Translations under genes and position numbers: made by a program
The notes under the pieces: model-generated
Databases searched by the model: none
The model's input: the letters and a program-made list of their open reading frames with translations, nothing else
Told to the model about the DNA's origin: nothing
Assembly (NCBI GenBank): GCA_025210795.1
Contig: JAOAQZ010000005.1
Location: forward strand, 62,001 to 126,000
Direction of reading: 5' to 3'
Source of the DNA: Cohaesibacter sp.
GTDB taxonomy: Bacteria; Pseudomonadota; Alphaproteobacteria; Rhizobiales; Cohaesibacteraceae
DNA length: 64,000 nucleotides
In this document: positions 1 through 64,000 of the stretch, piece after piece
Layout: each line of letters starts with the position of its first letter
Numbering within the stretch: position 1 is the first letter of the stretch

Positions 1-30
1 CCGATGATTCGCCGCAAGGATTTGCATGAT

Positions 31-723
31 ATGATGCAGCTTTATCACAATATGATGGATATTCCGTCCCGGTTTGCTCGCCTGTGTCTGGCCGAGGCCA
101 AGGCGGGAGCCGAGCTTACTGAATTGATGCCGTGGCAGCGTGATGAAGCCTTTTTGCTGATCAATCCGGCTGGGGGATTGCCCGTTTTGCGAGAAAATGA
201 CGGCCCTCCCGTTTGCGGCGCGCAGGTGATTGCGGAATATCTGGATGAGACACGGGGCTATGCGCTGGGGGATCGCCGCCTGATGCCGGACCATCCCAAT
301 GAGCGGGCTGAGACGCGCCGCTTAATGAACTGGTTTTTGGAAAAGGCCGTTGAGGATACCGCGCAATATTTCATCGAAGAGAAGATCTATAAGCGCCTAA
401 AGCGCCCGGAAGAGGGGGGCGGGTCTCCTGATTCCAATATCCTGCGGGTAGCGCGGTCGAATTTGCGCATGCATTTACAATATATCGGCTATCTGGCCGA
501 GCGTCGCAACTGGCTGGCCGGGAACCAGATTTCCTACGCAGACCTTGCAGCCGGTGCTATGCTTTCGGTGCTTGATTATATGGGTGAGGTACCATGGGAG
601 AAAGAGCCTGTGGTCAAGGACTGGTATCAACGCATCAAATCACGTCCCAGCTTCCGCCCCATTCTGGCTGATAGCCTGAAAGGCATTCCGGCGGCCAATC
701 ATTATATGGATCTGGATTTTTAG
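31..723 (+). CDS. Glutathione S-transferase family protein
   Basis: Soluble GST-fold protein of about 230 residues, expected to conjugate glutathione to electrophiles or to act as a glutathione-dependent reductase; the substrate cannot be told. The N-terminal thioredoxin-like half shows the LYHNMMDIPSRFARL segment and the glutathione-site pattern NPAGGLPVL followed by an AQVIAEYLDE helix. The C-terminal helical half has the NWLAGNQISYADLAAG N-capping region typical of GSTs. The frame is open from base 4, but the family alignment and an AAGGA at 16-20 favour the ATG at 31 (or 34). Host gene; queG follows on the same strand after about 100 bp. Confidence 0.85.
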   Translation: MMQLYHNMMDIPSRFARLCLAEAKAGAELTELMPWQRDEAFLLINPAGGLPVLRENDGPPVCGAQVIAEYLDETRGYALGDRRLMPDHPNERAETRRLMNWFLEKAVEDTAQYFIEEKIYKRLKRPEEGGGSPDSNILRVARSNLRMHLQYIGYLAERRNWLAGNQISYADLAAGAMLSVLDYMGEVPWEKEPVVKDWYQRIKSRPSFRPILADSLKGIPAANHYMDLDF

Positions 724-819
724 GCTATGCTCTTAAGGGAGCCTGCAGCCGCACGTGAAGGCCGCAATGTTAGGGCTCTGCCTTATGATGGGCTTCTAAT
801 AATCGAATTGGCTTGATAG

Positions 820-1992
820 ATGCCTGAAAAAGAGACAGATCTGCGAGCGGAAAAACAGCGCCAGCAAGAGCGCAAGATCAAGGCTTTTTTGAAAGAGGAA
901 GCCCTAAAACTTGGCTTTGCGGATTTGCGCGTTTGTTCGGTGGCGGATGCGCAAAATCATGAGGATGTTCTAAGCCGCTTTGTCTCTCTTGGCTATCACG
1001 GCTCCATGGACTGGATGCGCGAGACACTGGAGCGGCGCGCTCATCCGCAAAATCTTTGGACAGATGTGAAATCCGTCATCATGCTGGGCATGAATTATGG
1101 ACCCGATCAGGATCCGCGCAGTCTTTTAGCGCATGGGGATAAGGGGAATATCTCGGTCTATGCCCGCAACCGCGACTATCACGAACTGATCAAGGGGCGG
1201 CTGAAACAACTGGCTTCCAAACTGATCTCGCGCACGCGGGATTTGCGCGATGATGTTGAGGTCAAGGTCTTTGTAGACACGGCACCGGTGATGGAAAAGC
1301 CGCTGGCCCATTTGGCCGGTTTGGGCTGGCAGGGCAAACATACCAATCTGGTCAGCCGTGAGTTTGGCTCCTGGCTGTTTTTGGGCTCGATTTTTACCTC
1401 TCTATCTTTGGAAGAGGATGAAGCCGAGATTGATCGCTGCGGGACGTGCGATGCCTGTCAGGTGGCTTGCCCGACCAATGCTTTTCCCGCCCCTTACAAA
1501 ATAGATGGCTCGCGCTGTATTTCCTATTTGACGATTGAGAATAAAGGGGCGATCCCGGTTGAGTTTCGCAAGGCTATGGGCAACCGTATTTATGGTTGTG
1601 ATGATTGCCTTTCTGCTTGCCCGTGGAACAAATTTGCCCAAGAAGCGCGGGAGATCAAACTGATTGCCCGTGAGGATCTTAAAGCCCCTGCGCTTGCGGA
1701 CTTTCTGGCCATGGACGAAGCTGCTTTTCGCAAACATTTTTCGGGCTCTCCGGTCAAGCGGATCGGTTGGAGCCGCTTTATGCGCAATTGCCTTGTGGCG
1801 GCGGGCAATTCTGCCTGCGACAATCTTATCCAGCCTGTTCTGGAAAAGGTCAAAGCGGATGCCCCGATGCTTCGCCAACATGCCATATGGGCTTTGCGGC
1901 ATTTGCTGGACGAGGATGAGTTCAATCAGGTGCGCACCCAATATGCAAGCGGGGAGGATGATCCCGAGATTTGCCGCGAATGGCAGGGCTGA
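820..1992 (+). CDS. queG: Epoxyqueuosine reductase QueG
   Basis: Cobalamin- and iron-sulfur-dependent enzyme that reduces epoxyqueuosine to queuosine in tRNA, the last step of Q biosynthesis; cytoplasmic. Seen in the sequence: the N-terminal QueG domain with FVDTAPVMEK and GWQGKHTNLVS, two ferredoxin-like 4Fe-4S cysteine sets (CGTCDACQVACP near residue 207 and CDDCLSACPW near 262), the linker motif SRCISYLTIE, and a C-terminal HEAT-like helical tail. The length of 390 residues is normal for the family. Likely a housekeeping host gene; the downstream SDR-like gene is 107 bp away. Confidence 0.95.
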   Translation: MPEKETDLRAEKQRQQERKIKAFLKEEALKLGFADLRVCSVADAQNHEDVLSRFVSLGYHGSMDWMRETLERRAHPQNLWTDVKSVIMLGMNYGPDQDPRSLLAHGDKGNISVYARNRDYHELIKGRLKQLASKLISRTRDLRDDVEVKVFVDTAPVMEKPLAHLAGLGWQGKHTNLVSREFGSWLFLGSIFTSLSLEEDEAEIDRCGTCDACQVACPTNAFPAPYKIDGSRCISYLTIENKGAIPVEFRKAMGNRIYGCDDCLSACPWNKFAQEAREIKLIAREDLKAPALADFLAMDEAAFRKHFSGSPVKRIGWSRFMRNCLVAAGNSACDNLIQPVLEKVKADAPMLRQHAIWALRHLLDEDEFNQVRTQYASGEDDPEICREWQG

Positions 1993-2099
1993 TTATGCTG
2001 GCAAGGCCTTGGAGAGGCGCTGGTCTGATATTGGCCCGAATTTGCAATATTTGGCGTTGAGAGTGCATCCTGCACGCTCATTACTGCAGGAGTGATAGA

Positions 2100-2969
2100 A
2101 TGCGATTGTTTATCTTTGGCTATGGGTTTAGTGCTCGCGCAATTGCCGCAGAACTGGCACCAGATTGCGAATGGGTGGCGGGAACCAGCCGGGACAGTGG
2201 CAAACTAGCTGCCATGCAGGCCGATGGGGTGCGGGGCTATCAGTTTGATGGCTATCACGCCAATGATGATATTTCTGCCGCTTTAGCGGAAGCAACCCAT
2301 GTGATCATTTCTGCCGGCCCTGACGGGGAAGGGGATCCGGTTCTGCGGTGCCATCGCCGCGATATTGCCAATGCTCCCAATTTAAAATGGATCGGCTATC
2401 TCTCCACCATCGGTGTCTATGGTGACTATCAAGGCGCGTGGGTGGATGAGAAATGCGACTGCAGACCTGTTTCCAAGCGTTCCAAGGATAGGGTTGCAGT
2501 GGAAGGGGCTTGGCAAAGTTTTGCCGCAGAGATCGGGGTGAAATTGGGTATATTCCGTCTTGCTGGCATTTATGGCCCCGGGCGGAGTGTGATGACCAAG
2601 CTAAGGGATGGCAAGGCGCGCCGGATCAACAAGAAAGATCAGGTGTTTAACCGTATTCACATTGAGGATATTGCTCTGGCTGTTGGCATTGCTGCCAAAT
2701 CCAAACAAGGGGGCATTTATAATGTGTGTGATAATGAGCCTGCTCCCCCTCAGGATGTGATTGCCTATTGTGCTGAATTGATGGGCAAGGAGGTGCCGGA
2801 GCTTCTTGATTTTGAAACGGCCAAGATGACGCCGATGGCCCGTACATTCTATGGAGAGAATAAACGCTGCTCCAACAAAAAGCTTCTCAAGCTGATTGGC
2901 GGGGAAATGCGCTACCCAACTTATCGCGAAGCTTTTACCCATATGTGGCAAAGCGATAATTGGCAGTAA
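2100..2969 (+). CDS. NAD(P)-dependent epimerase/dehydratase-like protein (YeeZ-like)
   Basis: Extended SDR-type Rossmann protein of 289 residues. The N-terminus has a nucleotide-binding strand-loop-helix (RLFIFGYGFSARAIA); LSTIGVYGDYQGAWVDE near residues 100-115 matches the YeeZ/epimerase pattern, and FRLAGIYGPGRS and NRIHIEDIA are typical family blocks. The substrate is unknown. The start at 2100 is supported by a GGAG about 7 bases upstream. Last host gene before tRNA-Arg and the inserted elements; 2970-3153 holds no gene I can support. Confidence 0.8.
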   Translation: MRLFIFGYGFSARAIAAELAPDCEWVAGTSRDSGKLAAMQADGVRGYQFDGYHANDDISAALAEATHVIISAGPDGEGDPVLRCHRRDIANAPNLKWIGYLSTIGVYGDYQGAWVDEKCDCRPVSKRSKDRVAVEGAWQSFAAEIGVKLGIFRLAGIYGPGRSVMTKLRDGKARRINKKDQVFNRIHIEDIALAVGIAAKSKQGGIYNVCDNEPAPPQDVIAYCAELMGKEVPELLDFETAKMTPMARTFYGENKRCSNKKLLKLIGGEMRYPTYREAFTHMWQSDNWQ

Positions 2970-3153
2970 GCAGCAGATGAGCAAAGTGGCAGAAATGAGC
3001 CATCTTGGCTTAAGACTGTTCACAGGAATAAAAGGGGTTGTTAAAAAAGTGCAAGAAAACCAAATTACGCCTTGCCAACAAGCCGATAAGGCTTTAGACA
3101 ACCCCTCACTTACCGAGCAGCGCCGCGCTGCTTCTTACCGGTAAGATTGGTCA

Positions 3154-3230
3154 GCGCTGGTAGCTCAGTTGGATAGAGCACCAGACTACGAATCTGGGGG
3201 TCGGGGGTTCGAATCCTCCCCAGCGCGCCA
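3154..3230 (+). tRNA. tRNA-Arg (anticodon ACG)
   Basis: Full cloverleaf, 77 nt including an encoded CCA. Acceptor stem GCGCTGG/CCAGCGC with discriminator G; D-arm GCTCAGTTGGATAGAGC; anticodon stem CCAGA/TCTGG around loop CTACGAA (anticodon ACG); T-arm GGGGGTTCGAATCCTCCCC. It is the attachment target of the integrated element: the recombinase reading frame on the opposite strand runs through the whole tRNA and stops at 3151-3153. Confidence 0.97.
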
Positions 3231-3452
3231 TCTCACCATTACATCCCAAAAATTGACCTAAGACCCTGAAGGGTAAGCTAAAATTTGCCGTTCTAAATCC
3301 CTCTTTGCGGGAGTATGCCAATCGCTTGCTAAAAGTCAGTTTTAGCAGCAATTGACGGTCTTCGATTCTCTCAGAACGCCAGAGAATCAAAGGGTTTTTC
3401 AGAAATTCAAATGCCGTTCTAAGTGCCTCTTCAAAGGTGCTCGCTGGTTTAG

Positions 3453-3457
3453 CGCTC
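3453..3457. repeat. Target-site duplication CGCTC, phage right side
   Basis: The 5 bases directly outside the TGTGG right terminus. The identical CGCTC directly follows the left terminus at 42809-42813. Five bp is the target duplication made by Mu-type transposases. Confidence 0.93.
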
Positions 3458-3508
3458 TGTGGCGCGGCGCGATTTTTTGGACGACTGGGCGAAATATTCT
3501 GGACAAAT
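3458..3508 (-). repeat. Phage right terminus with transposase-binding sites
   Basis: Starts TGTGG at 3458 with TGGAC at 3478-3482. A second, better site (AATATTCTGGACAAAT) is at 3493-3508. Its core, AATATTCTGGACAAA, recurs in inverted orientation at the left end (42655-42674). By analogy with Mu these are the R1 and R2 transposase-binding sites. The same terminus recurs in the phage relic at 52846. Confidence 0.85.
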
Positions 3509-3521
3509 CAATTTGTTAGAA

Positions 3522-3548
3522 AGCCCGCTTTTGGCGGGCTGTTTTGTA
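3522..3548 (+). terminator. Rho-independent terminator near the phage right end
   Basis: Perfect 7-bp stem AGCCCGC/GCGGGCT with a short T-rich loop, followed on the plus strand by GTTTTGT. It lies between the transposase-binding sites and the right-end cargo and probably insulates phage and flanking transcription. The hairpin is kept in the relic copy at 52910-52928. Confidence 0.65.
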
Positions 3549-3955
3549 TTGCTATAACGTTTATTTTAAATGGCTTTTAATGCGCTTTGATGAATTGATT
3601 TCATAGCTGCTTGTGCGATTGATTTTTTCACCGTTCTACCCTTTGTTTCTGGTTACACACATGGAGCAGATAAACCTCATTTCCAGCTAATTGCATTGCT
3701 TTGTAAACCAGCTTTTCGGAATGTTGGGAATGCGGACGAAGTGGGCATTCGCTGTTTTCTCGTCAATGACCAGAGTTGCAACATTTCTCCTAAAGAAGTG
3801 TTGCAAAGTCTGTTTTACGATGCATTGACGCTTTTTACTGTTCGGTCGAGTTCATCAGCGAGCTGCACGATAAGTTTGATTGTTTCCGATGGCGATTAAT
3901 ATTTATACTTTTAATTTTAATCAGAGCATTCAATTTTTTTCCAAAAAGGGCATGA

Positions 3956-4351
3956 ATGATGGGAATAGAACAAGTTGAAATGGTCAAGTTTCTTGGCGTT
4001 TTTTTGGCAGTTGTCGGTGTTGCGATTCAGTTTTGGGATTGGTGGGAAATAGGAAAAGACGAAGACAGGATCTTCAATATCGAAGACTATATGGAGGAAA
4101 TGGACAAAATTGATGCGAGCTGGAAGGAAATGGATGCTCCGCCCAAAGGAACTATGGTCACAGAGGATGGTCTGGACATAGGTGAAACAATTCGGATAGT
4201 GCGAGAAGCGGGAGAAGAAGCTAGGATAAAAAATCAAGAGCTTCTTCAGTCTGTGAAACGAGCGAAGCAAGAGGTGCGGAGAAAACATAGGCCATTTTTA
4301 TTTCTATCTTGGGTACTCATCGTTTTAGGTACAGTACTTGCTGCAATCTAG
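3956..4351 (+). CDS. Small two-segment membrane protein, right-end cargo
   Basis: 131-residue protein on the strand opposite to the phage late genes. It has a hydrophobic N-terminal segment (about residues 10-25, MVKFLGVFLAVVGVAIQF), a charged, helical middle with EEARIKNQELL and KRAKQEVRRK, and a C-terminal membrane segment (FLFLSWVLIVLGTVLAAI). Both membrane segments bracket a probably cytoplasmic coil. I do not recognise the family. It is AT-richer than the tail genes and is absent from the related relic, where another gene holds the same place, so it is replaceable cargo; superinfection exclusion is only a guess. A GGG 6-9 bases upstream fits the ATG at 3956 or 3959. Confidence 0.6.
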   Translation: MMGIEQVEMVKFLGVFLAVVGVAIQFWDWWEIGKDEDRIFNIEDYMEEMDKIDASWKEMDAPPKGTMVTEDGLDIGETIRIVREAGEEARIKNQELLQSVKRAKQEVRRKHRPFLFLSWVLIVLGTVLAAI

Positions 4352-4478
4352 TTCTTGGAAATGGCTGTTTTAAAATGGGTTCAATGCTGCAAGCAAGTGG
4401 CCATGTTTGAAACACTATTGGGTATATTATTAAATTCTCGATTGCGGACATTGAGGCACTTTGCAGCATCCGTCACTC

Positions 4479-4540
4479 TGGGCTCCAACCTGACATCCGC
4501 CGCTATTGCTACATCAAGTTGGAGATCTTATCGATAGTGA
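4479..4540. repeat. Conserved inverted repeat downstream of dam
   Basis: CTCCAAC (4483-4489) and GTTGGAG (4518-4524) form a 7-bp stem with a 28-nt loop just past the dam stop codon. The same stem is kept in the relic at 54091-54150, while the sequence on its far side differs completely. It marks the edge of the exchangeable right-end locus. It may end late transcription, but no T-run follows. The rest of 4352-4540 shows no gene. Confidence 0.45.
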
Positions 4541-5326
4541 TCAATTCCCGATCACCAGTTCACGAGCTTTCTTCTGGCTCTTGCTGTGGGCTGTGTAATT
4601 CAGGCTCACCTTTTCGATATCAAAGCCTGAGAAGATTTCACGGATTTCAGGGACATCGTTGATGGAGAAGAGGAAGCGGCCTTTGATATTCTTGAGTTGA
4701 TCAGCCAGCTTTTGGAAATCTTCCGGACCAAAAACGCCTTTGCCGTAATAGCTCTCACAATTCCAGTAAGGTGGATCAAGATAGAAGAATGTCTCTGGCC
4801 TGTCATAACGCTGGATGCAATCGCCATAAGGCAGGCATTCAATGGTCACGCCTGACAGGCGTTCATGGACATCTTCCAGTAATGGCACAATCTTGGTCAG
4901 ATCAAACCGAGCGCCACGCATAGCCACGCCATAGGTGCGGCCATGGACTTTGCCTGCAAAGGCAGTTCGCTGAAGATAGAGAAAGCGAGCAGCTCGTTCC
5001 AGATCGGTCAAGGTGTTTGGATCAGTGGCCTTCAAGCGTTCAAACTCAGACCGGCTGGTAAGTTGGAATTTTAGGACATCAAGAAATTGCGGATAGTGAC
5101 GCTGAAGGATACGGAAAAGTGTGATGACATCCTTAGAAATGTCATTGATTACTTCGCATTTGGGGCGCTGGGACCGGCGAAAGAAGATCCCACCCATACC
5201 AACGAATGGTTCCACATAATTGGAATGTTCAATCTGTGTAATCCGTGCAGAGATATGTTTGGCCAGTTGTAGTTTACCACCAATATATGGGGCAACTGGT
5301 TTTGTAGGAGTGACAGCTTCAAACAT
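4541..5326 (-). CDS. D12-class DNA adenine methylase (Dam-like)
   Basis: Orphan N6-adenine methyltransferase, probably GATC-type. Seen: the SAM-binding start PYIGGKLQLAKHI, the FxGxG-like motif EPFVGMGGIFF, and the catalytic motif IV DPPYW near the middle. The ATG at 5326 is chosen by the family N-terminus; a GTG at 5362 would add 12 residues. It is the last late-strand gene before the right terminus, where Mu carries its mom DNA-modification gene, so it probably protects phage DNA from host restriction. A decayed copy lies at 54153-54492. The short gap 5363-5476 holds only an open frame without a start. Confidence 0.88.
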   Translation of the reverse strand: MFEAVTPTKPVAPYIGGKLQLAKHISARITQIEHSNYVEPFVGMGGIFFRRSQRPKCEVINDISKDVITLFRILQRHYPQFLDVLKFQLTSRSEFERLKATDPNTLTDLERAARFLYLQRTAFAGKVHGRTYGVAMRGARFDLTKIVPLLEDVHERLSGVTIECLPYGDCIQRYDRPETFFYLDPPYWNCESYYGKGVFGPEDFQKLADQLKNIKGRFLFSINDVPEIREIFSGFDIEKVSLNYTAHSKSQKKARELVIGN

Positions 5327-5476
5327 TTTTGTTCTTTCTATGTTCTTTTTATCAAGAATCACTCATAGTGCCAGTCTGTTGCTCGTTTGGGCGATAGAAG
5401 CGGCGAGAGCGATGATTGTCTATGCTGTCATTGGCCGGGATCCAGACGCCAATCCGATCCCCGGTGCTGCGAGCGT

Positions 5477-5980
5477 TTAAGCGCTCAAGGCCTCTCGCTT
5501 CTCATGCTGAATAGAGCGAAGGCTTGCCCCCTGATCGAGCCAGAATTGAACTAGATCAGTCGGGGTTGGTGAAGACAATAGGGATGCTCTGGCATCCATG
5601 CGTCTGAACAGTTCCGCTGCATATTCCGAGCAGATATAACCGTCTTGAGTAAGATGAAAACCAAGGCCTGTTTGCAGAGCATCAAGGTAGGAATAGGGCT
5701 TGCCTAGTTTGGACAGAGCGAATTGTTCTACATCCTCTCTCCAAAATAGACCTGTGTTAATCCAGTCAAAAGAGGATGCCGCTGAAGCTGCCCGGATCTG
5801 AACCCCGACACCTTCCCTTGCTTCCAGGATAAAGAGGCGACCATGAAGCCACCAGGCAACGCCGACATGCGTATGAGCGCCACCAGTGACATGCCGGATA
5901 AGCCAGCTTATCGGACCACGGCCGCGCCAGGCCAAAAGGTCGCCAGACCGTATATGTTGCCTAGCTTCACAATACAGCAT
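5477..5980 (-). CDS. Permuted papain-like (YiiX/NlpC-type) hydrolase of the tail module
   Basis: 167 residues. The motif order is that of circularly permuted NlpC/P60-like enzymes: GDLLAWRGRG at the start, a histidine in THVGVAWW (about residue 37), and a cysteine in YICSEYAAELF (about residue 115) with a glutamate two residues on. Such proteins cleave amide or ester bonds; in phages similar proteins act in peptidoglycan degradation or tail function. It follows directly on the fibre-assembly gene (stop at 5983) in the late operon. The substrate is not known. Confidence 0.7.
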   Translation of the reverse strand: MLYCEARQHIRSGDLLAWRGRGPISWLIRHVTGGAHTHVGVAWWLHGRLFILEAREGVGVQIRAASAASSFDWINTGLFWREDVEQFALSKLGKPYSYLDALQTGLGFHLTQDGYICSEYAAELFRRMDARASLLSSPTPTDLVQFWLDQGASLRSIQHEKREALSA

Positions 5981-5982
5981 AA

Positions 5983-6666
5983 CTAACCAACCAGTTCCGT
6001 AAGCTTTGTTTCTGCTTCAAGCTTGGCTGCATCAAGAATGTCCTCCAGCTCTTCAACAGTCTTGACTGCATCAATGGCCGCGATGGTTTTCCGGCGAACA
6101 CCTGCAATCATCGCAGAGGCCTTCCGAAACAGCTCCGCTTTCGTCAGGATGGCCGCAACAAGTGTGGCCTCATCTTCACCGGTTAGGCCGCGCTCAATGT
6201 CCAACAACTCTTTGTCTTGATCAGACATGGTGCCAGCAATCTGAGCACGGGCAGCAGCCTCTTTGAGTGGCCATGCTTTCTGTTCGGCCTCTGGCACGTC
6301 TGCTGTCAGCTGTGCTCCTATCTGTGAAGCAAACTCCACGACCTTTTGCTTGGCCTTGTCTTTCTCTTCATCCAGAAAAACAGGACGTTCACTCAGAGCA
6401 TCAGCTGGGCGCACAACATCAAGCTCGGTAATCTTGATTTCTGTTCCATCAGACAGAAAGTAAATGTGACCACGGAAATCAGCCTTGATCACCCATGCTT
6501 CATTCTCAAATACAGCAACCTGATTGGCTTGCAATACCGGTGGTGTTGAGAAGGTCGCATGAGCGGGAAGCAATGGTTCTTCGGGTGCACGAGGGTTTGG
6601 CTTTGCCACGGATGCGCCGATGAATTCGCGTGTTGCAGCATCGTAATTATAAACTTGGATATCCAT
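5983..6666 (-). CDS. Tail-fibre-associated protein (probable fibre assembly/chaperone)
   Basis: 227 residues directly behind the tail-fibre gene. The N-terminal part (QVYNYDAATREFIG, then proline-rich LPAHATF...PPVLQANQVAVFENEAW) is the arrangement seen in tail-fibre assembly proteins, where a carrier segment ends in a W-rich GDG-like stretch. The C-terminal half is helical and charged (about residues 100-227), longer than usual. The second ATG (6666) is chosen because GAGGG lies 7 bases before it. Assignment rests on position and the N-terminal pattern. Confidence 0.6.
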   Translation of the reverse strand: MDIQVYNYDAATREFIGASVAKPNPRAPEEPLLPAHATFSTPPVLQANQVAVFENEAWVIKADFRGHIYFLSDGTEIKITELDVVRPADALSERPVFLDEEKDKAKQKVVEFASQIGAQLTADVPEAEQKAWPLKEAAARAQIAGTMSDQDKELLDIERGLTGEDEATLVAAILTKAELFRKASAMIAGVRRKTIAAIDAVKTVEELEDILDAAKLEAETKLTELVG

Positions 6667-6676
6667 TGCCATTCCC

Positions 6677-7756
6677 TCAATATTTGATGCAGAACATCAA
6701 AGCCACGTTGCGTGGTCGCGTTTCAGAACCACCGACACTCGTGGTGGCGATGGGATAGCCTTGGGCGGCATTTGCGGCATCACCACCAACCATAATGCCG
6801 GAGCCATTACCGGCGGTGATCCTCTCCGAGCTATGTTCGTGGAAGTGGGCTTTAAACTCATCCGCTTGCTGGGAAGCGAAAGCGCGAGCGGCGTCTACAC
6901 CACGGCCATTGTCCCAACCGCGTAAAAATTCGCCGCGAAGATCGGGAATATTAAAAGTGGTACTTCCATCACCCGCACCGAAAACGGTGCCGACCACAGC
7001 AAACAGTTCAGGATAAAGCGTGCGCGAAACTGCTGCACCATTGCATTCCAAAGTACCAGCTGGCGCACTATTGGCCGTTGAAACTATAATGCTGCCAATG
7101 ACACCAACACTCTCCATTTGAGTGCGGAGCATTCCTGCTGTAACAACATTCTTATTATTCTGTTCGTTATCAGTTAAATCAGCAGCTAGCCGAACAAGAC
7201 CATAGGCATCAGTTTTAGCCTGCAAGGCATGGAGTTGCTTGGGATCAATTATGCGTTTTGTTTGATTTGGATCGGCAGCTTGCTCATCAGTTGCCCAAGG
7301 CAAATGCTGTGTCAGATTATTCGCAGTCAGGCCTGATACCGGATTAACCCGGACCACCACATTTTCAGTATCGGCAAAGACAACGATAATCCGAAAGGTA
7401 TTGTCAGAAACACTGGAGCTATCAGGCCCAAATTTTGGCACTGGTTCGGGATAACGCGACAGAGCAAAGAGGACACCATCTTCATCAAAGAGGCCGATTT
7501 CTTGAGCGTGGAATGTGTTCACATTATTCGGCACATAAAGATCGAACCAAGCCGCATTGGCTTGCCCGCTTTCCACGCCCGAGCTTGTAATCTGGCCGCG
7601 ATGCACCTCATTTTCTAACTCAGTTTCACCACCAGAAGGGAAGCGGTCACCGCTCCCAAGAGCGATATGAGTAAAGACCAAGGGGGTATTCGCAGCCAGC
7701 TTGGCGGCTTCCTTGTTGCGGCCTGCAACGGTAACGATTGAATGACGCTGAGCCAT
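6677..7756 (-). CDS. Tail fibre protein with collar domain
   Basis: Host-recognition fibre, 359 residues. The N-terminal 150 residues match the phage tail-fibre N-terminal domain that docks on the baseplate (AAKLAANTPLVFTHIALGSGD, FDLYVPNNVNTFHAQEIGLFDEDG). A repeat-like middle (ADLTDNEQNNKNVVTAGML) leads into a tail-collar domain with CNGAAVSRTLYPELFAVVG, FNIPDLRGEFLRGWD and the terminal RPRNVALMFCIKY. The order gpI, fibre, fibre-assembly follows P2 and Mu. Confidence 0.9.
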   Translation of the reverse strand: MAQRHSIVTVAGRNKEAAKLAANTPLVFTHIALGSGDRFPSGGETELENEVHRGQITSSGVESGQANAAWFDLYVPNNVNTFHAQEIGLFDEDGVLFALSRYPEPVPKFGPDSSSVSDNTFRIIVVFADTENVVVRVNPVSGLTANNLTQHLPWATDEQAADPNQTKRIIDPKQLHALQAKTDAYGLVRLAADLTDNEQNNKNVVTAGMLRTQMESVGVIGSIIVSTANSAPAGTLECNGAAVSRTLYPELFAVVGTVFGAGDGSTTFNIPDLRGEFLRGWDNGRGVDAARAFASQQADEFKAHFHEHSSERITAGNGSGIMVGGDAANAAQGYPIATTSVGGSETRPRNVALMFCIKY

Positions 7757-7758
7757 GT

Positions 7759-8421
7759 TTAAACCTCAAAGCCTGCTGTGAAGACGCCACCAGCAGAAGA
7801 AGCGGCAGCAATGAATTGTTTGGATGGAATAGGCGCTGGATCATCGGCTGGCAGCATCGCCACATAGCGGGCAGCGCTGCTGGAGATTACGCCTAAATAA
7901 TGGGTGACCTCTGTTTGAGTGCCAAAGCGAAGCGCTGTGTCCTGACTCCAACGTTTGGTGGCATCAATGACCTTTAGAGCTGCTTGGCGATATTTTTCGT
8001 CGCCAAGCTGGCTATCTTCAAACAAAGGTTCATCAAAGAAGATTGTGACCTTCTGAGTGTCATGCGGCCCTTTGGGGTCTTGCTGCCACCAATGTTCGAT
8101 GGCAACAGAACTTCCCAGCACATTTTGGCCCGCGACTACCCCTTCATCCCGGCCTTGCTTTTCATGCAGCTCCCAAGCCCGATCAATCAGGCGACGGGCC
8201 ACAATGGGTGGCACACCATCTGGTCCGATGAACTCATCCAGAGAGAAATCATGAACAGCCAGCTCTAAGACATCATCTTTCATCTCAGATGAGTTCCGCA
8301 TCAACAGAGACGAGAAATCAAATTCTTCGGCCATGGCTGAAAACAGCTTCAGGAACGACCGGGAACGCTCATCATTGATACCTGGTGGGATCAAGGTTTG
8401 AGGGAAATCACGCTTGGCCAT
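7759..8421 (-). CDS. P2 gpI-like baseplate/tail protein
   Basis: Baseplate component connecting the wedge to the fibres, 220 residues. The N-terminus LIPPGINDERSRSFLKLFSAMAEEFD and the block PPIVARRLIDRAWELHEKQG fit the tail protein I family. The ATG at 8421 overlaps the stop of the upstream gpJ gene as TGATG, indicating translational coupling; the preceding GTG is less likely. Next in the operon is the fibre gene, 2 bases downstream. Confidence 0.8.
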   Translation of the reverse strand: MAKRDFPQTLIPPGINDERSRSFLKLFSAMAEEFDFSSLLMRNSSEMKDDVLELAVHDFSLDEFIGPDGVPPIVARRLIDRAWELHEKQGRDEGVVAGQNVLGSSVAIEHWWQQDPKGPHDTQKVTIFFDEPLFEDSQLGDEKYRQAALKVIDATKRWSQDTALRFGTQTEVTHYLGVISSSAARYVAMLPADDPAPIPSKQFIAAASSAGGVFTAGFEV

Positions 8422-9305
8422 CACACCACCTCAATTGTGATGTCTGCAGATGTGACGGTTGCAAATTGGTGCTCATCAAGCTTGCGATTGATCAGACCAT
8501 TTGTGCCCAATTCGATATCAACCAGATCATGTTCAGCCTTCGCCGCTCCTTCCGGTGCGGACATAGCCACATAGTCAGCAAGCTTTCGCTGCCAGATACT
8601 TGAGGCTTTAAGAACGGACTGCTCGATATCGGCTTTCACAGCAGTCTGACTTTGTTTGACTGTCGCCTTACCGGTGATGGAGAAAGTCACAAGTTCCGGA
8701 GGCAAGACGGCCAACTCGTCCCCTTGGGGGCGCTTTCCTTCTGGATCAAGATAGTTCAAAAGCCCAGCACAAAAGGCAGCATCAGGAACACCTGTATCAA
8801 GAAGCGGATAGATATTGATCTTTCCTGGTTCTGGACGTGTGACAGCTACGTCAATGATTCTGACGGAAAAGGCCCGTGCTTGCTGACGATAACTTTCCTT
8901 CGGCCCCGCCTTGGAAATGCGATCATGAGCATGGGCCGTACGATAGCGGAGCGGATCATCCTCCTCGATGACGTTGCCATCTTCGTCCTTCAGGCGGAAG
9001 GTCGAATTGTTCGCAGCAACCACATCCAGATGCTTGCCTTTGGCAAAGGCAGACCAACGCTGTTCGCTGGCCGCTTGCGCTTCTTGCCCCAGAAGCGAGA
9101 AGCAATAAGCAAGCATATCAATGAGCAGCATTTCATATTGAGCTGGAAAGAGCTTGCGCTTGGGGCCATCCTCAGACGTCTCGAACCAGGCCACCATCTT
9201 GGCCTTCCATTCCGCAGCCGATGTGGTGAAGACCTTTGGTGCTCCGCGCTTGATCAGCTCATCCAGAGACAAAGCCTTGATCAGTTTTTGAGGAGTAGTC
9301 GTCAT
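8421..9305 (-). CDS. P2 gpJ-like baseplate wedge protein
   Basis: About 294 residues, with the gpJ/gp47-type pattern: PAQYEMLLIDMLAYCFSLLGQEAQAA near residue 60, then GKHLDVVAANNSTFRLK, AHDRISKAGPKESYRQQARAFSVRIIDVAVTRPEPGKINIYPLL and the C-terminal DIELGTNGLINRKL. It forms the contractile-tail baseplate wedge together with gpW (upstream, overlapping at 9305) and gpI. Start at ATG 9305, inside the gpW stop (GTGATG context). Confidence 0.88.
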   Translation of the reverse strand: MTTTPQKLIKALSLDELIKRGAPKVFTTSAAEWKAKMVAWFETSEDGPKRKLFPAQYEMLLIDMLAYCFSLLGQEAQAASEQRWSAFAKGKHLDVVAANNSTFRLKDEDGNVIEEDDPLRYRTAHAHDRISKAGPKESYRQQARAFSVRIIDVAVTRPEPGKINIYPLLDTGVPDAAFCAGLLNYLDPEGKRPQGDELAVLPPELVTFSITGKATVKQSQTAVKADIEQSVLKASSIWQRKLADYVAMSAPEGAAKAEHDLVDIELGTNGLINRKLDEHQFATVTSADITIEVV

Positions 9306-9691
9306 CACGCAGCCCTCTGCAACTGGACTTCAGTTTGGCGGATCTCGGCTGCAATATCCTCGATAGGACGCCAATTGATGAGTACTTTGAAATGCTCAAA
9401 GGCGAGCTGTTCAACACGCACTTCAATCAGCACGATGCGCGGCTCCCAACGGGAAAGTGCATCCCAGATTTCGCGAGTGATATTGGGAATGGCAACGGCA
9501 GGAGGACGGTCAATATAGTTCAGAGCATCGCAGAACTTTTCCGGCTCGGTCGGCACGGAAAGCTTGGGCGTCAGAATAATGGTGCCAATGCATTGTTCCA
9601 GATCCTCATAGCCGACAACGATCTCATTCCACGCAGTTTGCGCTCCACGCGAGACCATATGTTGCCAATGAAGATGGGAGACTTGTGCCAT
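9305..9691 (-). CDS. GpW/gp25-like baseplate wedge protein
   Basis: 128-residue lysozyme-like-fold wedge protein of the gpW/gp25 group. Diagnostic blocks are ECxxx-like EDLEQCIGTIILTP, PAVAIPNITREIWDALSRWEPRI and IEVRVEQLAF. In P2 and Mu the gene normally directly follows gpV; here a cargo gene (9777-10613) separates them. 9692-9776 is noncoding. Confidence 0.85.
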   Translation of the reverse strand: MAQVSHLHWQHMVSRGAQTAWNEIVVGYEDLEQCIGTIILTPKLSVPTEPEKFCDALNYIDRPPAVAIPNITREIWDALSRWEPRIVLIEVRVEQLAFEHFKVLINWRPIEDIAAEIRQTEVQLQRAA

Positions 9692-9776
9692 GCCGACAGA
9701 TCCAAGAAAAAACAGAACTGTCAGCAGGATATGAGAGATGGGAGTTAGGGGTTACGGAAGGGTTCCAGCTATTTTC

Positions 9777-10613
9777 TTAAGGCTGAGAGTTTCCAAATGC
9801 TTGAGGATCGTAGAAATTCATGATCTCTTTATTGGCCACCTCATCAACGGGTAGATGCTTGAGCAATCCATATTCCTCGATAAGAGGTTTGAATTTTTCT
9901 TTTCCATATCGAGAAACACAATTGTAGTATAATAGTTCAACTTCAGAGGCTGATAATTGCGCGCGAACAATATTTGAATAAAAGGCTTTGTCTACCGGAC
10001 ATTTTTCGTGCACTAATTTTATGATGTTGTACAAAACACGAAAATAGTGGCCTAATTCATTTTTCTCTCGTTCGTAAAATTCTTTGTATCGCTTATCAAA
10101 GGTAGAGATATCTATATCGGCGGGATACATAATCTCTTCTTCTGGCTTGATCTTGTTCCTTACTCTTTTTACGAATACTGGAAACACGTCCTTACCAGTT
10201 GTGATTATAACTTTTTGGCTATTATCTCTGCGAAGATCCATTTGATCAACAAGATCAGAAAGAAGTTTGAGCATCTGGAAAAATGTACTTTCAAACATTT
10301 GTTGCTCAGTACGTTTGTTCTGTTTCTCCAAATGTTCGGTCTGATCTTCAAGCATTTTCTTGGTGCGATTGGCATCTTGTTTTGCAAGGCCGATTTCTTG
10401 TCGTTGCAATAAGATAGCATAAACCAAGCCCGCCAATGCCAATCCAGAAAATAGAGAATTTACTGCACCAAACATATCTCCGTATATGCCACGAGTTTGA
10501 CTAGTGAGACAAAATGTACCAATGAGTAAGTTCCCCACCCAAAGTGCGCCTATGGCAATCACGGCCCAAACCAAGTGTCTGAGTTTAATTTCTTTGTTTT
10601 CTTCGCCAGACAT
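9777..10613 (-). CDS. Putative phage abortive infection protein (putAbiC-like), cargo
   Basis: 278 residues. Two N-terminal membrane segments (about residues 12-33, LVWAVIAIGALWVGNLLIG, and 46-66, AVNSLFSGLALAGLVYAILL) are followed by a coiled coil (LQRQEIGLAKQDANRTKKMLEDQTEHLEKQ) and a cytoplasmic domain with FESTFFQMLKLLSDLVDQM, YFRVLYNIIKLV and FYSNIVRAQLSASEVELLYYNC. This is the layout of the putative phage abortive infection family (PF16872 type). It interrupts the baseplate operon between gpV and gpW, is AT-rich compared with both, and has its own weak GAGG before the ATG at 10613 (GTG at 10616 is possible). Likely protects a lysogen against other phages; inferred. Confidence 0.75.
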   Translation of the reverse strand: MSGEENKEIKLRHLVWAVIAIGALWVGNLLIGTFCLTSQTRGIYGDMFGAVNSLFSGLALAGLVYAILLQRQEIGLAKQDANRTKKMLEDQTEHLEKQNKRTEQQMFESTFFQMLKLLSDLVDQMDLRRDNSQKVIITTGKDVFPVFVKRVRNKIKPEEEIMYPADIDISTFDKRYKEFYEREKNELGHYFRVLYNIIKLVHEKCPVDKAFYSNIVRAQLSASEVELLYYNCVSRYGKEKFKPLIEEYGLLKHLPVDEVANKEIMNFYDPQAFGNSQP

Positions 10614-10661
10614 CACAACCTCACAAAACGAATCTTCTTAAGGTTTATTATACGGTTTTTT

Positions 10662-11192
10662 CTATTCAGGCACCCCAGTCTTATCTGGTCCTTTTAGTAC
10701 CTCAATATGTTTGTGATCATGGCCAACATTCTTGCCTTCATGGGTGAAACTACCGCCATCAGCAATAAAGTCACCAGTCACACGAACATTGGCCGTGATG
10801 TGAAGATCTGATCCTTCCATCACGGCTGAGCCAAAGCCTCGAATGATCAAATTTCCAGTCTTGCGATTAGCGATAATCTCCAGCCCGCTTTCATGCAGGA
10901 TATGCTCGCTGTCTGCATCATCGGTAGGCGCGGCATCCTCATCATTAAAGAGGCTACCAATCACACAACCATCTTCCCCATCCCAATCCATCAGGCAGGC
11001 AACCTGCTCGCCGACATTTGGCATTGACCAGGACTTGTTGGCTCCGGATCCCTTCTGGGCAACACTGAGCCAGTAGCTATCATTGTCATCTTCGTCACCA
11101 AATTTGACTTTGACGCGGCCCTTCTGGCGTTCAATCACTTTGCCACGGCGATAAGGTGAGTTCTTCTCATTGTTACGAAAGCGCTCAGACAC
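10662..11192 (-). CDS. Baseplate assembly protein V (tail spike)
   Basis: Central spike under the tail tube, 176 residues. An OB-fold start (YRRGKVIERQKGRVKVKFGD) is followed by a gp5/VgrG-like stretch (VGEQVACLMDWDGEDGCVIGSLFNDED) and a C-terminal region ending in THEGKNVGHDHKH, a metal-binding HxH-type tip seen in P2 gpV. It overlaps the gpD gene by 8 bases. The P2-like partners gpD, X and U lie upstream. Confidence 0.85.
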   Translation of the reverse strand: MSERFRNNEKNSPYRRGKVIERQKGRVKVKFGDEDDNDSYWLSVAQKGSGANKSWSMPNVGEQVACLMDWDGEDGCVIGSLFNDEDAAPTDDADSEHILHESGLEIIANRKTGNLIIRGFGSAVMEGSDLHITANVRVTGDFIADGGSFTHEGKNVGHDHKHIEVLKGPDKTGVPE

Positions 11193-12180
11193 CTTTCAAC
11201 TCCAGTTTGGTTGTATAATTGCCGCGTTTGACCGCGTGGGCCGCTTTATGAATGAGGTATTTCCCGGCATATTTGCCAAATGAAACTCCAAGCTCGATGA
11301 TGAGGCCCGCTACCATACCAGGATTGCCGACCAGCTTCAGGCTGGCGGTGCGCTTGTTCTCGTTGGCTTTGGCGAGCCTGCCTTTGGCCAGTTTCTTGGC
11401 CTGATCCTCGTTCTCGACACGTTCGTCAATCTTGAGAACATCACCTGACTTGGAAGAAAGATTCTGGACCTCTCCTTTGATCAGTTTCTTGGATTGTGGA
11501 TCCAGATAAGAGACTTTAGCGGCTTTATAAGTCTTGCTGGTTGCTTCCTTGGCACGCCATGGGCTGAGAAGATCGGGATCGGTCAGCTCAAAAAGACGGA
11601 CTGGCGCAGCCTTTTCCAACTCTTCACGTTTGAAGAAGACAAGCTGCTTATGCTTGATGGCAACAAAATATCCGTAATCCTCAGCAAGACGCTTGATATA
11701 GGCGAGATCCCGCTCTCTGCGCTGACGCTTATATTTAAACGGAATTTCTTCGATATCGCCAGAGACTGTATAGCCAAGATTTTTGGCCACTTCTTCAATG
11801 ATCTTTTTGAGATTGGTGTTCTCAGACCCCTTTGATTTCTGGGTACGCTGGTCTTTATCCGGATAGGCAGAGGTCGCCCGAAAATTCAAGCTATCATTAC
11901 CTCGACTGCCGCCAGCTTCAGGAATATCGACCTTATAAGAACCACAAGGAACAACAGCTCCACCAACATAGCCAAGAGCAGCCTCTACTTCGTCATTCTC
12001 TTCTGGTCGCCATGGACCGCGCCAGAGACCCTGATCATCTCGAAGCTTGGCAGCGATTTCATCAGCTTTGCCATGAAGATTATCGGTCCATGTGAAGTCC
12101 AGAAGGTGAGGTGCAAAATCTGCACCGACATCGATGCCGTTGACGATTAGAGAGACAAAAGGTTCTGCAAGCTGGCTCAT
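11185..12180 (-). CDS. P2 gpD-like tail hub protein
   Basis: Baseplate hub of the contractile tail, 331 residues, late-control D family. Visible blocks are DFAPHLLDFTWTDNLHGKADEIAAKL, LGYVGGAVVPCGSYKVDIPEAGG, RERDLAYIKRLAEDYGYF and the C-terminal GKYLIHKAAHAVKRGNYTTKLEL. It overlaps gpX at its start (ATGA-type, 12177-12180). Function as the hub trimer between tape measure and spike is known for the family. Confidence 0.88.
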   Translation of the reverse strand: MSQLAEPFVSLIVNGIDVGADFAPHLLDFTWTDNLHGKADEIAAKLRDDQGLWRGPWRPEENDEVEAALGYVGGAVVPCGSYKVDIPEAGGSRGNDSLNFRATSAYPDKDQRTQKSKGSENTNLKKIIEEVAKNLGYTVSGDIEEIPFKYKRQRRERDLAYIKRLAEDYGYFVAIKHKQLVFFKREELEKAAPVRLFELTDPDLLSPWRAKEATSKTYKAAKVSYLDPQSKKLIKGEVQNLSSKSGDVLKIDERVENEDQAKKLAKGRLAKANENKRTASLKLVGNPGMVAGLIIELGVSFGKYAGKYLIHKAAHAVKRGNYTTKLELKGV

Positions 12181-12446
12181 GTACCACCTGCATTATTCAA
12201 GCCACGCTTCCATGGTGGCAGCAAGGCATCATTGATACTGGCCTGCTCGATGACGGGTACACAGAGTTTGGTGCCGGTCGGCAAAATAGCTGGTACAGGA
12301 TCGAGATTGTCCAGGAATAAATGACGGTTCTCTTCGATCAGCAGATCTTGCTTTTCCGGATCCTTGTAATAGCGCCAGGCAATCACATCCCAACGCTCGC
12401 CGGTCTGCGTTAAATGATTGAAATATTCCTTTGTTTTAACGCTCAT
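12177..12446 (-). CDS. Tail protein X (LysM-like)
   Basis: 89 residues. GpX family with a LysM-type fold: TGERWDVIAWRYYKDPEKQDLLIEENRHL followed by PAILPTGTKLCVPVI. Small baseplate component that sits with gpU and gpD in P2-like and Mu-like tails; 4-base overlap with gpD downstream and 4 bases from the gpU stop upstream. Confidence 0.85.
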   Translation of the reverse strand: MSVKTKEYFNHLTQTGERWDVIAWRYYKDPEKQDLLIEENRHLFLDNLDPVPAILPTGTKLCVPVIEQASINDALLPPWKRGLNNAGGT

Positions 12447-12450
12447 GATT

Positions 12451-12924
12451 TCAGCTCCGCCTGATCAAGGGATTGATGATCGCACGCGCAGCAGACGCAA
12501 CTGCTCCGCCCAGCCCACCAATGGATAAGGACGCGCCCGCAACCTCCACCAGCTCTATGGAAGTTTCCAATCGAACGATACGACCGCCTTCCGTGGTCTT
12601 TTGAACTTCTGAGGAGATCGAACGAATGAAATATTGCTTGCCGTCATATCCGCCAAACCCGGAAATGAACGGCATCACACTTCCAGCCGAACGAGCAGCT
12701 TTCAGGCGGGTAAATTCGCCTTGAGGATCGCAGAAGCTCTCATCAAAGAAAAAGCTGATGGTGCGCTTGTCCAATTCTTCACCGCCTGTCTGGATCACAG
12801 GCTTTCCGCGCAGTACTTTATGCTCATGTACATGATTGTCCCATGTCTGACTGTCGGAGATCGGGCCTGTCATGACGCCTGACTGACCAAGCTGAAAGTC
12901 ACCAAGATAAGCAAAGATGGTCAT
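12451..12924 (-). CDS. P2 gpU-like tail terminator/baseplate protein
   Basis: 157 residues of the gpU family: FAYLGDFQLG at the N-terminus, then SDSQTWDNHVHEHKVLRGKP, RTISFFFDESFCDP and YFIRSISSEVQKTTEGGRIVRLETSIELVEV. It follows the tape-measure gene, sharing one base (12924), in the order U, X, D, V as in P2-type tails. Confidence 0.82.
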   Translation of the reverse strand: MTIFAYLGDFQLGQSGVMTGPISDSQTWDNHVHEHKVLRGKPVIQTGGEELDKRTISFFFDESFCDPQGEFTRLKAARSAGSVMPFISGFGGYDGKQYFIRSISSEVQKTTEGGRIVRLETSIELVEVAGASLSIGGLGGAVASAARAIINPLIRRS

Positions 12925-15248
12925 CAGAAATCGAGCCTCTTCTGTTCTGACAATTTGCGCTCAATCAGCTCCAGAAGATCATCAGCCTGTTCTTCCAATA
13001 GCTCCATGATATCTTCTCGACTAACTGCTGCCCCTTCTCCAACATGGATAGTGGGTGAGTAAGTGATCTGGACATTAGACCCTGCTGCACCATTAGACGC
13101 TCCGGAAGGCTTCCCTGATATCGCAACAGCTGATGAACTTGGGGTGATCGCACTTGGTGCTGATGCTGCCAAGGATGGAGAAGCAACGCCGAGCGCAACA
13201 CTTCCCGCAACAGCGGCCTTGCGGATCCGCTCGGACAAACGGGCCATATGCTGCAATTGACCATTGTGAGCAATGAAGCCTGACCGGTTGGAATATTCCA
13301 GCTCGGGTCCGCGTTCTCCGACCAAAAGAGGACCTGGGCCGAAGGAGCCACCTGTTGCATGTTTCTGCAACTTACCACCGGCATCGCCACCGCTAGCCCC
13401 AACCATGTTTGCTGCCCATGATGGAAGCATGGCAGACAGCTTAGCTCTGATACTGGCGACCAACTTATCAACCAACGACAGCATGCCATTCCAAAGGCTT
13501 TGAATAGCTTTAACACCAGCGTCATAAAGGTTCAAACCCGTGAAGGCATCAATGATCTTGGCAATCGCTCCAGGCAATGTAAGCATTAACAAATCAGACC
13601 ATTCCAGATTTGGAATGACAGAATTCCATTCAAAGGCTGCCCATACTGTCTTGATACCATCCCAGCCACTTTGAGCAGAACTTTTGATCTGGTTCCAGAA
13701 ATTGGCGAACCAATCTGTGATAGCGCCCCAATTGTTGGCAATGAGGGCAAGAGGATGCCAAGAAAGATTGGTTTTGAACCAGTTCCAGGCTGCACTGGCT
13801 TTCTCAACTATCCAATCCCAGATACTGCCAAACCATTGAGTGATGGCGTCCCAATTATCATAAATGAGATAGGCTGCAGCAGCTAAAGCAGTCATGCCAG
13901 CGATCACAGCCACGATTGGCCAGGACAAGACCGCAAGGCCGGAGCCAAGCAACATTAAGCCACCAGCCAACTGCGCAAAACCAGTCACAATACCCATGAT
14001 GGTTCCAAGTAGCGGCAGAGCTACGAAAACGCCAACAAGGCGGTTCCAGCCACCCAAAGCATCAGCGGCGAATTGCAGCCAACCACCAAGCTCTTGCATG
14101 ATAGCCCATAGCTCGGTTCCAAAAGTCCAAGCCGCTTGCAGGGTAGCAATAATATTATCACCAATGGTCTTGGCCATAACTGCCAGAGTGCCATCAGCTT
14201 CCATATTGTTTAGCAGATCCAGAAATCCGCGTAGTTTTTCTTTGGCCCAATCAAAGACACCACTTTGTGAAATCATAAGGCGGAACTTGAACCACATGTC
14301 TGACATGTTGGAGACCATGCCATTCCATGTCTTGGAAAGACGCTCCATGGAGCCGCCATATTTTGCATCAAAGATGCCGGTCAGTGTTTTTTGAATAGCA
14401 GCCCTGTCAGACGCCAAAACCTTGGCAATCTTACTCACACCATTCTGGGTATATTCATAATAGAAATATTTGCCGGCCTTTTTGGCCTTGATGCCAAATT
14501 CTTTAAGGCGTTCATTCTCACCCGTTACAGCATCGGCCATGGCTTCAACGGCCTGCATGATTGGCTTACCCATTGCAGCGGATGTATCACCCAGTGTTTT
14601 GAGCATGCCATTGGTCGGATCCAGACCATAGGCCCGAAGCCTCGTGAAGCTCTCCATGACAGTTTCAAGCTCATAAGGTGTTTTAACGGCAAAATCAGTC
14701 ACCCAACTCAAAGCTTTTTGAGCGGCTTTCGCTGTCCCTTCTGTGGTTTCCAGAATGGTTTGATATTGCTCTACCTGCGCAGCTGGGCCTATCACCATAT
14801 TGGCTACACCGGCGGCGGCAGCTGTGGCTCCCATGGCAAGGCCTGCACCAACCATTGCGCCACGCGCCATCTTTCCTGCTCCAGACCCGATCATTCCCGC
14901 CCCGCGACGCACGCGGGAAAGAGCTGCTTTTAACGAGAAAACCTTGCGAATGGCCGTGGAGATGGATCCGGTAAAGCGAACCATCGCTGCAGCAGCGCGA
15001 CCAATGACACTTGCAATGCCAGAGGCCGCAGCCTTCAAAGCAGACATCAAGCGGTTCGTTCTGGATACTTGGCTGGCGAGCTTGGTTTGTGCGGCCGCAT
15101 TGGCTTTGGTCTGTGTCGCTTGTGCCTTGGCCATTTTGGCATTGGCCTTGTTGAGCTTTTCCATGCGACTATTGGCATGCAGCAGCTTTTTCATACGTTT
15201 AGACGCACGATCCGAAAATTCTGCAACGATGCCGAGACGCATGGACAT
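12924..15248 (-). CDS. Tail tape measure protein
   Basis: 774 residues, the longest structural gene, whose length sets the tail length. It has an N-terminal coiled coil rich in Lys, Ala and Gln (residues 15-70), then an Ala/Gly-rich phage tail tape-measure core (IMQAVEAMADAVTGENERLKEFGIKAK, a TP901-type block), long hydrophobic helices at about 330-470, and a Ser/Ala-rich C-terminus with GPLLVGERGPELEYSNRSGFI, common at tape-measure ends. It starts 9 bases past the frameshifted chaperone stop (15257). Confidence 0.92.
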   Translation of the reverse strand: MSMRLGIVAEFSDRASKRMKKLLHANSRMEKLNKANAKMAKAQATQTKANAAAQTKLASQVSRTNRLMSALKAAASGIASVIGRAAAAMVRFTGSISTAIRKVFSLKAALSRVRRGAGMIGSGAGKMARGAMVGAGLAMGATAAAAGVANMVIGPAAQVEQYQTILETTEGTAKAAQKALSWVTDFAVKTPYELETVMESFTRLRAYGLDPTNGMLKTLGDTSAAMGKPIMQAVEAMADAVTGENERLKEFGIKAKKAGKYFYYEYTQNGVSKIAKVLASDRAAIQKTLTGIFDAKYGGSMERLSKTWNGMVSNMSDMWFKFRLMISQSGVFDWAKEKLRGFLDLLNNMEADGTLAVMAKTIGDNIIATLQAAWTFGTELWAIMQELGGWLQFAADALGGWNRLVGVFVALPLLGTIMGIVTGFAQLAGGLMLLGSGLAVLSWPIVAVIAGMTALAAAAYLIYDNWDAITQWFGSIWDWIVEKASAAWNWFKTNLSWHPLALIANNWGAITDWFANFWNQIKSSAQSGWDGIKTVWAAFEWNSVIPNLEWSDLLMLTLPGAIAKIIDAFTGLNLYDAGVKAIQSLWNGMLSLVDKLVASIRAKLSAMLPSWAANMVGASGGDAGGKLQKHATGGSFGPGPLLVGERGPELEYSNRSGFIAHNGQLQHMARLSERIRKAAVAGSVALGVASPSLAASAPSAITPSSSAVAISGKPSGASNGAAGSNVQITYSPTIHVGEGAAVSREDIMELLEEQADDLLELIERKLSEQKRLDF

Positions 15249-15256
15249 GAAAAGCT

Positions 15257-15801
15257 CTATCTTTGGGAAGCGGCTTTGGCAGCGTCTCGCTCGGCTTCAG
15301 CTCGTGCTTCATCCATGGCAATTTGCTGCTGATAAATAGAGAGGAACTCGTCTTCTCCCATGACATCGAGGTCAGAAGATATCCAACCCCGATTGACCAT
15401 ATAGACGTGACACTCAAGTGATGAGAGCTTTAGCTCATCACCGCTATCCGTCAGTTTCCCTCGTCTTCATCCTCGTCAGAACCACCAAAGATTTCAGCGA
15501 GCAGCTCGTTGGCATCATTGAGAGGAACATAGGCTCGGAAATCACTATCCGTCAGTTTCTCGCCATCAAATTTGGCGATCTGGCAGATATAGAGAAGCTG
15601 GGCCTTGGAGAGGTTGTTCTTGGCCAGACGCAAGCAACGTTGCCACTGACCATGATTTCGGAATTTGGGAAAGGTAACGGTGATACCGGTTTCAGGAAGA
15701 GGAAAAGATGCTTCTCCCTCATTCGCTGCACGGTGGGCTTTTAGCTTATCAATAACGGAAAGCGTCTTGTCAGAAGATTTGGTATCGGATGGATTTTGCA
15801 T
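15257..15801 (-). CDS. Tail assembly chaperone, extended form made by -1 frameshift
   Basis: Second product of the chaperone gene. At the end of the short frame the sequence GGGAAAC (15454-15460 on the minus strand) lies in X XXY YYZ register just before the TGA stop (15451-15453). A -1 shift continues as KLTDSGDELKLSSL, VYMVNRGWISSDLD, EFLSIYQQQIAMDEARAEAERDAAKAA and stops at 15257-15259. No ATG with a ribosome site serves this second frame, and it lies exactly between the short frame and the tape measure, as in lambda G-T, P2 E-E' and Mu 41-42. Confidence 0.85.
15451..15801 (-). CDS. Tail assembly chaperone, short form
   Basis: 116 residues, the 0-frame product. Typical tail-chaperone content: a basic N-terminus, FPLPETGITVTFPKFRNHGQWQ, LSKAQLLYICQIAKFDGEKLTDSDFRAYVPLNDANELLAEIF, and an acidic tail DEDEDEGN on which the ribosome shifts. 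Such proteins bind the tape measure during tail-tube polymerisation and are absent from the virion. Confidence 0.85.
   Translation of the reverse strand: MQNPSDTKSSDKTLSVIDKLKAHRAANEGEASFPLPETGITVTFPKFRNHGQWQRCLRLAKNNLSKAQLLYICQIAKFDGEKLTDSDFRAYVPLNDANELLAEIFGGSDEDEDEGN
15454..15460 (-). promoter_or_regulatory. -1 programmed ribosomal frameshift site GGGAAAC
   Basis: Heptamer G GGA AAC in the 0-frame (gaG GGA AAC TGA), immediately followed by a stop. Both A- and P-site tRNAs can re-pair with GGG AAA. This is the pattern used in the tail chaperone genes of many tailed phages. Confidence 0.85.
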
Positions 15802-15886
15802 TGTCTCAGCTCCAGACCAACGAGATAGAAATCAAAAAGCCCCGCGCTGGCTGCACGAGGCTTTGTCGCTGAAACTGAGAATGCCC

Positions 15887-16405
15887 TTACAGAGCCCAGA
15901 ACTCGCCGGAAGAATTCCGCACCTTGTTGGCGAAGGCATCGGCCTCCAGCAGCACCTTGTCGCTATCATGGACACGTTGAACCAGACGCGAAACGCTATA
16001 TTCAAACTTCTGACCATCACCTTCTGCAAGTTTGCTGGTTCGGGATGGGGCTTTGAATACCTGCATATTCAGGATTGTGATCAGTTTGAAGGAACGCTCC
16101 TTATCAAACCCATCCGGTCCCTGAATATCGATATCCTCATGGAGCTGGAGAACATGATTGATAGTCGGATTATAGAAAGCCTCTGCCAACTCCGGCTCTA
16201 GAAAATCCAGAGTGATTGAACCGGTCATAGCTTCCATTACGCGAGTGGTACGCTTGAGAACCATAACCTGACCAAGGGTCTCGATATCGACGGTTTTCCA
16301 CTCAAAATCGGGCAGTTCCAGCTCTGGGCAGATGCCAACAAGGCTGTTATCTCCCAGATAAACGGTTGCATTGGAATTCTTGCCGTAGCGGCGCAGATCA
16401 GCCAT
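15887..16405 (-). CDS. Contractile tail tube protein
   Basis: 172 residues, phage major tail tube (FII/Mu gpM) family: NATVYLGDNSLVGICPELELPDF, RTTRVMEAMTGSITLDFLEPEL and a C-terminal KLAEGDGQKFEYSVSRLVQRV. The ATG at 16405 is preferred over an upstream in-frame start because AGGAGAAAACC lies directly before it. It is next to the sheath gene (16465), with 60 bp between them. Confidence 0.88.
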   Translation of the reverse strand: MADLRRYGKNSNATVYLGDNSLVGICPELELPDFEWKTVDIETLGQVMVLKRTTRVMEAMTGSITLDFLEPELAEAFYNPTINHVLQLHEDIDIQGPDGFDKERSFKLITILNMQVFKAPSRTSKLAEGDGQKFEYSVSRLVQRVHDSDKVLLEADAFANKVRNSSGEFWAL

Positions 16406-16464
16406 TGGTTTTCTCCTGATGACAAAGAAGGAAGATTGGGAAGGCCCATAGGCCTTCCGCACAA

Positions 16465-17781
16465 TTAAGCGGCTGGCGCTTGCGCTGTAGCCAACCCCAA
16501 CGGGTTACCCAACATTTTGAGATTAATGGAGCGCTCAACGGTCATGCGCTCATTGATACCCACTGGTGCCCATTCCAATGTATAGAATGTCCAACCATCT
16601 GCTAGATTTTGGACAGTTGTCTTATCTCGATTGAAGGCAAAGCGGAAACCTGACAGAGCTGGGTCGCGACCTTGTGTCTTTTGCAAGCCCCACGAGTTGA
16701 TCGCATCCTCAGTCTTTTCCATACCGGCAGGATTTGTGTTCCGATCTTTCGATTCATCCAAAAAATGAAGGATGGCTTCGTCAAGAACATCCTGGATATA
16801 CAAAACATGCAGGAAGTTGCGCATATCCGGATCTGCGGGATAGGCCGAAGAGCGGTTGCCAGACGTATGCGGGCCTTTGCCCCAACGCTCCTCACACGTT
16901 ACCACACCAGCTCCACGAAGCTGCTGGACATCAGAGGTGGCATCTCCAGGAATATAGAGAACATCCTGAGCCGCATCTTCAATGCCAATGATCGGGCGAT
17001 TGGATGGGCTGTGATGATAGCCCTTCTCGACCACTGACCAGAGCCAGATCCCAAGCAAATGAGCCGAATAATGATCTGGGACGGCCTTGCCTTTGTTTGC
17101 TGATGTCTCATCTTCGTTGACAACCAGCATATGAGGCCAACACAGAACAGCCCGGCGATCATTGATGTTCCAATTCCAATCGCCAGAGGAGCCACGAGCT
17201 TCAATGACCTTTTGAGGCGTCACACCAAGCGGTGCATCCAGGAAGTAACGGGCACGCAGGCGACCTGCTATGGATTGCATTTCGGCACGAACGCCAGCCT
17301 GCCCATCAAAGCCAAAGGCAGCGATATGTTTGGGGAACCACCCAAAGGCTTGATAACAGCTATAGGCCAACTTTAAACCAGATGGTCGACCTGCTGAATC
17401 GAACTGGCCGATGATATCCAATGCTGTCACCTTGGAAGGATCCGGGTTGTTCTGGGCATCTTTGTGAACAGCAGGATTGAAAACATTGACCACACAAATG
17501 GTGCCAATACCTCTGGTCTTTGCCTTTTTGAACATCCCGTCCAATTTTTGCGGTAAAGTGTAACCATCCCGGATTGGTCCAAAATGTTTGGCAATGTCTG
17601 AGCGACGGCGGATCAGGATCTTCTTATTGATGTAGTCCGCCTGCTTTTCTGCCGTATCATGCACTAGATGGATTGGCGCAGTCCCAATCACAAAGGCGGT
17701 GGCAGCCTTCAGTTCACGAACAACGGAGCCACCTTCATCGACATCAACGATTTCAGGGCCGAAATAGCGCTCAGCACTCAT
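16465..17781 (-). CDS. Tail sheath protein
   Basis: 438 residues, Mu gpL/contractile sheath family. It begins GPEIVDVDEGGSVVRELKAATAFVIGTAP. The middle has KVTALDIIGQFDSAGRPSGLKLAYSCYQAFGWFPKHI, and the C-terminal domain has AINSWGLQKTQGRDPALSGFRFAFNRDKTT and GWTFYTLEWAPVGINERMTVERSI. It polymerises around the tube and contracts during DNA injection. Overlaps the DUF2635-like gene upstream by 4 bases. Confidence 0.92.
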   Translation of the reverse strand: MSAERYFGPEIVDVDEGGSVVRELKAATAFVIGTAPIHLVHDTAEKQADYINKKILIRRRSDIAKHFGPIRDGYTLPQKLDGMFKKAKTRGIGTICVVNVFNPAVHKDAQNNPDPSKVTALDIIGQFDSAGRPSGLKLAYSCYQAFGWFPKHIAAFGFDGQAGVRAEMQSIAGRLRARYFLDAPLGVTPQKVIEARGSSGDWNWNINDRRAVLCWPHMLVVNEDETSANKGKAVPDHYSAHLLGIWLWSVVEKGYHHSPSNRPIIGIEDAAQDVLYIPGDATSDVQQLRGAGVVTCEERWGKGPHTSGNRSSAYPADPDMRNFLHVLYIQDVLDEAILHFLDESKDRNTNPAGMEKTEDAINSWGLQKTQGRDPALSGFRFAFNRDKTTVQNLADGWTFYTLEWAPVGINERMTVERSINLKMLGNPLGLATAQAPAA

Positions 17782-17999
17782 TGGGCTTCTCCATCAGTTG
17801 CAGGTTTCTCCTGGATCAAGCCCATTGCCTTCCAGCCTTCGATAACAGAATGACCTTCTGGCAGCAGGTAATCTTGACCCGGAATAAGGGTTTCTTCAAA
17901 GAAAGAGACTTTCTCGCCATCGATATCGGTCTTCAGTTCAACAGATTGAACCGGACCTGAATATCGATAACGTGTGAATGTGGGAATGCTGGCCGTCAT
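17778..17999 (-). CDS. DUF2635-like small tail protein (Mu gp38 position)
   Basis: 73 residues lying between gp37 and the sheath gene, the place of Mu gp38. Blocks TDIDGEKVSFFEETLIPGQDYLLPEGHSVIEGW fit the DUF2635 group. Overlaps the sheath start by 4 bases, so probably coupled to it. Function not established. Confidence 0.7.
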   Translation of the reverse strand: MTASIPTFTRYRYSGPVQSVELKTDIDGEKVSFFEETLIPGQDYLLPEGHSVIEGWKAMGLIQEKPATDGEAQ

Positions 18000-18002
18000 G
18001 GG

Positions 18003-18491
18003 TCAGTCCTCCTGTGAACGTGCAGGGCGATTTAAGGGATAAGAGGGATTGTAGCTGACTTGCTGGGCCGCAACGGCCAAGGTCTCACAGGCAATTTCAA
18101 TCTGCCATTCATAGCGATCCGCTTCCCGACCAGCCAATTGCTCGGAAATCATATAGAAGGGCTGACAGCCATCCAGTCGCACATTCTGAACCGCCTTGCG
18201 GATCGTTTCCAACCCCGCATAGGATGAGAAGCGGTCGTCCTCATCGGATCCACGCAAACCATTCAAGAAGAGTTGCAACGTGAAATGCATCTCACGCTGC
18301 TGACTGGCAGCGCCATTGGCTGGCTTGCCATATCGCGAACGACCATAACTGATCAGGACAACGGCCTCATAATTGGCCATGTCAAAGAGATCCGGACGAT
18401 CAGGAAAGGAAGCCACATAGAAAGGTGATGAGAGATAGGTCTTCAGCCGCTCAATCAATTGATCTTCCAGCTTATGCAGGATGGTAGACAT
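18003..18491 (-). CDS. DUF1834-like tail completion protein (Mu gp37)
   Basis: About 162 residues, the Mu gp37 place. Blocks LHKLEDQLIERLKTYL, YEAVVLISYGRSRYGKP, REMHFTLQLFLNGLRG and CQPFYMISEQLAGREADRYEWQIEIACETLAV fit the family. The start ATG at 18491 overlaps the preceding stop as TGATG. It probably terminates tail-tube assembly. Confidence 0.78.
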   Translation of the reverse strand: MSTILHKLEDQLIERLKTYLSSPFYVASFPDRPDLFDMANYEAVVLISYGRSRYGKPANGAASQQREMHFTLQLFLNGLRGSDEDDRFSSYAGLETIRKAVQNVRLDGCQPFYMISEQLAGREADRYEWQIEIACETLAVAAQQVSYNPSYPLNRPARSQED

Positions 18492-18958
18492 CAATAGCCC
18501 TTCAAAATGTCATCAATGCGAGAAGTTGGGAAATGGTATTGAACTCCGCCTTCGCTCTGATTGGCGGGTGATGCTTCAGGCAAGGTCAGATCAACCTTTC
18601 CTGCCTGAATATCCTTTAGCCAGGCAATGACAGCACGGTAGCGATTGCTCCATTCCTCGGTCACCCCGGATTTGTCTGCAACGCGATCTCGCAGCCAATA
18701 CATAATCAGATCAGACACTGCGCCTTTTACAGCATCATCAATTTCGGAATTTGGCAGAGTGGAAAGAGAGGGATATCGGGAGCCTATATAGCCAGTGATC
18801 AGACTTTGCGCCCGCTTGATCTGGCTTTGCAATCGTTCACGGTTGATGGTCCGCCCATTGGCAGAATTATGTCCACCAATGCCAGCCAGAGCGATGAGAT
18901 CACTTTCATCATGCATCGCCACCAGCTCATCGACCGTTAAATAGACCCCGATATCCAT
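18491..18958 (-). CDS. DUF1320 head-tail connector protein (Mu gp36)
   Basis: 155 residues matching the Mu gp36/DUF1320 group: YLTVDELVAMHDESDLIALAGI at the start, QSQIKRAQSLITGYIGSRYP and VSDLIMYWLRDRVADK. These proteins are helical adaptors between portal and tail. Positioned between the capsid-region gp35-like gene and gp37. Confidence 0.82.
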   Translation of the reverse strand: MDIGVYLTVDELVAMHDESDLIALAGIGGHNSANGRTINRERLQSQIKRAQSLITGYIGSRYPSLSTLPNSEIDDAVKGAVSDLIMYWLRDRVADKSGVTEEWSNRYRAVIAWLKDIQAGKVDLTLPEASPANQSEGGVQYHFPTSRIDDILKGY

Positions 18959-18969
18959 CTTTTTAACGC

Positions 18970-19476
18970 CTATTCGTTGCCAGTCTGGGACCGATTGTCA
19001 CCAGCGCTGGTTACTGCGGCAGCTTTGGCTTGTACCTCTGCCCAAGCGGCTTTGACTTCATCAGCACTGACATCAAAGCCAAGCAAAGCCTCAACAGACT
19101 TCACCTTTGGCTCGCCTGCTTTGGTCATGTCCGTTTGGGCATTGAGGGATGGAAAGGCATTCAGGATGGCCTGCTGGCGTTCTTCAGGAGATAGAGCAGC
19201 ATTCTGATCGCCATTGCCGTTCTCCGACTGATTTTCACCAGACTTGCCGCTCAACTGATTGAGTGTGTCAGACAACTTGACTGCACTATCTGCGGAGGCT
19301 TCGACGAAATCACCTGATGGTTCAGCTTTTGGCTCACCTATGACTTTCAGCTTCAGAAGCGGTTTGGCTTCTTTTTCTATCAGCTCGATTTGGTTGTTCT
19401 CCGGATTATCTGGAGAATAAAGAGTGCCATCATGGCGAACGGCAGACAGAACAGGATAAATCTTCTTATTAGACAT
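18970..19476 (-). CDS. Mu gp35-like head region protein
   Basis: 168 residues after the capsid gene. The N-terminus (KKIYPVLSAVRHDGTLYSPDNPENNQIELIEKEAKPLLKL) resembles the FluMu/Mu gp35 N-terminal domain. The remainder is acidic, low-complexity and ends with an ADEVKAAWAEVQAKAAAV helix. Role unknown; conserved position in transposable phages. Confidence 0.7.
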   Translation of the reverse strand: MSNKKIYPVLSAVRHDGTLYSPDNPENNQIELIEKEAKPLLKLKVIGEPKAEPSGDFVEASADSAVKLSDTLNQLSGKSGENQSENGNGDQNAALSPEERQQAILNAFPSLNAQTDMTKAGEPKVKSVEALLGFDVSADEVKAAWAEVQAKAAAVTSAGDNRSQTGNE

Positions 19477-19551
19477 GGTTCCAGCTCGTTATTTTGAGGA
19501 GAAATGAGCGGCCAAGGGGTTATGCAAGCCGCTCAATTGGATCAGATAGAC

Positions 19552-20499
19552 TTAGGCTTCAGGAGCCACAGCGTTCTGAATGAGGAAGCCAGCACGACGA
19601 GCCACGATGAACTCCTTGACGCTTTCACCGGCTCGAACAAGCTTGCCACCACGCAGTCCCATATTTGCAGGAAGCGTTCCGGCAATTTTCTTGCCCAATT
19701 GAGCTGTATAGCCAAAGGTTAGGCCACCTGTTGTATCAGCGGTCCGATCAATGAACTGGCCAGAAACGGTATTGTCCCAAACCCGATGCAGCTCTGCATT
19801 CTCACCCGGCTTATGGATGTTGACCCGGCTTTCACCAACCAGAATGCGCTTGACTTCCAACAGTTCAGCGATCTGGTCTTTGGTAGCGCGGCCTTGATCA
19901 CCGCTATTGCCAAGCACCGCTTTGACCACTTTTGGATGACGCCGAAAAGCACGCCATGCACGGAAGCCGAAGGTGATCTGATTGGGTTTTTGCCAACATG
20001 TAGCCATCAGATCTTCAATCGTGGTGATTGGATCTGAATTTGGATCCACAAACATATCTGAACCAGACAGGGCCTCAACATGATCAGAATGGTAATTGGT
20101 GGGATCAGTGATCAGGTTGGCAACACGCACCTCACGCCCCAGCAAAACAATGCTGGCTGAGCGTTCAGTTGCTCGCTTCTCAGGATCGTATTTGTTCCGC
20201 TTGGCTTCGGTGATGGTGGCATTGTCGAGCGGCACATCAATACCGAAATCCTCGACCGAACCATCCTTCTCGGCCCCTTCCAGCTCGATCTGGTTCGGCG
20301 CAGAGCGGCGGCCAACATGTGTATCCGGCAAGGTGAAAGCTTCCGCTTCATCATAGCTCTGCCATTTGAAATTGATGCCAGGAACATCAACACGAGGCAG
20401 CACATCATCTGCAATCAAGGAATAGTCTGGATTACGATAGGCAATTGCCACGGCTGTCAAAGTCGGGCTTTCGGTAAATTGATCGGTCGCAGTAGACAT
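19552..20499 (-). CDS. Major capsid protein
   Basis: 315 residues, HK97-fold major head protein judged by position and content: an N-terminal ESPTLTAVAIAYRNPDYSLIADDVLPRV, the middle FGFRAWRAFRRHPKVVKAVLGNSGDQGRATKDQIAELLEVKRILVGESRVN and the C-terminal SVKEFIVARRAGFLIQNAVAP. These blocks are shared with capsids of Mu-like and other alphaproteobacterial prophages. It follows protease/scaffold I and the DUF2190-like decoration gene. Confidence 0.88.
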   Translation of the reverse strand: MSTATDQFTESPTLTAVAIAYRNPDYSLIADDVLPRVDVPGINFKWQSYDEAEAFTLPDTHVGRRSAPNQIELEGAEKDGSVEDFGIDVPLDNATITEAKRNKYDPEKRATERSASIVLLGREVRVANLITDPTNYHSDHVEALSGSDMFVDPNSDPITTIEDLMATCWQKPNQITFGFRAWRAFRRHPKVVKAVLGNSGDQGRATKDQIAELLEVKRILVGESRVNIHKPGENAELHRVWDNTVSGQFIDRTADTTGGLTFGYTAQLGKKIAGTLPANMGLRGGKLVRAGESVKEFIVARRAGFLIQNAVAPEA

Positions 20500-20544
20500 A
20501 GCGAGACCTCTTTAGAAATGGAAATTGAAAGGGAGAAGTCGGCC

Positions 20545-20922
20545 TTAGCCGATCAATTGCTGGGGCTGGACAGTTGTGGAGCCGTGCGTGCCGAGCTTGC
20601 CAGCCTCCATGGCGAAGCCAATGATCCAGACTTTAACACCTGCACCAGGCGCGGCTTTGATTGCACGGCCTTGCGCATCAGCAGTCAGCGGATCGCCATA
20701 AGCGACCGTGCCGCCATATTCGATGGTTCGGATCTGATCCAGGCAAGCATCAATCCGCTCACCTGCCGCCTTTGCACCGCGAATACCTGTGACACCGAGC
20801 AGTTTGTCACCAATAGCCGCTCGTTTGATATGACCTTCTTTAGAGCCAAAGCTGACCAGACGACGCTTTTCGATCAGGCCATCTGAAGTGAAATTCTTGA
20901 TCAAACCGACATTCTGCTGCAC
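20545..20922 (-). CDS. DUF2190-like head decoration protein
   Basis: About 125 residues starting with GTG at 20922 behind a strong AAGGAG. Begins QQNVGLIKNFTSDGLIEKRRLVSFGSKEG, then GVTGIRGAKAAGERIDACLDQIRTIEYGGTVAYGDPLTADAQGRAIKAA, the pattern of DUF2190 capsid-decorating proteins. The longer open frame to 21069 has an unlikely N-terminus and overlaps the protease end, so it was rejected. Confidence 0.8.
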   Translation of the reverse strand: MQQNVGLIKNFTSDGLIEKRRLVSFGSKEGHIKRAAIGDKLLGVTGIRGAKAAGERIDACLDQIRTIEYGGTVAYGDPLTADAQGRAIKAAPGAGVKVWIIGFAMEAGKLGTHGSTTVQPQQLIG

Positions 20923-20965
20923 GGCTTTGCTCCTTGAAAAATGGAAAGAGAGAGAAAGTCTGGAC

Positions 20966-22138
20966 TTAAGTGTCCAGACCTCGTTTTTTGCGCACGTGAG
21001 AAACGGCATCAGAGGTAGAGACCTCAATCCCGGCATCGCGCTGAGAAACCTGGAAGGACAAAGCTTCATCGGCGATCACTTGCGGATCCGGCTCTTCACC
21101 ATTCGGCGTATCACTCATTTCTGTCTCGCCAAATTCGATAATCTTTGGCTGACCAGACAGAACATCCTTCAGCAGAGATACGAGATTACTGGTTTTGGTT
21201 TCAGTGCCATCAGAGAACTCAATTGCATCTTCAGCCTGGCAGGCCGCACCATCCAACAAGGCAACGACCTTGGATTTGTTTCCGGATGGCAATTTGCCAT
21301 CATTGATCAGACCCTCAGCAAAGGAGACATGGTCCTTGTGGCGCTGATCGGCCTCTTTGACATCAAGCGCCGCCTGACGCGCATCCAGTTCCGCTTCACG
21401 TTCGGCAAAGCTGACTTCCTGATCACCTGACTGACCTGATGGCGCAGCCTGACCATTCGGTTTTTTGACCTTGTTGGCCATATCGTCATCCTCTTCATTT
21501 TGGGAAAAATCACTTGAGGCAACATCCGTCTCAACAGAACCTGCATCCTCAATCCAACCGATGGTCCAGTTGGGCAACACATTGTCGGCTTCTTCCGTAC
21601 CCTCCTTGGAGATGATCCATTCCCGGAGTTTACGAAGAAGCCCGGCGACATCCCGAAAAGCAGGATCAGCAAATTCGATGGTTACCGCATCATCGTCATC
21701 GGAAAACTCAACAGGCTTCAGACCAGGAACCGCAGGCGCAGCAGCACCCAGAAACCCGACATGCTTGGGATAGAGTTGTCCCGGCATCGGGTTGGCAGTC
21801 GAGCTAGGCTGATAGAATGACATGGAGATACGCTTGTAGCGCCCATCCTCTACCGCATCTGAGAATTGCGGTTCCAGCTTTCCAACATCGGCAAAGAGCT
21901 TGTCTGCATCCTCATCAAAGCTGAAGCTCTGTACCCAGCCAAAGGCAGGATCGTCAGATTTGGGATGGCCCACAAAGACAGGGACAGGATATTGATCAGG
22001 ATCATAACGCTCAGCCAGATCAGCCAGCTCTTGAGCTGTCGCAGAAAAGGACATGCCGCCCATAGCCGTAAATGTGCCCGGACGGAAAACCTCAATCCGC
22101 TTCGTCTCATTCTGTGTTGCTTCATTCTTTCTGGCCAC
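20966..22138 (-). CDS. Mu gpI-like head maturation protease/scaffold
   Basis: About 390 residues. N-terminal protease domain: IEVFRPGTFTAMGG, YPVPVFVGHPKSDDPAFGWVQ with the histidine of the I-family catalytic set, YKRISMSFYQP with a serine, and HVGFLGAAAPAVPGL. C-terminal scaffold-like coil: VSFAEREAELDARQAALDVKEADQRHK. It processes and scaffolds the procapsid. GTG at 22138 is taken as start because GGAG lies 8 bases before it; the upstream extension to 22192 has no such site. Confidence 0.88.
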   Translation of the reverse strand: MARKNEATQNETKRIEVFRPGTFTAMGGMSFSATAQELADLAERYDPDQYPVPVFVGHPKSDDPAFGWVQSFSFDEDADKLFADVGKLEPQFSDAVEDGRYKRISMSFYQPSSTANPMPGQLYPKHVGFLGAAAPAVPGLKPVEFSDDDDAVTIEFADPAFRDVAGLLRKLREWIISKEGTEEADNVLPNWTIGWIEDAGSVETDVASSDFSQNEEDDDMANKVKKPNGQAAPSGQSGDQEVSFAEREAELDARQAALDVKEADQRHKDHVSFAEGLINDGKLPSGNKSKVVALLDGAACQAEDAIEFSDGTETKTSNLVSLLKDVLSGQPKIIEFGETEMSDTPNGEEPDPQVIADEALSFQVSQRDAGIEVSTSDAVSHVRKKRGLDT

Positions 22139-22458
22139 GTTCCGGTCTCCAACTTCGAGATGTTGGAGTGACAATGGCAGCAAAAACAGCACCCCTCGCC
22201 GGAAGACTTCCGAACGGGATCAAAGATCAAAATGAAAGGGAAAACTGAGAAGATGAGATGGTAGTGACTATACTACCCGCACATACAACAGCCAATAGGC
22301 CCTGTATGGGTTTTTAACGGGGGTTTAACGGGGGTAACAGGAGTTTTTGGTAACACCATAGCCGCGGAAGGATGAAATACGCTGTGTGATTAAAAAGAAC
22401 AGGGCCTATGGATCTTGGATACTACAAGCTGATCTACTAGCAATGTACAAAATGCAAA
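22139..22458. other. Central noncoding region with inverted repeats, candidate strong gyrase site
   Basis: 320 bp without a gene at almost the exact phage midpoint (23133 is the arithmetic centre). It contains a hairpin GTAGT/ACTAC at 22261-22276, an 11-bp perfect inverted repeat ATAGGCCCTGT (22295-22305)/ACAGGGCCTAT (22399-22409), and a tandem TTTAACGGGGG between them. In Mu the strong gyrase site lies centrally between G and I, the same gene neighbourhood as here. Function is inferred from position only. Confidence 0.4.
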
Positions 22459-23448
22459 CTAGCCATGTAGAGAGAGACCCAGATCACTATAAATCAACTC
22501 CAGATCTGTTTCGGAAATAGGGCAATCACATGGCGTGCTGTGACGTGCAGTGGCAACTGAGTAATATATTAGAAGGATACTTGGTATTCGGAAAGAAGCT
22601 ATCTGTTCCGCTCTCTCAGCAATTCGTGGTCCAATGAATTGTACCGTCTTTAGCATTCCGATGATATCATCTGCATTGGTACTATGGCCATATCTATCCA
22701 ATACGAGATCATTCAGTGGTGAGGATTCTCCTGTAGGACTTTTGCCGACCAATTCAGTATATTCCCGTGACAAAACAGCAGATAGTTCAAGAAGAGGCTG
22801 CACCTCCTTTGCAATGAGGTCATTTAAACGCTCAAAATAATCACTGGTGGCCTCTAAAAGAGCCATGCTCTTTGCCGCAGATCGCTTCATTTGAGGCGTT
22901 GTTTTTATAGAAGGTTTGTATAGCGTATCATGAACAACTTCACTGTAGGCATGTTGTAACAGTGTTCGCACCTGGATTTCACATGGCAGGTTCTCTGGAA
23001 ACTTCTCTCCCTTCCAGAATGTCTCAGGTACAGATCTCACTACATAGTGAATTGATTGATAGTCAAATTCATAAGGTTTATTTTCTATCTCCTCCTCATG
23101 GTCACGAGCCTTAACAGCAGTCCAAACTTCTGTTTCATTTTCTATTGCTTTAGCTACGCGCCGGATGTCTGTATCAAGTAAAAGTACAAATCTAACACCA
23201 ACTTTATCTTCTATCTCGTCATATGGCGACTTGTACGGTTTTCCTCGATGGAATGCTTTTTGAAGAAGGGATTCATCATCTTTTAGGCGAGGAATTGGTG
23301 GTACCCTAACAAAATAATCGACGTCGCGAGGAGCAATCTCAGCAGAGATGAGTTTTTTAACACGATCAACGACAAAGTCCCCCCAATTGCGGTAGCTTTG
23401 CTTCTCCGCATTCCATCGAACCAAAAAATCTTTCTCTTGATTGCTCAT
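22459..23448 (-). CDS. RelA/SpoT-domain nucleotide pyrophosphokinase-like protein, cargo
   Basis: 329 residues. The synthetase domain occupies about residues 30-190. Seen are DEIEDKVGVRFVLLL (the D..GVR block), FDYQSIHYVV (the YQSxH block), CEIQVRTLLQHAYSEVVHD (the EIQVRT block) and an N-terminal PIPRLKDDESLLQKA where the family has its R-x-K pyrophosphate-binding region, so catalysis looks possible. A helical C-terminal domain of about 130 residues follows. No HD hydrolase, TGS or ACT domain, so it is a single-domain alarmone or toxic (toxSAS/CapRel-like) type. It starts inside the stop of the NA37-like gene (ATGA at 23445-23448): strict coupling. AT-rich, unlike its head-gene neighbours. 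Confidence 0.82.
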   Translation of the reverse strand: MSNQEKDFLVRWNAEKQSYRNWGDFVVDRVKKLISAEIAPRDVDYFVRVPPIPRLKDDESLLQKAFHRGKPYKSPYDEIEDKVGVRFVLLLDTDIRRVAKAIENETEVWTAVKARDHEEEIENKPYEFDYQSIHYVVRSVPETFWKGEKFPENLPCEIQVRTLLQHAYSEVVHDTLYKPSIKTTPQMKRSAAKSMALLEATSDYFERLNDLIAKEVQPLLELSAVLSREYTELVGKSPTGESSPLNDLVLDRYGHSTNADDIIGMLKTVQFIGPRIAERAEQIASFRIPSILLIYYSVATARHSTPCDCPISETDLELIYSDLGLSLHG

Positions 23449-24527
23449 GTTTCTTTCAAAAATGGAGCTCGGATCGTTACCTGGGTAATTTCATTCTTCA
23501 TAGTATCTTCTTCCGGTCTTACATCCATTGTGACCATACCATTAGCTATAGCCTCTGGTGGAACTGATAGTTCAATATTACCGTCATACTTGAAGCGACG
23601 ACGCCTTAATTTGCTTTTGAGATCAGTAGTATCCCTTCTAACCGCCCTATTTGGGAACTGGCGACTTATCATAAACTCTTGATATTGATCCCGAAATTGA
23701 GACGGAACATGGCGCTCCGTGAACTCCTCTACAGTAAATGTTGGCGATTGGTCATTTTTTACGTATGTATACAGCGAATCCTGGAGATTATGTCTTGTTT
23801 CACGGTCTTGAATGTTTTTTTGTGCAAATTCCTTCGTAAGATTAAAGAATTTAGCGGTTTCATATGCGCTATCTTCCTTAAATCCGCAACCAAGGAAACC
23901 TTCATAAAAGTAAATTGCAGCAGCCTCACGGTTGTTAAGCGCGATGTAGTGGTCGAAAACTATACACTTCCACTGATCCTGGCTTTCTATCTGCCCTGAA
24001 GCACAGGTCATGAACCCTATCTTATATAGTCTTGTCGCTTTAGTCATAAACAGGTCATTTACGAATTCCGTTGTTAAGACACCGTCAACGCTGTGGCGTC
24101 TAAATCCCTCCTGTACTTCAGCTTTAATCACTGCGACAAATGGGCTATTTTCTCGACCAGAGGTGCCACGGAAAACAATTACTACGCCTCCAGGAAGGCT
24201 TCTGTTTTTTTGTGCTATAGCGAGTGCATCTGCAAATTTTTGGGAATAAAGTAAGAACTCGTCTGGTGTCTGAAGCTTGATAGCATTTTGGGCGTAATTT
24301 TGAAACGAACCAGGTCCGATGTCTTGAATCCGCATCTCAAGGGCTTTCGCTTTAGCAGAAAGTGCATCTGTTACACGTGTGCGAAAAGCCGTCATAGCTT
24401 CCATTGATAGGATTTCAAGGCGTTGCGCATAAAGCGGTTGAACGACCCTTCTTTCTGTATCACGCTTAAAAATTTCATGTACAGCTACGTCTGATATATT
24501 CAAATTCATCAAGAGATCATCGATCAT
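23445..24527 (-). CDS. NA37-like (YejK-type) nucleoid-associated protein, cargo
   Basis: 360 residues. Similarity by eye to the 37-kDa nucleoid-associated family: the N-terminus ISDVAVHEIFKRDTERRVVQPL parallels the I.Q.ALHQL.KRDE start of YejK; the middle has EFLLYSQKFADAL followed by GGVVIVFRG; FFNLTKEFAQKNIQDRETRHNLQDSLYTYV parallels the V.DFTAE...D...R...R..VYSY block, then FTVEEFTERHVPSQFRDQYQEFM. No membrane segment. First gene of a two-gene operon with the RelA/SpoT-domain gene, in a cargo spot between G and I. If the family role holds, this partner binds DNA or nucleoids and could sense or recruit; inferred. Confidence 0.65.
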   Translation of the reverse strand: MIDDLLMNLNISDVAVHEIFKRDTERRVVQPLYAQRLEILSMEAMTAFRTRVTDALSAKAKALEMRIQDIGPGSFQNYAQNAIKLQTPDEFLLYSQKFADALAIAQKNRSLPGGVVIVFRGTSGRENSPFVAVIKAEVQEGFRRHSVDGVLTTEFVNDLFMTKATRLYKIGFMTCASGQIESQDQWKCIVFDHYIALNNREAAAIYFYEGFLGCGFKEDSAYETAKFFNLTKEFAQKNIQDRETRHNLQDSLYTYVKNDQSPTFTVEEFTERHVPSQFRDQYQEFMISRQFPNRAVRRDTTDLKSKLRRRRFKYDGNIELSVPPEAIANGMVTMDVRPEEDTMKNEITQVTIRAPFLKET

Positions 24528-24695
24528 CTAAAGTCTCCAGCATCGCAAAATTTATTAAACTTATATCATGAGGCTGAATGGTGAAGCCCTTTGAGGAGGA
24601 TAGACCGACTCAACTCAACCTTTAGGGGAAATCGAAACAGTTTCCCCAGTCTTGGTCAAGAAATATACTATGCGGCTTTAGGCCCGTGCAAAATC

Positions 24696-25202
24696 TTAGT
24701 TGGCCTCACCTCCCCAAAACCCTTCCAGAGCTTCCCGAACCATCTCCTCATCATCTTTTCCAATGCCGATATAAGGTCTGGCCGGGATCTTGACGCCCTT
24801 ACTGAACACATAGCCATTCTTGCTAGCGGGAATGCGAAGATATTTGCCACGCCTTGGCCTGATGATAGCACCATGCTGCATCACCCAGACCTTGGGGTGA
24901 TTGAGATTGGTGCCAACCTCGGCCTTATTGCTATCGGATTTCTGGTGGATTGAGCGGAGCAACTCGCCGCTATCTCGCAGTATGCCTTTGCCCGATCTAC
25001 GATTAGAAAAAGTGAGAGGTGATAGACCATTCCATTTATCGTCGTCCGGGCTTTTTTCATTCTCAAACCGATCAACGGTCTGATCAAAAAGCGTGATAGC
25101 AACAATCTTATGGATGGCGGATTTATCTTCCACCTTGTCCATGACCTCTTGAAGCCCATTCTGAAGGCCAGAAGTATCAAACCGGAAATAAACACCATCC
25201 AT
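24696..25202 (-). CDS. Mu gpG-like virion morphogenesis protein
   Basis: 168 residues, phage virion morphogenesis (tail completion) family: VYFRFDTSGLQNGLQEVMDKV at the start, the DDDKWNGLSPLTFSNRRSGKGILRDSGELLRSI block and the C-terminal IPARPYIGIGKDDEEMVREALEGFW. It follows the MuF gene, as in Mu. 24528-24695 behind it holds no gene; it is the upstream region of the cargo operon, with no promoter I can name confidently. Confidence 0.88.
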   Translation of the reverse strand: MDGVYFRFDTSGLQNGLQEVMDKVEDKSAIHKIVAITLFDQTVDRFENEKSPDDDKWNGLSPLTFSNRRSGKGILRDSGELLRSIHQKSDSNKAEVGTNLNHPKVWVMQHGAIIRPRRGKYLRIPASKNGYVFSKGVKIPARPYIGIGKDDEEMVREALEGFWGGEAN

Positions 25203-25330
25203 TTGAAATTGCCTCTTTGAGTTGCTATATTATGGATGAGTGATGAAACGCTCTGTGATGTATGAACAACGGCGATGGTTGTATCGGAAAGATCATAGAG
25301 CAGGCAGTCGACACGCCAGACAATTGCCCA

Positions 25331-26641
25331 TCACTCTTTTTCTTTGCCCTGATCTCGTCGATACAACAAAGCACCACGCCGTTGCCGTTCCAGATAGCGA
25401 GGATCTGGCTTGTTGGCTTTACCTTTTGTCGCGTTGAAAACAGTTGCACCTTCCCAGCCATGTTTTGACCAAGCAAAAGAAACAAATCCGGCGAGGTCCG
25501 CAAAATAGCGCAAGTAGCGACGAACCAGTCGAACACGCCCTGCATGGTCTTGCTGCCAGTCAACCCAGATTTCATCTGGATCTTTCAAGCTATCAGCCAA
25601 ATAGGTCATATTGATTTCACGACCAAATTTCTTGACCTTCCAACGCCCATCCCCTGTCTTGAACAAATCGTCTGATATGACCAAGACATGACCGGCCTTG
25701 TCCCGCCAAAGGCTTGGTTCATGCAGATCAGCATCAAATTGCTCAAGGAAGGCAGAAACATAGACTTCATCGCTCTGGCCCGTTGGCAATGGCTTAATGG
25801 TGGTTGGTTTGGCCAACGTGGATAAATCTGGTTTCACCGGATCTGGCTTTGGTAGCTTGAGCCCAGCGGGTTTGAGCGGTTTTTGCATCTCTCTTGGAAC
25901 TAATCCATCAGCCCATGTCCGCCCTGGAGCATAGGCCCAACCCATACCTACGCCATCTGGATATTGAATGACTTCTCCCGTACCAGGGTCTTCGCGTTCA
26001 ACATACTGAATTGTGGGACTTGGATCTGGTCCGATTTTTCCCATGCGCTTGAGTTTGGAACGACCAACAGGACGAACACCACAACTACATCGCCAATCAT
26101 TGGGCGGATAATAGGTCAACCACCAAGGATCATCTGCACTAAGAACGAGACCGTCCCAATCTTCATGCTGCTGACGTGGCTCGGCGGGAACACGCTCCCA
26201 TGCATGCTTATATTCCCAAAATGGGTAAGCCTTGATAACAGCAGGATCCGTCATCTGCTGATAACGACCTGCCGAATAAGATGTTCTCAGATTGGTCTCA
26301 TAGATGACACGTGCCCGCCAATTGCGACCGCCCTTATAATCCCATCCGTGTTTTTTGACGATCTCATCAAAGGCATCAAGAAAACCGGGATGATAAGTGT
26401 CATCCTTATCCAACCAACCTTTCAGGGGCATGCCTTTATTGATGGCATCATCAATGGCCTTTTGGAAGTCTTCCAGCAAGGCATCCTTGGTGGCACCTGC
26501 AACAACAAAGGCCCGATCATGACCATGATGCAGAACATCAGTCCAGGCATTAGTTGGAAGGCGAACCTTCTGACGCTGAAACTCTAAAGCCTCTTTGAAC
26601 GGACCAATCTCGTTAAAATCACGAACAGCAGTCGCAGGATT
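25331..26641 (-). CDS. MuF-type minor head morphogenesis protein (no start codon; frameshift from portal)
   Basis: About 436 residues. Its N-terminal MuF segment (NPATAVRDFNEIGPFKEALEF, then LPTNAWTDVLHHGHDRAFVVAG) is conserved-looking, followed by LLEDFQKAIDDAINKGM, then ARVIYETNLRTSYSAGRYQQM and PNDWRCSCGVRP with paired cysteines. No ATG, GTG or TTG occurs in this frame from the in-frame stop at 26660-26662 down to a TTG about 55 residues into the conserved part. The frame overlaps the portal end at A9G (26647-26656), suggesting expression by -1 shift as a portal-MuF fusion, or a one-base error. The stretch 25203-25330 holds nothing I can support. Confidence 0.78.
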   Translation of the reverse strand, partial: NPATAVRDFNEIGPFKEALEFQRQKVRLPTNAWTDVLHHGHDRAFVVAGATKDALLEDFQKAIDDAINKGMPLKGWLDKDDTYHPGFLDAFDEIVKKHGWDYKGGRNWRARVIYETNLRTSYSAGRYQQMTDPAVIKAYPFWEYKHAWERVPAEPRQQHEDWDGLVLSADDPWWLTYYPPNDWRCSCGVRPVGRSKLKRMGKIGPDPSPTIQYVEREDPGTGEVIQYPDGVGMGWAYAPGRTWADGLVPREMQKPLKPAGLKLPKPDPVKPDLSTLAKPTTIKPLPTGQSDEVYVSAFLEQFDADLHEPSLWRDKAGHVLVISDDLFKTGDGRWKVKKFGREINMTYLADSLKDPDEIWVDWQQDHAGRVRLVRRYLRYFADLAGFVSFAWSKHGWEGATVFNATKGKANKPDPRYLERQRRGALLYRRDQGKEKE

Positions 26642-28278
26642 TAGATCTTTTTTTTTGAGCTATTTGGCTTTTCGCCGGAAGGATAGACGCCAGTTACATC
26701 AAAAACGTCCGAGCGCCCCGTCATATGCGCCAGTGCGAAACTATCCCCCAGCACATTGCCCATGGGATCAATCTCAAGATCATGGGAGAGTTCAAGCAGA
26801 GCTTGGCTGGTATGGGCGAAGTCTTCAACCCCTTCCAGTCTGTCCTTGATCTGCGCAAGCCAAGCCTGTTGCATGGGCGCGGATAACTCCTCCAATTGAT
26901 CAATTAGAAAATCAATTGGCCCTTCGCCTTCAGCAAAAGACCTGGGCTGATCCTGACCAGCTGGCAATTGGGGGGTAGTTTGTTGCAGCTGCTGCTCAAT
27001 GGGCACCATTTCGGTATCCATAACATCCCCCAGCCAATCCTTCACATCCTTGGGTTCATATCCTTGTTGGCGAGCTGCATGAAGCGTGCGGATCCCCGCC
27101 TGCTGACGCTCGTGCTTTTTCTTTTTATGCTCTTCTTCCTTGGTCTCGTTGCGAGGGCGCGGCCGCCACACTTTGGGAGGATTGGCATTGGGCCAATTCA
27201 ACTCGCTGATCCAGGTGATGAGCGTATCATTCAGGGTCGCTGATAGCTGATCGCAATCATCATCAATGATGCTCTCTGTCTCTTCCGCATGGGTATCAGA
27301 TGCAGCTCTGGAACCTTGCCCCTTAACACCAGTGGCCAAAGTGCTGCCAAGAACAACCTCGGCAGTCTGCTCATCCCAATAACGGCACCATTCCTCGTAA
27401 GAAACAGTTCCTGATCGGGTCGCTTCCAGAAATTCCACGTCGGTGCCGATTGGCGCGATCAAAGCGCCTTGCTGAACCATGGCAAGTAGAGAATTCAGCA
27501 GTTTGGCCTGCTCACCATCCGGAGTGCCAACGGGATATTTGCCAAAGGGGATAGGTGTAGCGAATTTATCCAGGAAGCGAAGCCAAAAACCAACGCCCTC
27601 TCGTTTGAACAAGACGTGCCAGAAGAGAACAGACCCGAGACCGAGGCCGTATGGGTTATTTCCCTCAGCATCAAAACGATGGGTGATGAATTTGCGATCT
27701 GGCAGCTCCTCGCCTTCAATGCTGTTTTCCAGCGTCTTGAGACGCGGTTTCCAGTCCTTGTCAAAGGTGAAGCGGATCTGATCGTGAGATTTAATCTTGA
27801 TCGGAACAACCAAACCATCCTCATCACGCCCCCAGACGATTTCGGAAATGGCAAAGCCTTTCAGGATGGCCTTGAGCAGATCCCGGCAAATCGTATCAAA
27901 CGGAAGCCTTGCGAGAATAGCCTCAACGCCTTCCTTGGCGCTAATATCAGCAGGATCCTCGCTCGCCGCTTCCAAAATCCATTCCCGGCGCGTCACCTTG
28001 GAATAGCGCTTATTCAATGTTGTCCTGGCACGACCATCACGGGTGACCTCATCATAGAGTTTCAGACCTTTGTGAGTGCCCTTGTCATGGATAGTTGGAT
28101 CTTGTGGTTGCAGCACATCGGAATAGAAGGGAATGGAAATGTCATTGTGAGCGGTAGCAATGAGCTGACCACCCTTGCGCGGGATATTGGTCTTCACCTC
28201 CTGTTGCGGCAAAGATTGCAGATTGGTTTTAATGTTGCGATTGCGACGAGCGCGTTTGTTGCGAGATTTGCGGCTCAT
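26641..28278 (-). CDS. Portal protein (DUF935, Mu gp29-like)
   Basis: 545 residues, the dodecameric DNA gateway of the head. Blocks: RDGRARTTLNKRYSKVTRREWILEAAS, IVWGRDEDGLVVPIKIKSHDQIRFTFD, WLRFLDKFATPIPFGKYPVG, LASGT-like ATRSGTVSYEEWCRYWDEQTAEVVLGSTLATG, and ETESIIDDDCDQLSATLNDTLITWISELNWP. It starts inside the TerL stop (ATGA, 28275-28278). The last codons AAA AAA AAG ATC TAA carry the A AAA AAG slippery heptamer leading into MuF. Confidence 0.92.
   Translation of the reverse strand: MSRKSRNKRARRNRNIKTNLQSLPQQEVKTNIPRKGGQLIATAHNDISIPFYSDVLQPQDPTIHDKGTHKGLKLYDEVTRDGRARTTLNKRYSKVTRREWILEAASEDPADISAKEGVEAILARLPFDTICRDLLKAILKGFAISEIVWGRDEDGLVVPIKIKSHDQIRFTFDKDWKPRLKTLENSIEGEELPDRKFITHRFDAEGNNPYGLGLGSVLFWHVLFKREGVGFWLRFLDKFATPIPFGKYPVGTPDGEQAKLLNSLLAMVQQGALIAPIGTDVEFLEATRSGTVSYEEWCRYWDEQTAEVVLGSTLATGVKGQGSRAASDTHAEETESIIDDDCDQLSATLNDTLITWISELNWPNANPPKVWRPRPRNETKEEEHKKKKHERQQAGIRTLHAARQQGYEPKDVKDWLGDVMDTEMVPIEQQLQQTTPQLPAGQDQPRSFAEGEGPIDFLIDQLEELSAPMQQAWLAQIKDRLEGVEDFAHTSQALLELSHDLEIDPMGNVLGDSFALAHMTGRSDVFDVTGVYPSGEKPNSSKKKI
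26647..26653 (-). promoter_or_regulatory. Putative -1 frameshift site A AAA AAG at the portal/MuF junction
   Basis: A run of nine A followed by G at the end of the portal gene; in the portal frame it reads A AAA AAG ATC TAA. A -1 slip continues as GAT CTA AAT CCT into the full MuF frame. A AAA AAG is the efficient slippery sequence known from E. coli dnaX. A homopolymer indel in the sequence is the simple alternative. Confidence 0.55.
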
Positions 28279-29918
28279 AGTCGGTAGCCTCCAAAGATAT
28301 CAGATCTGACGGGAGAAGCCGCCCGAATAGTCGTTGCACTAAGAGTGGTGACTGCCATCTTGATTGTGTGTTCCCACAGCATCTCCAGACAATCTGGCCC
28401 GTCATCATGATCAGCATTAGGCCATTGTTGGAGCTGGTCGATTAGGGTCTTCTGGCTTGGATGGATCCGAATGGTTCCATCAGAAATCGGGATTTGGAGC
28501 CGCTCGATACGCAGATTTTTGTCAGTAATGGGAATAACCGGATATGCAGGCAAGGCAAGACCTGCCTTTGCAGCTGCTTTCATCAATTCGGTTCGTAAAA
28601 ATTCTTGAAACTGGACTGCCTCCACGAACCACATCTGGCATCCATAATCGCGATGTAGGCTGAGTGTGTCAGATATGATCAAGTCCGGGGTGCGCTTGCG
28701 GATCGACGCCTCGGCAACATCCATTATGGTGCTATCGCGATCATAAGCACCAACTAGAATGGCAGAAGGATCCCTGTTTTTATTCCTCTTGCCCAAGGAT
28801 GGATCAATGGCGCCAAAAAATAGCCAATCGCGCTTGATCTGAACCCAATAGGTGAGATGCTGAAACGGATTGTCGCCAGAGATTGGCTTGTTCTGATATT
28901 CGCTTTCAAAAGCAGGATGATCGCCAGCTCGTTCCTGCATCAGATAGAGCAGAGTGTGATTGTCAGGCCAGTTGAGAACAGCGCCTTTGCCCATCTCGTC
29001 TCTGTTTGCGGCAAAGAAGTCATCAGCTTCTTCCTCGCCTTCATTGAGATAGATTTCTTCCCACTGATCCCATAACTCCATATTGTCAGGCCATTGCATG
29101 ATTGCCTGGAACTCGGTCACTTGCCATTTGGGCTTTTTGGAAAAGCGAACAATTACCGCATCGAAATGCAGTACGGTTCCCGCATAAAGCACGTCCATGG
29201 ACCCATCAGTTGGCCCCAATTTCAGCACAGCTTTTAAGATCCAGTTTTCCAACTTGTCACGCTGTTTGGGGTTGGCGACATTGTCATCATTCTCAACGTC
29301 ATCCAGAATGGCTAGATCAGGACGATATGGTCCATGGCGGCGACCACGGATTTTCTTGCCGGTACCAAAACCCTCGACCTTGATATTGTTGCGCGTGATG
29401 ATATCACCTTCACGCCAGACACGGCCCTGTCCGAAGATATCAGGAAAGTCATATTTGAGACGCGGATTAACTTCCAGCTCCGCCTTCAATGCTTCGAGCA
29501 TGACAGCGGCCTGCTCAAAGGCATCCATGATCAGAACGATGTAATGCTTCAAGCCACGGACAATGCACCAGAGCGGGAAGATCAAACTGATATGGGTAGA
29601 CTTGGCAGACCCACGAGGTGCAATGACCAATCGGCGCTGGCCATCCTTGGTCTGCACCATCATGGGCAGATCTTCATAGAGATGCTCATGCAATCGGCTT
29701 GAAGGCTTGGCCAGATAATGCGGGAAATAGGTCTCAGCAAAGAAGCGATAGCCGGTTTCTGGATCGCTCACCTTCGTCAATCGTTCCTGACGCAGTTTCG
29801 GATCAATGGGAAAAGCATCGACCTCTAGCTCAATCTTCTGGCGGAACATTTCCGCCATCTCGGATAGGCCTTCAAGAAAGGCTTTGGATTTTAGCTCTTT
29901 GGCAATTGGCTTGCTCAT
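28275..29918 (-). CDS. Terminase large subunit (Mu gp28-like)
   Basis: 547 residues, the packaging motor. ATPase: Walker A-like RLVIAPRGSAKSTHISL near residue 95 and Walker B PDLAILDDVENDDN near 205. Nuclease (RNase H-like) domain: FFGAIDPSLGK with the first catalytic Asp, then LVGAYDRDSTIMDVAEA and a C-terminal DHDDGPDCLEMLW. It packages phage DNA by headful cutting that, in Mu-like phages, takes in host sequence. It overlaps terS and portal by 4 bases each. Confidence 0.95.
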   Translation of the reverse strand: MSKPIAKELKSKAFLEGLSEMAEMFRQKIELEVDAFPIDPKLRQERLTKVSDPETGYRFFAETYFPHYLAKPSSRLHEHLYEDLPMMVQTKDGQRRLVIAPRGSAKSTHISLIFPLWCIVRGLKHYIVLIMDAFEQAAVMLEALKAELEVNPRLKYDFPDIFGQGRVWREGDIITRNNIKVEGFGTGKKIRGRRHGPYRPDLAILDDVENDDNVANPKQRDKLENWILKAVLKLGPTDGSMDVLYAGTVLHFDAVIVRFSKKPKWQVTEFQAIMQWPDNMELWDQWEEIYLNEGEEEADDFFAANRDEMGKGAVLNWPDNHTLLYLMQERAGDHPAFESEYQNKPISGDNPFQHLTYWVQIKRDWLFFGAIDPSLGKRNKNRDPSAILVGAYDRDSTIMDVAEASIRKRTPDLIISDTLSLHRDYGCQMWFVEAVQFQEFLRTELMKAAAKAGLALPAYPVIPITDKNLRIERLQIPISDGTIRIHPSQKTLIDQLQQWPNADHDDGPDCLEMLWEHTIKMAVTTLSATTIRAASPVRSDIFGGYRL

Positions 29919-30415
29919 CCATAGACCTCCACAAGGCTTTCACCGAATGGCTCAAGAATTTCCAGAAAGGCCTCTGCATGTTGCGGGAAATGCTCGCGCA
30001 CAAATTCTGCCTGACGCTGCAAAACATCATTGGCAACACCCAGCTCTGAGATCTTGGGAGCAACCCGACCAGCAGATGAGACCATTTTGTTGAAAGCATC
30101 AGACAAGCTGGCCATGGCTTTGACACGCTCGGCTGGTGAGATCTCATCACTTTCAGAAAGCTGATTGATGGTGGCCTTGAATAAGGTCACAAACTGCTCA
30201 ACCACATCCGCGACAACGGTCTCCAATCCTTCACCTGCCATCAGATGAGCAGAACGGGCCACATCCCAATTATCACCATTGGATTTGGCATCTCGTTTCC
30301 AGCGGCGCACACTTCCTTCAGACACACCAATGGTCACAGCTATCAGTGGAATAGATTGCTGATCAAAGACAAAGAGCCTGCGTGCTTCTTTTCGCTTCTC
30401 ATCCTTATGCGCCAT
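29915..30415 (-). CDS. Terminase small subunit (DUF1804)
   Basis: 166 residues. An N-terminal helix-turn-helix (KEARRLFVFDQQSIPLIAVTIGVSEGSVRRWKRDAK) recognises the packaging site. The rest is helical: DNWDVARSAHLMAGEGLETVVADVVEQFVTLF and a C-terminal PQHAEAFLEILEPFGE. The match to the DUF1804 group found before TerL in transposable phages is clear. ATGA overlap with TerL. Confidence 0.88.
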   Translation of the reverse strand: MAHKDEKRKEARRLFVFDQQSIPLIAVTIGVSEGSVRRWKRDAKSNGDNWDVARSAHLMAGEGLETVVADVVEQFVTLFKATINQLSESDEISPAERVKAMASLSDAFNKMVSSAGRVAPKISELGVANDVLQRQAEFVREHFPQHAEAFLEILEPFGESLVEVYG

Positions 30416-30424
30416 CGGTTTGTT

Positions 30425-30631
30425 TCACACCCCGATCTTGTCTTTGACGAAGGCAATGCCGATGGAGATGACGCCTGAGGTGATCACGCTGTTGGTGATG
30501 GAGCGTTTTTCAACCAAACGAAGGCGCTCATCCTGTTTTTCAAGGCGGCTGTCCAATCCATCCACCTTGTCATTCAGCCCCTTTAGCAGACCTTTGATTT
30601 CACCAAGTTGCTCATGGATTTGTTCAGACAT
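30425..30631 (-). CDS. Small coiled-coil/membrane protein of the lysis cassette
   Basis: 68 residues: a heptad-rich coil (IHEQLGEIKGLLKGLNDKVDGLDSRLEKQDERLRLVEK) followed by one membrane segment (ITSGVISIGIAFV). The layout resembles XhlA-type or holin-accessory proteins. It shares a base with the holin gene stop (30631) and precedes terS. It probably assists lysis; not proven. Confidence 0.7.
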   Translation of the reverse strand: MSEQIHEQLGEIKGLLKGLNDKVDGLDSRLEKQDERLRLVEKRSITNSVITSGVISIGIAFVKDKIGV

Positions 30632-31053
30632 CAGGATTGTCCTTTACGATAGAGATAACCACGAGCCGCTTTCTCAAAAGGGCGTGTGACGAAATAGGCA
30701 CCAACGATCCAGCCCGCCCATTCATTGAGTGGTTCTGGTAACGCGGCAACATTCCAGAAAAAGTGAAAGAGGCTGTCTGCAACGATGGCACCGGACCAAA
30801 TCACGATAGGCCATGCAAAGGCTGGCCGGATCATGGCCGTCACCCACCAGCCCTGTTCGGCGACGATAATATCGCGAGCCGCTCGGCGAGTGGCAATTTC
30901 AGCGCGAATCTCTTCTGATACAATTTCAGAGCGGATCCGTTCACGTTCGGTTTGACTGTTAGCGCGCTTCTCAACATGGGAAAGAACACGGTCTAGTGTC
31001 TCGCCGCCTAACCAGCCCAGCACCTTGGAAGCAATGGACACAAGAATACTCAT
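30631..31053 (-). CDS. Holin, 3-TM type
   Basis: 140 residues from the ATG at 31053, inside the endolysin stop (ATGA). Membrane segments are at about residues 70-90 (WWVTAMIRPAFAWPIVIWSG), 90-105 (IVADSLFHFFW) and 115-130 (WAGWIVGAYFV), following a charged amphipathic region. This pattern is that of GTA/3TM phage holins. It permeabilises the inner membrane for the endolysin. The longer open frame to 31152 overlaps the endolysin and was rejected. Confidence 0.82.
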   Translation of the reverse strand: MSILVSIASKVLGWLGGETLDRVLSHVEKRANSQTERERIRSEIVSEEIRAEIATRRAARDIIVAEQGWWVTAMIRPAFAWPIVIWSGAIVADSLFHFFWNVAALPEPLNEWAGWIVGAYFVTRPFEKAARGYLYRKGQS

Positions 31054-32276
31054 CCGACATGTCTCCAGTTCTGAGCATCCTGAAGACGACGCTGTTTGAT
31101 TTGGCTGGCAATTAAGATGACAGCCATGCCAACGCAAACCAGCAACATCCACTTATTATCGCCAATCATGGAAAGGACGGGCTGGACCTGATCTCTGAGG
31201 GATTGCAGAAGTGAGGAGACTTGTCCTAACCCATCCAGCAGGCCACCATTGGAAGCCTGATCCAAAGTAATGGCCGACGCACCGCCTCCCGTTAAAATCT
31301 GGCCCAAACGAGTGAGCCAATCAGCTTTTTTAACGGTCTGGGAGCCATTTTTTCGAAGGTCTTTAACGCGGAGCTGATCACGACCACCACCAAGCTGTTG
31401 ATTAATGGGAACAGCTACGTCCAGCGCTTTTTCAGTTTCAGGTCCAACAATGCCGTCAGGCTTCAAGGAATGATCCACCTGAAATGCGACCACTGCGCGG
31501 CGGGTAGCTGGGCCAAAGTCACCATCTGTCTGAACTGTATAGTTTAGCTCATTCAAACGCTTCTGAAGCGCTTCAACCCGATAACCTTCAGACCCAAGAC
31601 GCAGCATGGAAAAGCGAGCCGGTGATTTTGCCTTGCCAGAAGCTTTACCCGGTTGACTACCTGCTTTGAGCTTGGTATAGGCGCGACGCATCATGCCGGA
31701 ATATTTGGTGACCTGACCTGATCCATTATAGCGCCGAGCAATGGCCGCCCAGTCCTTATCGCGCAGCTCATCAGCAAGGCCGGAATTTTCCAAAAACATC
31801 AAGAAAGCTTCAGCACTGGCCGCACTGTCCTGAGACAATGCTAGGACAAAATCAGACACGCTGTCATAACCACAAATCTTGTGATTGAAGCCCATGATCT
31901 GGGGAGCTGCATAAGAGGCCGAAAGCAAAGCCGCTTTCTCATTCAGCTTGGACCAACGAGCCAAAAGTGCCCAACGGCGATTTGAGCCTTTGCCACCCAA
32001 ACCTTTGTAATTGGTTCGCTTCCATTTGCGTGCAGACAGCCCCAAGGCAAGTGCCTTGTTGCGTAGACCCTTGGGCAATTTGCGATGGAAGATATGCTTT
32101 TCCGGAAGGATGATCAGCCGCCCCTGATCATCATAATCATCACCACCACTTTCCACCTGAAGAATAGCTCGCAACACATCCGCATCACAGCGGATACGAA
32201 CCGCAAATTTTTCAATGACCAGGGTGATATCGACAACCTCACCACCACCAGCTTGCAACTGCGCAACAACAGACAT
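31050..32276 (-). CDS. Endolysin: N-acetylmuramidase with peptidoglycan-binding domain and C-terminal membrane anchor
   Basis: 408 residues. The N-terminal muramidase domain has the predicted catalytic Glu in ADVLRAILQVESGG and the family blocks PEKHIFHRKLP, ASYAAPQIMGFNHK and WAAIARRYNG. A PG-binding-1 domain lies at about 225-285 (LRLGSEGYRVEALQKRLNELNY, DGDFGPATRRAVVAFQ, DGIVGPETEKAL). A C-terminal hydrophobic helix (WMLLVCVGMAVILIASQI) near residue 385 is unusual for a soluble endolysin and suggests membrane attachment. First gene of the lysis cassette after the tiny ORF. Confidence 0.9.
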   Translation of the reverse strand: MSVVAQLQAGGGEVVDITLVIEKFAVRIRCDADVLRAILQVESGGDDYDDQGRLIILPEKHIFHRKLPKGLRNKALALGLSARKWKRTNYKGLGGKGSNRRWALLARWSKLNEKAALLSASYAAPQIMGFNHKICGYDSVSDFVLALSQDSAASAEAFLMFLENSGLADELRDKDWAAIARRYNGSGQVTKYSGMMRRAYTKLKAGSQPGKASGKAKSPARFSMLRLGSEGYRVEALQKRLNELNYTVQTDGDFGPATRRAVVAFQVDHSLKPDGIVGPETEKALDVAVPINQQLGGGRDQLRVKDLRKNGSQTVKKADWLTRLGQILTGGGASAITLDQASNGGLLDGLGQVSSLLQSLRDQVQPVLSMIGDNKWMLLVCVGMAVILIASQIKQRRLQDAQNWRHVG

Positions 32277-32369
32277 TTTGGCCTCAATCCAAGGAATAAC
32301 TATGAATTGAGATCAGAATGCTCTTTTAATTTTGGGAAGGAGACGGAACTGTTCCGCGAAAGAATGAAG

Positions 32370-32388
32370 GGGCGGCTTAGAGCCGCCC
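32370..32388 (-). terminator. Hairpin terminator behind the 31-aa ORF
   Basis: 8-bp perfect stem GGGCGGCT/AGCCGCCC with a 3-nt loop, followed on the minus strand by CTTCATTCTTTC. It begins 5 bases past the stop of the 31-codon ORF. It could end a short leader transcript and attenuate lysis-gene expression. Confidence 0.5.
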
Positions 32389-32393
32389 TGACA

Positions 32394-32489
32394 TCACAGG
32401 AATAATCCCAAGAGAGCCAGCAAAAGTGAAATAGTGCTGATTACATCAGAATAGTTCACTTGCCCTTCGATTTTGATTAAGAAACGCAT
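32394..32489 (-). CDS. Possible 31-residue membrane peptide
   Basis: Below usual ORF cut-offs. It reads MRFLIKIEGQVNYSD, then a membrane segment ISTISLLLALLGLFL to the stop. TAAGG lies 10 bases upstream of the ATG at 32487-32489. A strong hairpin follows immediately and the endolysin gene lies downstream. The clean polar-then-hydrophobic layout fits a small holin-like or antiholin-like peptide, but nothing else supports expression. Confidence 0.4.
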   Translation of the reverse strand: MRFLIKIEGQVNYSDVISTISLLLALLGLFL

Positions 32490-32800
32490 AGCAATTAGCC
32501 TTAGCGATGCTCAACCGGTTGAGCGATTAACACTCGCTCAGTATTTGTATTCCGCCCCTTAATCGGCGGTCCAGTAAATCATATGATCACTCTGATTTAC
32601 TGTGGCGGCAGGTTGTTGATCGGGTTGTCCTATGGGTCATAGGGGCCTTTCAGTCCCGCCTTAGCAAGCCCCGGCTGAGAGCTCACACAGCACCGCTAAG
32701 CGCTAGCGCAGACGGGCCTCACGCACGCTACGCTTAGTGTTAGATTTAAAACCAGAAAACTATATTTCAAGGCCAAGATAAGAAATATTTCAAGCCATTT
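32490..32800. promoter_or_regulatory. Palindrome-rich gap between mor and the lysis genes
   Basis: No gene. It contains the 16-bp perfect palindrome GCTCAACCGGTTGAGC (32509-32524), an overlapping GAGCG/CGCTC stem (32521-32539), CCGCC/GGCGG (32552-32569), a 10-bp inverted repeat CAGTAAATCA/TGATTTACTG (32572-32602) and CCTATG/CATAGG (32629-32643). In Mu this interval carries the middle and late control region, with dyads bound by Mor and C. No C-like gene is visible, so Mor may act here directly. Function inferred. Confidence 0.5.
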
Positions 32801-33202
32801 TTATCTGACCAGATCAATAATATCCTCAATATCCAACTGCCGCTCATCAAAACGACGAGGCAATACTTTGCCTGCTAACAGCATTCGGACATAGCGCTCT
32901 GAAATTCGCAAAGTCAGAGCAATGTCTAAGGGGCTTTTTCCTTCATCGGCCAATCGTCTTGCCTCAATTTTTTTGTCAAATGGCTGCAGGCGTGTTGGAA
33001 CGTAGAACTTGTCACCAGGGAAGTTGCTAATGATCAGATCAGCTGTTTCTCGACTTAGCCGGGACAAAGGATTTTCCTTAGTCCAAAGCGTCGGAACTTT
33101 GATTTCAATGCCTGGCAACTTCTGCATAAGCTCTTCGACAATAGGCATGCCTAAAATATCTGCAATTAGGTTCATGTCTTCGGTCAAACGAGGATCAGTC
33201 AT
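32801..33202 (-). CDS. mor: Mor-type middle operon activator
   Basis: About 133 residues, Mor/C transcription-activator family: an N-terminal dimerisation region (LNLIADILG-like MNLIADILGMPIVEELMQKLPGIEIKVP) and a C-terminal helix-turn-helix (RRLADEGKSPLDIALTLRISERYVRMLL). It binds DNA dyads upstream of middle or late promoters and recruits RNA polymerase. ATG at 33202 with AGGA just upstream, overlapping the end of the preceding gene. Last early gene before the lysis region. Confidence 0.85.
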   Translation of the reverse strand: MTDPRLTEDMNLIADILGMPIVEELMQKLPGIEIKVPTLWTKENPLSRLSRETADLIISNFPGDKFYVPTRLQPFDKKIEARRLADEGKSPLDIALTLRISERYVRMLLAGKVLPRRFDERQLDIEDIIDLVR

Positions 33203-33455
33203 CACATCCTCCCGCTTTCAAAGCCTTCAATTGTTCCATACGATTGGCTGACAGAACGACAGTGACAACCTTGCCTCCTTTTAGGATATAGCGAAGTCCT
33301 CCCTTTTTGAGAGCTTCAGCTCCCATGGCAACGGCAGGTGCTGTCTCAATTGCAATAGTCTGCCGGATAGCTTCGATGTCGAACCCAAGCTCCCGCTCCA
33401 GATATCTGACAACAGCATGGTCGGTAACAAAATTTGCGCAAATATGCTTTGTCAT
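33195..33455 (-). CDS. Small early phage protein, unknown
   Basis: 86 residues: NFVTDHAVVRYLERELGFDIEAIRQTI, then GGLRYILKGGKVVTVVLS. Similar short proteins occur in alphaproteobacterial phages, but no function is known to me. It overlaps gemA by 4 bases and mor by 8, so it belongs to the same transcript. Confidence 0.65.
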   Translation of the reverse strand: MTKHICANFVTDHAVVRYLERELGFDIEAIRQTIAIETAPAVAMGAEALKKGGLRYILKGGKVVTVVLSANRMEQLKALKAGGCDD

Positions 33456-33853
33456 TCCCGCCCCCTCTGCTCAATCTTCTTGAGAGCTTCAATGACCGGG
33501 CTGGCCTGCTGGAAGGTCAACCATTCCGGGTTATCAATGCCGGTTTCCTTTTTGACAAAGGCACGCAGCGCATCTTTATATGGCAGCTCCCAATAGCCAG
33601 ACTGCCCGATATTCTTGGCCAAGGCATACATGAGCCGAACAAAAGGTTTATTTGATCCAGGGCGCGGCTTACCGCCTGTCTTGGGCTTCCATCCCAGACG
33701 CTGAAACTCAGCCAAGACAGCCCGTCTCTGACGCTCGGACATATTGCCCGAGCTGTCTTTTCCAGTGATCCGAACAAGAATTGCACGATAAGCAGTCTCG
33801 TCCAGACCCAAATCTTTCTTCGCAATGTGGATTTTGGCCAGAGAGTTACTCAT
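33452..33853 (-). CDS. gemA: GemA (Mu gp16, DUF1018) protein
   Basis: 133 residues: LAKIHIAKKDLGLDETAYRAILVRITGKDSSGNMSERQRRAVLAEFQRLGWKP is the GemA N-terminal block, and MYALAKNIGQSGYWELPYKDALRAFVKKETGIDNPEWLTFQQASPVIEALKK the rest. In Mu, GemA changes host gene expression and DNA supercoiling; its mode of action is unresolved. The ATG at 33853 is chosen from a row of three by family length; the start overlaps the zinc-ribbon gene end. Confidence 0.88.
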   Translation of the reverse strand: MSNSLAKIHIAKKDLGLDETAYRAILVRITGKDSSGNMSERQRRAVLAEFQRLGWKPKTGGKPRPGSNKPFVRLMYALAKNIGQSGYWELPYKDALRAFVKKETGIDNPEWLTFQQASPVIEALKKIEQRGRE

Positions 33854-34061
33854 CATCATTCTCCTCAACCAAGTCACAACGAGAGAAAGGCTCCTCTTCG
33901 ACATAGCAGCGAATTTGCCGATGGCATTCCGGACATTCGCCTTCCTGACCATTCCATTCACCATAATCAAGATCGGCATAACAACCCGGACAGGTGAAGC
34001 GCATACCCCAACCCTGATTGGAGCAGCTATCAGAAAAAGGGTCGCCGTTAAGGTTTCTCAT
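33846..34061 (-). CDS. Small zinc-ribbon protein
   Basis: 71 residues with two CxxC knuckles (FTCPGCYADL and GECPECHRQI) about 17 residues apart, followed by an acidic tail. Reminiscent of the Mu Com zinc-finger regulator, but located in the early region. Overlaps its neighbours by 4 and 8 bases. Function unknown. Confidence 0.65.
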   Translation of the reverse strand: MRNLNGDPFSDSCSNQGWGMRFTCPGCYADLDYGEWNGQEGECPECHRQIRCYVEEEPFSRCDLVEENDDE

Positions 34062-34750
34062 GATGCACCTCCACCAATAAGAGGTTGCGTACCCTTACCA
34101 TTCACACCATGCGAAATCTCAACCCGATCACCCGCATTTTGTCCTGCGAAATATGCCTCGGAATAACGAACATCTTTCCTCTCATGAGAGGAAACAACAA
34201 CCAGATTGGAATGACGTTCAGCCAAAGCCTGATCCGCGCCAGATCGCTCGTTTGCATTGATAGTTGATTTGAAAAGAGTAATAAGCCGCTGGCAAAGACG
34301 CGAAACCAGTGCCTCTGTAAAATCTGAAACCGCCTGCCGCTTGGTTGCTAAAGAGCGGCGGCGACGATAAAAAGTGGTTTGCTTGAAAGCCCTGACTTCA
34401 CGGTCAATAGCATTATCGCAAACACGGCGCAGATAATCAGCTATCTCCGGTCTCGGTTCCTTTCCGATAAAGACCACTTCACTATTTCTCAAACCAGTCT
34501 GAATGAGAGAAGCTGTATTTGTGCAATAGGCGATTGTGCTCCAGATATTTGAACGGAACGCTCGGCCTTTACCCTTGGCTTTGGAACCGATCTCGGCGAA
34601 GTTAACATCATGATCTGATAAACCATGTTCCTGCATCAGCTTGGCAGCTTTTTCAGCAGCAGCCATAGCCTCAGCCTCAGTACATCCGCGATCTGTTGTT
34701 TTGGATAGCAAAGCCCGGATTTTCTCGCGAACTCTCTCACGCTGTTCCAT
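34058..34750 (-). CDS. DUF2786-domain early phage protein
   Basis: About 230 residues. The N-terminal DUF2786 block (VREKIRALLSKTTDRGCTEAEAMAAAEKAAKLMQEHGLS) is clear. The second half (FIGKEPRPEIADYLRRVCDNAIDREVRAF, YSEAYFAGQNAGDRVEI) is the usual partner region. Common in transposable phages, biochemical role not known. Start at ATG 34750, preceded by GGAG; an ATG 12 bases upstream is possible. Confidence 0.75.
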   Translation of the reverse strand: MEQRERVREKIRALLSKTTDRGCTEAEAMAAAEKAAKLMQEHGLSDHDVNFAEIGSKAKGKGRAFRSNIWSTIAYCTNTASLIQTGLRNSEVVFIGKEPRPEIADYLRRVCDNAIDREVRAFKQTTFYRRRRSLATKRQAVSDFTEALVSRLCQRLITLFKSTINANERSGADQALAERHSNLVVVSSHERKDVRYSEAYFAGQNAGDRVEISHGVNGKGTQPLIGGGAS

Positions 34751-34970
34751 GATGCACTCCATCAGTGGTCAGACCCCATTCTCCTTTGATAGGTCGAGTG
34801 ACCAATCCTTTATTCAAGAGACGGTTGAGGCTGTTACAGGTAGCGATGCCGCTTAAACCAATTGGTTTGGCGATCTCGGCGGTGGTGGCCAGATGCTTTT
34901 CAGTCTCTGGCCGGATCAGGTGCTGCAATGAATGCAGCACCCGTTTTTGCATTCCGGTGAGCTTGGTCAT
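34737..34970 (-). CDS. Small winged-helix protein
   Basis: 77 residues predicted as one winged helix: VLHSLQHLIRPETEKHLATTAEIAKPIGLSGIATCNSLNRLLNKGLVTRPIKGEWGLTTDG. Likely a DNA-binding early regulator or accessory factor. ATGA-type overlap with the DUF3164 gene upstream. Confidence 0.65.
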   Translation of the reverse strand: MTKLTGMQKRVLHSLQHLIRPETEKHLATTAEIAKPIGLSGIATCNSLNRLLNKGLVTRPIKGEWGLTTDGVHHGTA

Positions 34971-35620
34971 TTGGACTGCGGCTCGTCTTGAGGTTTTTCG
35001 GCATTGGCAGCATCCAGAGGAACCGTGACATAGCTGTCAGCCTCTCCCCGACGCTTCAAGACACGGACGTAACGCTTTGAGCTGTTAATACGGGTTGCAT
35101 CATTGATGGCACTCATGGCTTGTAGCCAGCGGGGATCATCAAAATCATATTGATGGAGCGTCATCACATTGGAGACACTCAACTCACCTTTGCGATTGAG
35201 ACGGAAGGCCTGTTCTATAATGGTACGAAGGTTTGGATGAGACGTCTCGCCCCATTCCCGCAAGCATTCTTCAATCAGTTCTTTTGCCGCAAGAAGCTCT
35301 GCACCAAAGCCCAACGTTTCAGAAACGACGAGTTCAACACGTTGAGACCCATCAAATGTGGTAAGGGTCACGTTTCCCTTTTTACCACCCCGCTTCTTGC
35401 CGCCATATTCTGCGACCAGCAGATCTACAAACTCGTCGATCTCTTCAATTGCACCAGCACGAAACTCAGCAAGGCTATTGTTGATTGGTTGCGCCTTTGC
35501 ATGGATCTTTTTGACCAGCTCGTCTTCCAGCTTATGCTGGGCCTTTATATTGTCGATATGGACGAAATCGCCTTTGGAATTCATCATGAAGCCTTCTGGC
35601 ACTTTCACTTGATCAGTCAT
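34967..35620 (-). CDS. DUF3164 early phage protein
   Basis: 217 residues of the DUF3164 family found in Mu-, B3- and D3112-like phages: PEGFMMNSKGDFVHIDNIKAQHKLEDELV at the start, GNVTLTTFDGSQRVELVVSETLGFGAELLAAKELIEECL and SSKRYVRVLKR near the end. No established activity. The TGATCAGTCAT context at 35611-35620 gives a clear ATG. Confidence 0.82.
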   Translation of the reverse strand: MTDQVKVPEGFMMNSKGDFVHIDNIKAQHKLEDELVKKIHAKAQPINNSLAEFRAGAIEEIDEFVDLLVAEYGGKKRGGKKGNVTLTTFDGSQRVELVVSETLGFGAELLAAKELIEECLREWGETSHPNLRTIIEQAFRLNRKGELSVSNVMTLHQYDFDDPRWLQAMSAINDATRINSSKRYVRVLKRRGEADSYVTVPLDAANAEKPQDEPQSK

Positions 35621-35650
35621 TGAAATATTCCTTCTAAAATCAGGGTGGAT

Positions 35651-35905
35651 TCACCCTTCGTTCTTTTTGCTCTGGTAAATCGGTCGCCCAACAACAGGGA
35701 AAAGCACTATTTTTGGATCGTTCAAATGCTCGGTGGTTAATGGGATGGATCGGGCCAAATAGGCAGCTTCCAAACGCTTGGCCTTTTCGGCTTGGGTACT
35801 CAGAAGGTTAGCAAAATTCTGGGCTGCCCCGATCTGGAAGCCTTCCTCACTATTGATGGCTGCAACAAACCATTCCTGCATTGCCCGTAGGTTCTCACTC
35901 AGCAT
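35651..35905 (-). CDS. Small early phage protein, unknown
   Basis: 84 residues from the ATG at 35905, which overlaps the stop of the HTH gene: LSENLRAMQEWFVAAINSEEGFQIGAAQNFANLLSTQAEKAKRLEAAYL, then IVLFPVVGRPIYQSKK. Helical, soluble, unrecognised. The longer frame to 35950 would overlap the neighbour much more. Confidence 0.6.
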   Translation of the reverse strand: MLSENLRAMQEWFVAAINSEEGFQIGAAQNFANLLSTQAEKAKRLEAAYLARSIPLTTEHLNDPKIVLFPVVGRPIYQSKKNEG

Positions 35906-36243
35906 GCTTTGCTCTCCTGTTGCTTGGGGTTCAGCGGGCAGGCTTTGCAAGCAATCCAGAGTTTGAGCTTGGCTGGATCACTGGTTGGCATCGGAGCTGT
36001 GCGGGCCTCCTGACAGCTTTGGGGTGTGATTTCTGTCTGCTGATGAGGACAGAGTTTGAGTGAACCGAAGACTTCCAGAACCTTGGCTTCCAATTTGTCA
36101 GCACGACCGCCTCGGTTTGCGTAAGTGCCAGACAGATAGAGACTGACTTGAGTGCGACTAACACCCAAAACATTTGCAACTGCCTGAATGGATCCCAGTC
36201 TGGCCTTTTGCTCCAGAAGCAATTCCATCACTTTGCTCGACAT
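35899..36243 (-). CDS. HTH protein with cysteine-rich tail
   Basis: 114 residues. A Cro-like helix-turn-helix (LGSIQAVANVLGVSRTQVSLYLSGTYANRGGRADKLEAKVLEVFGSLKLC) is followed by a segment with six to seven cysteines in pairs (CKACPLNPKQQESKAC), perhaps metal-binding. GGAGGAAATTCC precedes the ATG. Early regulator in transposable phages of this type; target unknown. Confidence 0.65.
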   Translation of the reverse strand: MSSKVMELLLEQKARLGSIQAVANVLGVSRTQVSLYLSGTYANRGGRADKLEAKVLEVFGSLKLCPHQQTEITPQSCQEARTAPMPTSDPAKLKLWIACKACPLNPKQQESKAC

Positions 36244-36815
36244 GGAATTTCCTCCCCGCTATCTCCAAGATTGTGGTCGAATATCGCGCCTTTGTTTGCT
36301 CGATAAATCGGGGCGATAAGGCCGGTATCCTTCAGCAAGCGAAAACGCTTGAAGCCGTTTGAGGTGAGAGCCGTTCCTTGTGCGCGAACCGGCAGTTCGA
36401 TCAGATAGCCAGCATGTCGCAATGCGCGGAAATATTTCTGCAAGTTGCCCTCTGGCCTAGCGTCGTTTGGGCCAGCCGCAGCCATCGCAATATCACCAAT
36501 GGTGAAAGATCCTGACATGCGCATCGCCTGCCATGCACGCTGACGCATCGTGTCACGGGGCTTGCGGCATTTGCCCCGATCAGTTCGAAATGGCCCAGGT
36601 TTTATCTCTTCACCCGAGGCTGCAAGATCCTTGCCTGCATTAGAGAGCTGATAGCAGCCAATCTCTACACGCTCGACCAATCCACGATGGATCAAACGAC
36701 CGGTGGCTTTGACAATCTCCTTACGCCCATGATCCATTGATGCGTCAAGCTGATCTATAGTGCGACAGGCGCCATCGGAGAGATTATGAATGAGGTCATT
36801 GGAAAGCCCAGCCAT
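36228..36815 (-). CDS. Winged-helix early phage protein
   Basis: 195 residues in two halves, both helix-turn-helix-like: LSDGACRTIDQLDASMDHGRKEIVKATGRLIHRGLVERVEIGCYQLSNAGKDLA and MRQRAWQAMRMSGSFTIGDIAMAA...LQKYFRALRHAGYLIEL. The start overlaps the B gene stop as TGATG (36815). Possibly assists replication or transcription after B; unproven. Confidence 0.65.
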   Translation of the reverse strand: MAGLSNDLIHNLSDGACRTIDQLDASMDHGRKEIVKATGRLIHRGLVERVEIGCYQLSNAGKDLAASGEEIKPGPFRTDRGKCRKPRDTMRQRAWQAMRMSGSFTIGDIAMAAAGPNDARPEGNLQKYFRALRHAGYLIELPVRAQGTALTSNGFKRFRLLKDTGLIAPIYRANKGAIFDHNLGDSGEEIPCRAK

Positions 36816-37582
36816 CACAGCACCTCTGGCACTTCGATGGGCTGATTGCGGGCACGGTCAACCATCAGGGTTTGGCCCGCCATATCAGCAAGGGTCAAGC
36901 CATCTTCACCTGGATCATTGCGCAGACCGAACCGCTCAATATTAGCGATGGCCTCCAAGATTTCGCGATTAAAACCGCCAGAAGCCTTGAGTGTGAAATC
37001 GACCAGATCATCAGCCACTGGCACATCGCAGCGGCCTGCAACCAAGGCTTTAACATCTGCCTTGCAGCATTTTTCAAAACGGACCTTCTGGGATACGCGA
37101 GAAGCCACTTGAGGGAAGCGGGTCAGATTGTCATTGACCTTGCCCATACCAACCAGAATGGTCGGAAGCTCGATCATATCGGAAATATCACGGATGGTTT
37201 CCAGAATAGCTGACTTGCTAGAAACATGGTCCGCCTCATCAATAACCAGACCAAATGCCTTGCCTGTCATCTGTGCTGCAGCCTGACGACCACCCAGTTC
37301 TTCCAGGGCCTTCTGGTACTTCTTCTGAAATGAATGGGGTGGATGAACACGTAATGTTTCCAGCAACTCTCCCATGAACCAAGACGGTGTCCATTCCTTT
37401 TTGGCTCTGAGATAAATGGAGCCGGTCTGAGCTACCCAATGTTTGAGGGTCGTGGTTTTGCCAAGGCCCGGCAAACCGTCAACGACGACAAGGCAGGCTT
37501 CTTCAGCTCCTCGCTGATTGAGCGCATCCAACGCCCCCATGAAGCGTGAAACATTGGAGGTCTCGACAAAGACATTCCGCAT
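36815..37582 (-). CDS. Transposition ATPase B (MuB-like)
   Basis: 255 residues, AAA+ target-selection ATPase. Walker A GLPGLGKTTTL, Walker B FGLVIDEADHV, sensor-like ELPTILVGMGK, and an arginine-containing VASRVSQKVRFEKC. It coats target DNA and activates transposase A in Mu. The ATG at 37582 has AGGAG upstream and fits the family start; the open frame extends to 37702 into A without a ribosome site. Confidence 0.9.
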   Translation of the reverse strand: MRNVFVETSNVSRFMGALDALNQRGAEEACLVVVDGLPGLGKTTTLKHWVAQTGSIYLRAKKEWTPSWFMGELLETLRVHPPHSFQKKYQKALEELGGRQAAAQMTGKAFGLVIDEADHVSSKSAILETIRDISDMIELPTILVGMGKVNDNLTRFPQVASRVSQKVRFEKCCKADVKALVAGRCDVPVADDLVDFTLKASGGFNREILEAIANIERFGLRNDPGEDGLTLADMAGQTLMVDRARNQPIEVPEVL

Positions 37583-37611
37583 CTGATATTCTCCTATTCG
37601 AGTTTTGGTTG

Positions 37612-39873
37612 TTAGGCAGCGGCGCGAAGAACGTTTCTCAGGCGGTCCACGTCGATGCCAGATAGTCGGAACAATTCCAAAGAGGTGCTGCGCTGAAGAC
37701 ATTCGGCCAGCACCTTTTTCTGTGAAGGGGTTAGGGTTTCTGGGTGATCAATCGCCCACACAGCCAGTTCCTGATCGCTCGCAAACACACGCTTGCGCGG
37801 CTTGGTTGGCTTTGGAGACAGGATCTCGATTTTGGGCGCTTCTGGTTCAACCAGCTCAAGTGAAATCAATTCAGGTTCCGGCTCGTCTGATTTGAACCCT
37901 GGGGAAGATGAGAACATCTCCATGGGGGCCTCGCCGGATGCCTCCAGCAGATGCCCAGGTCTTTGTTCCTGTTCAACCCGCCGCAACCTGTCTTCCAGAC
38001 GCTTTTTGGCCGCGAGGGCTTTCTTCTCACGAGCGCTTTCAATAACTGGAACTGGGAAATAAGCTTCTTTGTTGCCTTCAAACTTGGCAACACAGATCAG
38101 GCGACCGGGCACTTCGTAGCCATCGACCATTTCCAGTTCGCGAACCCAGACCTGATTGGCATCGAGGATGTCGTAGCAGACCATGACATATTGCCGGTCG
38201 TAACGTTCCAGTTCCATGGAGAAATAGCGGTTCTTCTCGATGGTGACCATGCCTCGAGAAACCTTGCGGCGCTCTGCCGGACGGGCAAGGTCATCGCTTT
38301 CGGCCTTGGAGAGAGTGATCGGCGTAAATCCTTTGGCTTCATGCGCAGCCCAGCATTCGTTGGGGGACATGTGGCGTTTGGCACCGGTGATCCGGTCGCG
38401 GGTCTCGGGTAAGCTGGAATGCGGCTTGTCATTATAACGAGCCATCGCACCGTCGAAGATCTGCAAGAAGTCAGGCCATGTGACCAGCAATTCGCTGCCC
38501 CCAAATTCCTTCAGGTCGTGTTTGATCTGTTTATGCAGCTTGAGAGCTGCTTCTCGATCTAGATCCTTGCCGCAGTAGCTGGGTAATGCCTTGGCCAGTT
38601 TGGTGTGAACCGTTCCGTTAAACCGTTCAATGATACCTCGAGCTTGAGAATTATAGGCGCGAGAATGCTCTTTGTGGGTGCCGAGCCGAGACAACATGCC
38701 AACGGCAGTATCATCCAACAGAAGGTTTTTATACCCCTTGCCGTTATCGACATAGAAAATGGCGGCAGGGCCATTCCACATGCTGGCGTTGCGCAAGGCC
38801 TCTGCCACATCATAGGCCTTCTCATTGAGACCGATAGAATAGCCAACGCATTTGCGGGTAGCGACATCCAAGATGGATGTGATCTCTGGCCGAAATGGCT
38901 GTCCGGAAAATGGATGTGCAACAAAGGCATCAAAGGTTTTGCCATCGGCGGTGTATATATCGGATGGCAGCAGCCCATCGGTCGAGCGGATGACATAAAC
39001 CCGGCGTGCCTTGAGCGCCAACACACCTTCCCGGCCTCGATGAGCGGCAATGGGGTTGGTTTTCTTCAATTGGGCCAGATAGCGTTTGACCTGATCATAA
39101 CTTGGAGCCTGGGATGGGTCGACCAGATCGTCGGTATACATTTCCAGCGCATGTGCGATGGTCCGTTTGGCGGGTGTCGCGTAGAATTTGAGGAAGCCCG
39201 GAACCCACGGATAATTCTCTTTACTGGCGAGATCCCATTTCTTTTTCGGTTGAGGCACCAACCCGGCAAAGCCCTGCTCAGCCTTGGCTTTCAACCAGCC
39301 AGCAATCGTACTGCGTGAAAGCCCCTGGCGGCGATCATTAGCAAGGGCTGCATAACCGAGCAGCTCCTCAGGGCAGACACGAAGGTCTGTTGGCCGGTCC
39401 AGATCGCTATTCACATCCTCCACCAGAGACAAGATAGCCTTGCGCTCGCTGATGGAATTCTCAATACAGCGGCGCTGAACTTCCAGACACAGAAAAGCAC
39501 GCGCTTCCCCTACTTGTCGCTGTTTGGCTGTTAGACCATTAGACGTGACTGGGACTTTAGCAGGTGCGCTTGTTACTTTGGGTCCGATTTTCTGGACATT
39601 CTGCGAAATCGCTTCAAGAGCCTTCAAATCAAATCGCTTCTGCAGCTCCGCACATGCGGCGTCTGGCAGCAAGTCGATGTGATATTCCCATCCGCCACCG
39701 CGACCGGAACGCTTCCGGGCAAGGGAGGTTGATTGCCACTCATGGCGCTTGGCAAAGATCTGAATGCCTCGATCGGATGATGGAAGTCCGGGCAAATCAA
39801 GTGCGGCCAGCTCTCGCGGCATATACCAATCGCGAAGCATACTATTTGCAATAATGGAGACATCGTTCGTCAT
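37612..39873 (-). CDS. DDE transposase A (MuA-like)
   Basis: 753 residues. N-terminal Mu DNA-binding (REWYMPRELAAL-like, LPSSDRGIQIFAKRHEW) and HTH domains; the catalytic core shows the DDE triad in TADGKTFDAF, FYVDNGKGY and ARGIIERFNG; then the Mu C-terminal domain with WAAHEAKGFTP and a tail that contacts B. It inserts the phage into the host genome and replicates it by transposition; ends TGTGG and the 5-bp duplication fit. Overlaps the upstream early gene by 4 bases. Confidence 0.95.
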   Translation of the reverse strand: MTNDVSIIANSMLRDWYMPRELAALDLPGLPSSDRGIQIFAKRHEWQSTSLARKRSGRGGGWEYHIDLLPDAACAELQKRFDLKALEAISQNVQKIGPKVTSAPAKVPVTSNGLTAKQRQVGEARAFLCLEVQRRCIENSISERKAILSLVEDVNSDLDRPTDLRVCPEELLGYAALANDRRQGLSRSTIAGWLKAKAEQGFAGLVPQPKKKWDLASKENYPWVPGFLKFYATPAKRTIAHALEMYTDDLVDPSQAPSYDQVKRYLAQLKKTNPIAAHRGREGVLALKARRVYVIRSTDGLLPSDIYTADGKTFDAFVAHPFSGQPFRPEITSILDVATRKCVGYSIGLNEKAYDVAEALRNASMWNGPAAIFYVDNGKGYKNLLLDDTAVGMLSRLGTHKEHSRAYNSQARGIIERFNGTVHTKLAKALPSYCGKDLDREAALKLHKQIKHDLKEFGGSELLVTWPDFLQIFDGAMARYNDKPHSSLPETRDRITGAKRHMSPNECWAAHEAKGFTPITLSKAESDDLARPAERRKVSRGMVTIEKNRYFSMELERYDRQYVMVCYDILDANQVWVRELEMVDGYEVPGRLICVAKFEGNKEAYFPVPVIESAREKKALAAKKRLEDRLRRVEQEQRPGHLLEASGEAPMEMFSSSPGFKSDEPEPELISLELVEPEAPKIEILSPKPTKPRKRVFASDQELAVWAIDHPETLTPSQKKVLAECLQRSTSLELFRLSGIDVDRLRNVLRAAA

Positions 39874-40328
39874 TTGCTAAGCCTCCATTCCTTGTCGCGG
39901 CTGGCGATGAACTGTTCCAGATCGGCCTTCTTCTCAAGTGCCAGTTCACGCTCGATCAGAGGCTGGTATTTCTGATCGACGACGATCATGCATGTGCCCA
40001 TCAGCAATTCATTAAGCATTTCTGCGCTGTCGAGGATCTGAGCTAGGGCAAAGAAACGATAGGCAGAGATGTTGTTGTTTTCCCGTGCTTCAGAAGTCCA
40101 TGTGTCGATGGTGCCACTGCTGATGTCTTCACCGAGATAATCGGAAAGCTCTTCAGCAATTGCATCGCGGCTGCGACCATCCTCTTTCAGGGCCTCTGAC
40201 AGTACACGACAGACCTTGCCTGCGAGGGAGGAGGCTCGGACACGCGTTTCCTCAAAGCGGGGAGCAACCTTGGGAGGCTCCCAACTCAAAAGATCACCAG
40301 TCATCTTGTCGCCGCGTGCTTTCGCCAT
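39870..40328 (-). CDS. Early phage protein upstream of transposase, unknown
   Basis: 152 residues: GDLLSWEPPKVAPRFEETRVRASSLAGKVCRVLSEALKEDGRSRDAIAEELSDYLGEDISSGTIDTWTSEAREN, then a helical half ending RELALEKKADLEQFI. The central block resembles a helix-turn-helix. Present before transposase A in related prophages; function unknown. ATGA overlap with A. Confidence 0.65.
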   Translation of the reverse strand: MAKARGDKMTGDLLSWEPPKVAPRFEETRVRASSLAGKVCRVLSEALKEDGRSRDAIAEELSDYLGEDISSGTIDTWTSEARENNNISAYRFFALAQILDSAEMLNELLMGTCMIVVDQKYQPLIERELALEKKADLEQFIASRDKEWRLSK

Positions 40329-40361
40329 TGAGAAAGAAGTCCCTTAACGCTAGGAAAGTGG

Positions 40362-40598
40362 TTATTTGCGAGGAGGTCTAAGTGCTTCAGACAACTGTTC
40401 TCGTAAGCCGTTCAAACAATATCTGGGCTTCTGGCCGAGTGCCGTCTGCATCTCAACAATTAAGATGCGCCGAAAGATTTCCTGAATTGCACGAGGGGTC
40501 ACCTCTAACTCGGCGAGAACATTCCGCAGATCTGCATTCTTCTTGGCTTCAATTGAGAGCAAACCTCTGACTTCAGCGATGACTAATGCTTTAGACAT
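40362..40598 (-). CDS. Small early phage protein, helical
   Basis: 78 residues from the ATG at 40598, which overlaps the end of the preceding gene: SKALVIAEVRGLLSIEAKKNADLRNVLAELEVTPRAIQEIFRRILIVEMQTAL. Unrecognised. The track of overlapping starts shows it belongs to the early operon. Confidence 0.55.
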   Translation of the reverse strand: MSKALVIAEVRGLLSIEAKKNADLRNVLAELEVTPRAIQEIFRRILIVEMQTALGQKPRYCLNGLREQLSEALRPPRK

Positions 40599-40794
40599 CG
40601 TTGCTCTCCTGAATTTTTCGAATTTTGTCTTGATGCGTCTGTACCCATTGCAGGCTTCGCTTGGCTGCAACAAGCTGGTTGGACAGCATCTCTCGCTCGC
40701 TTTTCCGTGGTTTGGTGCCATCAGCTATGACAGAAAGAGCAACATTGATTGCTGCAATTTGCTGAGATAGAGGAATGCGATTTTTGGAAGCCAT
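40591..40794 (-). CDS. Small early phage protein, unknown
   Basis: 67 residues from the ATG at 40794 (MASKNRIPLSQQIAAINVALSVIADGTKPRKSEREMLSNQLVAAKRSLQWVQTHQ). The ATG overlaps the upstream stop TAA by one base. Helical; function unknown. Confidence 0.55.
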   Translation of the reverse strand: MASKNRIPLSQQIAAINVALSVIADGTKPRKSEREMLSNQLVAAKRSLQWVQTHQDKIRKIQESNDV

Positions 40795-41153
40795 TAGTCC
40801 CGACCTCCCTCTACAGCAAAACGAGCACACTCATCAGCATTTTCAGGAGGGATCGGCACGCCACCTGCAATTGGAGTGTCTTCACGAATGGTAACAAGAT
40901 CGTCAGAAACAACGCGTTCAACAATCCAATCGGCACCGCCAATACCCTGTTCATTCAGTTTCTCAGCCCACCAAGTAGCCCAGAGCTGATCTGTAAACAC
41001 ATGGGCATCACCGATCAGATATCCGGTTTCTGCAACGATGATAATTTCACCTTGCCCGTTGTCAGTTGGAATGACCGTCCCTTTAAAATAATAGACACGT
41101 CCCTGTTTAGAGATCTTTTTCAAAATGAACTGAGCGGATGTATTAGAAGTCAT
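40794..41153 (-). CDS. Early phage protein, unknown
   Basis: 119 residues with beta-rich content (VYYFKGTVIPTDNGQGEIIIVAETGYLIGDAHVFTDQLWATWWAEKLNEQGIGGADWIVERVVSDDLVTI). No family recognised. ATG at 41153 has AAAGA about 8 bases upstream; GTG at 41159 is possible. Part of the early operon with tight overlaps. Confidence 0.55.
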   Translation of the reverse strand: MTSNTSAQFILKKISKQGRVYYFKGTVIPTDNGQGEIIIVAETGYLIGDAHVFTDQLWATWWAEKLNEQGIGGADWIVERVVSDDLVTIREDTPIAGGVPIPPENADECARFAVEGGRD

Positions 41154-41386
41154 TGGCACAATCTTTCAAGAATGATGCGATCAGCAACAGCGGTGATCAC
41201 GAGATAAAGGAACAAATGAAAAGCAAGGAGGGAGAGAAGAGCGGCAGCATCACAAAGAGCATTTTCCGTCTCGGCATAATCAAACCGATGATAGAAGCAT
41301 GATGCAGTCTGGCGCAGTGCAGGAACCAAGGAATAGTTCCAGGCCTTGTCAGCCTCAATCATCTTCTCTGACATCGTCCTGTTCAT
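41150..41386 (-). CDS. Small early membrane protein
   Basis: 78 residues with one hydrophobic stretch near the end (AALLSLLAFHLFLYLVITAVA). The ATG at 41386 overlaps the Ner stop as ATGA; a later ATG at 41374 has a better AGGA. Unrecognised; perhaps an early host-takeover or exclusion factor, but only position supports this. Confidence 0.5.
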   Translation of the reverse strand: MNRTMSEKMIEADKAWNYSLVPALRQTASCFYHRFDYAETENALCDAAALLSLLAFHLFLYLVITAVADRIILERLCQ

Positions 41387-41685
41387 GCTGCACACTCACT
41401 GTCAGAGGAAGTTGTGAATTTCTGACTGGTGCATGGGCCATGGCGTCTGCTATCGTAAATGCGATGAGACACTTCTGATTTGGGATAGCGATCAGGCCAC
41501 AGCTCTTCCGCTGGCACACCAATGGCATCGGAAATGGCCTTCTCACCCGTGGAGTTGGGGCGATCTAGCGCCACACTGATATTGGTGCGATGACAGCCTT
41601 CACGTTGAGCTAGGGCCGTAAAGGTCCAACCCTGGCGATGAAGCTCGGCTTTGATTGCAAACTTGTCCCACTTGCGCTTCGGCAT
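41383..41685 (-). CDS. Ner-like early regulator
   Basis: 100 residues; the first 70 match the Ner/Nlp DNA-binding domain: WDKFAIKAELHRQGWTFTALAQREGCHRTNISVALDRPNSTGEKAISDAIGVPAEELWPDRY. In Mu, Ner turns down repressor and early promoters during lytic growth. GAGGAG precedes the ATG. It is the first rightward (phage sense) gene, divergent from the repressor. Confidence 0.9.
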   Translation of the reverse strand: MPKRKWDKFAIKAELHRQGWTFTALAQREGCHRTNISVALDRPNSTGEKAISDAIGVPAEELWPDRYPKSEVSHRIYDSRRHGPCTSQKFTTSSDSECAA

Positions 41686-41945
41686 TTTGTCTCCTCGTGA
41701 AAAGCGGTCTGCTGCAACAGTCCGCTTTTTTCTGAACCTTGCAGTTAACCCTTGCGGGTGGCTGCTGTGATTAACGGATGTGGATACAATAATTCCGATT
41801 TACGAGTTTATCAATTCGTTTTTCGGATTTCGTAGTTTGTATATTGGTGTTTCTTTGCTCAATGCACGTAAGTTATTGAGCTTGAATACAAAATAGAAAC
41901 TCCGAAAATTGGGGAAATGTCGAAATTCAGTTCGGACTTTGAATT
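41686..41945. promoter_or_regulatory. Divergent early/repressor promoter region with repeated operators
   Basis: 260 bp between ner and the repressor without a gene. A CCGAAA/TTTCGG-type motif recurs in both orientations: near 41793 (TTCCGATTT), 41822 (TTCGGATTT), 41901 (TCCGAAAAT), 41919 (GTCGAAATT), 41931 (TTCGGACTT), and again within the first codons of the repressor at 41952 (CTCCGAAAT). The spacing is irregular. These are candidate binding sites for the c-type repressor and/or Ner; -10/-35 boxes are not clear enough to place. Confidence 0.6.
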
Positions 41946-42608
41946 ATGAACTCCGAAATCAGAAATGATTTTCATGGTCGGCTTGCCGAAATGATTGAGA
42001 ACTCCAAGATGGAGCCTTTTGCTTGGGCAAAGGCCGTTGGGATACCTGGTGCGACGTTCAATCGAATTTGGAACGAGGGAAGCATTCCAAAATCAGAGCA
42101 TCTAATTCGGATTTCAGAGCATGAGGAAGTTTCAATAGATTGGATGCTGAAAGGAAAGGAAACTTTCTCTCAAGAAAGTGCATCCTATGTCGGCATTCCG
42201 CGCTTCGCTGCAGAGCTGTCGGCTGGAAATGGTTCCTGGAACCCGGAAAATGCCGAGACCCTAGATCATATCCCATTCACGAAGGAATTCCTCAGCCGTA
42301 GGCTGGGAAGGGCCACAGAAGACGGCCTGATTATTCTATCGGCCAATGGAGATAGCATGGATCCACTGATCGGAGATGGTGATCTGGTTATGGTTGATTT
42401 GAAGAAGCAAAACCTGACAGAAGGCATTTTTGCCTTTGTTCTCAATGGCACCGCCCGTGTAAAACGCATGCGCCAGGCGCTAAATGGCGACATTGAGGTC
42501 ATGAGCGATAATCCGCTCTATGATACGGAGATCCTTAAGAAAGAGGATCTGGAAGATTTCCAGATAATCGGCAAAGTCGTCTGGTGCGGGCATCATTTTG
42601 CCCGCTGA
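41946..42608 (+). CDS. CI/LexA-type phage repressor (S24 peptidase)
   Basis: 220 residues. An N-terminal HTH (FAWAKAVGIPGATFNRIWNEGSIPKSEHLIRIS) is followed by an S24 autoprotease domain with the catalytic Ser in SANGDSMDPLIGDGDLVMV and Lys in TARVKRMRQ, ending IIGKVVWCGHHF. It keeps the phage lysogenic; the S24 domain implies RecA-linked self-cleavage after DNA damage, unlike Mu c. It is the only early gene on the plus strand and the one nearest to the left terminus. Confidence 0.92.
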   Translation: MNSEIRNDFHGRLAEMIENSKMEPFAWAKAVGIPGATFNRIWNEGSIPKSEHLIRISEHEEVSIDWMLKGKETFSQESASYVGIPRFAAELSAGNGSWNPENAETLDHIPFTKEFLSRRLGRATEDGLIILSANGDSMDPLIGDGDLVMVDLKKQNLTEGIFAFVLNGTARVKRMRQALNGDIEVMSDNPLYDTEILKKEDLEDFQIIGKVVWCGHHFAR

Positions 42609-42654
42609 GTTAGCTTTTAGCTAACATTCTGATCGCGGGGTAAACATTCCCGTT

Positions 42655-42808
42655 CATTTTGTCCAGAATATTGCACACTTTCCGGCGTGATCGATCATTT
42701 GTGTCCAGAAGATAGGTTTTCTAGACAAGCCAATTTCCCTAAAAAATTCAAAACCCTACGTCATTTACTTGGAATTTCTATCTGTCCAGAATAACAGTCC
42801 CCCCCACA
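42655..42808 (-). repeat. Phage left terminus with four transposase-site-like motifs
   Basis: Read inward from 42808: TGTGGGGGGGACTG, then TTATTCTGGACAG (42782-42794), a weaker TTGTCTAGAA near 42720-42728, TATCTTCTGGACACAAATG (42696-42714) and GCAATATTCTGGACAAAATG (42655-42674). By analogy with Mu L1-L3 these bind transposase A. The outermost TGGAC lies at positions 21-25, as at the right end. Confidence 0.8.
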
Positions 42809-42813
42809 CGCTC
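42809..42813. repeat. Target-site duplication CGCTC, phage left side
   Basis: Direct repeat of 3453-3457, immediately outside the left terminus (CCACA on the plus strand). Confidence 0.93.
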
Positions 42814-44099
42814 AAAGCCATCTTTTCTTTGAGAGCCTGTTTCTCCAATTCCAAATCACGAACACGCTCTTCGTAGGCTTTGATGACACTTGGCACGGAC
42901 GCGTCGAGAATACGCTCCAGCAGTTTCGAAAGCTGGCTTTCAACCTTGTCCAGTTTTGCTCCCATGGCCTTCGTATTCTTTTCGGCCTGAGCGCCTTGGT
43001 AGTCCCACAGTTCCTTGAACATGGATTTTCCGACCTTAAAGAGGGCATCGCTTGGTGTTGCCTGGCCGATCAAATCTTCGAACTCACCTTCGATCTTGTC
43101 GCGGCGGATTGATTTGCCGTAGCTATCGCAGCCGCGTTTCGGGCAAAGGTAGTATGGATATTTTTTGTTCGAGCCTTTCGACCAGCAAGCAGTCAAAGGC
43201 GTATTGCAGTCGCTACAGACAACGTGACCACGAAGAGGGAAGTCTTCTTGCAAGTTGGACTGACGCGGCGCGTAGAAACCGCCCTTAAGACGTTCTTGAA
43301 TGCGCTGATAAGTTTGTGAAGAAATGATTGGTTGGTGCTGACCAACTCGAAGGTCAACGCCCCAACTAGGCGCTTCTACATAGCCTGCATAAGCGGCTTG
43401 ATTGAGCAACACCGACACGCGTTGATGGCGGACTTCCCCGCGCGAGTCCTTTGGAAAGAGTGGATTGCTTAATAAAAAGCGCTGAACTTCTGCCTGACTT
43501 TCAAAGCGCCCAGAGGCATATCCTTCTAGGGCTTCTTGAATAACAGATGCGAGCGGTTCATCGCGGACAAGCATTTTGCCGCGACCTGAGACACGCTCAT
43601 ATCTATAGCCTGCCGGAGCCTGAAAGACCCAATATCCATTTTGGACACGGGCTTTCATTCTGTTCTTGGTCTGCTCGCCATTCTTCTGTCGCTGATGTTG
43701 GGAGACACTGGCAAGCAGGTTTTCTACTAAGATTGAATCCGGGTCTTCCCCGAACTCAATAGAAGGAGATTCCAAGACGCCGCCAGCTTCGGCAATGCTG
43801 CGGCGCAATTCCAAGTGTGCGTCCAATCCACGCGCAAGGCGCGAGACGTCATCAATGAGAATACGAGTTCCTTTGACCTTCTGTTTGCGCACAAAAGAAA
43901 GCATCGTTTCCATGCCAGGTCGCTGCTTTGTGCTGCCTGACATATCGTCACTGAACACACCAACAATCTGGTAGCCCTTAAGCCGTGCAAAGTCCCGGCA
44001 ACGGGTTTCTTGCGAATTCAACCCATCACCAACCTTGGTTTGTTTGGTGCTGGAAACGCGGCGATAAATCACCGCTTGATTTAAGTGAGTGTCACTCAT
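42809..44099 (-). pseudogene. Large serine recombinase of the IME, N-terminal 430 codons (disrupted)
   Basis: Catalytic resolvase domain: YRRVSSTKQTKVGDGLNSQ with the nucleophilic Ser, FSDDMSGSTKQRPGM, ILIDDVSRLARG. Then the recombinase domain (GYWVFQAPAGYRYE) and a zinc ribbon (CSDCNTPL, YYLCPKRGC), and a coiled coil (LEKQALKEKMAL) where the phage cuts in. Beyond 42809 the frame runs 14 more codons into phage DNA and stops at 42765, so a truncated protein may be made. The rest of the gene is at 3151-3452. It probably catalysed IME integration at tRNA-Arg. ATGA overlap with its small companion. Confidence 0.9.
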
Positions 44100-44431
44100 G
44101 GCGATGCGTCCTCCCGTTTTTTGGTCGATGGCTTCTCCTCATTTTCTGGATGAGAAGAGTCTATCGCGTTGGGATCGCCCTGAGTCTCAAGAGTGAAGTT
44201 TTCAAAAAACTGCCCACAATTTTTGACGTCGAAGCCAAGACGGACAAATGAATACATGACGGACCAGAGCGCTTCCAAAAGCTCAAGCTTTTCGGTGTCG
44301 TTCAGGTCAAAATTCTCCAATTCAGCCATGTAGCGCGACGGATCGAGTTCCGGCGCTAAGGCAGGAAGAGGTTGGTCTGCGCCTTCGTTCGACGCAAATT
44401 TATTGAAGTCCATCAAATCATTCTTTTGCAT
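44096..44431 (-). CDS. Small companion of the serine recombinase
   Basis: 111 residues, acidic: ELDPSRYMAELENFDLNDTEKLELLEALWSVMYSFVRLGFDVKNCGQFFENF. Ends overlapping the recombinase start as ATGA, so the two were co-translated. The composition fits a recombination directionality or accessory factor found next to such recombinases, but I do not recognise a named family. A GGAGGTG lies upstream of the ATG. Confidence 0.6.
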   Translation of the reverse strand: MQKNDLMDFNKFASNEGADQPLPALAPELDPSRYMAELENFDLNDTEKLELLEALWSVMYSFVRLGFDVKNCGQFFENFTLETQGDPNAIDSSHPENEEKPSTKKREDASP

Positions 44432-44752
44432 GATGCACCTCCTTTCTTGGCGTCTTTACAAAAGAAACAAATATACAGAACAAATAAAGAACACTCAAGG
44501 AATATATTCCTGTTTTGTGTCATTATTTCTATATTTTTACTTGATGTATTCATGCTCACTATCTCCCTTAAGAACCTAATTCACAGTTTAAAACCTGTTG
44601 CTCTTGGACGATTGAAGATGAAGTGTGCTTATTTGCTATAGCCCGAACGTCAACATCAGGCTAGGTCAGCTAGGGAGAGTCTATACAAGCAAAATCGCAG
44701 ATGAGAGAGTGTTTGAAGACTTATAGCATTATAATATTTAGGGATTTTTCGT

Positions 44753-45382
44753 GTGCGTTTGCCCAAAAAATCAAAGGCAAAGATCAAAAGAAAGCCGCTC
44801 TATCGTTCATCAAAGATCAGCGACTATCGATTCCAAAAGGTGCTTTGGCACTTTGTTCGCGATCATTCAGTTGCTTTAACAGCAACCGAAACACGACTGA
44901 GCGCCAACAGCGTTACAGCCATATTCCGCAAACTGCGTATCTACTTCTTTGAAGTTGGGTTGTTCACCGACTTCTATGAGGGCAGCAATCCACTCGAAAT
45001 CACGACCGAAAATGAGGTCGTAGAATTTCTGCTGCTGGATTATCACCTCACGCGTTTACGAGATAAGCGCGGCATGAAGATCATACCGGGTGAACCTGAC
45101 TACCATTTTGCCGAGAGCCATTGGCGTTTTCAATTTAGGTTACTGATGGATCAGCGCTCTGCTGAGGGCGTTTACAACATGATGCATAGTCATTTGCTTG
45201 AGATCATTCGAGCTTGTGGCCCAATTGGAGCGCACCCGCAGAACGTAGCAATGGCCCGACGAATTAGAGCCAGACAGCTAGATCAACGTGTCTCATGGCT
45301 AATGAGAAATTCTCCAGAATTTCGCTCTGAAAAGTTCCGGGTGATGTTGAAGGAAATCAGGGATATCGAGATTGAAGACTGA
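44753..45382 (+). CDS. Putative DNA-binding protein of the IME, unknown
   Basis: 209 residues starting with GTG behind AGGGA. Very basic N-terminus (PKKSKAKIKRKPLYRSSK), then YRFQKVLWHFVRDHSVALTATETRLSANSVTAIFRKLRIYFFE, which looks like the HTH of IS1595-type transposases (LS.NTV....LR). The usual DDE domain is absent; the rest is helical with ESHWRFQFRLLMDQRSAEGVYN. Function not known; possibly regulation of the element. The AT-rich 44432-44752 upstream shows no gene and may hold promoters for both directions. Confidence 0.55.
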   Translation: MRLPKKSKAKIKRKPLYRSSKISDYRFQKVLWHFVRDHSVALTATETRLSANSVTAIFRKLRIYFFEVGLFTDFYEGSNPLEITTENEVVEFLLLDYHLTRLRDKRGMKIIPGEPDYHFAESHWRFQFRLLMDQRSAEGVYNMMHSHLLEIIRACGPIGAHPQNVAMARRIRARQLDQRVSWLMRNSPEFRSEKFRVMLKEIRDIEIED

Positions 45383-45451
45383 CGCACTGATGACCTTGTT
45401 CAGTTCAGCCTTGAATAAGTGCAAAGAGGCAATAAGGAGAAGTGCAAGATG

Positions 45452-45604
45452 TGCGGGGTAGTACCCGCAATCTTGGCAAGGGAGATGCTGCGCTCTCCCG
45501 TTGCATCCCTCTAGCGCTTGGCTCTTCCAGGGCATTAAGCCCGTTGCAGAGCCATCCAATCCGTTTCGCCGGATTGACCCACTCGCGGGAGATTTCGCTC
45601 TCCC
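45452..45604. repeat. Cluster of five hairpins upstream of the RM operon
   Basis: TGCGGG/CCCGCA (45452-45469), GGGAGA/TCTCCC (45480-45499), GGGC/GCCC (45530-45542), CAATCCG/CGGATTG (45557-45576), GGGAGA/TCTCCC (45587-45604). The last two share the loop TTTCGC, and the GGGAGA stem occurs twice. 45383-45928 has no protein gene. Candidate single-strand origin, oriT, structured RNA or regulatory site. Confidence 0.5.
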
Positions 45605-45928
45605 TGCACCCATCACTTCGGCTTAGTCTATTATTTAGCTTCAAGCTGATATCGAATGAAAATCAATGCTCCCCTTGATGATCTGAGAACCCAAAGATGA
45701 CGGCTTGTAAGCCTGTGGAGCGATTTAGGAATTTTCGTTGGCAGACATAATATCCAACGGCTAGACTCGCTGGAAATGGGATTCCGGCTTACAGATTCGG
45801 CATAGGTCATTAGCGGAAATAAGAGCTCCATCTTTATATCGATGTCACGATCGATCCAATGGAGTTCGAGCATCGCGAAGTCTGATCGGATTCCACACCG
45901 TACATCAAGTTGAAGAAGACTATTAAAA

Positions 45929-47776
45929 ATGGCACGAATTGGATTATTCGATTTAATTGAACCTAAGGAATGGAAATTCCCGACACATGGAGATGTCGTG
46001 GAAGCAAAACGTCGTGCACAAAGATACCTTTCTGATCACGGCACTATGGAAGGTGCGGAGTTTCAGATTGAGGAGTTTGTGCGCCAATGGGCTATTGAGC
46101 GGCTGATTTCTGGATATGGCTACCCTGAGGAGTGGCTAGGAGAACGAGTAATTATCGAAGAACCCGTAAAGATGGGTTCATCTGAAAAGCAAGCAGATAT
46201 TTCAATCAAAAATAGTACTGGTCGCACATTTTTGTACATAGAAGCAAAGTCAAGAGGAACAACAGAGGCCGAGTTCAAAGAAGCAGAGCGTCAATTGGAG
46301 ACTTACCTAGCTTCAACACATACCGCCACAATTGGAATGATAACCGATGGTGACCGAGTAAAGGTTCTTCGAAAAAAAATAGACCCTAACGACTTTGAAT
46401 ATATCACGGATCTTCCATCATACGGTCTCGAAACCAAATACAAAGCGCAATTGGTCCGAGAGCTGCCTCCTGAAGGAACCGGTAGAAAAACCGGGTTGCA
46501 AGTTCTGAATGAAGATTATGAACGTGTTTTGTTTGATTGCCATAGTGCAGCGCGCGACGTTGATGGTCTGCACTCCGATGAGGCTCTAGATGAGATTTGC
46601 AAGGTTATTTACACGAAAATATACGACGAGAGGCAAACTACTAAAAAAGAGGAAGGCGCTGCTTTTAGGTTCCAAACTTTCGGTGCAAGTAACGCGTCTG
46701 AATTAGCATCAAATATTCGAGAACTTTATGAAGAAGCAAGAAATAGTGATATTGAGATTTACTCGAAGCGTATTCCTGATTACGAGCGGTCGAGAGGTGT
46801 ATTCAAAACGCAAATACGACTGAGTGACGCAGCACTGTTTAGGGTGGTAGAGCGGATTCAAGAATTCTCGTTGATTGATAGTGGAACAGATGTAAAGGGA
46901 CGAGCCTTTCAGAATATTCTCGGTCCGGCAATACGAGCTGGTATGGGCCAATATTTCACGCCGGACCCAATCGTGAAATTAGCAATTGGCGCCGTGGAGC
47001 CGAAGGCGGATGACTTAATTCTTGATCCATTTTGCGGATCAGGTCACTTTCTCACTACCGCACTTCAGCATGTCGTTGCCAATCAAGCCGCATCATTGTC
47101 GGATCGCGATCTTAGTGAGTTTAAGTTTTTCCATTTACACGGGATAGAAAAGTCGGATCGAATGGTTCGAATTGCTATGACCGATATGATGTTGCATGAC
47201 GATGGGCATACGAATATTAGAAACCAAGATGCATTACTTTCGTTTGATAACTATCCCGACATAATTGCGCTGAGGGACGATGGTCGGCAAGACCCTGCGG
47301 TTTTTGATATCATTGTAACAAACCCACCTTTTGGCAGCATAATGCGCCAAGAGACCATGTCCATGCTTGGTAGATTTGAACTTGGATATAAGAAGAAGTC
47401 ATTGCCTTTGGAGATAATTGGCCTTGAGAGAAGTATACAGTTTTTGAAACCAGGGGGGCGAATTGCAATAGTTCTCCCTGAACACATAATGAAGGGGAAG
47501 TCCACTTCCTTTGTACGCAAATGGCTTCCTGGGATTGTGAAAACAAAAGGAATATTTTTCTTTCCAGAGGAGGCGTTTACTCCATATGGAGCAATGGTGA
47601 AGACATGTCTTTGCATTTTTCAAAAACTGAAAGAAGGCGAAGAGCCGAAGCCAGATGAAAGTGTCTTTCTTTGTGAAGTCGAAAACCTCGGATACGAGGC
47701 AACAGGTAAGCCTAAATCAGGTTCTGAAGTAGACGACGCAATTGGAGAATTTAGGAAGGAGGTTAGCTGGAAATGA
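45929..47776 (+). CDS. BcgI-like restriction-modification subunit (nuclease plus N6-adenine methyltransferase)
   Basis: 615 residues. The N-terminal third is a type I R-like PD-(D/E)xK nuclease domain: SEKQADISI (Asp) and LYIEAKSRG (ExK). A helical linker is followed by the methyltransferase: GMGQYFTPDPIVKLAI, motif I LILDPFCGSGHFLTTAL and catalytic motif IV DIIVTNPPFGS. Fusion of cutting and methylating functions in one chain, with a separate specificity gene next, is the BcgI (type IIB/IIG) arrangement. Defence cargo of the IME. AT-rich, no promoter placed. Confidence 0.85.
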   Translation: MARIGLFDLIEPKEWKFPTHGDVVEAKRRAQRYLSDHGTMEGAEFQIEEFVRQWAIERLISGYGYPEEWLGERVIIEEPVKMGSSEKQADISIKNSTGRTFLYIEAKSRGTTEAEFKEAERQLETYLASTHTATIGMITDGDRVKVLRKKIDPNDFEYITDLPSYGLETKYKAQLVRELPPEGTGRKTGLQVLNEDYERVLFDCHSAARDVDGLHSDEALDEICKVIYTKIYDERQTTKKEEGAAFRFQTFGASNASELASNIRELYEEARNSDIEIYSKRIPDYERSRGVFKTQIRLSDAALFRVVERIQEFSLIDSGTDVKGRAFQNILGPAIRAGMGQYFTPDPIVKLAIGAVEPKADDLILDPFCGSGHFLTTALQHVVANQAASLSDRDLSEFKFFHLHGIEKSDRMVRIAMTDMMLHDDGHTNIRNQDALLSFDNYPDIIALRDDGRQDPAVFDIIVTNPPFGSIMRQETMSMLGRFELGYKKKSLPLEIIGLERSIQFLKPGGRIAIVLPEHIMKGKSTSFVRKWLPGIVKTKGIFFFPEEAFTPYGAMVKTCLCIFQKLKEGEEPKPDESVFLCEVENLGYEATGKPKSGSEVDDAIGEFRKEVSWK

Positions 47777-48588
47777 AGACACTTCTAAAGAAACGTTCAG
47801 AGCTTCAAAAAACGGGCAGATGGGACATTGATTTCCACCTACCTCCTGAGGAAATAGTCAAGTATCGCGATGATCTCATAAATCGAGTTGATGCCGTAGC
47901 TTCGGTACAAAAGAGTAAACGCGATCCAACAAAAACGCCCGATACCACCTTCCAATATATCGATATTTCAAGCGTGGACGTCGCAAACGGAGTAATTGCC
48001 AACCCGCAAGAAGTGGCTGGTGTCGAAGCCCCATCAAGAGCACGTAAAGTTGTAAGAGCGTTTGATATTATTATTTCAACCTGTCGACCAACACGAGGAG
48101 CTATCGCCGTAGTTCCTATTCATCTTCATAATCAGATCGCGTCGACTGGTTTTTCCGTCATTAGAGCAAATGCTAACGTGAATCCGTATTATTTGCATTT
48201 CGCTTTGCGGCAACCAAGCACTTTGGAGCAGTTTAGGAAATGGAGCACAGGCTCAAGTTACCCTGCTATCCTTGATGAAGATGTCGAAAAAACAAGGGTT
48301 CCTATACCGTCTAGAGAAGAACAGGATGCGATAGCACGCGAGGTTGTTCAAGCGTTGCTAGATAGGCAGTCGGCTGTAAAACAGGCTGACGCGATGTATG
48401 GCACAACATTGAAAGATATCCGGCAAAAAATGTACAAGCCGGGAATTGAGAATGGGACTAGCGAAGTAGATGATAGTGGTAGCGCTGATTGGCCTTGTAC
48501 AATCGATGAAATTGAGAGTGCTTTAAGCGACTTGCCGGAGCTGGATATAGATCAACTTAAGAGGGTAAAAATGCGGCGCTCAATTTAA
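47773..48588 (+). CDS. Restriction-modification specificity subunit (HsdS-like, single TRD)
   Basis: 271 residues, about half of a type I HsdS: one target-recognition domain with FQYIDISSVDVANG, IISTCRPTRGAIAVVP, NPYYLHFALRQPSTLEQFRKWSTGSSYPAIL and a helical spacer IPSREEQDAIAREVVQALLDRQ. It dimerises or pairs with the RM chain to read a bipartite site. GGAGG lies 10 bases before the ATG, which overlaps the RM stop region (47773-47776). Confidence 0.85.
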   Translation: MKTLLKKRSELQKTGRWDIDFHLPPEEIVKYRDDLINRVDAVASVQKSKRDPTKTPDTTFQYIDISSVDVANGVIANPQEVAGVEAPSRARKVVRAFDIIISTCRPTRGAIAVVPIHLHNQIASTGFSVIRANANVNPYYLHFALRQPSTLEQFRKWSTGSSYPAILDEDVEKTRVPIPSREEQDAIAREVVQALLDRQSAVKQADAMYGTTLKDIRQKMYKPGIENGTSEVDDSGSADWPCTIDEIESALSDLPELDIDQLKRVKMRRSI

Positions 48589-48793
48589 AATTATTGGAAT
48601 TGTAAGCTCGTTTTTACTCTATAGATAACGGCTGTGATAACCTTCTGGGGCTTTGCCCCGCACGCTACAAGAGCCTTCCGCCCAGCTTCATGTCGCTTTG
48701 CTCATTGCAGCTGGTTCCCCGCGAAGGCTCTTTCCGCTTGCTCCCCATTCTCGCCGAATGCAGGGTTTGATGAGATCAAACCCACATTTGACT
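48589..48793. other. Structured convergent gap between hsdS-like gene and coupling protein
   Basis: No gene. GGGGC TTT GCCCC hairpin (48647-48659), then a 10-bp inverted repeat AAGAGCCTTC (48669-48678)/GAAGGCTCTT (48723-48732) enclosing an inner CCAGC/GCTGG. It may terminate both converging transcripts; no T-run makes a simple terminator unlikely. Confidence 0.4.
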
Positions 48794-50260
48794 TTAAAGG
48801 TCGCCCCGAGCCACTTCCAGAAGATCGAGTAAGTCTTGGTCAGTAGGGTAGGACGGGCGCTCAACGGAAATTGCCTGCGTGTCTGTCAGCCACTTGTACC
48901 GATCCGGTTTTTGACGAACATCACGTAAGTAACCTTCCATTTCAGGACGCTCCCAGAAGTTCGGCATATCGACAATGAAGTACCCAAGATCGCGAGATTC
49001 TAGCAGCGCGGTTTCGCCGCCGGTTGCAGCACGAATGTCCTCGACTTGTAGAAGCGGGCGTGATTGCTCGGACAGGCTATCACCTGAGCCGTTGACCTGG
49101 TTCTGATTGACGTTAAAGCCCCGCACCATCACGCTTGTTTTGCCAGAGCGATGTTCAATCTCTTTCAGCGTGTCGTTTTCCGGCAGGCCGCGATAGAGCG
49201 TATGGGCGACGGCCTTTTTCCAAATCCGCGCAGTCTCTTTTCCGTACTTGGTTTCTATTTGCGCGGCAGCATTTTGAAACACGCCCAGGAAGTTGATACC
49301 GCCTTGGCGGTAGAGAGTGAGAATTTCATAGAAGTTAGAGACGTAAAGTTGGCCCCATTCTTCGCCGACAACAAGCGCGCGAAGTGGGCCATGCGCATCA
49401 GCAAAACGTTCAATGATTGCAGCCGTCATCGCGCCTACAAAGTTGCGGCTGGTATCACTGCGGGCAGAACCTAGAATAAAAAGTGCGGTGCGCTCATGCT
49501 TCATATCAGCAGGATCAAACGAGCTAGTTTCGGTTGCGTAACGCCCGGCAGAGCCGGGCTGAAACCCTTGTAGGCGTTCCATGAAAAGGGAAGCGTAGGC
49601 ATTCCATTGGTCACGAGATTCTGTGAGGCTCGCAATCTGGCGGCACATACCCGCATCATCTTGCATGCGGGGATCAAGTGACCACTCCAGTAGATTGAGC
49701 GCTATTTCATCGGGACTGCGGGCATAAAAATTCCATAGGCCACCCGGATTACACGACCACTGATCGCAAGGATAAAGCGCGGTGATTTTATAATACAACG
49801 CCGAGGCAGAGCGGACGCCTTGCCCGATCCAGCGGTGCGCCGGGTTAGGATCAATCGGAATGAGATAGCTGGCGGCATCATAGGCGGCTTCACCGACAAT
49901 AGAGCGAAGCCGAGGCTCGGCGGCAATCTCTAAAAGCCGTGTATTGAGATTGAAAGTTTCACTTGGGTAGCCATAAAGCTGAGCTGGATTGATGAAGCGG
50001 ACGCGGTAGCCTTGCCGTTCCAATGTCTTCCAGGAAATCCAAGCCAGCTCAGCGTCTTTTGGATCGGTAATGATCTTTGTGAGATGCGCCGTGCGCGGCG
50101 AAACAAGATTCACCCCAAGAAACCGGGTGAGCTTACCTTTACCTGCTTGCGCATCGATGGCGACGGGTTCCGTTCCATCGTAGATAACAGGCTCGCCATT
50201 TATGAAACCTAGTTCGATGCCTGGCCTGACATGCCGATAGGCGCGGGTAAGAGCGCTCAC
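48794..50260 (-). CDS. Type IV coupling protein-like ATPase (TraG/VirD4 family)
   Basis: 488 residues, without membrane segments. P-loop region DAQAGKGKLTRFLGVNLVSP, Walker B-like RALVVGEEWGQLY, then EILTLYRQGGINFLGVFQNAAAQIETKYG, typical of T4CPs. It would bring the relaxase-bound strand to a transfer channel supplied by another element. The P-loop (AGKGKL) is non-canonical. Overlaps the 75-residue gene by 4 bases. Last gene of the mob operon. Confidence 0.75.
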   Translation of the reverse strand: MSALTRAYRHVRPGIELGFINGEPVIYDGTEPVAIDAQAGKGKLTRFLGVNLVSPRTAHLTKIITDPKDAELAWISWKTLERQGYRVRFINPAQLYGYPSETFNLNTRLLEIAAEPRLRSIVGEAAYDAASYLIPIDPNPAHRWIGQGVRSASALYYKITALYPCDQWSCNPGGLWNFYARSPDEIALNLLEWSLDPRMQDDAGMCRQIASLTESRDQWNAYASLFMERLQGFQPGSAGRYATETSSFDPADMKHERTALFILGSARSDTSRNFVGAMTAAIIERFADAHGPLRALVVGEEWGQLYVSNFYEILTLYRQGGINFLGVFQNAAAQIETKYGKETARIWKKAVAHTLYRGLPENDTLKEIEHRSGKTSVMVRGFNVNQNQVNGSGDSLSEQSRPLLQVEDIRAATGGETALLESRDLGYFIVDMPNFWERPEMEGYLRDVRQKPDRYKWLTDTQAISVERPSYPTDQDLLDLLEVARGDL

Positions 50261-50484
50261 AGCAATCCCTCTTTCTTAAGGGCTTCAACATCATTGAGTT
50301 TTGAATGACCAAGCGAGCCGCTTGGGTTGGCATCGAGCATCGCTTGAAGCTGAAACGCAGCGGCTTCTTCTGCCTTTATCCTAGCAATGCGCGCTTCGGC
50401 TGCGTCCTCCCATGCTAAGCGTTGCTGTGCATGGGATTCAAACATCCAGAAGAATTGAACATACTCACTAATTTGCCGCATCAT
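50257..50484 (-). CDS. Small mob-operon protein
   Basis: 75 residues: RQISEYVQFFWMFESHAQQRLAWEDAAEARIARIKAEEAAAFQLQAMLDANPSGSLGHSKLNDVEALKKEGLL. Amphipathic helix and acidic coil, with ATGA overlaps to both neighbours. Unknown role. Confidence 0.55.
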   Translation of the reverse strand: MMRQISEYVQFFWMFESHAQQRLAWEDAAEARIARIKAEEAAAFQLQAMLDANPSGSLGHSKLNDVEALKKEGLL

Positions 50485-50969
50485 TTGCCTAACTCCTCTT
50501 CATCGTCCCAGGACGCATAGTCGAATGTGTTTGATGGGGGCGGCAGTTCATGGGAGCGAGATGTCGCTGCTGAAGGAAGAGTTAAACCTTGGTTGGCCGC
50601 TTCTGTTTGTGATTCCGATACGATTGAAACTAGGCCGAATGCTCCGATGTCGTAGGAGGCAATAAAAATATATGGCCAGTATTTTTGTTCGACTTGGAAG
50701 CCCAATAAGGCTTCGCAAAAAACTACAAAAATTGGAATGACGATTATTCCACCAACGCCTCCACCTATAAAGGCTCGTGCTTCGTAGGGCTCGCAAACCC
50801 ATTGGCCAATACCAACAGGTTTATTCCACGCTAGGAGGGACCAGACGGTTATTATACAAGCGAGGAAGGTAAAAACTGCAAATATAACAAGGCCAGCAAA
50901 AAAGAGTGCTCCGCCTACCAATGCTAAACCCATCCCGATACCTGTCATTTCATTGTTATTTGAGGACAT
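50481..50969 (-). CDS. Membrane protein of the mob operon
   Basis: 162 residues with about four hydrophobic segments: GIGMGLALVGGALFFAGLVIFAVFTFLAC, IITVWSLLAW, GGGVGGIIVIPIFVVFCEALLG and WPYIFIASYDIGAFGLVSIV, then a polar Pro/Ser-rich C-terminus. It resembles the membrane half of a split coupling protein, which the soluble ATPase downstream lacks. Inferred. Confidence 0.55.
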   Translation of the reverse strand: MSSNNNEMTGIGMGLALVGGALFFAGLVIFAVFTFLACIITVWSLLAWNKPVGIGQWVCEPYEARAFIGGGVGGIIVIPIFVVFCEALLGFQVEQKYWPYIFIASYDIGAFGLVSIVSESQTEAANQGLTLPSAATSRSHELPPPSNTFDYASWDDEEELGK

Positions 50970-50993
50970 GGAAAGTCTCCTTTGTTGTTTGGC

Positions 50994-52265
50994 CTAGCGC
51001 TTAAGTCTCAGGCCAAGTGTTTGCCCCCGATTACGACCGAGTGCAGGTGAAATTTGCGAATGGAAAAGGAAGCGCGAGACATCTTTACGCAAGCTCCGAA
51101 GCTTATGTGCTTGCTGATTTCTAAGTTTGGTTATTCGTGCTTGCAGAACCGAACGCTGACCTAGTTGTTTGTCGACGAGCTTTTGACGCTCATCAGAATG
51201 ACGTAAGCGTGTTCTGCTTGCCTCATCTTCATTAGCCTGCCGGATTTTCTGATATCTACCCGTCAGTCGATGCCATAGACCGCGAAGGCCGCGCGGCAAC
51301 CGAGCCGCACGTTCTAAGTTCTCCGCATTCCATTCTTCGCGCTGGCGATCTTCCAGCTGAGATCGTGATTGCCGATGCAGTGCAGTTAGATCGGACTTGT
51401 ATTTGGCGAGCTTCGACGCTTCGCTTTTATATTTCTCGCGCGCCTCATTGATATGCCCGCGAATAGCTGGCGTCATACGATTGGCTATGACTTGGCGAGT
51501 TTCATCAACGCTCAAAAGACTTTCTGATTTTCCAAGCCGCGCATTGACCTCTTTGTTTTTTATACCAAGGAGGCGAGATAGCGCATAAACTTCGCCATTG
51601 TGATCAAGGGCGACAAAGCCGCGTCGATCTCCTTTAGCGAGGAACAGCCCATTGCTGCGCATCGCATTAGTAAAGGCTTTTGAGCTGTCCGAGCGTTGCC
51701 AAGCTTCTTGAGCCGCTTGCTTTAGCCAGCGCGGATCAATGCCATGCCGCTTGGCTTGTTGCCATTCAGCGAGCGTAAAGTTTGTGGGGTCGCGTTCCGA
51801 CGGGCTTTTTAATCCGTTCGGCAGTTTCCAGCCGTTTTCTAGGTAAAGCTCGCGCGAGACAGATTGTAGCTTGTTCTTGAAGAAAGAGAGCTGCTTTGCC
51901 GTCATTGTGTCTGCGTCAATCCGCGACCAAACACAATGCGCATGACGACGGCCTTCCTTTTCATGGAAAACAATCGCGCGTGGTTGGCCATTCAAGCCAA
52001 GCTGATCTTCAACTTGTCCTATCGCACCTTCGAAAGTCTCGACGGTGACGCTTTTACCCGCTGGTGGGTTCAGGCTCAGAGAGAACAGATATTGACTGCA
52101 ATTCGTCCCGCGACTGATTGCTTCACTTTCCTTGAAAGCACCTTTGAGGTTATCGGAGGCAAAGCCGCGTAGCTCATGGATAAGCACATGCTCATTATCA
52201 TCGAGGCGCATTAAGTGAGCGGCCAGGTCTTGCCCTCCGCCACGCTGGGAGGCTTTGAGGATCAT
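50994..52265 (-). CDS. MOBP-type relaxase
   Basis: 423 residues. Relaxase domain with the histidine motif RRHAHCVWSRIDADTMTA and a preceding catalytic-region tyrosine in NCSQYLFSLSLNPP. Then LYLENGWKLPNG, a segment with AQEAWQRSDSSKAFTNAMRSNGLFLAKGDRRGFVALD (DUF-type auxiliary domain) and a basic coiled-coil C-terminus. It nicks oriT and leads the strand into the recipient. Overlaps MobC by 4 bases. Confidence 0.85.
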   Translation of the reverse strand: MILKASQRGGGQDLAAHLMRLDDNEHVLIHELRGFASDNLKGAFKESEAISRGTNCSQYLFSLSLNPPAGKSVTVETFEGAIGQVEDQLGLNGQPRAIVFHEKEGRRHAHCVWSRIDADTMTAKQLSFFKNKLQSVSRELYLENGWKLPNGLKSPSERDPTNFTLAEWQQAKRHGIDPRWLKQAAQEAWQRSDSSKAFTNAMRSNGLFLAKGDRRGFVALDHNGEVYALSRLLGIKNKEVNARLGKSESLLSVDETRQVIANRMTPAIRGHINEAREKYKSEASKLAKYKSDLTALHRQSRSQLEDRQREEWNAENLERAARLPRGLRGLWHRLTGRYQKIRQANEDEASRTRLRHSDERQKLVDKQLGQRSVLQARITKLRNQQAHKLRSLRKDVSRFLFHSQISPALGRNRGQTLGLRLKR

Positions 52266-52684
52266 TCATCCGCCTCCTGTAGTCCCAAAGCTTGGACAAG
52301 AAGGCGACGCAAATCGCAAACCGCTCTCAGTGCATCAGCAAGTTCGGCTTCTGTTTCCGGCGTAACAGGGAGAACGCCGACTTCGACAGCGTTAGAGATT
52401 TGATTCAGAGAAGCAGAAAGATTGCCTTTGCCCAGTAAGGCTAAGACTTGAGCAAGCGATTTGCGATCTGTAACCGAAAGGCCGGAGCGGCGCAGGCGAA
52501 TAGGCTTACCGCCGAGCGCTTTGGCCTTGATGTAAGTGCTTAAAGGTTGGCCTTTGGCTTCGCTTAGCAGCTGAGCGCGCTCAGCATCGTTCAAACGAAC
52601 GCTTAGTGGGGCGGGGCGTTTGCGTTTGGGAGCGGTGTTAGACTTGTTGTTGGCTGATGCCTCAAATTGCGATGTTATGGGCAT
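52262..52684 (-). CDS. MobC-like relaxosome accessory protein
   Basis: 140 residues: basic N-terminus (KSNTAPKRKRPAPL), a ribbon-helix-helix-like block LSVRLNDAERAQLLSEAKGQPLSTYIKAKAL and the MobC block LAQVLALLGKGNLSASLNQISNAVEVG. It binds oriT near the nick and opens it for the relaxase. First gene of the operon, so oriT is probably in the 52685-52845 gap upstream. Confidence 0.82.
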   Translation of the reverse strand: MPITSQFEASANNKSNTAPKRKRPAPLSVRLNDAERAQLLSEAKGQPLSTYIKAKALGGKPIRLRRSGLSVTDRKSLAQVLALLGKGNLSASLNQISNAVEVGVLPVTPETEAELADALRAVCDLRRLLVQALGLQEADE

Positions 52685-52845
52685 GGCGGCACCTGACGAT
52701 CTTTCGATCTCAGGTGCTCTAATTGGGTGTTCCAGTCGGCGAGAGTTTCGAACAATTCGTTCGAAGTATCGCCATCAAGGTGCGCCATTTTCCTCTTTAA
52801 GATCTATGTTTGCTTTAATGTGCGTCTATACGGCTGTGACGCAGC
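52685..52845. other. Gap upstream of mobC, probable oriT
   Basis: 161 bp without a gene, between the mob operon start and the decayed phage end. It contains a stem GACGATCTTTCGATCTCAGG-adjacent dyad near 52693-52708 and TTCGAACAATTCGTTCGAA (52748-52766), a near-perfect inverted repeat. Position upstream of mobC-relaxase is the usual place of oriT; the nick site was not identified. Confidence 0.4.
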
Positions 52846-52909
52846 TGTGGCGTGGTGCGATTTTTTGGACGACTGGGCGAAATTTTCTGGACAAATCAAC
52901 TCGTTAAAT

Positions 52910-52928
52910 AGCCCGCTTTTGGCGGGCT
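52910..52928 (+). terminator. Terminator hairpin in the relic terminus
   Basis: AGCCCGC/GCGGGCT stem followed by GTTTTGT, matching 3522-3548 of the intact phage. Confidence 0.6.
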
Positions 52929-53278
52929 GTTTTGTATTATTATAACGTTTATTTTAAATGGCTTTTAGTGCGCTTTGATGAATTGATTTCATAGCTGCTT
53001 GTGTGATTAATTTTTCACTGTTCTGCTCTTTTGTTCCTGGTCACACACATGGAGCAGATAAACCTCATTTCCAGCTAATTGCATTGCTTTGTAAGCCAGC
53101 TTTTCGCAATGTCAGGAATGCGGACTAAGTGGTCTTCAACCTAACGACCATAAATGGCCGTTATTAGAAAAGACGGCATGATATAGTACAATCAAAAATA
53201 TATTTTCTAGAAAATAACAATCTATTTTGGATTGTAGTTGATCGTATATGCGGTGATTGAATAAAATAGGAGCGGAAC

Positions 53279-53860
53279 ATGTCAGCAAAAGGTGAAGTGT
53301 CGGAAACGAGAAATGTGGTTGCTATTCCTGCTACACTGACGGATTTTGCGACGGCACTACGAGAACTGATAAGTGCATTTCGGGATGCTGTCGGATTAAT
53401 TGATAGTGGGAAGAATTTACTGGCGGTTCATCGGGCTGAGAAAACTGCTGATGGACTTGACTATATTTCATTCAAGTCAGGAAATTTTTTAACTCATCTC
53501 GATAACATCGCAAAAGGTCATTGTACTGAAGAAGATTTTGATAGTCTAAGGCGATTGCTTGGTGCAACGGCAGAGGGTGTTCAAACCAAAATATTGGCAC
53601 TCAGGAAGAGCGGAGAAAGCGTCAGAAAGACTTGTGGAGCGTCTGCCAGTCACAAACTTGATCAGCTTCTTGACGGACCTTATGGGAAGTTCGTCATTCG
53701 ATACGAGATTGAAGGCCTTGTTCAAATGCATGAGGACGGGAAACATGGGGAGGCTGTTCAGCTGCAGGCGAGAAATATCATTGGCAAGATAGACGAGTTC
53801 AATCGAGAGTTGATTGCTTTGCATGATACTGTTTTCCCACCGAAGCGCATAGAGAGATAG
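53279..53860 (+). CDS. Unknown soluble protein, cargo of the relic right end
   Basis: 193 residues, helical: LTDFATALRELISAFRDAVGLIDSGKNLLAVHRAEKTADGLDYISFKSGNFLTHLDNIAKGH, then KLDQLLDGPYGKFVIRYEIEGLVQMHEDGKHGEAVQLQARNIIGKIDEFNRELIALHDTVFPP. No signal or membrane segment and no family recognised. AGGAGCGG lies just upstream. It takes the place of the membrane protein at 3956-4351 in the intact phage, in the same orientation. The frame is intact although the flanking phage is decayed, so it may still be used. 53861-54090 has no supported gene. Confidence 0.6.
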   Translation: MSAKGEVSETRNVVAIPATLTDFATALRELISAFRDAVGLIDSGKNLLAVHRAEKTADGLDYISFKSGNFLTHLDNIAKGHCTEEDFDSLRRLLGATAEGVQTKILALRKSGESVRKTCGASASHKLDQLLDGPYGKFVIRYEIEGLVQMHEDGKHGEAVQLQARNIIGKIDEFNRELIALHDTVFPPKRIER

Positions 53861-54152
53861 GTGAATATGGCTGCCGTCATGCAACAATCTGAAGCTCTGC
53901 CCTTTCCTATCCAATCTATGGAGAAGATCACACAATTGCGTTTCTTTGAATTCATCACGGCCAACATTCGCAATGTCCTTACACGAAGGGCTCGCTTCCG
54001 TGTACATGTCGACTTCTTGAGTTGGTATAGCGAGTTTGAGGTATAACTGTCATAAGTAGACCCTCATACCAAACGCAGCAAGGTCCAACTTGGGCTCCAA
54101 CCTGACATCCGCCGCCATTGCTACATCAAGTTGGAGACCTTATCGGTAGTGA

Positions 54153-54492
54153 TCAATTCCCGATCACCAGTTCACGAGCTTTCTTCTGGCTCTTGCTGTT
54201 GGCTGTGTAGTTCAGGCTTACCTCTTCGATCTCAAAGCCTCAGAAACTCTTGCCTGCCAAAAATGCCTTTGCCGTAATAGCTCTCGCAATTCCACTAAGG
54301 TGGATCGAGATAGAAGAATGTCTCTGGCCTGTCATAACGCTGGATGCAATCGCCATAAGGTAAGCGTTCGATAGTCACACCGGACAAGCGCTCATGGACA
54401 TCCTCCAGTAATGGCACGATCTTGGTCAGATCAAGTCGAGCACCGCGCATGGCATACCATATGTGCGGGGATGAGCTTTATTTGCAGATCCT
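54153..54492 (-). pseudogene. Remnant of phage Dam methylase gene
   Basis: Aligns with 4541-4960 of the intact dam: shared TGATCAATTCCCGATCACCAG at the 3' end, then an internal deletion of roughly 80 bp around 54243 and several frame changes. It ends about where GCGGGGATGAGCTTTATTTG follows. The catalytic DPPY region is partly kept but the N-terminus is lost. Not functional. 54493-54564 holds nothing recognised. Confidence 0.88.
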
Positions 54493-54564
54493 CAGTTTTC
54501 CTAACTTAACGGTGGGCCAATTCATTGGGCTAGGATCACCAAAAGGTTCATTGGCTCTTTATCT

Positions 54565-55185
54565 TTAATTGCGAAGAATGCCGGTCAGGTAGCAATCGAG
54601 GATGGGGCTGCCGCTTTTCCAGATGGTGAAGCTGTCGAAATGCAGGAAGTGTTTGTCCAGCATGCCGGTGATGAGGCAGATCAGGCCGTTGCAGGCTGTG
54701 GGGCCGTCCAGTCCCTCACGGAGTAGGCCTTTGTCTTCCGCTTGTTTGATTACAGCATGAAAGAGGCTGGTCATGCGGGCATGCTCTTGCTGAAGATAGA
54801 GGGTGAGATCAGTATTTTGTGGTGATATTTCCACCGCGCTGATGACCATTTGCAGGATCTGGGCAAATTCGCGGTTGCTTTTGACTTCGTCAAAAATTTT
54901 CCCGCAATGCAGGCGCAGGCTACCGACAGGGTCGGTTTTGCTCATTGCTAGCATCGAATCTTCCATGGGAAGGAAGACCGGTTTGGCATATTCCTCCCAT
55001 AGGGCTTCGATGACATCATTTTTATCCTTGAAATGCCAGTAAAAGGCCCCCCTCGTAACGCCTGCTTCCTTGGCGATCTGGTTAAGGGTTGTGTCGTTAA
55101 AGCCCTGTGTAGCGAACAATCGAGAGGCGGCTTCGAGCAGTGAACGATAGGTTTTCTCTGCTTCTTCCTTGGTTTTGCGTGCCAC
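54565..55185 (-). CDS. TetR/AcrR-type repressor of the adjacent efflux operon
   Basis: 206 residues. HTH: LLEAASRLFATQGFNDTTLNQIAKEAGVTRGAFYWHFKDKNDVIEALW. The C-terminal ligand domain resembles AcrR/TtgR (ARMTSLFHAVIKQAEDKGLL). GTG at 55185 is the start, with AGGAG 9 bases upstream; the longer open frame to 55713 lies over the operator and the divergent gene. Divergent from the RND genes, which it likely represses until a drug-like ligand binds. Confidence 0.88.
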   Translation of the reverse strand: MARKTKEEAEKTYRSLLEAASRLFATQGFNDTTLNQIAKEAGVTRGAFYWHFKDKNDVIEALWEEYAKPVFLPMEDSMLAMSKTDPVGSLRLHCGKIFDEVKSNREFAQILQMVISAVEISPQNTDLTLYLQQEHARMTSLFHAVIKQAEDKGLLREGLDGPTACNGLICLITGMLDKHFLHFDSFTIWKSGSPILDCYLTGILRN

Positions 55186-55326
55186 CTTGCCGGTCTCCTT
55201 CAATTGTGTTTTGGACAAAATGCCATATGAGGCTAGACAAATATACATACATGGATGTATGTTTCGTTTCTTATTGCACCAGCGCATGGTCTGGTCAACC
55301 TCAAATTCAGTGATATCCGGCTTTCT
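55186..55326. promoter_or_regulatory. Divergent promoter region with AcrR-like operator
   Basis: Palindrome ACATACAT GG ATGTATGT at 55245-55262 (8-bp arms), which resembles the E. coli AcrR operator (TACATACAT...ATGTATGTA). It overlaps a possible TAGACA/TATGTT promoter towards the efflux genes. Likely binding site of the TetR-type repressor. Confidence 0.7.
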
Positions 55327-56421
55327 ATGATGATGAAAAAAATTGGTTATCTGGCCTTTGGTCTGTTGTTCTCTCTTGCTGCATGCGAGGAAAAGGCAGA
55401 AGCGCCAGCGCAAATGTCGACTAAAGAGGTTGTACGGCCTGCCAAAATTGCTGTGGCGACCAGCTCGCTTTACAGTCTGGGCAAAAGCTTTCCGGGCACG
55501 ACCGAGGCCAGCCGCAAATCGACTTTGGCTTTTCGGGTGTCTGGCCAGATCCTGGAATTTCCGGTCAAAGCCGGGCAGGTGGTCAAAAAGGGTGATCTGA
55601 TAGCTCGCCTTGATGATACGCCGTTTATGAATGTGCTGAATGATCGTCAGGCAAAGTTTGATTTTGCCAAGACCGAGCTTGAGCGCAACAAGTCCCTGTT
55701 TGAAAAGAAGCATGTTTCAAAGTCGGCGCTTGACCGGTTTCAGGCCAATTACACCGCAGCAGCTGTTGCTCTCAAGCAGGCTCAGGATGATGTGGGATAT
55801 AGCAAACTGACCGCGCCTTATGACGGGGTGATTGCCCAGACGCTGACCGAGAATTACCAGAATATTCTTGCAAAAGAAGCCATTGTGCAGTTTCAGGGCA
55901 ATCAGAATATCGACATTGTCTTTGCCGTGCCAGAACGGCTCTTTTTGCATATCAGCCGCGAGAAGGCGGCCCAGAATAATGCGGTGAAGGTGACATTTGA
56001 CGGTTTTGCCGGACGGGAGTTCGATGCCTATTATTATGAGCATGAGAGCATTCCGGATGCTGCGACCCGCTCGTTCAAAGTCACCATGCGTATGCCTATT
56101 CCCAAAGATCTGATCGTGCTGCCGGGCATGAGTGTGACGGTGAAATTTGATCTTGCGGCCCTGATTGATCAAGCGTCCCCTGCCAATGAGCTATTGGTGC
56201 CCCTTGAAGCCGTGTTTGAAGAGGCTGGCAAGCGCTGGGTATGGAAGCTTGATGCGCAGAATGCAGCTCATAAGACCGAGGTTGAGGTTACTGGCATTTC
56301 CGAAGACCAGATCCGTGTGAGCTCTGGCCTTAAAGAAGGAGAGAAGGTGATTGCCGTTGGGACCTCCTTCATTAGTGAAGGACAGGTTGTTCGTCCCTTT
56401 GTCAAAGAACGCGGACTATAG
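55327..56421 (+). CDS. RND efflux periplasmic adaptor lipoprotein
   Basis: About 364 residues. Signal with lipobox (LLFSLAAC), so a lipid-anchored membrane fusion protein. Barrel-sandwich halves: RVSGQILEFPVKAGQVVKKGDLIARLDDTPF and DDVGYSKLTAPYDGVIAQ; then a beta-barrel (VTVKFDLAALIDQ) and a C-terminal VEVTGISEDQIRVSSGLKEGEKVIAVGTSFISEGQVV. Three ATGs in a row at 55327-55335; the longer frame from 55255 starts inside the operator. It couples the inner-membrane pump to an outer-membrane channel not encoded here. Confidence 0.9.
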   Translation: MMMKKIGYLAFGLLFSLAACEEKAEAPAQMSTKEVVRPAKIAVATSSLYSLGKSFPGTTEASRKSTLAFRVSGQILEFPVKAGQVVKKGDLIARLDDTPFMNVLNDRQAKFDFAKTELERNKSLFEKKHVSKSALDRFQANYTAAAVALKQAQDDVGYSKLTAPYDGVIAQTLTENYQNILAKEAIVQFQGNQNIDIVFAVPERLFLHISREKAAQNNAVKVTFDGFAGREFDAYYYEHESIPDAATRSFKVTMRMPIPKDLIVLPGMSVTVKFDLAALIDQASPANELLVPLEAVFEEAGKRWVWKLDAQNAAHKTEVEVTGISEDQIRVSSGLKEGEKVIAVGTSFISEGQVVRPFVKERGL

Positions 56422-56430
56422 GGGCACATC

Positions 56431-59400
56431 ATGACCTTGACGAATTTTGCTCTCGAAAAGAAAGCCGTCAGCTGGATGGTGGCGGCCATTCTTTTGTTTG
56501 GTGGTTTGATCGCATTTTTGCAATTGGGCCGTTTGGAAGATCCTGCTTTTACCATTAAACAGGCGATGATCATAACGCCCTATCCCGGTGCGTCCTCGGT
56601 GGAAGTGGAAGAAGAGATTACGCTGCCTATTGAGACTGCGCTGCAGCAGCTTCCTTATGTCAAACATATTACATCGACCTCTTCTGCTGGCTTGTCGCAG
56701 GTGATGGTGGAAATGAAATCCATCTATCGCAAGCAGGAGCTTGCCCAGATCTGGGATGAGATGCGACGCAAAATCCGAGATTTGGGGGCGCAATTGCCTG
56801 CGGGGGCTCAGGCCTCGGTGATCAATGATGATTTTGGCGATGTTTTTGGCGTGTTTATGGCTATTACCGGCCCCGGTTATAGTTATGAAGAGCTTGCTGA
56901 TTATGCTGACTTTTTGCGCCGGGAGCTGATACTTGTAAAAGGTGTTGGCAAGGTCAGCATTGGCGGCAAGCGTCAGAAGCAGATTGTCCTTGAGGTCAAT
57001 CGAAGCAAGCTTGCTTCGCTTAATCTGTCTTTGTCACAATTGCAGGGTTTATTGCAAAATCAGAACAAGGTCTCCAATGCTGGTCATATCGAGATTGGTT
57101 CGGAATATATCCGTATCAGTTCAACGGGCAGCTATGAGCAGATTAATCAGCTTAAAGATTTGATGCTGGGGCAGGCTCAGGGGCAGATTATTTATCTCTC
57201 AGATATTGCTGATGTGAAAATTGAATTTGCTGATCCGCCTGATCATGTTTATCGCTATAATGGCGAACAAGCGCTTAGCCTTGGTGTGTCCTTCTCGGCC
57301 GGTGTGAATGTGGTTGAGGTGGGCGCTGCTATCACAAAACGTCTTAATGAACTTGAGTATAGTCGGCCTATCGGGGTGGAGCTGGGCGAGATCTACAATC
57401 AGCCCTCTCAGGTGGATAAATCTGTTTCAGATTTTGTGATCAGTCTTGCCCAGGCTATCGGGATTGTGATTGTGGTGCTGTTGTTCACCATGGGCATCCG
57501 CTCGGGGCTTTTGATGAGCCTCATCCTGCTTTTGACCATTTGTGGCACCTTCATTGCCATGAAAATCGCAGCCATTGATCTGCACCGCATCTCGCTTGGC
57601 GCGTTGATCATTGCGCTTGGAATGCTGGTGGATAATGCCATTGTGATTACTGATGGTATTCTGATTGGCATCAAGCGTGGTCTCTCCAAAATTGAGGCCT
57701 CCAAGCAGATTGTCAGCCAGACCATGTGGCCTTTGCTTGGAGCGACAGTGATTGCGGTGACGGCTTTTGCGCCCATCGGTCTGTCGTCTGATGCATCGGG
57801 AGAATTTACCGGTTCCCTTTTCTGGATCCTGTGTATCTCGCTGATGATCAGCTGGCTGCTTGCGATTACTTTGACGCCTTTCTTTGCGGTCAAAATGTTT
57901 GCCGACGGGAAAGGGGCTGAAGAGGAAGAGGGTGAGCCGGAAGATCCTTATAAGGGTATTTTCTATCAGGTCTATAAAGTCTTCCTGCTTTTAGCTTTGC
58001 GCTTCCGCTGGGTGACCCTTATTCTGGTGATTGGCGGGCTGGCAGGCGGCCTTTATGGCTTTAACAATGTCTCCAAGGCCTTTTTCCCTCCCTCCAATTT
58101 GCCGCTCATTACCGTTGATTACTGGCTTCCTGAAGGTTCGGATATTGGTGCGACTGAAAGCAATATGGCCGCTTTGGAGAAGGAAATCCTTGCGCATGAG
58201 GATGTTGAGACCATCACCACAACGATCGGGCGAGGGGCTGAGCGCTTCATGCTGACCTATGATGTGGAGCAATCCTATGCTAGCTATGGCCAGTTTATCA
58301 TTCGGGTCAGTGATTTCTCCAAGCTGGAGGCAGTGCGTGCCTGGATTGACAAGCTGGTGCTGGAGAAGAGCCCGCAGGCTTTCTCCAAGTCTAACCGCTT
58401 CTTTGTCGGGCCAGCCACAAAGGCCAAGATCGAGGCCCGGATTTTCGGCCCTGATACAGAGGTGCTGCGCAAGTTGGCGCGGCAAGTGGTGGAGATTTAT
58501 CGTGCCGAGCCAATGGCTATTAATGTGCGTCATGACTGGCGTGAAAAGAGCAAGGTTTTGCGGCCGCAATTTGCGGAGGCGGAGGCAAGGCGTCTGGGTA
58601 TTTCCAAGAGTGATATTGATAATGCGCTTTTGATGAATATTTCTGGTCAGCAGATTGCGACCTTGCGCAATGGTAGCAGTCAGTTGCCGATTTTGCTCCG
58701 GCCCCCTCTGGCCGAGCGGTCTGGTGTTGAACAGCTCAGTGACATTCAGATTTTTAGCCCCGCTCTGTCACGCTATGTGAATTTTGAGCAGGTTGTCACC
58801 AAGGTCGATATTGGCTGGGAAGATCCGCTGATCAAACGGCGCGATCGCAAGCGCACCATCCAGATCTGGGCCGACCCACCTGTTGGGGATGTGATCAGCG
58901 CGCAAGGGCTGCATGATTTGCTTCGCCCCAAGGTGGATGCAATCGAGTTGCCGGAGGGCTATAGCCTTGAATGGGGCGGCGAATATGAATCGCAGCAAGA
59001 AGCCAATAGCATGATCTTTGCCTCCATTCCCATCGGGGTGCTGATCATGGTGGCCATCACGGTCATGCTGTTTAACTCCTTCAAGCAGACCATTGTGGTC
59101 TGGCTGACGGTGCCTTTGGCATTGATCGGGGTTGCCATCGGCCTGTTGGTGATGAACCAGCCCTTTAGTTTTGCCGCCTTGCTTGGTTTCCTTAGCCTCT
59201 CGGGCATGATCTTGAAAAACGGGATTGTTCTGATTGAAGAGATTAAGCGCCTTAATGAGGAAGAAGGGGAAAATATGCATGATGCCATAGCCCATGCTGC
59301 AGTCAGCCGTATGCGGCCGGTTACCATGGCGGCTATTACCACAGTCCTTGGGCTTATTCCGCTGCTAACGGATGTGTTCTTTGCGCCTCTTGCTGTGACT

Positions 59401-59502
59401 ATTATGTTCGGGCTGGGCTTCGCGACTATTCTGACCTTGGTCATTTTGCCGGTCTTGTTTGCGATTTTCTATCGTATCTCCTATCGCAAGGGAGAGATAT
59501 GA
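56431..59502 (+). CDS. RND multidrug efflux permease
   Basis: 1023 residues, AcrB/HAE1-like proton-driven pump. N-terminal TM (VSWMVAAILLFGGLIAFLQLGRLEDPAF), the proton relay Asp in ALGMLVDNAIVITDGILIG (about residue 405), duplicated halves with a second TM set near the C-terminus (AAITTVLGLIPLLTDVFFAPLAVTIMFGLGFATI). Two large periplasmic loops. Start 9 bases after the adaptor stop. Substrates unknown. Confidence 0.92.
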   Translation: MTLTNFALEKKAVSWMVAAILLFGGLIAFLQLGRLEDPAFTIKQAMIITPYPGASSVEVEEEITLPIETALQQLPYVKHITSTSSAGLSQVMVEMKSIYRKQELAQIWDEMRRKIRDLGAQLPAGAQASVINDDFGDVFGVFMAITGPGYSYEELADYADFLRRELILVKGVGKVSIGGKRQKQIVLEVNRSKLASLNLSLSQLQGLLQNQNKVSNAGHIEIGSEYIRISSTGSYEQINQLKDLMLGQAQGQIIYLSDIADVKIEFADPPDHVYRYNGEQALSLGVSFSAGVNVVEVGAAITKRLNELEYSRPIGVELGEIYNQPSQVDKSVSDFVISLAQAIGIVIVVLLFTMGIRSGLLMSLILLLTICGTFIAMKIAAIDLHRISLGALIIALGMLVDNAIVITDGILIGIKRGLSKIEASKQIVSQTMWPLLGATVIAVTAFAPIGLSSDASGEFTGSLFWILCISLMISWLLAITLTPFFAVKMFADGKGAEEEEGEPEDPYKGIFYQVYKVFLLLALRFRWVTLILVIGGLAGGLYGFNNVSKAFFPPSNLPLITVDYWLPEGSDIGATESNMAALEKEILAHEDVETITTTIGRGAERFMLTYDVEQSYASYGQFIIRVSDFSKLEAVRAWIDKLVLEKSPQAFSKSNRFFVGPATKAKIEARIFGPDTEVLRKLARQVVEIYRAEPMAINVRHDWREKSKVLRPQFAEAEARRLGISKSDIDNALLMNISGQQIATLRNGSSQLPILLRPPLAERSGVEQLSDIQIFSPALSRYVNFEQVVTKVDIGWEDPLIKRRDRKRTIQIWADPPVGDVISAQGLHDLLRPKVDAIELPEGYSLEWGGEYESQQEANSMIFASIPIGVLIMVAITVMLFNSFKQTIVVWLTVPLALIGVAIGLLVMNQPFSFAALLGFLSLSGMILKNGIVLIEEIKRLNEEEGENMHDAIAHAAVSRMRPVTMAAITTVLGLIPLLTDVFFAPLAVTIMFGLGFATILTLVILPVLFAIFYRISYRKGEI

Positions 59503-59639
59503 TTGGCTAGTTTGCAGTCTTGGCAGCATGCGGATGTTATCGCTATGGTTGGTGTGAAGGCGCGATCGGTGTGATAGATAAAAAGGCTCCATGCGCTTTT
59601 GCAGCGTTTGGGGCTTTTTTGCAGACAAGGAATAGGGAT

Positions 59640-59921
59640 ATGAAACCGGTTGAGGAAGAAAAACAACAATGGTGTGAGGATATTACCATTGCTCCGGTCA
59701 ATGCCCATTTGGAATGCGAATGGCTGGAAGAGGGCTCATTGCGCACGGGTATTCTTTTAAACTATCGGCCGACAGATCTTGGAACGCGCAAATGGTCTGA
59801 AGTGGATTGGGGGTGGCAGGAAATCCCTCCAACGCGCCAGAGTAACGGGAAAATCATAAAAATAGAGCCTGTGCTCTGGCGGCCCCTACCTGGTGGAAGA
59901 AGCAAGCCGCGGCGCTATTGA
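59640..59921 (+). CDS. Small hypothetical protein behind the RND operon
   Basis: 93 residues from ATG 59640 behind AAGGAATAGGG: KPVEEEKQQWCEDITIAPVNAHLECEWLEEGSLRTGILLNYRPTDLGTRKWSEVDWGWQEIPPT. Rich in Trp and acidic residues, soluble, not recognised. The upstream frame to 59520 has an unlikely start. Perhaps the end of the RND transcript. Confidence 0.5.
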   Translation: MKPVEEEKQQWCEDITIAPVNAHLECEWLEEGSLRTGILLNYRPTDLGTRKWSEVDWGWQEIPPTRQSNGKIIKIEPVLWRPLPGGRSKPRRY

Positions 59922-59972
59922 TCTGCTTGTTTTTCTGCTTTGTACCCTGTCTCTTGTGCCTAGTCGTCCAGC

Positions 59973-61121
59973 TTAATTACCGGGCTGGGCAAAGGTATTG
60001 GTGGTGTTGCGCTCTGCCAGGCGTTCAAGATTGATGATGGTTGAGAACATCAATCGGTCATGGCTCCAGTCATTGGGCTTTTGCAGAGCGACAGAGGCGA
60101 GGCTGACAAGACCAAGCAGGGGCAGCATGAAAAAAAGCAGGCTGGCAAGGGGACGACGCTGAGTTCTGCTTTCAAATAGCGAAATCAGGCGATGTTTTAG
60201 AAAGTCTGCCGACTTGCCACTCAAAGGGGCATGATCAAGCTGCACGAACGCAACCTTGAGCATGACGCCCGCAACCAGTTTGTCCTTTTGCAGGCCATTT
60301 TCGCAAATGCGCAGCAGGCAGTTGCAATATTCCTCGACAGAGAAGGCCTTGCGGGCCAGTACTTGCTGGTCGCAGCTTAGCTCACGCAATTGCTCAATCT
60401 GGCGCTTCCAGAGATAGAAAGCGGGATTCCAGAAAAAGAAGGGGCGCAGGCATTCAAGGCCAATTTCCCATTCCGTGTCGCGCTGGCGGATATGCTGAAG
60501 CTCATGGCCCAAGGCAATGCGCAAGTCTTCGTGAGAATGGAGCATGCTGGTGGGCAGGATAACATAGCGTTTGCGCAGGCTGCGGGTTGAGAAGGGCGTG
60601 GTGACGCTATCGCACAAAAGAAGATGCAGATTGCCAAAGCGGCGCCATGCAAAGCTTTTGTTGATGATGGTTTGCAAGCGAAAAACGCTTAATCCCAAAC
60701 GAATGGCACTGATTGCGGCCCCGATCCCAAGGATGAGAAGCAAGAAGAGGGCGGGAGAGCTCTGGATGCCAAGAAATTCGTCTGTCAGGCGGCCACGCAA
60801 GCTGAGAAATGTCTCCAGTTCAGCGGCTTTAACATCAAAGCTGCCTTGCAGATATTGGGCCACGACCAGATCGGTAATGCTGAGAGAGGTATAATTGCCG
60901 GTCCAGTTGGCGCGGATGAAATGATCAAAGAGGGTAACAAGGACAGGGGCGATGAAGAGCGCCAGCAGAAGGGATTTGATCAGCTGCAGTTGAAGATTAT
61001 AGGCACGATTAATGCCAAAGGGGCGCATGAGGAGACGTGAGACGGCCCACATGGCAAAGCCTACAAGCAACAGGATATTTATATTGATATAGGTATCAAA
61101 TATCGTCCCGACCGGTATCAT
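59973..61121 (-). CDS. BlaR1/MecR1-like M56 membrane metallopeptidase
   Basis: 382 residues. Several membrane helices in the N-terminal half (VGFAMWAVSRLLM, LLLALFIAPVLVTLFDHF, LFLLLILGIGAAISA) and the zinc motif LGHELQHIRQRD (HExxH, with the partner Glu further on in ELSCDQQVL). The penicillin-binding sensor domain of true BlaR1 is missing; a hydrophobic helix (PLASLLFFMLPLLGLVSL) lies near the C-terminus. It would cleave the BlaI-type repressor in response to an unknown signal. GGAGG is in the overlap with blaI: coupled translation. Confidence 0.8.
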   Translation of the reverse strand: MIPVGTIFDTYININILLLVGFAMWAVSRLLMRPFGINRAYNLQLQLIKSLLLALFIAPVLVTLFDHFIRANWTGNYTSLSITDLVVAQYLQGSFDVKAAELETFLSLRGRLTDEFLGIQSSPALFLLLILGIGAAISAIRLGLSVFRLQTIINKSFAWRRFGNLHLLLCDSVTTPFSTRSLRKRYVILPTSMLHSHEDLRIALGHELQHIRQRDTEWEIGLECLRPFFFWNPAFYLWKRQIEQLRELSCDQQVLARKAFSVEEYCNCLLRICENGLQKDKLVAGVMLKVAFVQLDHAPLSGKSADFLKHRLISLFESRTQRRPLASLLFFMLPLLGLVSLASVALQKPNDWSHDRLMFSTIINLERLAERNTTNTFAQPGN

Positions 61122-61503
61122 TCTTCATCCTCCTCTCAAGCAGAGCACGAATTTCTCCCAATGCGTCCTCTGATAGGTCACTGTCATCGACCAGTCGGGC
61201 AACAAGCGCTGCAGGTGTATTATCAAAGAGCTTTTCTGAAACATTTTTCAAAAAGCGGGTCTGGTAACTATCCTTTGTCAGCAAGGCCTTATAGATGTGG
61301 GTTTTCCCCTTTTTTGTGCTTGCGACAAATTCCTTTTGTTCCAGAATTCTAAGAATAGTTGCGGCAGACGTATAGGCAAGGTTGCGCTCTGGGGCCAGCT
61401 TGGCCATGACATCACGCACCGTTCCTTCTCCCAATTCCCAGAGCTGAGTCATAAATTCAAGCTCAACTTCGGTAAGAAACTCGCTTTTCTTTTTCTTTCT
61501 CAT
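61096..61503 (-). CDS. BlaI/MecI/CopY-type winged-helix repressor
   Basis: 135 residues: VELEFMTQLWELGEGTVRDVMAKLAPERNLAYTSAATILRILEQKEFVASTKKGKTHIYKALLTKDSYQ is the family signature; the C-terminal helix dimerises and contains the cleavage site used by the partner protease. It represses its own operon (with the M56 peptidase). No beta-lactamase gene is next to it. 61504-61635 shows no gene; a clear TACA/TGTA operator was not found. Confidence 0.85.
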   Translation of the reverse strand: MRKKKKSEFLTEVELEFMTQLWELGEGTVRDVMAKLAPERNLAYTSAATILRILEQKEFVASTKKGKTHIYKALLTKDSYQTRFLKNVSEKLFDNTPAALVARLVDDSDLSEDALGEIRALLERRMKNDTGRDDI

Positions 61504-61635
61504 AGGAATTCCCGTTGGCAGACATGCTATGCGTGAGCACCCAGTACATACGAAAGTTTTCGCAGATCCAAGTCTTTTTTATAAAGTTATGATCTCTCAC
61601 GGCTTTTTAGTCTGCTCCGATCCTGTCCAGATTGC

Positions 61636-61914
61636 CTAAACCTTCCAAAAGCAGAAAATACCCCATGCAATGGCCAGCCCCAGCGGCGCCCATAGGGGCA
61701 TGCCGATCAGGCCAAGCCATGCAAGGAAAATATAGACGCTGCCCAAAAGCGAGATGAACAGGCGGTCGCCACGGGTGGTGGTCAGGCCAAGAACGCCCGT
61801 TCGCTCATCACCGCCGGGTTTGCGGATTTCAAGAATAGTCAAAACTGCCATGGCAGAAAAGATACCGATAAAGACCAGTGCCGTTGGCCAGGTCCATGCC
61901 ATCCAACTCAGCAT
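61636..61914 (-). CDS. glpU: DUF2160 membrane protein, GlpU-like
   Basis: 92 residues with two to three membrane segments (WPTALVFIGIFSAMAVLTIL; LFISLLGSVYIFLAWLGLIG; WAPLGLAIAWGIFCFWKV). This small DUF2160 protein follows the permease genes in the rhizobial glycerol transporter operon. It shares a base with glpQ (61914). The binding-protein gene glpV, usually next, is absent from this place. Confidence 0.8.
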   Translation of the reverse strand: MLSWMAWTWPTALVFIGIFSAMAVLTILEIRKPGGDERTGVLGLTTTRGDRLFISLLGSVYIFLAWLGLIGMPLWAPLGLAIAWGIFCFWKV

Positions 61915-62711
61915 TACACCCTCCCCAGGGCAAAGCCCTTGGCAATATAATTGCGCACAAAGTAAATCACGATTGCTCCTGGAATGATGGTCAGTGCTCC
62001 GGCGGCGGCCAGTAACCCCAGCTCATATCCAGCGCTTGAGGCTGTCTTGGTCATGGTGGCGGCAATGGGCTTGGCGGCGACGGCTGTGAGGGTCTTGGCC
62101 AGCAGCAATTCCACCCATGAGAACATGAAACAGAAGAAGGCAGCCACCCCGACGCCCGAACTGATGGTGGGCAGGAAGATGGTGGCAAAGAAGCGAGGGA
62201 AGGAATAGCCATCAACAAAGGCGGTCTCGTCCAGCTCTTTAGGCACGCCGCCCATGAACCCTTCCAAAATCCAGACAGCAAGCGGGATATTAAACAGGCA
62301 ATGGGCAAGGGCCACAGCCAGATGGGTGTCAAACAGCCCAATTGCCGAATAAAGCTGGAAGAAGGGTAGTGCAAAGACCGCAGCTGGGGCCATGCGGTTG
62401 GTTAGCAGCCAGAAGAAGAGCTGTTTGTCGCCCAAAAACTTGTAGCGCGAGAAGGCATAAGCGGCAGGCAGCGCGACCACAACCGAAATGATCGTATTGA
62501 TGATCACATAGGTGATGGAATTGATATAGCCCCAATACCATGTGGGATCGGTGAAAATGACCCGGTAATTGTCAAGCGTCCAAGTTTGGGGAAAGAGCGA
62601 GAAGCCCGCAAGGATCTCACCTGTCGTCTTGAAGCTCATCGCCACCAGCCAATAAATGGGCAGCATTAGAAAGAGGATATAGATGATCGGAATCAGATGT
62701 CTTTTTTTCAT
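61914..62711 (-). CDS. glpQ: Glycerol ABC transporter permease GlpQ
   Basis: 265 residues, inner-membrane subunit of a carbohydrate-type ABC importer. Six membrane helices and the ABC-permease EAA motif (ELDETAFVDGYSFPRFFATIFLPT). Start at 62711 with GGAG 8 bases upstream; the longer frame to 62741 lies over glpP. Paired with GlpP in the order known for glpSTPQUV. Confidence 0.85.
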   Translation of the reverse strand: MKKRHLIPIIYILFLMLPIYWLVAMSFKTTGEILAGFSLFPQTWTLDNYRVIFTDPTWYWGYINSITYVIINTIISVVVALPAAYAFSRYKFLGDKQLFFWLLTNRMAPAAVFALPFFQLYSAIGLFDTHLAVALAHCLFNIPLAVWILEGFMGGVPKELDETAFVDGYSFPRFFATIFLPTISSGVGVAAFFCFMFSWVELLLAKTLTAVAAKPIAATMTKTASSAGYELGLLAAAGALTIIPGAIVIYFVRNYIAKGFALGRV

Positions 62712-62727
62712 GATCTCTTCTCCTGTC

Positions 62728-63591
62728 TCACGATGCGTCATCTTTGGTCATCAAGGTATAAAAGAGCCAAGAGACCAGAAGGGTGATAGCGAAATAGATG
62801 AGGGACATGGCAGCTGCTGGCCCAAGGTCAAATTGTCCAAGAGCGATTTTGACCAGATCAATGGACAGCAGGGTTGTCGAATTGCCCGGCCCGCCACCGG
62901 TTAGCGTGAAGGGTTCGGTATAGATATTAAAGCTGTCCATGAAGCGCAGCAGGATTGCGATGGTCAGAACCTGCTTCATTTTTGGCAACTGGATATAGCG
63001 AAAGACCGACCATTTGGAAGCGCCATCTACCTCGGCTGCCTGATAAAAGGCATCGGGGATGGAGACAAGGCCAGCATAGCTGAGCAAAACGACCAGAGAG
63101 GTCCAGTGCCAGACATCCATGATGATGATGGTTACCCATGCGGCAAAGGGGTCTTGGGTCATGTTGTAATCAATCCCCAAAGTATGGTTCATGAAATAAC
63201 CAAGCAAGCCGATATCGGGCAGGGTGAAGATGTTCCACATGGCACCGACCACATTCCACGGAATGAGCATGGGAAGCGCCATGGTGACAAGGCAAACGGG
63301 AACCCAGAAGCCTTTTTTAGGCATAGCCAGCGCAATGATGATGCCCAAGGGGATCTCGATAATCAGAATAAGGGCCGTGAACAGAAATTGCCGTCCCAGC
63401 GCATTGTGGAAGCGTTCTGAATTGAGGATTTGCTGGAACCAGTCGAGACCTTGCCAGAAAAAGAGGTTGTTGCCGAAGGTTTCCTGCACCGAATAATTGA
63501 CCACGGTCATCATGGGGATGAGGGCATTGAAGGCAACAAGCAGAAGGACCGGCAGCACAAAGAACCAGGCTTTTTGATTTTCGGTTTTCAT
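62728..63591 (-). CDS. glpP: Glycerol ABC transporter permease GlpP
   Basis: 287 residues, partner permease with six helices, the YFNRNFF-like start ETFGNNLFFWQGLDWFQQIL and the EAA loop AFYQAAEVDGASKWSVFRYIQLP. Overlaps glpT by 4 bases (63588-63591). Forms the translocation channel with GlpQ. Confidence 0.88.
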   Translation of the reverse strand: MKTENQKAWFFVLPVLLLVAFNALIPMMTVVNYSVQETFGNNLFFWQGLDWFQQILNSERFHNALGRQFLFTALILIIEIPLGIIIALAMPKKGFWVPVCLVTMALPMLIPWNVVGAMWNIFTLPDIGLLGYFMNHTLGIDYNMTQDPFAAWVTIIIMDVWHWTSLVVLLSYAGLVSIPDAFYQAAEVDGASKWSVFRYIQLPKMKQVLTIAILLRFMDSFNIYTEPFTLTGGGPGNSTTLLSIDLVKIALGQFDLGPAAAMSLIYFAITLLVSWLFYTLMTKDDAS

Positions 63592-64000
63592 GATGCTGCT
63601 CCTGCCTCTTGGGTGGCAATCCAGCCGTCGCGATAAAGGCGCGTTTTGGCTGGATCAAATTGCAGATGGATGGTACTGCCCACATGGGGGGCTTCGTCTT
63701 CTGTGATGACGCTGACGCGGGTTTCGCCCAGCATGGCGTCGATCACGTTATGGCGACCCACATCAGAGAGCTTGCAGACTGTGGCTTCAAGGCCGCTTGT
63801 CCCAAGGGTGATATGTTCTGGCCGAACGCCGATTTGCGTTTTGCCCTCATTGCCGCCCAGAATGGCCCCTTCAAGCTCAATGGCCTTGTCACCAAGAAGG
63901 GCGCTTTTATCTTCGCCCTTGCAGGGGAGGATATTCATGCCCGGTGAGCCGATGAAATGGCCGACAAAGGTGTGGGTGGGGCGCTCGAACAAGTCAATCG
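63588..64000 (-). CDS. glpT: Glycerol ABC transporter ATPase GlpT, C-terminal part (runs off the window)
   Basis: Partial. Visible are the end of the ATPase (IDLFERPTHTFVGHFIGSPGMNILPC), as in MalK/UgpC-type proteins, and the regulatory TOBE-like domain (VRPEHITLGTSG, VGRHNVIDAMLGETRVSVITED, HLQFDPAKTRLY). The P-loop lies outside the window. Name chosen by operon order (second ATPase, next to the permeases); it could also be glpS. Confidence 0.78.
   Translation of the reverse strand, partial: IDLFERPTHTFVGHFIGSPGMNILPCKGEDKSALLGDKAIELEGAILGGNEGKTQIGVRPEHITLGTSGLEATVCKLSDVGRHNVIDAMLGETRVSVITEDEAPHVGSTIHLQFDPAKTRLYRDGWIATQEAGAAS

Follow-up and report, generated by a model that had tools for sequence, protein, structure and literature searches.

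What is a RelA/SpoT-type synthetase doing beside an NA37 protein among the head genes of a Mu-like prophage? The question is raised by two genes in the window, the whole 64,000-nucleotide stretch of Cohaesibacter sp. DNA that was analysed, which an earlier note had singled out as a candidate undescribed defence pair. To our knowledge, synthetase-based phage defence has so far consisted mainly of toxSAS toxins, in which the antitoxin or sensor is drawn from a few folds. If the reading developed below is true, the partnership with NA37, which occurs across several phyla in prophages and on plasmids, would supply a new regulator or sensor fold, and the long-obscure NA37/YejK family would gain a selectable function. 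The pair recurs and its members are essentially never apart, and it is therefore very probably a real, largely uncharacterised anti-phage or growth-arrest module.

The pair and its place in the prophage

The earlier note described two overlapping, AT-rich genes between head genes G and I. Its coordinates prove exact, and the flanks, which lie outside the module, are indeed a Mu G-like gene and a protease. The features are as follows.

24696..25202 (-): Mu G-like virion morphogenesis gene, flank outside the module (PF05069, E 8.5e-20)
23445..24527 (-): NA37/YejK-superfamily protein, first gene of the pair, 360 aa (PF04245, E 2.2e-16)
23445..23448 (-): ATGA stop/start overlap of the NA37 and synthetase genes
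22459..23448 (-): RelA/SpoT-type synthetase, second gene of the pair, 329 aa (PF04607, E 5.8e-15)
22912..23289 (-): synthetase domain, residues 54-179 (Pfam stretch)
22462..22896 (-): conserved C-terminal helical extension of the synthetase, residues ~185-329 (alignment and AF2 model)
20966..22192 (-): head maturation protease (Mu I-like), flank outside the module (phrog_976, E 1.2e-99)

The ATGA overlap implies that translation of the two genes is coupled. The GC content of the pair is 42.2%, against 49.5% for the whole window. No third small gene was found in the gaps around the pair, and promoter and terminator scans around it returned nothing beyond chance level. In a related Mu-like prophage (L091) the protease directly adjoins the G-like gene across a gap of 184 bp, and in other relatives it lies beside an F-like gene; the pair is absent from all of these, which identifies it as an insert in the window. 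In the window's own Mu F-like minor head protein (25331-26479 (-)), Phage_Mu_F is followed at the C-terminal side by a fused PBECR2 nuclease-like domain (PF18810, E 3.6e-32).

Recurrence, linkage and carriers

The recurrence of the pair, which the earlier note had proposed to check by a neighbourhood survey, is extensive. A profile built from three synthetases found full-length relatives on 34 viral contigs, and on every one of these (34/34) an NA37 gene directly precedes the synthetase gene on its strand. A separate scan of viral sequences starting at NA37 gave 50 contigs, with the synthetase immediately downstream in 48 of the 48 that were evaluable, the remaining two ending at or inside NA37. 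The same arrangement accounts for five of the six NA37 matches in the genome collection, and all five in plasmid records have an adjoining synthetase match. Altogether 62 distinct pairs, counted after grouping at 95% synthetase identity, were found in prophages, plasmids and genomes of several phyla, which places the pairing far beyond chance. More distant RelA/SpoT synthetases from a sample of 398 genomes of the same phylum serve as a negative control, since they have no NA37 within 1.5 kb; the three NA37 and three full-length synthetase matches in this sample are the same three loci, the window's own included.

The two genes overlap by 4 bases or 1 base (-4 or -1) in 43 of the 62 distinct pairs. 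Pairwise distances among NA37 proteins follow those among the synthetases (Mantel r 0.83 over 41 pairs, a value reached by 0 of 5000 permutations), and by this measure the two are co-diversifying. The GC content of the pair is below that of its flanks in 62/62 cases, with a median difference of -10 points, and such a deficit combined with co-diversification marks a unit that travels. The two genes overlap, stay together and evolve together as one unit of mobile elements. A reading of the two genes as accidental neighbours or a degenerate remnant could appeal to the Neisseria gonorrhoeae copies in which the synthetase frame is split in two, but the survey refutes it, since 62 distinct pairs are linked whichever gene the search starts from, with frames intact and the active site conserved, and we give it almost no weight.

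Named hosts include Pseudomonas, Escherichia, Klebsiella, Ochrobactrum, Neisseria, Sporomusa, Hymenobacter and Streptomyces. Most copies are in prophages, several of them near antiterminator Q or lysis genes, and unrelated phages carry the pair at unrelated positions. The pair also occurs on a conjugative plasmid (IncFIB) and on islands that carry an integrase or a relaxase and have no phage structural genes close to it. Among 50,697 isolated phage genomes neither an NA37 match nor a synthetase match over the full length turned up at the sensitivity used, which suggests that the pair is mostly a gene set of prophages and plasmids. When four different forms of the pair served as DNA queries, 5 of 5426 complete E. 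coli genomes proved to carry the module, between them in three versions, and the copies in strains L725, BEC1-S17 and SCU-102 make it directly testable in K-12.

Two side observations concern the synthetase family. In N. gonorrhoeae NZ_CP119140 (L084:8053-9062) the synthetase is split into two overlapping frames and the adjoining NA37 gene is intact; in NZ_CP119142 the tblastn match to the synthetase is likewise in two pieces. The chromosomal small RelA/SpoT-type proteins at L065 to L080, from the same phylum as the window and without NA37, are uncharacterised relatives that match the family profile with E 1e-21 to 1e-43 and are about 320-390 aa long, two being longer or cut.

The synthetase and its NA37 partner

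Both protein identities proposed from the sequence were upheld by profile search. The synthetase scores 56 bits against RelA_SpoT (cut-off 27) and contains the motifs that had been quoted for it (GVR, YQSxH and EIQVRT). The accompanying claim that it has no hydrolase or regulatory domain is right in that the Pfam search found neither an HD hydrolase nor any further domain, but the synthetase domain is not all there is to the protein: its C-terminal extension is modelled with high confidence as one ~50-residue helix plus a helical bundle (AF2; pLDDT 94 for the protein). Residues R54, K56, S60, K64, D81, R86, Y130, H134, E157, Q159 and R161 are kept in 42-44 of the 44 synthetase sequences examined, so that the catalytic residues are essentially invariant. 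By motif spacing, the synthetase residues match R64, K66, S70, K74, D90, R95, Y128, E145 and Q147 of FaRel2, a set with ATP-donor, Mg and acceptor-base roles in that enzyme (PMC11782079). We predict with high confidence that the synthetase is enzymatically active.

The likeness to toxSAS and CapRel toxins suggested in the earlier note holds for the missing hydrolase and the retained donor residues, whereas by both structure and profile RelP/RelQ are nearer. They are the best structural matches of the model (VIA Z 17-19), ahead of CapRel (13.8), Tas1 (11.4) and FaRel2 (8.1), and the synthetase profile matches RelP/RelQ with E about 1e-13 and RelQ-like chains over the range E 1e-11 to 1e-15, compared with E 0.002 for CapRel. 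From these model and profile comparisons the synthetase looks closer to RelP/RelQ than to CapRel or FaRel2, which leans towards a nucleotide rather than tRNA as acceptor, without deciding the matter. The PADLOC model PDC-S33 matches just a part of the synthetase domain.

The NA37 protein scores 60.6 bits against PF04245 (gathering cut-off 24.6). Its AF2 model (pLDDT 88) has E. coli YejK (9be2) as best Foldseek match (E 1.3e-7; VIA Z 14.7 over 303 residues), and YejK is a host nucleoid-associated protein. It falls below the cut-off of the YejK NCBIfam equivalog PRK00378.1 (24.1 vs 341 bits), and PADLOC has no model for it. The second-ranked fold match is KwaB of the Kiwa system (VIA Z 5.2-5.5 over ~140 residues); profile-profile comparison gives a probability of 0.3% and thus lends no support to homology, leaving KwaB as a weak structural lead only. 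The motif YXXY, with which antitoxins of tRNA-type toxSAS neutralise their toxins, is not conserved in NA37, occurring in at best 8 of 44 sequences at any column. NA37 is on balance a candidate regulator or sensor, with putative roles in DNA binding, sensing and inhibition of the synthetase.

Neighbours, proposed function and known systems

Some copies of the pair have further genes beside them. A 2TM SLATT-like protein of a single family adjoins 10 of the 62 pairs; its members have matches to the DUF4231 and SLATT profiles, in several cases no better than close to the cut-off or below it, the SCU-102 neighbour is annotated as SLATT, and DUF4231 is the commonest Pfam family among the 136 neighbouring genes. 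No SLATT-like gene was seen at the other 52 of the 62 pairs, which makes any signalling arm a minority feature. In Hymenobacter sp. BT730 (L018:4880-8042) a patatin gene lies 30 bp upstream of the pair on the same strand, and its product matches PADLOC CBASS phospholipase effectors (E 2.6e-99). In E. coli SCU-102 (L082:4459-12322) a tRNA-Thr island carries an integrase, the SLATT protein, NA37 and the synthetase, followed by PsyrA and PsyrT, and this is the only locus found at which a well-defined defence system (PsyrTA) lies directly beside the pair. An NA37 gene of Petrimonas sp. IBARAKI (AP018040.2; L019:5135-7047) overlaps a DUF6602 gene whose product matches NucC-like effectors (E 1.8e-13); the 12.8 kb examined contain no RelA/SpoT gene, and the locus may represent a second NA37 partnership, with a DUF6602/NucC-like nuclease. 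An HTH gene upstream of the pair in E. coli L725 was considered as a part of the module and rejected, as it recurs in few loci only and reads as a phage repressor.

Carriage on mobile elements, the copy beside a known defence system and the CBASS-type effectors beside some copies all speak for the defence role claimed from the sequence, and a part in defence or in conflict between mobile elements is likely. More specifically, we favour, by a modest degree, a mobile two-gene anti-phage module acting by superinfection exclusion or abortively and carried as cargo of the Mu-like prophage. In the scheme that follows, the toxicity of the synthetase, what it makes, what sets it off and the part played by NA37 are inferred. 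NA37, made first, would restrain the synthetase, sense infection, or both, the candidate triggers being phage DNA, an altered nucleoid or a phage protein. Once triggered, the synthetase would move pyrophosphate from ATP to an acceptor, which is rather more probably a nucleotide, giving a (p)ppGpp- or (p)ppApp-like product, than the CCA ends of tRNA, an acceptor that we consider unlikely though worth keeping in mind. In the two-gene form, to which the copy in the window belongs, the product would by itself halt growth and the making of new phage; in forms with a SLATT-like 2TM or patatin gene it could plausibly switch on the membrane effector. Should the product indeed gate these proteins, alarmone-type nucleotides would have to be counted among the second messengers used in bacterial immunity. 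A broader formulation, in which the pair founds a class of nucleotide-signalling immunity with a RelA/SpoT synthetase in place of the CD-NTase, NA37 as sensor, interchangeable effectors (SLATT-like 2TM or patatin proteins, and a NucC-like nuclease with NA37 alone) and the alarmone as effector in the two-gene form, is speculative, and we think it doubtful.

The main rival to this anti-phage module is a type II toxSAS toxin-antitoxin system, in which the synthetase would pyrophosphorylate tRNA CCA ends and NA37, an antitoxin with a new fold, would be set free or broken down when infection occurs. Antitoxin-first gene order, the stop/start overlap, 1:1 pairing and co-diversification are all consistent with it, every ATP-donor residue of FaRel2 is conserved, and the antitoxins known for toxSAS are diverse (PMC8832971, PMC11782079). 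The resemblance of the synthetase to RelP/RelQ and the absence of a conserved YXXY argue against it, however, and it leaves the adjoining SLATT-like and patatin effectors unexplained; we regard it as unlikely. Considerably less probable is that the pair is non-defensive cargo serving phage fitness by tuning host physiology or phage DNA organisation, with ppGpp for lysogeny control and NA37 for phage chromatin or topoisomerase IV. The nucleoid association of YejK and the predominance of prophage copies, some close to Q or lysis genes, would suit such a role, but copies on the IncFIB plasmid and on islands without phage structural genes, copies beside PsyrTA and a CBASS-type effector, and the unrelated positions in unrelated phages would not.

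Set against known systems, the favoured anti-phage module combines familiar parts in an unfamiliar way. RelP and RelQ, which are non-toxic (p)ppGpp synthetases, share the fold and active site of the synthetase domain; unlike them, the present protein has ~330 aa with a C-terminal extension, is always paired with NA37 in the survey and resides on mobile elements. The toxSAS CapRel, FaRel2 and PhRel likewise have a hydrolase-less synthetase, a two-gene overlapping operon and carriage by phages or prophages, and the ATP-donor and acceptor-base residues are present here with the HD hydrolase absent; the partner, however, is NA37 and not a pZFD/YXXY, Panacea (DUF4065), SAH or Tis1-like antitoxin. 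With CBASS the pair has in common a probable nucleotide-making enzyme and, at some loci, SLATT-like 2TM or patatin effectors. In contrast to CBASS, a RelA/SpoT synthetase replaces the CD-NTase and an effector is usually absent: the synthetase matches PF04607 only and contains no CD-NTase (SMODS) domain, none is encoded beside the window pair, and no nucleotide-gated effector gene was found at the window locus. E. coli YejK/NdpA belongs to the same Pfam family and has the same overall fold as the NA37 protein of the pair, which differs in lying far below the YejK equivalog cut-off and in its near-obligate synthetase partner.

Whether the pair is also undescribed, as had been supposed, is partly a matter of one recent report. 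Searches confined to PubMed Central text found no paper on the pair or joining NA37 with toxSAS or RelA/SpoT. The running text of the DefensePredictor study (2026, Science) lists a 'YejK nucleoid-associated domain' among those for which a role in E. coli phage defence was newly validated, and names no partner for it (PMC13092281). On the strength of that entry, an NA37 protein is already known to act in defence in at least one system, perhaps the present pair, and the validated system, which like the pair places an NA37/YejK-domain protein in an anti-phage setting, may be the very same module (PMC13092281). What the present work contributes is the association of NA37 with a synthetase, the near-obligate character of their linkage, how widely the two are distributed and which effector genes lie beside them.
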